Shown here piece by piece: positions 1 to 21,364 of a stretch of 21,364 bases of DNA; position 1 is the first letter of the stretch; each line of letters opens with the position of its first letter. The DNA is from a virus. A program made the position numbers and the translations under genes. Location of the stretch: the IMG/VR virus record IMGVR_UViG_3300028025_004646, positions 1-21,364 of that record. The stretch is one strand, 5' to 3'. The notes beneath the pieces were generated by a model that did no database searches, was not told the origin of the DNA, and saw only the letters and a list, made by a program, of their open reading frames with translations.

Positions 1-540
1 ATACTTGAAACTATGCAAGCCGATGGTTACGAAAGTGAAGAACAGGAAGATGCTTTTAGAGTTGCAGCGCAACAATGGCAAGGCGAAGGCTACCGAACGA
101 TTCAAGCCGATTTACTTTCAGGCGATGCGTCACCAGAATCTCAAGCGGTTATCGACAGTTTTGACGGGGCTATGATCCCGCTCGATAATGACGAACTCGG
201 AGGATTATGGAGAGGTCAGACGGAAGGTCTTGATAATTTAAGTGTCGGCGATTCGTTTACATCCCCACTATTCCAAGCAACAAGTACCGACCCAATCACC
301 GCAGCAGGGTTTTCAAAAGCAAGTGGTGGTGTTCTCGGTGGCATAAAAGAAGGCGAATCTGTTACTGTTTTACGAATTGATCCTTTCGGTACAAAAGGTG
401 TTGTAATTCCAGGCAGTCAAGAATACGAAGTTGTTCTTGCGCGTGGAACTCGATTTACAGTAGAAGATATTTCAGATACAGTTATCAACGGAGTAAAAAT
501 GAGAGTAATCGAAGTATCAACGGAACTCGACGATGAGTAA
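1..540 (+). CDS. ADP-ribosyltransferase domain protein (5' partial), likely C-terminus of a MuF/portal-type virion protein
   Basis: The frame is open from the first base, so the gene starts upstream and only its last 179 codons are visible. The R-S-E signature of arginine-type ADP-ribosyltransferases can be read: an LWRG arginine codon at 211-213, an FQATST strand (variant of STS, codons 280-288) and an EYE triplet (ExE motif, 421-429) just before VVLARGTRF, the usual ARTT-loop context. Such enzymes transfer ADP-ribose from NAD to a protein. In phages the domain is often fused to MuF-type head proteins, and T4 Alt is a known virion ART injected with the DNA. Location just before the protease supports a virion role, which is inference. 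The stop overlaps the next gene by 8 bases. Confidence 0.8.
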   Translation: MLETMQADGYESEEQEDAFRVAAQQWQGEGYRTIQADLLSGDASPESQAVIDSFDGAMIPLDNDELGGLWRGQTEGLDNLSVGDSFTSPLFQATSTDPITAAGFSKASGGVLGGIKEGESVTVLRIDPFGTKGVVIPGSQEYEVVLARGTRFTVEDISDTVINGVKMRVIEVSTELDDE

Positions 541-844
541 AGTAGAAAGATTCGCGGGTTCGTTCACCGAAGGGGCTACTTATGTCAAACGAGGCAAAGT
601 CAAAAAAGCCGAAGGCGATCTAGTTCAATACTTTGGGCAAGTCGATATGGACAACGCCATCTATGCGATCTATCGCAAGAGATATACAGATGATCTCATC
701 TATCAGGAACAATGGAACCAAAGTACAAGTTCGTGGAACTTTACTACGAGGCTAATGGGCTTGATAACAGGAGGGGACTGTACACTGACGGAGATCCAAG
801 AGGCAGACGCTATGAAGGCGTTTCCCGTGGCATTTCCCGCCTAG
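533..844 (+). CDS. hypothetical protein, 103 aa
   Basis: I do not recognise this family. It starts at an ATG inside the last codons of the ART gene, so translation is probably coupled. The protein is mixed charged and aromatic with several Tyr and Trp residues (IYAIYRKRY, QEQWNQSTSSWNF), and shows no membrane segment or signal peptide. Its N-terminal KRGKVKKAEGD resembles the linker style of neighbouring head proteins. Position between the ART protein and the protease suggests a head-assembly or ART-associated accessory role, for example an immunity partner or adaptor, but nothing in the sequence settles this. Confidence 0.75.
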   Translation: MSKVERFAGSFTEGATYVKRGKVKKAEGDLVQYFGQVDMDNAIYAIYRKRYTDDLIYQEQWNQSTSSWNFTTRLMGLITGGDCTLTEIQEADAMKAFPVAFPA

Positions 845-873
845 TTTGGTGGATACTTAGGGCGGAGGAATAA

Positions 874-2217
874 ATGCCATACGAAATTAGCACAGATAAC
901 CCTACTTGTTCAGGCTACGCAGTCCAGAAGCCCGATACTAAAGAGGTTGTCGGTTGCCACGCAAAGCGCAGCGATGCAGTATCGCAACTCCGCGCCCTGT
1001 ATATCAATGTTCCAGATGCCGTATCTAAGGCAAGTGAGCAAGATCTAGTCGCACTCCACGAAAAGTTTCACAAAACATATGCAAGTCCAGATTCAGACGC
1101 GTTGATCGAAAGTCATCATTGGCTATCTCTCGGACTCAAAAAGATGGGTATCCGTTTACCTTCTGAACCTGATTGGGACAGTGCAATAGCCTCCTCAAAG
1201 TGGGAAATCGCAGTGGACGGCGTTGACCTCGAGGAACTCGGATTAACCGAAGATCCTTTTGTCCGCAGTCTTGTTGATGATTGGGAAAATGGCGGAGATA
1301 ACTTTTTGCTAGGCGAAATCATTACAAATGAAGGTCGCGAGTATGTAGTAAAAATGGCAGATGTATCCGTCGATACAGTTTTGAAAATCGCAGAAGATGA
1401 AACATTTATCCCACCAGCAGGTGTAATCGCCGAAGGCAAGCGGGCACTGGCTTGGATCAAAGAAGGACATCAAGGCGATGGATTTACAGATGTTGGTCGC
1501 GCTCGCGCTTCACAGTTAGCGGGCGGTCGTCCAGTGTCCTTGCGAACAATCAGAAGAATGAACTCTTACTTGATCAGACATAAGAACGATTCCAAAGGTG
1601 AAGGTTACAAGCCTGGAAGTAAAAAGTACCCAAGTCCAGGAAGGGTTGCTTGGGCAGCGTGGGGCGGTGACGCTGGAAAGTCTTGGGCGGAATCAATCGT
1701 GCGTCGCGCCGAAAATGCGGAAAAGTCAATGGATGTTATTAAGGCTGACGGCGAAAGAAAGTTCACACTCGCACCGATGTACATTCCAGACAGACTTGAT
1801 GCTCACGACGAATGGACTGATGCAGACGAATTACAAAAAGCCGTTTGGGACTATGTAAAGTCAGGCGATCGCCGTATTCGACTTCAACACAATAAGGAAG
1901 TTGTTGCGGGCGAATGGTTGGAAATTATGTCTTTCCCTTACGAACTCACCGTGCCTATGCAAAAGGCTGATGGAACTAGCACGACAGCCACCTATCCAGC
2001 CAACACCGTGTTTCTTGGTGTGCAGTGGGAAGATTGGGCGTGGGACTTAGTAAAATCTGGAAAGTTGCGAGGATATTCAATCGGTGGAACCGCAGCCCGA
2101 CTCAAAGCGGATCTTCCTGCGCCACAAAAGGTGGAAAACTCCAATCCGTCAGTGAACAGTGTGCATATTGATACAATAGCAAAACCTAAACAAAAACCGA
2201 AAAAGGTAAACAAATGA
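874..2217 (+). CDS. fused prohead protease, XkdF-like C-terminal domain
   Basis: Three blocks are visible. Residues 1-45 hold a small domain with SGYAVQK and VVGCHAKRSDAVSQLRALY, of a type often found at the start of phage head proteins. Residues 178-280 carry a conserved phage block including KGEGYKPG, YPSPGRVAWAAWGGDAGKSW. Residues 296-415 match the XkdF putative phage serine protease: YIPDRLDAHDEW, IRLQHNKEVVAGEWLE, VFLGVQWEDWAWDLVKSGKL and GYSIGG. H311 or H339 and S402 are the candidate catalytic residues. It should cleave scaffold and capsid N-termini during maturation, as expected from its place before scaffold and capsid genes. A GGCGGAGGA ribosome site lies at 860-868. The stop overlaps the next start as ATGA. 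The Lys/Pro-rich tail contains NSVHIDTI, which resembles the capsid N-terminus. Confidence 0.82.
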   Translation: MPYEISTDNPTCSGYAVQKPDTKEVVGCHAKRSDAVSQLRALYINVPDAVSKASEQDLVALHEKFHKTYASPDSDALIESHHWLSLGLKKMGIRLPSEPDWDSAIASSKWEIAVDGVDLEELGLTEDPFVRSLVDDWENGGDNFLLGEIITNEGREYVVKMADVSVDTVLKIAEDETFIPPAGVIAEGKRALAWIKEGHQGDGFTDVGRARASQLAGGRPVSLRTIRRMNSYLIRHKNDSKGEGYKPGSKKYPSPGRVAWAAWGGDAGKSWAESIVRRAENAEKSMDVIKADGERKFTLAPMYIPDRLDAHDEWTDADELQKAVWDYVKSGDRRIRLQHNKEVVAGEWLEIMSFPYELTVPMQKADGTSTTATYPANTVFLGVQWEDWAWDLVKSGKLRGYSIGGTAARLKADLPAPQKVENSNPSVNSVHIDTIAKPKQKPKKVNK

Positions 2218-2819
2218 AACCTACCGAGAAAACAGTATTGGACGCACTTCGATCAACGACTCTTGCTTATCTATCAACAGCGGAGTTCGCTGAGGTCGAA
2301 AAGGCAGTCGAACGTGACGGAATACTCAATGTCACTGGTAGTGTGCGTAAACTATTAGAAGTAGCAGTTCAAAAGCACGGATCTCACAATCAGGCTTCGC
2401 ACGGCGGAAAAGGTGGCGGTCGTAAAGGCGGAGGTGGCGGTGGAACTGCGCCTAGTGATAACGACACAGGAACAGGACGCGACGATAAATTGGTCGATCA
2501 ACTCGCCACAGATGTTGATAAAGTAAAAGAAGACCTCGACGCATTCTATGATGATTTAGATGATGGGGATTCCGACGATGATGTAATTGGCAGAGTCAGT
2601 GACTCTTTAGACGCTTCAACAAGAAATATGGAGTCAGCGATGAATACCACGGACATTGATAAGCACACAGCATTGATGGACACAGCAGAAGGTCACTTGA
2701 GAGATGCTGCAAGTGCTGCTTCATTTGGGTCTAAAGATTTGCAAGATTCATTTAAGCGACCTTTAGAGCGATTAGCCGACGAAGCAAACTCTTATTTACT
2801 TACATTGGATGATGATTGA
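2214..2819 (+). CDS. hypothetical head-region protein with HGSHNQASHGG motif, 201 aa
   Basis: The ATG overlaps the protease stop (ATGA), indicating translational coupling. Residues 1-50 look helical. Residues 54-78 hold KHGSHNQASHGG followed by a Gly/Lys/Arg-rich stretch, then an acidic Asp-rich helical region to the end (DDKLVDQLATDVDKVKEDLDA, DDLDDGDSDDD). HxxH(N/D)QxxHG motifs are common in phage portal, MuF and protease proteins, but their function is not known to me. The same motif recurs in the next gene. A scaffold-like or assembly-adaptor role is inferred from composition and position only. Confidence 0.72.
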   Translation: MKPTEKTVLDALRSTTLAYLSTAEFAEVEKAVERDGILNVTGSVRKLLEVAVQKHGSHNQASHGGKGGGRKGGGGGGTAPSDNDTGTGRDDKLVDQLATDVDKVKEDLDAFYDDLDDGDSDDDVIGRVSDSLDASTRNMESAMNTTDIDKHTALMDTAEGHLRDAASAASFGSKDLQDSFKRPLERLADEANSYLLTLDDD

Positions 2820-2947
2820 TGGCAATTTTCTTAGGTGACTACTCGATCCACGGTAAAAGAGCGTCCGTAGAAGAAGAATTAGCAAAACACGGATCGCATA
2901 ACCAAGCCTCGCACGGAGGCAAGGGCGGTGGTCGCAAAGGTGGCGGC
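2373..2947 (+). repeat. duplicated KHGSHNQASHGG coding segment (2373-2435 and 2885-2947)
   Basis: Two 63-base segments in adjacent genes code for the same 21 residues, but differ at many third codon positions (for example TCTCACAAT against TCGCATAAC). Protein identity is kept while DNA differs, so the peptide is under selection and not a recent copy. Confidence 0.8.
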
Positions 2948-3145
2948 ACTTATGACGACAGTAAGTTTAATCCTGATGATTCCGAAGGTGAAGATTCGAT
3001 CGAAGACAAGAACCCAAAAACTCCAACAAAATTACCGCGCAGAATCGATGACTCCGAGGAGGAGTACGAAGAATTAGACGCAGACGATCCAAAATGGATG
3101 GATGATATGGACATTATCCGCCCGCCGAAAAGAAAAAGGAAGTAA
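2819..3145 (+). CDS. small acidic protein sharing an N-terminal leader and HGSHNQASHGG motif with its neighbours, 108 aa
   Basis: I chose the ATG at 2819, which overlaps the previous stop as TGATG, rather than the TTG at 2816. The ATG gives MAIFLGDYSIHGKR, nearly the same as the N-terminus of the following gene (MAIFLGDYNIFGKR). Residues 23-43 repeat the KHGSHNQASHGG plus Gly/Lys/Arg block of the preceding gene. The rest is acidic and low-complexity (DDSEEEYEELDADD) and ends in a basic RPPKRKRK tail. The protein looks like a mosaic of pieces from both neighbours, consistent with unequal duplication. Function unknown; disordered virion or scaffold-accessory protein is the best guess. Confidence 0.7.
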   Translation: MAIFLGDYSIHGKRASVEEELAKHGSHNQASHGGKGGGRKGGGTYDDSKFNPDDSEGEDSIEDKNPKTPTKLPRRIDDSEEEYEELDADDPKWMDDMDIIRPPKRKRK

Positions 3146-3151
3146 CTCAAT

Positions 3152-4186
3152 ATGGCAATTTTCTTAGGCGACTACAATATCTTTGGCAAGCGCGAAGATA
3201 TGAATGTTATCCGCGACAAAAACGGCAAGTACGCAGCGGTGATCCGCAAAGCGGAAGGCGATAAATGTCCGATCGCAACTCGCGATGTTTCAGTTAATCT
3301 TGCAAACCGCGAAAAGGCAATCGAAACGGCAGCCTATGGTCCATTAAATCCAGCAGAACCAAACACTGACTTTTGGAACGCAAAGGCAAAGCGTTGGGAA
3401 CTCCCTATCGCCGAAGCAAAGAAATCTCTTTGTGGTAATTGTGCAGCGTTTATCAAAACTCCCGAAATGTTGGAATGTATCGAAGCAGGTCTTGGAACTC
3501 AAAATCCATCGGGTGCGATGGACACCATCAAAGCGGGCGATCTCGGATATTGCGAGGCATTCGATTTCAAGTGCGCTTCTGCTCGAACTTGTGACGCGTG
3601 GATCTCAGGAGGACCCGTCACAAAGGCTAAAAGTCTTAAAGTGGGCGATGTTGTTTCTTATTCACTCCGCAAGCCAGAAGGAACTATCACGGCGACAGCG
3701 CAGGTAGAACGCGTGGAAACGGACGGAAAAGTGAAGATTCAAGGAACAGGCGAATCAAAAGAAGCAACTTCCGAAGACCCAGTGGCAGTTTTGCGCGTCT
3801 ATGCCGAAACCGAAGCAGGTCTGGTGGAAACCGATCGCCGTATCCTAAAACCATTCAGTGAACTGCGCCTTACAAGCAAAAAACTTGAAAAAGCAACCGA
3901 AGACACCCTTGCCGATAAGGTAAAAGAACATAACGAATCCGTTGGGAATGCAGCAAGTAAAAGAACGACGGTTGGAACTTTGATGAATGTTTATCGCCGT
4001 GGGATCGGTGCATACAATACAAATCCATCCTCAGTGCGTCCGAATGTTACAGGTTCCCAACAATGGGCGATGGCGCGAGTCAACGGATTTTTGTACGGCT
4101 TGAAAAATGGTCGTTTTAGGAACAAGCCTTACGACACCGACTTGCTTCCCGACTCTCATCCGCTACATAGGAAAGACGACAAGTAA
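3152..4186 (+). CDS. three-part Cys-rich head-region protein (putative metal binding, Tudor/SH3-like, C-terminal VYRRG domain)
   Basis: After the MAIFLGDYNIFGKR leader come three blocks. Residues 38-152 hold seven cysteines (39, 94, 97, 109, 134, 141, 147) in a CGNCAAF - MLECI - GYCEAF - KCASARTCDAW arrangement that suggests a bound metal or iron-sulfur cluster, recalling HiPIP-type spacing. Residues 162-236 (VGDVVSYSLRKPEGT to RILKPFSEL) resemble the small DUF2945/Tudor-like beta-barrels found in phage head proteins. Residues 256-340 contain VYRRGIGAYN, SSVRPNVTGSQQWAMARVNGFLYGLKNG and DTDLLPDSHPLHRK, a conserved phage block of unknown function. An AAGGAAG site precedes the ATG. The exact biochemical role is unknown; position implies head assembly. 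Confidence 0.8.
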   Translation: MAIFLGDYNIFGKREDMNVIRDKNGKYAAVIRKAEGDKCPIATRDVSVNLANREKAIETAAYGPLNPAEPNTDFWNAKAKRWELPIAEAKKSLCGNCAAFIKTPEMLECIEAGLGTQNPSGAMDTIKAGDLGYCEAFDFKCASARTCDAWISGGPVTKAKSLKVGDVVSYSLRKPEGTITATAQVERVETDGKVKIQGTGESKEATSEDPVAVLRVYAETEAGLVETDRRILKPFSELRLTSKKLEKATEDTLADKVKEHNESVGNAASKRTTVGTLMNVYRRGIGAYNTNPSSVRPNVTGSQQWAMARVNGFLYGLKNGRFRNKPYDTDLLPDSHPLHRKDDK

Positions 4187-4262
4187 GTGTCGTTTTCGTG
4201 TCGCATAGCCACTCGCAACACAGTTTGATGTTATTCTGCTCAAATGATGGAAAGGTTGTTCA

Positions 4263-5177
4263 ATGCCTAAGGCTCGCAAGATGGTTTCCCTCAACATCCA
4301 AGAAACGAGTGGCGTAGATCACCCTGCACATCTACAAGAGGGGTGGTTGGTCATTAAGTCCTCGGATTCTGATGTATCAGACCTTCTCTCAGACCTTGCA
4401 AAAAACGACAACGATTCAAGCGATCGCTTGATACAAGATGGGACTGAGGAGGAACCAATGGCCCAAGATGAATCAACAATCGACACTTCTGTTGAAGAAA
4501 CAGAAGTAGTTGAAAAAGATGCTCTTGCCGACGCTAACGCGAAGATCAAAGAACTCGAAATGAAACTCGGCGAGACAATGAAGAAACTCGAAGATACAAA
4601 GAAAATGTACGACGAGGACAAGAAAAAGATGATGGGTGAAGAAGACAAGAAGAAGATGAAGTTCGGTGAAGATGAGGACAAAATGAAGAAGTCCGAAGCC
4701 GAGGAACTCATCAAGTCTGCACCAGAAGCAGTACAAATCATTATCGCCGAAATGCGTAAGTCAGCAGATGAGGCACTTGCTCGCGCTAACGCAGCAGAAG
4801 AAGTTTTACTAAAAGAGCGTGAAGTACACGCAGACGCCGAAGCAATCGCAAAGGCAAAGGCGTGGTCACACCTCCCTATCGAAGCAGAGAAGATTGGTCC
4901 CGCCCTACGCAAGTTGGCAGGTATTGATACAGATCTTGCTAAGGCAGTCGAAGATATGCTTAATGCTGTTGAAGCACAAGCAGAATCAGCAAATATCTTT
5001 GCCGAAATCGGCAAGTCAGGAACACCTACCAGCGGTTCTGCATACGAGCAGTTATCGTCAATGGCAAAGGCTGTTTCTGAAACAAGCGGTATCACATTTG
5101 AACAGGCTTTCACTAAGGCTGTTTCTCAAGATCCCGCCTTGTACAGTCAATACCTCAACGAGAAAGGTGTCAAGTAA
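4263..5177 (+). CDS. capsid scaffolding protein, 304 aa
   Basis: The N-terminus (SGVDHPAHLQEGWLVIKS) is a signature seen at the start of phage scaffold or protease-scaffold proteins. Residues 85-200 form a highly charged, Lys/Glu-rich predicted coiled coil with runs such as KKKMMGEEDKKKMKFGEDED, and the C-terminal third is helical, ending LYSQYLNEKGVK. Scaffolds line the inside of the procapsid and are removed before packaging, usually by the protease encoded upstream. Immediate placement before decoration and capsid genes fits. A GGAAAGG ribosome site lies at 4249-4255. A second, better ribosome site and in-frame ATG occur inside the gene at 4458. The stop overlaps the next ATG by one base. 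Confidence 0.85.
   Translation: MPKARKMVSLNIQETSGVDHPAHLQEGWLVIKSSDSDVSDLLSDLAKNDNDSSDRLIQDGTEEEPMAQDESTIDTSVEETEVVEKDALADANAKIKELEMKLGETMKKLEDTKKMYDEDKKKMMGEEDKKKMKFGEDEDKMKKSEAEELIKSAPEAVQIIIAEMRKSADEALARANAAEEVLLKEREVHADAEAIAKAKAWSHLPIEAEKIGPALRKLAGIDTDLAKAVEDMLNAVEAQAESANIFAEIGKSGTPTSGSAYEQLSSMAKAVSETSGITFEQAFTKAVSQDPALYSQYLNEKGVK
4446..4452 (+). promoter_or_regulatory. internal ribosome binding site for a nested scaffold
   Basis: GAGGAGG sits five bases before an in-frame ATG at 4458. It is stronger than the GGAAAGG site of the full-length start at 4263. Confidence 0.5.
4458..5177 (+). CDS. putative nested short scaffold from internal in-frame start, 239 aa
   Basis: Starting at the ATG of MAQDESTIDTS, residue 66 of the long form, this product would lose the HPAHLQEGW head and keep the entire coiled coil and C-terminus. 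Nested protease/scaffold genes with internal starts are classic in phages, for example lambda C/Nu3. Here the long form lacks a protease domain, so the two forms would differ only by the 65-residue N-terminal module. The support is the ribosome site and frame alone; the codons before it could simply encode EEEP by chance. Confidence 0.4.
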   Translation: MAQDESTIDTSVEETEVVEKDALADANAKIKELEMKLGETMKKLEDTKKMYDEDKKKMMGEEDKKKMKFGEDEDKMKKSEAEELIKSAPEAVQIIIAEMRKSADEALARANAAEEVLLKEREVHADAEAIAKAKAWSHLPIEAEKIGPALRKLAGIDTDLAKAVEDMLNAVEAQAESANIFAEIGKSGTPTSGSAYEQLSSMAKAVSETSGITFEQAFTKAVSQDPALYSQYLNEKGVK

Positions 5178-5572
5178 TGGCATATGAATTCAGTAATTAC
5201 TCAGTAAAGGTTACGCTCGTTGCGGGTGCAGACCTATCTACAAAGCAGTACACATTCGTCAAGTTGAACTCATCAGGACAGGCAGTAGCCTGCGACGGTG
5301 CAACCGATATTCCAATCGGAGTTCTACAAAATGCTCCAACATCAGGACAGGAAGCAGAAGTCCTTATTGTTGGCGGAACAAAGATTGTCGCTGGCGCAGC
5401 ACTTAGCGAAGGCGCACTAATCGGAACATCCTCAGCAGGTAAGGCAGTCGCTCTTGTCGCTGGAACAGATACCACCAAATATGTTGTTGGCACAATTCTT
5501 ACAGAATCAGGCGCAGATGCAAACGTCGTGACTGCTGTAGTTAACTGCGCTAACCCTGGTCGAGCAGCATAA
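5177..5572 (+). CDS. capsid decoration protein (DUF2190-like), 131 aa
   Basis: This is a small beta-rich, Ala/Gly/Val-rich protein with a DUF2190-like pattern: YTFVKLNSSGQAV, DIPIGVLQNAPTSGQEAEVLIVGGTKIVAGAAL, followed by IGTSSAGKAVAL and VGTILTESGADANVVTAVV. Proteins of this family sit as trimers on the outside of capsids at three-fold positions and stabilise the expanded shell. The order scaffold, decoration, major capsid is the standard one. The start overlaps the scaffold stop by one base. Confidence 0.82.
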   Translation: MAYEFSNYSVKVTLVAGADLSTKQYTFVKLNSSGQAVACDGATDIPIGVLQNAPTSGQEAEVLIVGGTKIVAGAALSEGALIGTSSAGKAVALVAGTDTTKYVVGTILTESGADANVVTAVVNCANPGRAA

Positions 5573-5586
5573 GGAGCAAATAAAAA

Positions 5587-6564
5587 ATGCCACAGCCAAA
5601 TATCAATTCAGTTCACGTTGATGCGATCCTGACCAACATCTCGATCGGTTATCTACAGAACCAAGACTCATTCATCGCAGATAAGGTATTCCCAGTAGTA
5701 CCTGTCGATAAGAAGTCAGACAAGTTCTTCACATATACCAAGAATGATTGGTTCCGCGACGAGGCTCAACGCCGTGCCGATGGAACAGAATCAGCAGGTA
5801 GCGGATACAACCTTTCAACAGGTACATATTCAGCAGATGTTTTCGCCTTCCATAAGGACGTAGGCGATCAGACAGTTGCTAACGCAGATGCTCCTTTGAA
5901 TCCTCTACGCGAAGCAACCGAGTTTGTAACTCGCCGTTTGCTTCTCCGCAAGGAAATCCAGTTCGTTTCTGACTTTTTCACCACAGGTGTATGGGCAGAC
6001 GATGTAACAGGTGTCGCAGGAACTCCATCAGCAGGTGAGACAAAGCAGTGGTCAGATTATTCATCTTCTGATCCAATCAATGACATTGAGGCTGCTAAGT
6101 CAGAGATTCTTGGAAATACAGGAATGGAAGCAAATACCCTAGTTCTAGGATATGAAGTTTTCCGTCAACTCAAGAATCACCCAGATCTAGTTGATCGCAT
6201 TAAGTACACATCAAGCAACACAATCACCGAAGATATGCTTGCTCGTATGTTCGATCTCGATCGTGTTCTTGTCGCTAAGGCAGTAAAGGCAACGAACAAC
6301 GAAGGTGCAGCCGAGGCGTATTCATTCGCTTACGGTAAGTCAGCACTTCTCGCACACGTTGCTTCTGCTCCTGGATTGCTAACCCCTTCTGCTGGATACA
6401 CCTTCTCTTGGACTGGTGTTTCAGGCGGAATCGGATCAACAATCGGAGTATCTTCATTCCGTATGGAGTCACTCAAGGCAGAGCGTGTTGAAGCCGAAAT
6501 GGCATTCGATAACAAGGTTATCGGTGCAGATCTTGGCTACTTCTGGACATCAATCGTCGCTTAA
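5587..6564 (+). CDS. major capsid protein, 325 aa
   Basis: The length and sequence fit an HK97-fold major capsid protein. Features include an N-terminal region NINSVHVDAILTNISIGYL, ADKVFPVVPVDKKSDKFFTY, an E-loop-like stretch around residues 50-80 (WFRDEAQRRADG), FAFHKDVGDQTVANADAPLNP, and the VTRRLLLRKEIQFVSDFF helix of the capsid spine. The middle (LVLGYEVFRQLKNHPDLVDRIKYTS) and the C-terminal FSWTGVSGG segment also match this type. It is the most abundant virion protein. AGGAG upstream at 5572-5576 serves as ribosome site. It is followed directly by a strong terminator. Confidence 0.9.
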   Translation: MPQPNINSVHVDAILTNISIGYLQNQDSFIADKVFPVVPVDKKSDKFFTYTKNDWFRDEAQRRADGTESAGSGYNLSTGTYSADVFAFHKDVGDQTVANADAPLNPLREATEFVTRRLLLRKEIQFVSDFFTTGVWADDVTGVAGTPSAGETKQWSDYSSSDPINDIEAAKSEILGNTGMEANTLVLGYEVFRQLKNHPDLVDRIKYTSSNTITEDMLARMFDLDRVLVAKAVKATNNEGAAEAYSFAYGKSALLAHVASAPGLLTPSAGYTFSWTGVSGGIGSTIGVSSFRMESLKAERVEAEMAFDNKVIGADLGYFWTSIVA

Positions 6565-6572
6565 TTAAGTCG

Positions 6573-6613
6573 ATGGAAGGGGAGAGCATTAAATTGTTCT
6601 CCCCTTCTTTCTT
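6573..6613 (+). terminator. intrinsic terminator after the major capsid gene
   Basis: A perfect ten-base stem (GAAGGGGAGA at 6576-6585 with TCTCCCCTTC at 6598-6607) can extend by three pairs including one G-U to leave a six-base loop, and is followed by a T-rich run TTTCTT. It lies nine bases after the capsid stop codon. Confidence 0.85.
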
Positions 6614-6629
6614 AAACAAAGGAAAATAA

Positions 6630-7070
6630 ATGGCTGTAAACCTTATTACAAAAGGCAACGCAAAAGTAGGACAGTTGACTGTTGCTCAAGACCTTCAAGT
6701 TCGCGACGATATTTATGTCGCAGGACATCTCGGACTAGATGTTTCAGTTAACAACATCACAGATGGTGCTTCAATGGCATTTACAGCGGCTCAACTGCTT
6801 GCTGGAATTGTTACAGCGACACCAACCGCTGCTCGTACACTTTCTGCACCAACAGCAGCGACACTTATCGCAGCAGTTACACCTGCAACAGCAGTAGGTA
6901 GCGGATACGAGTTCACAGTAATCAACCTTGCTAGTGCTACTCACGTTCTCACACTTGGAACTGCAACAGGAACAACAATCGTTGGTCTAGCAACAATCCA
7001 GCCTGCAACATCAGCAACATTTGTTGCTCGTATTGCTTCCAGTTCAGCAGTAGTTATCTACCGAAAGTAA
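6630..7070 (+). CDS. beta-rich virion protein, head-fibre/decoration-like, 146 aa
   Basis: It begins MAVNLITKGNAKVGQLTVAQ and continues with a low-complexity Ala/Thr stretch (FTAAQLLAGIVTATPTAART and PTAATLIAAVTPATAVGSG), then beta strands EFTVINLASATHVLTL and a final VVIYRK strand. The 'AAQLLxGIVTATPTAARTLxxPTA' theme recurs in phage capsid-surface and fibre proteins, where it forms a small beta sandwich. GGAAA before the ATG is the ribosome site. As the first gene after the capsid terminator it may be expressed at a lower level than the capsid protein. Exact partner unknown. Confidence 0.72.
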   Translation: MAVNLITKGNAKVGQLTVAQDLQVRDDIYVAGHLGLDVSVNNITDGASMAFTAAQLLAGIVTATPTAARTLSAPTAATLIAAVTPATAVGSGYEFTVINLASATHVLTLGTATGTTIVGLATIQPATSATFVARIASSSAVVIYRK

Positions 7071-7074
7071 TCCA

Positions 7075-7278
7075 ATGAAAGCAAAACTACTCAAGCAGAT
7101 GACCGTTGATGGCAAAACTTTGGCGTCGGGGGCGATAGTCGATGTGAGTGGATGGCGTAACGCTAAATCTTTGGAAAGTATGCGTTATATCGCGTTCGTT
7201 CAAGAAGAAGTTCCTGTGGTTGAAAAGCCAAAGGTCGCCAAAATAAAAGAAGAAATACGCGAAATCTCACTTAGTTAA
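7075..7278 (+). CDS. small hypothetical protein, 67 aa
   Basis: It starts four bases after the previous stop, so it is probably translationally coupled. The N-terminal half (KAKLLKQMTVDGKTLASGAIVDVSGW) resembles short beta-rich phage proteins found next to head-tail genes. The tail is charged (VVEKPKVAKIKEEIREI). No family is recognised with certainty. The ribosome site is weak. Confidence 0.6.
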   Translation: MKAKLLKQMTVDGKTLASGAIVDVSGWRNAKSLESMRYIAFVQEEVPVVEKPKVAKIKEEIREISLS

Positions 7279-7285
7279 TTAGGTT

Positions 7286-7305
7286 GGGCGGTCTTCGGAT
7301 CGCCC
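7286..7305 (+). terminator. UUCG-tetraloop hairpin in intergenic gap
   Basis: GGGCGGTC and GATCGCCC pair over eight bases (one G-U) around a TTCG loop closed by C-G, the exceptionally stable tetraloop type. No T run follows, so it may be a weak or factor-dependent terminator, a processing site or a 3' stabiliser of the upstream message. Confidence 0.45.
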
Positions 7306-7331
7306 GCCTAGTAACTCGAAAAGAGGCAAAA

Positions 7332-7604
7332 ATGGCTTTAACTCACGGAGTTGTATCAGTTGGTGCGACAGCAACATTGTTGTCGGCTGCGAATGCAGGG
7401 CGCGACGGTCAGACAGTTTTAGTGCAAAACCCGTCAGGCGGAGTGAATGTATTTTTAGGTGGCACGGGCGTGACCACCGCTTCATACGGCTATCTATTAG
7501 TTGGTGGCAGCGCATTTGCTATTGATCTACAGGCTGGTGAATCTTTGTTCGGCGTTGTTGCTTCAAGCACTCAATCCGTAAGTGTTATGCGACAAGGAGT
7601 CTAA
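7332..7604 (+). CDS. small beta-rich virion protein, 90 aa
   Basis: I chose the ATG at 7332 (MALTHGVVSVGATATLL), which has AAGAGG five bases upstream, over the TTG at 7284 that would run into the hairpin. The sequence is a compact beta sandwich pattern: TVLVQNPSGGVNVFLGG, TASYGYLLVGGSAFAIDL, GESLFGVVASSTQSVSVM. Such proteins are common among phage tail-associated or capsid-surface components. It may be a distant relative of the 9476 and 10411 proteins, but the similarity is only in overall style. Confidence 0.68.
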   Translation: MALTHGVVSVGATATLLSAANAGRDGQTVLVQNPSGGVNVFLGGTGVTTASYGYLLVGGSAFAIDLQAGESLFGVVASSTQSVSVMRQGV

Positions 7605-7606
7605 TT

Positions 7607-7822
7607 ATGGGTATCTCCATTATTCAGAATCCAGTTCCACAAGCCCTAGTTGATGCAAAGGGTGACATTTTTGTAGCGACTGCTGATAACACAGTAGGTC
7701 GTCTTGCTATTGGGGCAAATAACACAGTCCTCACAGCCGATTCTGCTCAGACAGGCGGAGTAAAATGGAGTACACCCGACGCCTCACAATCAGAAATCGC
7801 TTCACTATTTTTCTTTAGTTAG
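7607..7822 (+). CDS. short fibre-like protein with DAKGDIFVATADNTVGRL motif, 71 aa
   Basis: The segment VDAKGDIFVATADNTVGRLAIG and VLTADSAQTGGVKWSTP is a hallmark repeat of phage tail fibre and collar proteins, where it is normally followed by a receptor-binding or shaft domain. Here the protein stops soon afterwards (IASLFFFS), so it is a mini-fibre or a fibre stub. It follows the previous gene by two bases. The hydrophobic LFFF end is unusual and could be a docking peptide. Confidence 0.65.
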   Translation: MGISIIQNPVPQALVDAKGDIFVATADNTVGRLAIGANNTVLTADSAQTGGVKWSTPDASQSEIASLFFFS

Positions 7823-7830
7823 GAGTCAAA

Positions 7831-8424
7831 GTGCCGTTGCCGAATAACCTAACTACAATCACTGTAACAGGCACATATTTAGATATCGCTGGCGACCCTA
7901 TCGCTGGACAAGTAAAGTTCACTCCTCGTGCTGTCTTAAAAAATGTCACCAGTAACATCATCTTGATTAACTCGACGATCACGGTAACTTTGAATGCTCA
8001 AGGTGCGTTTTCGCAAGTTTTGGTCGCGACAGACGACACCGATGCAGCCCCGATCGGTTTCACATATGAGGTCGAAGAAGCCTTTATTGGTGGGCGAACC
8101 TACGACATTTTGCTTCCTTCCGCCACGGTCGGTGGAACTATCGATTTGGCAGATGTATCCCCAGCGCAGGTAAACGATGGAACATCAGCCCTTTTTGTAA
8201 CAGTTGCCGAATACGATTCGCTCGAAGCAAGAGTCGATGTCGTGGAAGCACTAGCAACAAGTGCAGCAACCTTATTTGGCAATCTTTCTACGGAGTTAGC
8301 ATCAGCAATCGCGACATCAGGAACTCATATAACTTTGATGAACAGTTACATCTCCGCGGTTGAAAACATCTTAGAGAACAACGGCACTATTGACGCGTTG
8401 TTATTCCCAGCCAAGGCTTCATAA
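7831..8424 (+). CDS. fibre-like protein A, shares N-terminal domain with next gene, 197 aa
   Basis: The start is a GTG with AGGAG at 7821-7825. Residues 1-105 form a beta domain: MPLPNNLTTITVTGTYLD, AGQVKFTP, APIGFTYEVEEAFIGGRTYDIL and GTIDLADVSP. The next gene begins with a clearly homologous domain. Residues 120-197 are helical and coiled-coil-like (VAEYDSLEARVDVVEALATSA). The N-terminal domain is likely the virion anchor and the helices an oligomerisation stalk, which is inference. The stop overlaps the next ATG as TAATG. Confidence 0.72.
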   Translation: MPLPNNLTTITVTGTYLDIAGDPIAGQVKFTPRAVLKNVTSNIILINSTITVTLNAQGAFSQVLVATDDTDAAPIGFTYEVEEAFIGGRTYDILLPSATVGGTIDLADVSPAQVNDGTSALFVTVAEYDSLEARVDVVEALATSAATLFGNLSTELASAIATSGTHITLMNSYISAVENILENNGTIDALLFPAKAS

Positions 8425-9476
8425 TGGCACTGCCTAACAACATCAGTACAATTACTGTAACTGGTCAGTATCTTGATTTCACTGGATCTGCCGTCGCTGG
8501 TCAAGTTAGGTTCACAAATCCGCAGTTCCTAGTGAACTCAAATGCAGATCGAATGATCGTGCCGACGACGATTACAGCGACTTTAGATAACACAGGTGCA
8601 TTCTCGGTCACGATACCGATTACGAATGACGCGGATCTATCCCCGCTTAACTTTACATACACATATGAAGAAGCCTTTATTGGAGGCAGTACATTCACTA
8701 TTTCCCTCCCCGCTTCATTAGGCGGGTCTGTTGATATTTCAGATTTGCGTCCACAAGCAACAGTATCCAATTACTATCAACCAGTTTCAGGATTACTATG
8801 GCCTTTACTCGTAGCCAGAGTCGCGCAAGAAGAAGAAGATCTCGACGATAATCCAAAACTCTTAGCGCAGCCAACTTACGCAAACTTAACCCTGTATTTA
8901 GATACATACACAAATCTTGCAACAGAGTTTGTTACATATAACAGGGTCGATGGCACAAACTTAGATCCTGAACTCAATTTTACCCAAGCAAGAATCCGCG
9001 AAATCATCGATCGGATCGCAGATCTTTATGACTTCACAGCCTCCAGTCTTGAATTGCGCGATACCGTTGGTTCAGGAACGGTCACAAGTAGCACTTATGC
9101 GGGTTTAACGGCTAAAAGAGGCACTTATCAAGGTTTTGCTAATAACACTTCACCCTCAACTTATGCTCAAGCCTCTTTGGGCGTTTCTTGGACTTATGCT
9201 CAAATTGGAACTCTTATCACGCAACTAGGTTTCGCTCTCAACGGCACAGGAACCTTGACAGATCCGTACTTGTCTATCACTCGAACAAGTGTGGATGGCT
9301 CTTATGGTGCTTTTGGCTTACAAGGTCTTACCTATGCGACTTTGGCTTCAACTTACGCAACATATGGCGCGACTACAGGTGCGAGTTTCTCATTCACCTA
9401 CCGCGATACGGCTGATATCATTCGAACAGAGGCAAACCGTGTAAATAGACTCGCGTTGATTGGAGCAAAACCCTAG
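8424..9476 (+). CDS. fibre-like protein B, 350 aa, paralogue of the 7831 gene at its N-terminus
   Basis: Residues 1-110 align with the preceding protein (ALPNNISTITVTGQYLD, VAGQVRFT, PLNFTYTYEEAFIGGSTFTI, GSVDISDLRP). The remaining 240 residues are different: a Glu/Asp-rich linker (VAQEEEDLDDN), a helical region, and a C-terminal part rich in Thr, Tyr, Ser and Gly (STYAQASLGVSWTYAQIG, YATLASTYATYGATTG) typical of adhesin tips. A shared anchor with a swapped distal part is what modular receptor-binding or fibre proteins show. Exact role is unknown. Confidence 0.72.
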   Translation: MALPNNISTITVTGQYLDFTGSAVAGQVRFTNPQFLVNSNADRMIVPTTITATLDNTGAFSVTIPITNDADLSPLNFTYTYEEAFIGGSTFTISLPASLGGSVDISDLRPQATVSNYYQPVSGLLWPLLVARVAQEEEDLDDNPKLLAQPTYANLTLYLDTYTNLATEFVTYNRVDGTNLDPELNFTQARIREIIDRIADLYDFTASSLELRDTVGSGTVTSSTYAGLTAKRGTYQGFANNTSPSTYAQASLGVSWTYAQIGTLITQLGFALNGTGTLTDPYLSITRTSVDGSYGAFGLQGLTYATLASTYATYGATTGASFSFTYRDTADIIRTEANRVNRLALIGAKP

Positions 9477-9805
9477 TGTCCCTTGACTACAAAGTTTTAG
9501 GTCAGAGTAACCCAAGTGCCACGACCAATACGAACTTATACACAGTTCCAGCCCAAAAAGACGCGATCCTTTCGTCCATAGTTGTTACAAATCAAGCAGG
9601 GACAAGCGCAACATATAGAATCGCCATCCGCCCTGACGGTGAAACAATCGCAGCAAAACACTACATAGCCTATGACCGCACGATCGGTGCAAACGCGACA
9701 GAAACACATACAATAGGCGTGACTATGGACGCAGCAGATATTGTGACGATTTACGCTTCAACAGGAACTATGTCGTTTAACGCCTTTGGCGTAGAGATTC
9801 AATAG
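9476..9805 (+). CDS. small beta-sandwich virion protein, LYTVPA family, 109 aa
   Basis: The start is a GTG overlapping the previous TAG. The protein shows the pattern NLYTVPAQKDAILSSIVVTN, SATYRIAIRPDGE, HYIAYDRTIGANATETHTIG and MSFNAFGVEIQ, recurring in phage structural regions. A paralogue lies at 10411. The compact length and strand pattern fit a single jelly-roll or Ig-like domain that may decorate the capsid or a fibre. No signal peptide or membrane segment is visible. Confidence 0.7.
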   Translation: MSLDYKVLGQSNPSATTNTNLYTVPAQKDAILSSIVVTNQAGTSATYRIAIRPDGETIAAKHYIAYDRTIGANATETHTIGVTMDAADIVTIYASTGTMSFNAFGVEIQ

Positions 9806-9815
9806 GAGAGAAACT

Positions 9816-10349
9816 ATGCCAACAACCCCAGGTGGTATTCGTTACCCATCGTCATCCGATTCAATCAACATTCCTGGAGATTTACAAAATCTTGCTACTG
9901 ATGTTGAAACCTACGTCACCGCCAATGCAGTCACACCGTCTGGGGCATATGTCCTAACAAATAAGACGATTGGCTCAACAGGTCTTCAATTTGAGGGCGC
10001 AACGGACAACGCATTTGAAACCTTGCTCACAGTTGTTGACCCAACCGCCGATCGAACAGTAACCATTCCCGATGTCACTGGAACTGTTTGTATTCTTGAC
10101 GCAACTCAAACCCTGAGTAACAAGACTCTTGCAAGCCCTACCTTTACTGGTCAGGTGACTGGGTTGGAACTCGCGTTTGCTCAAAGTATCGTTTTCGAAG
10201 GAACCACGGAAGATGCTTTTGAAACAACTTTAACCGCAGGTGAGCCAACAGCAGATCGCACATTGACCCTGCCAGATTCGACGGGAACTCTCGCCTTAGC
10301 ATCGCAAGTAACTGATTTAGAAATCACCGTGATTATGGGCGGTTTCTAA
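9816..10349 (+). CDS. tail-fibre-like protein with two internal repeats, 177 aa
   Basis: It carries the TLSNKTLASPTFTG motif typical of phage tail fibre shafts and two 33-residue repeats (codons 9990-10088 and 10194-10292) that agree at 23 positions: FEGATDNAFET..PTADRTVTIPDVTGT and FEGTTEDAFET..PTADRTLTLPDSTGT. The N-terminus (TTPGGIRYPSSSDSINIPGD) matches the start of many actinophage and other phage fibre proteins. It ends IMGGF soon after the second repeat, so it lacks a long distal domain. AGGAGAG precedes the ATG. Confidence 0.75.
   Translation: MPTTPGGIRYPSSSDSINIPGDLQNLATDVETYVTANAVTPSGAYVLTNKTIGSTGLQFEGATDNAFETLLTVVDPTADRTVTIPDVTGTVCILDATQTLSNKTLASPTFTGQVTGLELAFAQSIVFEGTTEDAFETTLTAGEPTADRTLTLPDSTGTLALASQVTDLEITVIMGGF
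9990..10292 (+). repeat. two tandem 33-residue fibre repeats
   Basis: The coding repeats at 9990-10088 and 10194-10292 agree at 23 of 33 amino acids, but differ at many third positions, so the duplication is old. Confidence 0.75.
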
Positions 10350-10410
10350 CCAAGTCTTGACTCGATTGATGTAGTATTAACCTAGCGGAATGGCTAAAAA
10401 GGAGAAATAA

Positions 10411-10728
10411 ATGCCGAATGCAGCAAAAGTATTATTCAGAGGCGCAGCAACAACAAGCGTAACGACTTTGTTATACACAGTTCCAGCATCAACCACGACA
10501 GTAATCACAAGTATCGTTGTTACTAATACCGCATCGAGCGCAGGAACATTTACCCTGTCGCTTGGACCATCTGGTTCAGAAATAGCCCTTTTTGATGCGG
10601 TTGCTATCGCAGCGGACGCAACAACCGTAATCGATCTCAAGCAAGTTTTAACCGCAGCCCAAGTAATCGATGGAGGCGCGTCAGCAACTACAATTAACTT
10701 CCATATCTCAGGGATGGAGATCTCTTAA
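10411..10728 (+). CDS. small beta-sandwich virion protein, paralogue of the 9476 gene, 105 aa
   Basis: LLYTVPASTTTVITSIVVTN, GTFTLSLGPSGSEIALFD, ATTVIDLKQVL and INFHISGMEIS follow the 9476 protein strand by strand. AAGGAG at 10399-10404 is a good ribosome site. The 61-base gap before it is one of the larger ones in this region and may hold a promoter, but no convincing -35/-10 pair at normal spacing is present. Role is the same as its paralogue: likely virion surface, unproven. Confidence 0.7.
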   Translation: MPNAAKVLFRGAATTSVTTLLYTVPASTTTVITSIVVTNTASSAGTFTLSLGPSGSEIALFDAVAIAADATTVIDLKQVLTAAQVIDGGASATTINFHISGMEIS

Positions 10729-10729
10729 T

Positions 10730-11110
10730 ATGGGTGTCGCTACCTTACCTGCTGCTGCTGGTGGCGGAATCAAATTAGTGCAACGCGGTTCTGCTGCTAG
10801 TGCTGGAACGGTCACGATCACTGCCGTAAATATCACTAAGGCGTTTGTGAATGTTTTTGGAACGGCTTCCTCTGGTGCTGTTGCTGCTTCGGCTACCGTT
10901 TCTTCTGGCACTTTGAGCAGTGGCGACACTCGTAAAGCAGGAGGTCAAGGTATTAACTTTGGAAATGGTGCTAATATGAATTTAGCCGCGACTAATCTTT
11001 CAGCAGGTACAAATAATTTAGTTTCTGCGGTAGTGCAGGGTTATCTTTCGTCATCAACAGAACTAATAGTCAGCGGTGCTTGCCGTTGGGAAGTAGTGGA
11101 GTTTGCATAA
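10730..11110 (+). CDS. beta-rich virion protein, conserved-ends/variable-core family copy 1, 126 aa
   Basis: I chose the ATG at 10730, one base after the previous stop, over the upstream TTG at 10670. Start and end of the protein are nearly the same as in the 11457 gene: GGGIKLVQRGSAASAGTVTI, FVNVFGTASSG, then TNNLV.AVVQGYLS and SGACRWEVVEFA at the C-terminus. Between them, about residues 52-92 differ (SSGTLSSGDTRKAGGQGINF). Strand-rich sequence and no membrane segment fit a fibre tip or decoration protein. Stop and next start overlap as TAATG. Confidence 0.7.
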   Translation: MGVATLPAAAGGGIKLVQRGSAASAGTVTITAVNITKAFVNVFGTASSGAVAASATVSSGTLSSGDTRKAGGQGINFGNGANMNLAATNLSAGTNNLVSAVVQGYLSSSTELIVSGACRWEVVEFA

Positions 11111-11445
11111 TGAGAACATTTATTCAATTAAAAGACGGTATCGGTTGGGCATCTGTAAATACGCCAGAAGAAATCGAAGGTGCTATTGAAGTAGAATATG
11201 GCACAGGCGACTTCTATGTAAAAAAGAAGTACGAAAATGGAGTTTGGTCAGAAGCACCTATCTTGAAGTTCGCTGAAATCGGTGATGATGGAGTCATCCT
11301 AGAAATTAGACGATCTTATTTTCCATCTGATGTTTCTGGTCCAATTATTACTCCAGAAGTTACTGGAGAAAGTAAATGGATCAATGGTGCTTGGGTTCAT
11401 CACACTCCGCCTGTTAATCAAGTAAATACACCAGAAGAACTCTAA
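11110..11445 (+). CDS. hypothetical protein between the two copies, 111 aa
   Basis: The ATG at 11110 overlaps the previous stop. The protein is small and acidic, with EEIEGAIEVEYGTGDFYVKKKYENG, ILKFAEIGDDGVILEIRRSYFPSDV and GESKWINGAWVHH; the last resembles the C-terminal parts of some fibre-assembly proteins. VNTPEE occurs near the start (residue 16) and again at the C-terminus. Being bracketed by two paralogues, it could be lost by recombination between them. A chaperone or partner of the flanking proteins is a guess from position. Confidence 0.65.
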   Translation: MRTFIQLKDGIGWASVNTPEEIEGAIEVEYGTGDFYVKKKYENGVWSEAPILKFAEIGDDGVILEIRRSYFPSDVSGPIITPEVTGESKWINGAWVHHTPPVNQVNTPEEL

Positions 11446-11456
11446 AGGAAGTAATA

Positions 11457-11834
11457 ATGGTAATTTCAACATTCCCGACCGCCACTGGTGGCGGAATAAA
11501 ATTAGTTCAGCGTGGCAGTGCTGCTAGTGCTGGAACAGTGACGATTACGGCTGTTGATATTACTAAGTCATTTGTAAATGTTTTTGGAACTGCATCTTCT
11601 GGAACCGTAGCAGCCACAGGCACTATTGCATCGGTGAACTTTGGTTCGCAACTGCAAAATCAAGGTGGTCAAGGTTTGAACACTTCAATGGGCACAAGTG
11701 ATGGAACCCCATCAAGTACGCTTTCTGGAGGCACGAACAATTTGGTTACAGCCGTAGTTCAAGGCTACCTTTCAGGCTCGACTTCGCTTGTAGTAAGTGG
11801 GGCTTGTCGTTGGGAAGTAGTAGAATTCGCTTAA
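11457..11834 (+). CDS. beta-rich virion protein, conserved-ends/variable-core family copy 2, 125 aa
   Basis: This is the paralogue of the 10730 gene, with shared blocks GGGIKLVQRGSAASAGTVTI, TK.FVNVFGTASSG and SGACRWEVVEFA. The middle is different (ASVNFGSQLQNQGGQGLN, TSDGTPSSTLSGG), though both keep GGQG and end in a Gly/Ser/Thr turn. AAAGGAAG upstream is the ribosome site. Shared amino acids are often coded by different codons, so the two copies are not recent. Likely displayed on the virion; not proven. Confidence 0.7.
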   Translation: MVISTFPTATGGGIKLVQRGSAASAGTVTITAVDITKSFVNVFGTASSGTVAATGTIASVNFGSQLQNQGGQGLNTSMGTSDGTPSSTLSGGTNNLVTAVVQGYLSGSTSLVVSGACRWEVVEFA

Positions 11835-11872
11835 ATATGATATGTTCCTTCACTTAACAGTAAAGGAAAAAT

Positions 11873-12565
11873 ATGTTTAAGAAAAAAAGTAAAGTCAAAA
11901 ACATAATCTTTACAAGTGTGTTTGATGTTTCCGATCAGTACGCCCCGCGACTTGCAACCAAGTGCATACCCGATTGGTACAAGAAAATGGAGTCCCGTTT
12001 TCCCAAAGAAAAAAAGCCAGATTCTATGCGGACAATAAAAAAATGTATTCCTGTGCTAGATGCAATTACTGCTGGCTACATAATCGTATCTCCGTGCGAT
12101 GTTTATGTAAGTTTGATAGATGGTGAACCTAACTTCAATTCGCCGATTACAGATTTAATTCAATTTCACCCACGCAAGCAAGGTTATCTACACCCAAGCG
12201 TGAATGAATTCCCATTCCCAAAATGGATGAACCCTTGGGCTATCAAAACGCCTAAAGGTTATTCTTGTTTATTTGTCCCGCCTATGCACAATCCGAATGA
12301 ATGGTTCACTATCCTCGAAGGAATCGTAGATACCGATACCTACTCCGCCTCTGTTAATTTTCCTTTCGTTTTGAAAAACCCAACCGCGGAGTTTATGATT
12401 CCCGCAGGTACTCCAATCGCTCAAGTTATCCCGTTCAAGCGAAATGAATGGGTTTCCAAGGTCTCCAAAGATAGAAGTGAACACACAAAAATCGTTATGT
12501 ATTTACAGAGTCAATTCTTCGACCGCTACAAGCGGATGTTTTGGGAAAGAAAAAGTTACTCCTAG
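11873..12565 (+). CDS. DUF6065-like phage protein with dUTPase-like C-terminal fold, 230 aa
   Basis: Residues 53-80 (RTIKKCIPVLDAITAGYIIVSPCDVYV) and 118-190 (PWAIKTPKGYSCLFVPPMHNP, LEGIVDTDTYSASVNFPFVL, IPAGTPIAQVIPFKR) match a phage family I recall as DUF6065. GIVDTD-Y and AGTPIAQVIPF have the form of dUTPase/dCTP deaminase motifs 3 and 4 (GVIDxDYRG and GDRIAQLI), and GYSCLFVPP stands where GYYGRxAPRSG would be. The catalytic-site PRS motif is replaced by PPM, so a true dUTPase activity is doubtful. It differs in style from the neighbouring Ala/Thr-rich proteins and looks like an inserted cassette. AAAGGA lies before the ATG; TATGAT at 11836-11841 is a possible -10. Confidence 0.7.
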   Translation: MFKKKSKVKNIIFTSVFDVSDQYAPRLATKCIPDWYKKMESRFPKEKKPDSMRTIKKCIPVLDAITAGYIIVSPCDVYVSLIDGEPNFNSPITDLIQFHPRKQGYLHPSVNEFPFPKWMNPWAIKTPKGYSCLFVPPMHNPNEWFTILEGIVDTDTYSASVNFPFVLKNPTAEFMIPAGTPIAQVIPFKRNEWVSKVSKDRSEHTKIVMYLQSQFFDRYKRMFWERKSYS

Positions 12566-12581
12566 TGTCCCCCGTCCAGCC

Positions 12582-12608
12582 CGACTCTTAGTCGTGTAAT
12601 ATAGCCCT
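12582..12608 (+). promoter_or_regulatory. possible leaderless promoter before the connector genes
   Basis: TAATAT at 12597-12602 ends six bases before the ATG at 12609, the spacing expected when transcription starts at the first base of the start codon, as is common in actinobacteria. No Shine-Dalgarno sequence precedes this ATG. CGACT-CTT-AGTCG (12582-12594) just upstream is a small perfect inverted repeat. No clear -35 box is visible. Confidence 0.35.
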
Positions 12609-13019
12609 ATGGCATTTACCTATGTTGACCCCAGTTCAGGCGATCGCGACAAGGTTCGCTTTCTCGTACAGGACACGGACTCCGCCGATTATCACTTGGA
12701 AGACGCTGAGATCACCTATCTCCTATCCACTTGGGGGAATGTTTACGACGCAGCGATCGCTGCTGCTGAGGTTATTTCAGGTCAGTATGCTCATAAGACC
12801 AATTATTCGAGAAGTATCGGCGACCTTTCGATTTCAGAATCCTATGGTGCTTCTGCTGCTGAGTTCCGTATGCTCGCTCAAAGATTGACGGCGCAAAGAG
12901 ATCGTTTGCGTGTACCGATCGCAAGAATCAATGCGCAATCAATCACCTCTACAGCCGATAAGACGGTTTCAACATTCAAGTCCGACTTCTCCACAGGATT
13001 GATGGACAACACAATCTAA
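12609..13019 (+). CDS. head-tail adaptor (connector) protein, 136 aa
   Basis: Helical protein of the size and pattern of gp6/gp15-type head-tail adaptors that bind below the portal. DRDKVRFLVQDTDSADYHLEDAEITYLLS and DAAIAAAEVISGQYAHKTNYS are the typical motifs, followed by EFRMLAQRLTAQRDRL. It opens a four-gene set in the canonical order adaptor, head closure, neck, tail terminator. It has no ribosome site, see the promoter entry. A second reading frame in the same stretch looks like a shadow. Confidence 0.85.
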   Translation: MAFTYVDPSSGDRDKVRFLVQDTDSADYHLEDAEITYLLSTWGNVYDAAIAAAEVISGQYAHKTNYSRSIGDLSISESYGASAAEFRMLAQRLTAQRDRLRVPIARINAQSITSTADKTVSTFKSDFSTGLMDNTI

Positions 13020-13028
13020 GGAGGGCTT

Positions 13029-13385
13029 ATGTCTTACATACAGGGGCAACCGAGTCACTGGGCAAAAGATATGACGGACACGATCACCGTGTACGCCACA
13101 AGCACAGTTGATAACTATGGCAAAGTATCCACTTCGGGATCATCTACGACTTACAGTGCCCGCATAATGGCGGATGTTTCTCGAACCCGCGACAATGAAG
13201 GTGTTCAAATTGTCGAAGGTGGAACTCTTTACATAATGTCAGACGCAGCAATTACGATTGGTAGTCGCCTTGTATTGCCTGGAGGTAGAGAACCGATAGT
13301 TCTCAGTGTAGATAAGGTCACTTACCCAACGACAGGAACATCCTCCGCCGTCCATCACACAGTTGTAAAGTTTGGGCGAGCGTAA
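13029..13385 (+). CDS. head closure/stopper protein, 118 aa
   Basis: A small beta-barrel pattern is clear: DTITVYATSTVDNYGKVSTSG, YSARIMADVSRTRDNEGVQIVEGGTLYIMSDAAITIGSRL, then VLSVDKVTYPT and HHTVVKFGRA. This is the form of gp16/Hc1-type closure proteins, which seal the connector after DNA packaging and join it to the tail. An AGGAGGG site at 13019-13025 precedes the ATG. The stop and the next start overlap as TAATG. Confidence 0.78.
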   Translation: MSYIQGQPSHWAKDMTDTITVYATSTVDNYGKVSTSGSSTTYSARIMADVSRTRDNEGVQIVEGGTLYIMSDAAITIGSRLVLPGGREPIVLSVDKVTYPTTGTSSAVHHTVVKFGRA

Positions 13386-13783
13386 TGGATTCTATTGAAA
13401 TCATAAATATCGAAAAGTTGATCAATCTTTTAAGAAAAGGTGGCGCAGGTGCGCAACAAGCCTTGTTCCAGACTCTTTACGCCGAAGCACAGATCGCCTT
13501 CGCCGAATCTCAAGCCGAAGTGCCAGTCGATAAAGGTAACTTGCGCAACTCTGGACAAGCACACGGAATCAAAGTTAATCGCTTTGGGGACACCCTCGAA
13601 ATCACTCTCGGCTACGGCGGAGTTGCAGCCTCTTATGCTTTAATCGTCCACGAAGATTTGAACGCTTTCCACAAGGGTAGTACAAAAGCCAAGTACCTTG
13701 AAGATCCGATCAAAAGAAGGTCGAATGGTCTTGGAACTCGTTTGCTCAATAGTGTCGAAAACGCCCTTGAAAGGTTGATCTAA
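13385..13783 (+). CDS. neck/tail completion protein, HK97 gp10-like, 132 aa
   Basis: Residues 1-45 form a helix with FQTLYAEAQIAFAESQAEVPVDKGNLRNSG, the PxDxGNLRNS motif being typical of HK97 gp10-type proteins. It continues LEITLGYGGVAASYALIVHE and ends with KYLEDPIKRRSNGLGTRLLNSVENAL, also in line with the family. These proteins take part in joining head and tail. Position third in the connector set fits. Start overlaps previous stop, and its own stop overlaps the next start. Confidence 0.82.
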   Translation: MDSIEIINIEKLINLLRKGGAGAQQALFQTLYAEAQIAFAESQAEVPVDKGNLRNSGQAHGIKVNRFGDTLEITLGYGGVAASYALIVHEDLNAFHKGSTKAKYLEDPIKRRSNGLGTRLLNSVENALERLI

Positions 13784-14196
13784 TGCCAACAACAGCAACA
13801 ATCCTCGAGGCAGTCGGCTCACATATCGACTCAAATTATGCGACCTTGACCATAGGAACAAATCTATTCTTAGCAAAAATGCCAGACACCCCTGATCTTT
13901 GCGTCACGGTGTACGAATATCAGGGTCAAGCCCCTATGGAAACCTTTGGATCAGCAGCGTTTGCCATAGATAAGCCATCCATTCAAGTCGTTGTCCGTGC
14001 AACTCGCGATGACTACCCAACGGCAAGGAATCTTGCCCAAGACTTGCGAATCCTCCTTGCCAGTGTCCGTGACACTACTATTAACGGCTTGCGTGTCGTT
14101 CGGCTCTCATCTAACGGATCTGTACTATCTTTGGGCACGGATGACTTGGATCGCCCAAGAATCGCATTTAACCTCGATTGTTTTGTGGATGCGTGA
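13783..14196 (+). CDS. tail terminator / tail completion protein, 137 aa
   Basis: Alternating helix and strands match tail terminators: an N-terminal ATILEAVGSHIDSNY, DLCVTVYEYQGQAPMETFG, KPSIQVVVRATRDDYPTARNLAQDLRILL, and closing FNLDCFVDA. The protein forms a ring that caps the tail tube on the head side and stops polymerisation. It is the last of the four connector genes. The stop TGA shares its A with the ATG of the small zinc-finger gene (TGATG). Confidence 0.83.
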   Translation: MPTTATILEAVGSHIDSNYATLTIGTNLFLAKMPDTPDLCVTVYEYQGQAPMETFGSAAFAIDKPSIQVVVRATRDDYPTARNLAQDLRILLASVRDTTINGLRVVRLSSNGSVLSLGTDDLDRPRIAFNLDCFVDA

Positions 14197-14354
14197 TGAT
14201 CGAGGAAGAATCGATTAAAGATCCCTATGGACGGGGTGCAAACTATGACGAGTTCCCGAAATGTTGGCGTTGCGAAAGAATCCTTGCGGAGTACCTTACC
14301 CGCCCGTGGAAACTCAACTGCCAGAGATGTAAAGCCACAAACAAATCCCAGTAA
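14196..14354 (+). CDS. Com-like zinc-finger mini-protein, 52 aa
   Basis: This short frame starts at TGATG overlap with the tail terminator. Residues 23-26 (CWRC) and 42-45 (CQRC) give two CxxC pairs separated by 15 residues, with ERILAEYLTRPWKLN between them. This is the arrangement of Mu Com-type zinc fingers (RCxKLLA... LEIKCPRCKTLN). Com proteins bind mRNA to switch on translation of a downstream gene. Its last 110 bases overlap the start of the next gene in another frame, a setting in which a translation regulator would make sense. Function is inferred from motif only. Confidence 0.65.
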   Translation: MIEEESIKDPYGRGANYDEFPKCWRCERILAEYLTRPWKLNCQRCKATNKSQ

Positions 14355-14649
14355 GTCTGCCGTCGAAGCCCTAAGTGCTGCTCTTGACGACATTGAAGTA
14401 AGACACGGCTCAGGAGTCCCTTGTGCGATTTTCCGTTTATGTCGCGTACTTCCCAAAGATGTATCTAGTAAGGTGTTGGCGACCATCGATACCTCCGAAC
14501 ACACGGCAGTTGAAATAGCCAACACTTTAGACAAGTTTCGCGAAGAAACTGGAGTGAAAATTACCGCGTTGATCGTTCAGAAGCACCGCCGAAGGTTAAA
14601 AAATACGACCACAGGTTGCTCGTGTATGAGGGAAACGGGCAGGGCGTGA
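14245..14649 (+). CDS. HTH-type DNA-binding phage protein, 134 aa
   Basis: The C-terminal part is of a type common before metallophosphoesterase genes in actinophages: SGVPCAIFRLCRVLPKDVSSKVLATI, HTAVEIANTLDKFREETGVKITALIVQKHRRR, then a Cys pair (CSC). The helix-turn-helix fits residues 85-120. The start is uncertain: ATG 14245 has GGGGTG six bases upstream and is preferred; ATG 14227 would add six residues but has a poor ribosome site. Either way it overlaps the zinc-finger frame by over 100 bases. The stop overlaps the next gene as GTGA. Confidence 0.7.
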   Translation: MTSSRNVGVAKESLRSTLPARGNSTARDVKPQTNPSKSAVEALSAALDDIEVRHGSGVPCAIFRLCRVLPKDVSSKVLATIDTSEHTAVEIANTLDKFREETGVKITALIVQKHRRRLKNTTTGCSCMRETGRA

Positions 14650-15857
14650 GTTTAGACGGTATGGATGAGGCTCTCGACAGGCTCTTGGAACCCGTCGAAG
14701 CAGGGGCAATCCCTAACCCCAATCTCAAGCCAAAGTCCGCACAGTGGCTTCCTGGAGTCGTATGGGACGGCTCTGAGGGAACGGTCACGACAAATGCAGT
14801 ACCGATCGAAGAATCCCCCGATTGGGACTCGGTTTTGCGTATTTGGGGACTGAATCCCGAAAACTTCTCCGTGGTTGAACCCGTGTTATTTAACGCTTGG
14901 GGGAATCCTGATGGAGTTCTCAACCGCCAGTGGAAAGCAAAGGTAGTCCGCAAAGGCACAGAAAAAGAACAAGCGGACATATCCGATCTCATCGAAGAAA
15001 TCAAAAAGCACAAGAAGCAACCACAGGCTGAACTTGGCGATGGTGTGTTTTGTGTTGTTCTCGCCGATTGGCAGATCGGTAAACCCGACGGCGATGGTCT
15101 TGCGGGAACAGTAAAGCGAATACTTGCCAGTATTGATTCCGTAGAAAATCGAATCAAGGAACTCCGCAAAATCAAGCGTCCCCTCGGAAAGTTGATCGTT
15201 TTGTGGACAGGCGATTCCGTTGAAGGATGTGTCGGTCATTACGAACAGCAGACTTTCGGCGTGGAACTCGACAGGCGCGATCAGGTAAAGGTTGCTCGCA
15301 GATTATTGCGTGACGCTCTTATGCGTTGGTGTAAATTGTTCAATGATGTCAAAGTAGTCGCGGTAGCGGGTAATCACGGTGAAAACCGCAACGGATCAAG
15401 CAAGTCCTATACGACTTTGAACGATAATGATGACTTGGCGATCGTGGAACAGGTATCAGAAATCTTCTCCGCCAATCCTGAGGCTTATGGTCACATAAAG
15501 TTCGCAATCCCTAAAGACAAGTTGTCGATCACCGTCGAAGCAGCGGGATGGATCTTGGGACTCACCCACGGTCACGTTGCCAAAGTTTCAGGCGCGTCAC
15601 CCGAACTCAAAATGCGCAGATGGTTGGAAGGTCAGTCTTTCGGAAAACAAGCAATCGGCGACTCGGATGTTTTAGTTTCAGGTCACTGGCACCATCTACG
15701 GGCAGCAGATTGGGGCGGGATTATGTGGTTGCAAGCCCCTGCTCTCGACGGCGGTAGTTTATGGTGGGAACAGATCAAGGGCGACAACGCCGAAGTTGGA
15801 GTTTTAACATTTTGTATGTATCCAGAAAAACGACTAGCAGATATGGCGGTACTATGA
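14646..15857 (+). CDS. calcineurin-like metallophosphoesterase, 403 aa
   Basis: All metal-binding motifs are present: DWQIG (D141, Q143 in place of the usual DxH), GDSVEG (D190), GNHGEN (N243, H244), HGH (308-310) and GHWHH (347-349). These bind two metal ions and hydrolyse phosphomono- or diesters. The actinophage family with DWQxGKPDGDG, [16 protein letters not shown] and ALDGGSLWW is recognised here. The N-terminal 120 residues are a separate charged region. I chose GTG at 14646 because of the GTGA overlap with the HTH gene; TTG 14616 or GTG 14622 are possible alternatives. Substrate is unknown; nucleic acid is likely given the HTH neighbour. Confidence 0.85.
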
Positions 15858-16168
15858 CAGAGTTAAGTGATCCTCGCGATATTGCCTCATACGCAGCAGA
15901 TCTAGTTTCAGAAGACAGGAACGAGTCATACGGACACCCGCTCGATGACTTCAACCGCGCAGCAAAAATATGGTCAGCGATCCTCGGTGTCGAAGTGACC
16001 GCCGAACAAGTAAGCCTTTGTATGGTCGGTGTAAAAATCGCCCGTGAAGTCCACGCAACTAAATTAGACAATGCGGTCGATGGAATTGGCTATTGGTTAA
16101 CCTTGAGAATGATCAAAGAAAAGCGAGCCGAACTAGCGCGTTTAGACGAAGGCAAAGACCAGAAGTGA
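15854..16168 (+). CDS. DUF6378-like phage protein, 104 aa
   Basis: The ATG overlaps the phosphoesterase stop (ATGA); an earlier start at 15761 would overlap that gene by almost 100 bases and is not favoured. [56 protein letters not shown] match a helical phage family I recall as DUF6378. The helical layout with conserved acidic residues recalls MazG-like nucleotide pyrophosphohydrolases, but no complete ExxE...ExxD set is visible. Together with the HTH and phosphoesterase it forms a nucleotide or DNA related cassette within the tail operon. Confidence 0.75.
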
Positions 16169-16181
16169 TGTACATTTGGCT

Positions 16182-16202
16182 TAATCGAGTCCAAAGAGAC
16201 CC
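16182..16202 (+). repeat. intergenic motif copy 1 (TAATCGAGTCC ... GAGACCC)
   Basis: TAATCGAGTCC followed after three bases by GAGACCC lies between the DUF6378-like gene and the next operon. The same two words, one base apart, occur at 17736-17755 before the tail chaperone gene. The overlap with the base of the hairpin suggests a regulatory or boundary role. Confidence 0.4.
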
Positions 16203-16250
16203 CGACCGTTGCAGAATCCTTGAGATCAATGCGGTACGGGGTTTGCTTGC
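16199..16250 (+). terminator. hairpin closing the phosphoesterase cassette
   Basis: ACCCCGACCG (16199-16208) can pair with CGGTACGGGGT (16232-16242) with one bulged A, giving ten pairs around a 23-base loop, followed by TTTGCTT. It resembles an intrinsic terminator with a long loop. Confidence 0.45.
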
Positions 16251-16265
16251 CTAAAAGGAGGCAAA

Positions 16266-16580
16266 ATGCCCCAGTACCGAGCCTTAGTCGGAATTGACTA
16301 TCCGCCCAACAAACGAGCGGAAGCAGATGAAATTATCTCTGATCTTCCTGAAAAGGATGCCACTTGGCTTTTAGCCTCAGGATTTATTGAGGCACTAGAC
16401 AACAAAGGCAAAAAGACAACCCCAGTTGAAGAAGTAGTTGTCGAACCAGTAGTCGAAGAACCAGTTGTCGAAGAAACTCCCGTTATTGCAGAAGGATTCG
16501 ATCCCGAAGCAACAGATGGCGATGGCGATGGTTTTCTTCAAGATGGAACCCCCCACCAGCGCCCAGTTGAGGAGCAGTAA
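16266..16580 (+). CDS. small acidic protein with Ca-binding-like loop, 104 aa
   Basis: Residues 1-50 (YRALVGIDYPPNKRAEADEIIS, ATWLLASGFIEAL) match small phage proteins found next to major tail genes. Then comes a low-complexity VVEEP repeat (residues 56-75), and a TDGDGDGFLQDGTPHQRP tail whose DxDxDG loop resembles EF-hand or dockerin-type calcium sites. This tail is frequently appended to actinophage virion proteins. AGGAGG lies four bases before the ATG, so strong translation is expected. Its stop overlaps the major tail gene start. Role unknown. Confidence 0.7.
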   Translation: MPQYRALVGIDYPPNKRAEADEIISDLPEKDATWLLASGFIEALDNKGKKTTPVEEVVVEPVVEEPVVEETPVIAEGFDPEATDGDGDGFLQDGTPHQRPVEEQ

Positions 16581-17296
16581 TGCCTACATTCCGCCACGGT
16601 AAAAACACAGTTGTTCTGGCAGATTCAAATGACCTTTCGACATATTTGAACAGTGTGTCGGTGAACAATGAAGTAGAAACCCCTGAAACGACAACTTTTG
16701 GTTCAGCAGCGCGATCATTCATTGTTGGGCATAGAGATGGAACTGTTTCTTTCGAAGGTTTGTTCGAAGGTGGTACCACATCAGGTATCGACTACATTCT
16801 TCACACAGCGATTGGCTCAGGTCCAATTATGTCCGTATCAAGTGACGGAGCAGGAGTCGGTCGCCGTGCGATTCTTCTCGCTGCGGATTCCACTTCTTAC
16901 GAAGTAAGTTCTCCTCTAACCGAAGTAGTTGCTATCACAGGCGAGGCTATTGCGGATGGTGGATTGGATTATGGTGTTTGGCTTGCTTGCCAATCTGCCA
17001 TAACCACGACGTTAACAGGTGCTTCGGTGGATAACGCAGCATCTACGACGAATGGTGGTGTGGCGCATTTGCACATTACCGCTAACTCAAATACAGGAAC
17101 TACAGTTGCAAAGATTCAAGGTTCTGCCAATAACTCAAGTTGGGCAGATCTTGTGACCTTTACCACAGTAGCGATCGGCACAAAAGCATCTCAAAGAAGC
17201 ATAGTTAGCGGTTCTGTTCCACGCTATCTACGCGCTTTAGTAACACCAGCAGGATCAGGTTCACTCACCGTAAACATCGCATTTAGTCGGAGGTAA
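16580..17296 (+). CDS. major tail protein 1 with extra C-terminal beta domain, 238 aa
   Basis: The N-terminal 135 residues have the tail-tube pattern: MPTFRHGKNTVVLADSND, LNSVSVNNEVETPETTTFGS, SFIVGHRDGTVSFEGLF. Residues 150-238 form an added beta-sandwich (VAHLHITANSNTGTTVAKIQ, WADLVTFTTVAI, PRYLRALVTPAGSGSLTVNI), as in many phages where it projects from the tube surface. The adjacent gene encodes a shorter relative beginning with the same MPTFRHGKN. One is presumably the main tube subunit. Confidence 0.82.
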   Translation: MPTFRHGKNTVVLADSNDLSTYLNSVSVNNEVETPETTTFGSAARSFIVGHRDGTVSFEGLFEGGTTSGIDYILHTAIGSGPIMSVSSDGAGVGRRAILLAADSTSYEVSSPLTEVVAITGEAIADGGLDYGVWLACQSAITTTLTGASVDNAASTTNGGVAHLHITANSNTGTTVAKIQGSANNSSWADLVTFTTVAIGTKASQRSIVSGSVPRYLRALVTPAGSGSLTVNIAFSRR

Positions 17297-17301
17297 TAGT
17301 A

Positions 17302-17718
17302 ATGCCAACATTTAGACACGGTAAAAACGCTTCATTCAAGGTAGATAACTCAGGTGGAACTCTTACGAATATCAGCGATACGCTGAACTCAGTATCCTTC
17401 CCTCGTGAGATTGAAACTTTAGAAACAACTTCATTCGGATCAAGCACTCGATCCTATGTGGTTGGATTCAGTGACGCAACAATCAGTATTGAAGGTTCAT
17501 TTGATGCTACTGTTGACGCACATCTCGCAGGAATCTTAGGTCAAGAAGCCTCAGTTTCATTCGAGTATGGTCCCGAAGGAACAACTGCGGGACAAGTTAA
17601 GTACACAGGTGAAGCCTTTATGACTTCATACGAAACATCAGCAGGAGTAGGCGACATCGTTACCTATTCAGCAGAGTTTCAGGTCACAGGTGCTATCACC
17701 CGTGGCGCATTTGCATAA
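17302..17718 (+). CDS. major tail protein 2, shorter paralogue, 138 aa
   Basis: It aligns with the first part of the preceding gene: MPTFRHGKN, LNSVSFPREIETLETTSFGSS, SYVVGFSDATISIEGSF. It then goes on HLAGILGQEASVSFEYGPEG and YSAEFQVTGAITRGAFA without the projecting domain. It therefore looks like the basic tail-tube subunit, while the longer one may be a second or decorated form. GGAGGTAATAGTA precedes the ATG. A 49-base gap with no terminator hairpin separates it from the chaperone gene. Confidence 0.82.
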   Translation: MPTFRHGKNASFKVDNSGGTLTNISDTLNSVSFPREIETLETTSFGSSTRSYVVGFSDATISIEGSFDATVDAHLAGILGQEASVSFEYGPEGTTAGQVKYTGEAFMTSYETSAGVGDIVTYSAEFQVTGAITRGAFA

Positions 17719-17735
17719 AAATTAAATAGTAAAAC

Positions 17736-17755
17736 TAATCGAGTCCTCGAGACCC
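17736..17755 (+). repeat. intergenic motif copy 2 (TAATCGAGTCC ... GAGACCC)
   Basis: Second copy of the motif at 16182-16202, here TAATCGAGTCC-T-CGAGACCC, lying directly upstream of the ribosome site of the tail chaperone gene. AATCGAGTC also appears reverse-complemented (GACTCGATT) in the gap at 10359-10367. Confidence 0.4.
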
Positions 17756-17767
17756 AAAGGAGTAATC

Positions 17768-18151
17768 GTGTCCATAAGAGATCAAATCCTTGCTATGCAA
17801 GACATTCCAAGTGAAACCGTGGATGTCCCAGAGTGGGGAGTAAAAGTAGAAGTTCGTGGTATGACAGGTGCAGAGCGCACTCGTATTATGGATTTAGCAG
17901 TAGATCAAAAGGGTGGTGTAAACCTCCAGTTCGTTTATCCCGAGATAGTGATTGCAACATCATTCGATCAGGAATCAGGTGAACAGATCTTTGGTCCAAA
18001 AGACCGAGATGCTCTATTAGCAAAATCGGCAACCGCACTCGATAGGCTCGCGTCTGTCGGAATGCGTTTGTCGGGATTTACTCAAGAATCGGCTGACGAT
18101 GCGGGAAAAGATTCCTCCGCAACGGCTACCGCAGATTTGTCTTTGAGTTAG
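17768..18151 (+). CDS. tail assembly chaperone, short (G-like) form, 127 aa
   Basis: The start is a GTG with AAAGGAG five bases upstream. The sequence ETVDVPEWGVKVEVRGMTGAERTRIMDLA, FVYPEIVIATSFDQESGEQIFGPKDRDALL, and ALDRLASVGMRLSG is characteristic of siphophage tail chaperones lying between the major tail and tape measure genes. The protein coats the tape measure before tube assembly. The last 13 codons after the slippery site (DSSATATADLSLS) are read only in the unshifted product. Confidence 0.88.
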   Translation: MSIRDQILAMQDIPSETVDVPEWGVKVEVRGMTGAERTRIMDLAVDQKGGVNLQFVYPEIVIATSFDQESGEQIFGPKDRDALLAKSATALDRLASVGMRLSGFTQESADDAGKDSSATATADLSLS

Positions 18152-18291
18152 CGGAACGATTGGGCAGGACTGTCGAAGAATTACTCTACGGCAGTCCTTC
18201 CCATAACCCGATCTCTGCTATCGAACTCGCAGAATGGGAATCGTTAGAGCGGTTGCGGATATGGGAACAAGAACAATCAAGTAGGAGGTGA
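17768..18291 (+). CDS. tail assembly chaperone, -1 frameshifted (GT-like) form, 174 aa
   Basis: Ribosomes slipping back one base at 18103-18109 continue in the -1 frame, which is open from 18097 to the TGA at 18289-18291. The added 60 residues read RFLRNGYRRFVFELAERLGR, TVEELLYGS, ISAIELAEWESLERL, a convincing T-domain sequence; ELAERLGRTVEELL is typical of this family. The minor long form is known to be needed in a fixed ratio for tail assembly in lambda-type phages. It ends six bases before the tape measure ATG. Confidence 0.86.
18103..18109 (+). other. -1 ribosomal frameshift slippery site GGGAAAA
   Basis: G GGA AAA fits the X XXY YYZ rule in the zero frame of the chaperone gene (codons GGA 18104-18106 and AAA 18107-18109). 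The only window for a shift is 18097-18151, bounded by a -1 frame TGA at 18094 and the zero-frame TAG at 18149, and this heptamer lies inside it. No strong pseudoknot was identified downstream by eye. Confidence 0.86.
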
Positions 18292-18296
18292 TCGGT

Positions 18297-21200
18297 ATGG
18301 CAACAGTTGTTGAACTTTTGGCAAGGTTGCGAGCCGATTCATCTCAATTCACCGCCGAAATGGATCGTGCGGGTAAAGTCACCGAACAATTCCAGTCTTC
18401 AACAGCCCAGACAGCAGTGGGTTTGAATAACTTAGGTGGCGTATTCAAAAAACTTGCCACAGGCGCGATCGCTGCATATATCACAAAACTCGGAATTGAA
18501 TCCGTGCGAGCAGCACAAGAAGCAAGCGTCGGACAAGATCGACTAGCCCGAATCTTAACAACTACAGGCGGTGCGACAGCCGATCAAATTAAAATCCTAC
18601 AGGCTCACGCCGATGCGTTGGAACGAACTACCGTTGTAACTGGCAGTAACATCACAATGGTTCAGTCACAATTAGCGACATTCGATCTTCACGGAAGTAC
18701 GATTGCGCAACTCACACCAGCAATCTTGGACTATGTTGTTGCAGAAAAAGGCGCGTCAGCAACGGCGGATGAATATCGTCAAATGACCAACGGTCTTGCT
18801 CAGGCACTCAACGGACAGTTCGCTTCTCTTACTGCGGTTGGATTCGTTTTGGACGCTGAAACAAAAGCAAAAATCAAATCAGGAACCGAAAGCGAACGAG
18901 CCATCGCTATCACAGAAGTTTTGAACTCCACATACAAAGATTTCGCTAAAAGTTCGGCGGGTAGTGTTTCGGCACAGGTCGCCCTCGGAAAACAAGTTGA
19001 TAAATTAAAAGAAAAGTTTGGTGAAGCACTCTTACCTGCTATTCAAGGTGTAATGGGATTTATGTCTGAATCTCTCGTGCCAGCGTTAGAGAAAGCCCTT
19101 GTTGTCTTCAAAGGTTTCATCAAGGTACTCGGATCGGTTGCCTCTTTCATAAAGAAAAATGAAATCGTTTTCGCGATGATTGCGACTGCGATCCTTACTT
19201 ATATCACGGTGACGAAAATAGCAAGAGTCACAACTTTGTTGTTTGGTAAAGCGATGGGACAAGTTAAAAAAGCACAACAGGCTTATGCTGCTTGGACATA
19301 TGTAACCACAGGTGCAACCACTGGGTTTGCTGGTGCTATGAACTTGCTAAAAACAGCGTTTATGACCAATCCCATCGGAATCATCGTCGTCGCGCTCGCT
19401 GCTGTTGCAGTCGGTTTCAAGATGGCTTGGGATAGATCCGAAACATTTAGAAAAGTTGTAATCGCCGTCGCTAAAGGTGCTTTGAAAGCAGTTGGTTTTA
19501 TCATCCGCGTAGTCGGATTTTTGGCAGAGGCTTTTCTTAACATTATTCTAGGACCGATGAAATTATTCTTAAAAGTTTTAGGTTTCATCAACCCTGGAGC
19601 AAAAAAAGCCTATGATGGCTTGAAGGGGATGACAAATAGTGTTGGTAAGTTTTTCGACGACAACGCTAAAAAAGTTGAAGGTTTTGGGGATAGTTTAGAC
19701 AAGTACGCAAAAATTACAAAGAAAACAAAAAAAGATGTCGATAACAATGTTGATCTAAGCGGTCTTGGAAATGCAACGGGCAACGCGATCGTCGATCCAA
19801 AGGCAGTTAAAGCAGCGGCAGCAGCAGCGAAAAAACTTCAAGAGATGAAGCGCGATTTAGAAAAAGCAGTCGCGAACTATAACGATTATTTGGCAAAAGA
19901 TTTCACGAACTCTTTTAATAGCGGTGCAGAATCGGCTCGCGGTGCGGTTTTGGGCGCACTCGACAAACTTGAAGCCGTGTTCGAATCCAAAGGCAAAATG
20001 TTGTCGGGTGGCGCATTGGACAACTTGCGTTCTGCATTCGATAAGGTAAACAAAGATGTGCGTGTGATGATGGAAGAATACGCCACCGTCGCTCAAGACA
20101 TTGAAGATGTGAATAAAAAACTAGAAGTAGCAAACGCCGATCTAGAAAAATCAATCGAAGACCGCTCAAAAGCGATGGAAAGATTCGGCGAATTATTGCG
20201 AACTCCATTCGGCGAACAAAGTGCTATCGATAAAGCGATGCGCGATGGTGAAGCGACGGTAGATTCAATTATCAGTATGTATGATGATTTGGTATCAGCG
20301 ATCGATCTTCGATTCTCAGGAATGGAACAAGGCGCAAAAAGTTTAATTGTCGATTATTTAACAGATCAGACAACCGCCCTCATCGATTTAGCAAAGCGAC
20401 GCACAAAGGCTGTCGATGCGCTCAAGGATGCGAACAAAGACCTTGAAGACGTCCTTGAAACTCAAGCAGCGTTTCAGAAGAAACTTTCTAGTGGTGTAAG
20501 AGATTTCGCAAAGGCTCTCATCAATCTTTCCGATGCAGATACTAAGGCAGTTATTTCGGTTACTAAAACCGCAAGTGGTCTTGTAATCAGTCAAGTTAAA
20601 AAAGCGACCACAGGTGTCGATGCGATCACAGGTCAACTCAAAACACGTCTTGCAGAAGTTGTATCTTTTGGTAAAAACATTGAGAAGTTGCTCGCAGCAG
20701 GTTTAAGTCGCGAATACATCCAGCAACTCCTCGAAGCAGGTCCCGATGCAGCGAGCGCAACGGCAGCACTTCTCACATCGGCAAGTGCTGATCAAATCGC
20801 GCAGATCAATTCGCTCTACACTCAAATCAATACCGAAGCAGACAAGTTCGGCGACGAAATGAGTAAGACATTCTATGGCAACTCGGTTGCTATGGCACAA
20901 GCCTTCGTAGCAGGTGCAGCAGCGGAAGTTGACAGTATCAATTCTCAAATGACCGTCATCGTCACAGGTATCAAAACCATAATGAGCGTTTTGGGCAATA
21001 CAGGTCTTACTTCCGCACAAGCGTTGGTAGATGGATTGATTGCTGGTTTTGGTGAGGTTAATAAGGCTCTTGTTGGTGTTGCTGCTAAGGGAGTAAACGA
21101 TTCCGTTACTAAGGCTTTAGAAAGTTTGAAAACAGTTGGAACTTCACTTGCAACGGATCTTGCTCAAGGTATGTTCGACAAACTAACAACCGAAAAGGTG

Positions 21201-21364
21201 CGACTTGTCACACTAGCAACGGACATCGCTAATTCCATCGCTGCTGCTATGGCTGGTGCAGCAGCAGGTATCGGCGTAATCGTCGATGGCGCGTCAGGTG
21301 ATATTGCAGAGTTAAATAAAGAAATCGCAGCAGCAAAACTATTATCAGATAAACTCACTGGTGG
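18297..21364 (+). CDS. tape measure protein (3' partial), at least 1022 aa
   Basis: The frame is open from the ATG at 18297 to the window end. AGGAGGTGAT (18283-18292) is a near-perfect ribosome site that overlaps the end of the frameshifted chaperone. The N-terminus (VVELLARLRADSSQFTAEMDRA) is typical. Two hydrophobic segments are seen near residues 288-305 (NEIVFAMIATAILTYI) and 357-378 (TNPIGIIVVALAAVAVGF); the second is a hallmark of tape measure proteins. Residues 505-630 are Lys/Ala/Glu-rich and coiled-coil prone. The protein fixes tail length and is ejected into the host envelope. No peptidase or lysozyme motif is visible in the available part. Confidence 0.93.
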   Translation, partial: MATVVELLARLRADSSQFTAEMDRAGKVTEQFQSSTAQTAVGLNNLGGVFKKLATGAIAAYITKLGIESVRAAQEASVGQDRLARILTTTGGATADQIKILQAHADALERTTVVTGSNITMVQSQLATFDLHGSTIAQLTPAILDYVVAEKGASATADEYRQMTNGLAQALNGQFASLTAVGFVLDAETKAKIKSGTESERAIAITEVLNSTYKDFAKSSAGSVSAQVALGKQVDKLKEKFGEALLPAIQGVMGFMSESLVPALEKALVVFKGFIKVLGSVASFIKKNEIVFAMIATAILTYITVTKIARVTTLLFGKAMGQVKKAQQAYAAWTYVTTGATTGFAGAMNLLKTAFMTNPIGIIVVALAAVAVGFKMAWDRSETFRKVVIAVAKGALKAVGFIIRVVGFLAEAFLNIILGPMKLFLKVLGFINPGAKKAYDGLKGMTNSVGKFFDDNAKKVEGFGDSLDKYAKITKKTKKDVDNNVDLSGLGNATGNAIVDPKAVKAAAAAAKKLQEMKRDLEKAVANYNDYLAKDFTNSFNSGAESARGAVLGALDKLEAVFESKGKMLSGGALDNLRSAFDKVNKDVRVMMEEYATVAQDIEDVNKKLEVANADLEKSIEDRSKAMERFGELLRTPFGEQSAIDKAMRDGEATVDSIISMYDDLVSAIDLRFSGMEQGAKSLIVDYLTDQTTALIDLAKRRTKAVDALKDANKDLEDVLETQAAFQKKLSSGVRDFAKALINLSDADTKAVISVTKTASGLVISQVKKATTGVDAITGQLKTRLAEVVSFGKNIEKLLAAGLSREYIQQLLEAGPDAASATAALLTSASADQIAQINSLYTQINTEADKFGDEMSKTFYGNSVAMAQAFVAGAAAEVDSINSQMTVIVTGIKTIMSVLGNTGLTSAQALVDGLIAGFGEVNKALVGVAAKGVNDSVTKALESLKTVGTSLATDLAQGMFDKLTTEKVRLVTLATDIANSIAAAMAGAAAGIGVIVDGASGDIAELNKEIAAAKLLSDKLTG

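Follow-up and report, generated by a model that had tools for sequence, protein, structure and literature searches.

A bank of short fibre-type genes between the capsid and connector genes of uncultured siphophages: a probable host-adhesion module with an exchangeable 3' half

The window considered here, by which we mean the whole stretch of DNA analysed, is a 21,364-base IMG/VR virus record that represents a fragment of the genome of an uncultured freshwater-type phage. From left to right, it carries a scaffold-like gene, a DUF2190-type protein, the major capsid protein, a bank of small genes, and a connector gene, followed by a terminator, an exonuclease, two major tail proteins, a tail chaperone, and the tape measure (Table 1). 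The major capsid protein is 55-61% identical to those of Arthrobacter phages, in which the counterpart of the DUF2190-type protein is annotated as a 'head fiber protein' (Kharcho gp99, Kovu gp28). Thirteen same-strand genes separate the capsid gene from the first connector gene. Based on the open reading frame listing and inspection of start sites, twelve of these begin within positions 6630-11834, where the initial annotation had counted eleven, and the thirteenth (g13) extends to 12565. The location assigned to the bank in that annotation, flanked by capsid and connector genes, is confirmed by the phrog_1005 match on its left and by the connector/neck-type genes that begin at 12609 on its right.

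Table 1. Genes of the bank and its immediate flanks in the window, with protein-family matches.
Feature	Position	Strand	Length (aa)	Description and matches
DUF2190-type capsid-associated protein	5177..5572	+	131	precedes capsid gene; phrog_673 residues 14-134 (2e-16)
Major capsid protein	5587..6564	+		left flank of bank; phrog_1005 (9e-103)
g1	6630..7070	+	146	first bank gene; phrog_673 residues 146-242 (2e-8)
g2	7075..7278	+	67	likeness (by eye only) to small post-capsid gene of RDJL Phi 1 and 9NA
g3	7332..7604	+	90	near-universal bank protein; phrog_30212 (9e-5)
g4	7607..7822	+	71	tail-fibre shaft motif; phrog_33513 (6e-14), tail fibre phrog_38058 (2e-6)
g5 (TTL1)	7831..8424	+	197	phrog_14726 tail fiber (4e-22)
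g6 (TTL2)	8424..9476	+	350	N-terminal anchor domain in common with g5; phrog_14726 (3e-21)
g7	9476..9805	+	109	eight-stranded beta sandwich (model); directly 3' of tag-bearing gene
g8	9816..10349	+	177	tail-fibre repeat protein; phrog_38058 tail fiber (7e-19), phrog_8215 (3e-12)
g9	10411..10728	+	105	second g7-type protein, after tag-bearing g8; phrog_1276 (2e-7)
g10	10730..11110	+	126	opens variable half; tandem copy of g12
g11	11110..11445	+	111	small accessory protein between g10 and g12
g12	11457..11834	+	125	tandem copy of g10
g13	11873..12565	+	230	DUF6065/phrog_7084; phrog_7084 (1e-54), PF19541 (3e-6)
Connector-type protein	12609..13019	+		first head-tail connector-type gene, right flank of bank; phrog_1732 (3e-15)

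Three paralogous pairs had been recognized in the bank, and all three are borne out by protein alignment: g5/g6 (50% over 109 aa, 4e-34), g7/g9 (35% over 103 aa, 5e-17), and g10/g12 (67% over 126 aa, 7e-57), the last of which also repeats at the DNA level. Both motifs quoted at that time are likewise present, SNKTLASPTFTG in g8 and DAKGDIFVATADNTV in g4, and matches to PHROG tail fibre families cover g4-g8. A Pfam search of g1-g10 gave no match above the cut-off, g11 had no protein-family match, and no solved structure was found to be related by sequence to the TTL (transthyretin/pilus-like) proteins, g7, g1, or A1, a protein that can take the place of g1 in relatives. A single weak match of g3 to a solved structure (E 0.03) was disregarded. 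Comparison by eye was the basis for likening g2 to RDJL gp75 and 9NA gp41, and g11 to small 'KFAEIDDxGVV' proteins that are paired with adhesins in relatives.

Structure prediction for g5 and g7, taken singly, yielded all-beta or beta plus coiled-coil models, consistent with the fibre type proposed in the initial annotation. The AlphaFold model of g5 (pLDDT 78, pTM 0.50) places an N-terminal transthyretin/pilus-like beta sandwich ahead of a 66-residue helix and a hydrophobic C-terminus; its best PDB match by Foldseek is chain a of 8KEG, from the neck and neck fibre of phage A-1(L) (E 6e-4; TM 0.61 by target and 0.40 by query, 16% identity), with Bxb1 tail-tip chains and the DEV collar among the further matches. 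The model of g7 is an eight-stranded beta sandwich (pLDDT 86.7) that best matches the trimeric cement protein of phage KHP40 (TM 0.63/0.57). Its other solved matches are beta-sandwich capsid-type proteins, including the HFTV1 turret, and among predicted viral structures it resembles stand-alone virion structural proteins as well as a domain of a tail fiber-like protein.

A capsid-protein scan of IMG/VR returned 378 encoding stretches, of which the best 80 were read. Among the eligible relatives in these best 80 of 378, the first bank position, which has two alternative alleles, is occupied by A1 or g1 in 70/70, while g2 is present in 64/67, g3 in 64/64, TTL in 56/57, and g7 in 38/38. The capsid-connector interval, or slot, holds 11-18 genes over 5.4-9.2 kb in the 21 complete cases (window included), and the connector-type gene that closes it aligns in all complete slots. 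Its 5' half is nearly invariant, comprising A1/g1, g2, g3, two TTL proteins, g7, and a fibre protein. No metagenomic relative with enough sequence to show the slot has it empty, and the recurrence of homologous blocks at the same place in all of these puts the bank far beyond chance. A tblastn search of g1 against isolates found nothing.

Other relatives use the interval differently. Phages related through the capsid protein on the proteobacterial side (RDJL Phi 1, RSP, RHph_Y52, and 9NA) lack the bank block and have one gene or none between the capsid and connector-type genes. In the Arthrobacter relatives, the slot contains one small gene together with one or two large ones, encoding 767 aa in Kharcho and Kovu and 580 plus 279 aa in Laroye; the Laroye slot protein combines a domain at its N-terminus with a long helical stretch rich in alanine and with collagen-like repeats, and is of the coiled-coil/collagen fibre type. 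Taken together, these contents identify the slot as an actinophage-side insertion point for fibre-type proteins, here holding many short ones. The large Arthrobacter proteins could also suggest that fission, decay, or sequencing error broke a single long ancestral fibre gene into the bank genes. We rejected this explanation as very improbable, since more than 60 contigs have these genes as the same separate units, each with its own start and a conserved end, and the Arthrobacter slot proteins are not concatenations of the bank families. An Actinomycetota MAG includes a 3.1-kb contig that encodes a capsid homologue (91%), but because short contigs can be misbinned this is only a weak hint at the host.

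Variation in the bank is concentrated in its 3' half. We compared 31 pairs of relatives sharing at least 85% identity in capsid DNA: the median aligned fraction was 100% for the 5' half and for the connectors, compared with 12% for the 3' half; between two such relatives (L008 and L015), capsid, 5' half, and connectors are 93-94% identical and only 15% of the 3' half aligns. The initial annotation had suggested synteny comparison to see whether the bank varies while its flanks stay, and the flanks are indeed kept, as is the bank's own 5' half. The replaced 3' genes mostly encode glycine-rich adhesin-like proteins (582 and 598 aa in one relative, G006), each with a small accessory protein after it, and the g13 family recurs in the variable half of relatives in up to three copies (three in L008). 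None of the window's own g10-g12 is rich in glycine or has a useful match, and g10 was not found in the other 20 complete metagenomic slots. Wholesale replacement between constant flanks is the signature of host-recognition cassettes, and it provides the strongest evidence that the bank may serve in host recognition. Glycine-rich tips with such a function are known elsewhere: host range in hafunaviruses is fixed by glycine-rich tips with a small partner gene (PMC8651126), gp38-type tips bind receptors in T-even phages (PMC12892980), and receptor binding has been proposed for the glycine-rich tip of Pam3 gp24/gp25 (PMC9608196).

Several bank families without homology to one another end in a hydrophobic run followed by glycine and one further residue, as in LMMMGV (TTL1), FFLVGA (a 65-aa protein), LLLIGG (TTL2), and LFLGGM (the last gene). 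A strict form of this tag occurs in 150/624 bank proteins, compared with 2/504 other proteins of the same contigs and 0.0015 per protein in shuffled sequences, although the first two counts are not independent observations, since the pattern was defined after inspection of the bank and the sequences are related. A fairer test is offered by a separate set of contigs, retrieved by using the g7 homologues of two other phages as queries. In these, 87/154 genes immediately 5' of g7 encode the tag (cases that are not independent either, many of the contigs being close to Planktophila phage E7), versus 9/2424 proteins elsewhere, and the tagged proteins differ greatly in length and sequence. In pelagiphage-like contigs, where the link is absent, the g7-type gene adjoins an untagged 59-aa neighbour. 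Within the window's own phage family, 40/54 genes upstream of g7 encode the strict tag and 10 an extended pattern. In the window itself, g8 ends in the strict tag (VIMGGF), and g4 (SLFFFS), g5 (ALLFPAKAS), and g6 (LALIGAKP) end in variants that deviate from it. The isolated phage E7 has a tagged fibre, g7, glycine-rich proteins, and a small protein in the same order as the bank. This common C-terminal tag, encoded directly upstream of the g7 family and found also in unrelated phages, is new here; within the limits of the papers accessible, we found no description of it in the literature.

The PHROG tail-fibre and virion-structural matches, together with a hypervariable half set between conserved genes, support the fibre or adhesin character originally ascribed to the bank, and its identity as an adhesin fibre system is, at the level of sequence and models, well supported. 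We consider it probable that the bank serves the phage as a host-adhesion module, which has its place between capsid and connector genes and uses many short proteins instead of one long fibre. The conserved g1-g8 would supply mount and shaft, in the form of a trimeric TTL anchor with its coiled coil and the fibre-repeat proteins; the hydrophobic C-terminal tags would dock onto the beta-sandwich proteins g7 and g9, or onto the next segment; and the swapped 3' genes would provide distal receptor-binding tips along with small assembly helpers.

Head, neck, and tail tip are all possible sites for such a module on the virion. We would give the tail tip somewhat less than an even chance, and regard the neck or collar and the capsid surface as each less likely than that. 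The initial annotation had favoured a head-fibre display system, of which the fibre/adhesin nature stands, with the location on the capsid only one possibility, since the g5/g6 anchor and the homologues of g7 point to the tail; the use suggested for it, in sticking to host polysaccharide or particles, is speculative. That the whole bank decorates the head, or forms turrets or fibres on it, and makes first contact with host or particles, is in our view less likely than not. It would agree with the position of g1/A1, which immediately follows a gene for a major head protein in each of the 71 loci whose upstream gene is visible, 67 with the window's capsid family and 4 with the unrelated phrog_283 capsid lineage (an assignment that comes from a PHROGs run on one of these four, L285, whose capsid N-terminus is nearly identical to those of the other three). 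In addition, phrog_673 seems, from its alignments, to be a family that unites a DUF2190-like with a g1-like part; g7 finds its best solved match in a cement protein and lists the HFTV1 turret; and attachment via the head has been reported for HFTV1 (PMC9973310, PMC12494034) and phage 7-7-1 (PMC12796354). However, the capsid-gene linkage across lineages was seen for g1/A1 only and not for g5-g9; gene neighbourhood is weak evidence of virion position; jelly-roll and beta-sandwich matches are generic at TM 0.5-0.6; the g5/g6 anchors are sequence homologues of tail-fibre anchors; and the g7 homologue lies after the tape measure in phiPsal1 and in the fibre region in phage E7, in tail modules in both. 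We found no literature on the virion proteins of HTVC010P.

These tail homologies are what would be expected of a tail-tip receptor-binding module whose genes had moved into the head block and whose products assembled at the distal tail as in phiC31-type phages, a reading to which we assign a little under an even probability. The TTL N-terminus is 31-38% identical to tail-fibre or minor tail proteins of about 25 Streptomyces phages; phiC31 gp49, which is encoded after the tape measure, matches g5 through its N-terminus (34%) and g6 at 7.5e-16, and the Bxb1 tail-tip chains among the structural matches of g5 point the same way. In the near-complete relatives, moreover, the stretch beyond the tape measure contributes only three or four tail-tip genes, and no other fibre-type gene is found there. 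Siphophage tail fibres have their genes 3' of those for the tape measure and tail tip; the bank families, in the window and six near-complete relatives, were found only in the capsid-connector interval. Against a tail-tip module, the first genes of the bank (A1/g1 and g2) go with the capsid gene, and g5 finds its closest fold match in a neck fibre. In addition, no homologue of the phiC31 tail-tip proteins gp44-gp48 was detectable in the window's phage family, so that the docking partner of the TTL anchor is not conserved and a test based on that partner does not decide the position.

The structural match of g5 raises a third arrangement, in which TTL trimers on a ring under the portal would carry a multi-subunit chain as in cyanophage A-1(L), where the neck fibre consists of three separate small proteins stacked as beads, with a pilus-like N-terminal anchor domain (PMC10966104). 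The DEV collar match and the adjacency of the bank to the connector genes fit this arrangement as well, yet we judge it rather unlikely: the likeness to A-1(L) is structural only, and the A-1(L) neck fibre tip did not bind its host, unlike an adhesin. The genes for A-1(L) gp80-gp82 also lie far from the head genes, which makes gene position no guide.

At its fullest, and only as a speculative proposal, the bank might be a head- or neck-mounted, cassette-swappable adhesin organ belonging to a large group of siphophages of fresh water whose hosts are probably actinobacteria. Short fibre proteins unrelated to one another would there be joined by a common hydrophobic-glycine plug at their C-termini and received by g7-type adaptors. 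If the adhesin reading is correct, hundreds of uncultured phages have a universal and swappable kit of adhesins among their head genes, a place not usually searched for genes of host recognition; gene position alone would then mislead the annotation of such genes in these phages, and knowing where they lie would help host prediction for freshwater phages. The tag and its conserved g7 neighbour suggest, more generally, a plug-and-socket rule for fibres made of many short proteins.

Comparison with known systems brings out both the likenesses and the differences. In phiC31 gp49 and the Streptomyces phage tail fibres, the N-terminal TTL domain is homologous at about 34% identity, but gp49 is a single long protein that contains collagen-like repeats and whose gene follows the tape measure, whereas the bank has two short proteins near the capsid gene. 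A-1(L) gp82-gp81-gp80 likewise forms a multi-protein fibre from short proteins, with an anchor that may share the fold class of g5, although it has no detectable sequence homology with the bank, and the accessible part of its description (PMC10966104) reports no shared C-terminal tag. The HFTV1 turret and the KHP40 cement protein are small separate proteins of the g7 beta-sandwich fold class; their similarity to g7 is weak and structural only. T-even gp38 and the hafunavirus adhesins resemble the bank's glycine-rich proteins by type and arrangement, in that a glycine-rich tip gene is swapped, with a small gene after it in hafunaviruses; those adhesins sit at the long-tail-fibre tip (PMC12892980, PMC8651126), whereas the bank has several such genes in a head-proximal block. 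Finally, in a different capsid lineage (phrog_1357), and in a region that follows tail-type genes and is without A1/g1, g2, g3, and TTL genes, the fibre region of Planktophila phage LanE43-AprE7 (PMC10202952) contains a tagged fibre, a g7 homologue, glycine-rich proteins, and a small MAHF protein.

The interval between the portal and capsid genes carries a histidine-rich motif (KHGSHNQASHGG; KHGEHDQKTHGNWA in the relatives' version), which occurs in one or two copies per gene and in up to six different genes, and which may be a common targeting tag for proteins that are packed into the prohead or cut inside it. At the left end of the window lies a protein end that weakly matches Alt-like ADP-ribosyltransferases, with a protease-type gene downstream of it.

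In some relatives, sulfotransferase and APS kinase genes lie within the variable 3' half of the bank of small genes between capsid and connector, which suggests sulfation of virion or host glycans. The late region of three relatives (G001, G003 and G005; e.g., contigs L094-L096) contains a gene for a protein of 596-744 aa, adjoined by a gene for a small membrane-like protein; on by-eye reading of G001 and G005, the larger protein apparently has a signal peptide.

The window encodes a paralogous pair of major tail proteins with a common N-terminus, MPTFRHGKN; relatives have the pair too. In the window, an SbcD/exonuclease-type gene separates the tail terminator from this pair, and this gene is conserved in relatives.

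Coordinates of the features in the window and in DNA of relatives (L-numbers)
Feature	Window	Relatives	Detail
Sulfotransferase/APS kinase genes		L097:1411-3049; L008 and L048 capsid-to-connector intervals	
Histidine-rich motif sites	2214-2819; 2819-3145	L091-L105 contigs	
Protein end with weak Alt-like match	1-540		
SbcD/exonuclease-type gene	14616-15857		phrog_284, 8e-57
Paralogous major tail proteins	16580-17296; 17302-17718		common N-terminus MPTFRHGKN
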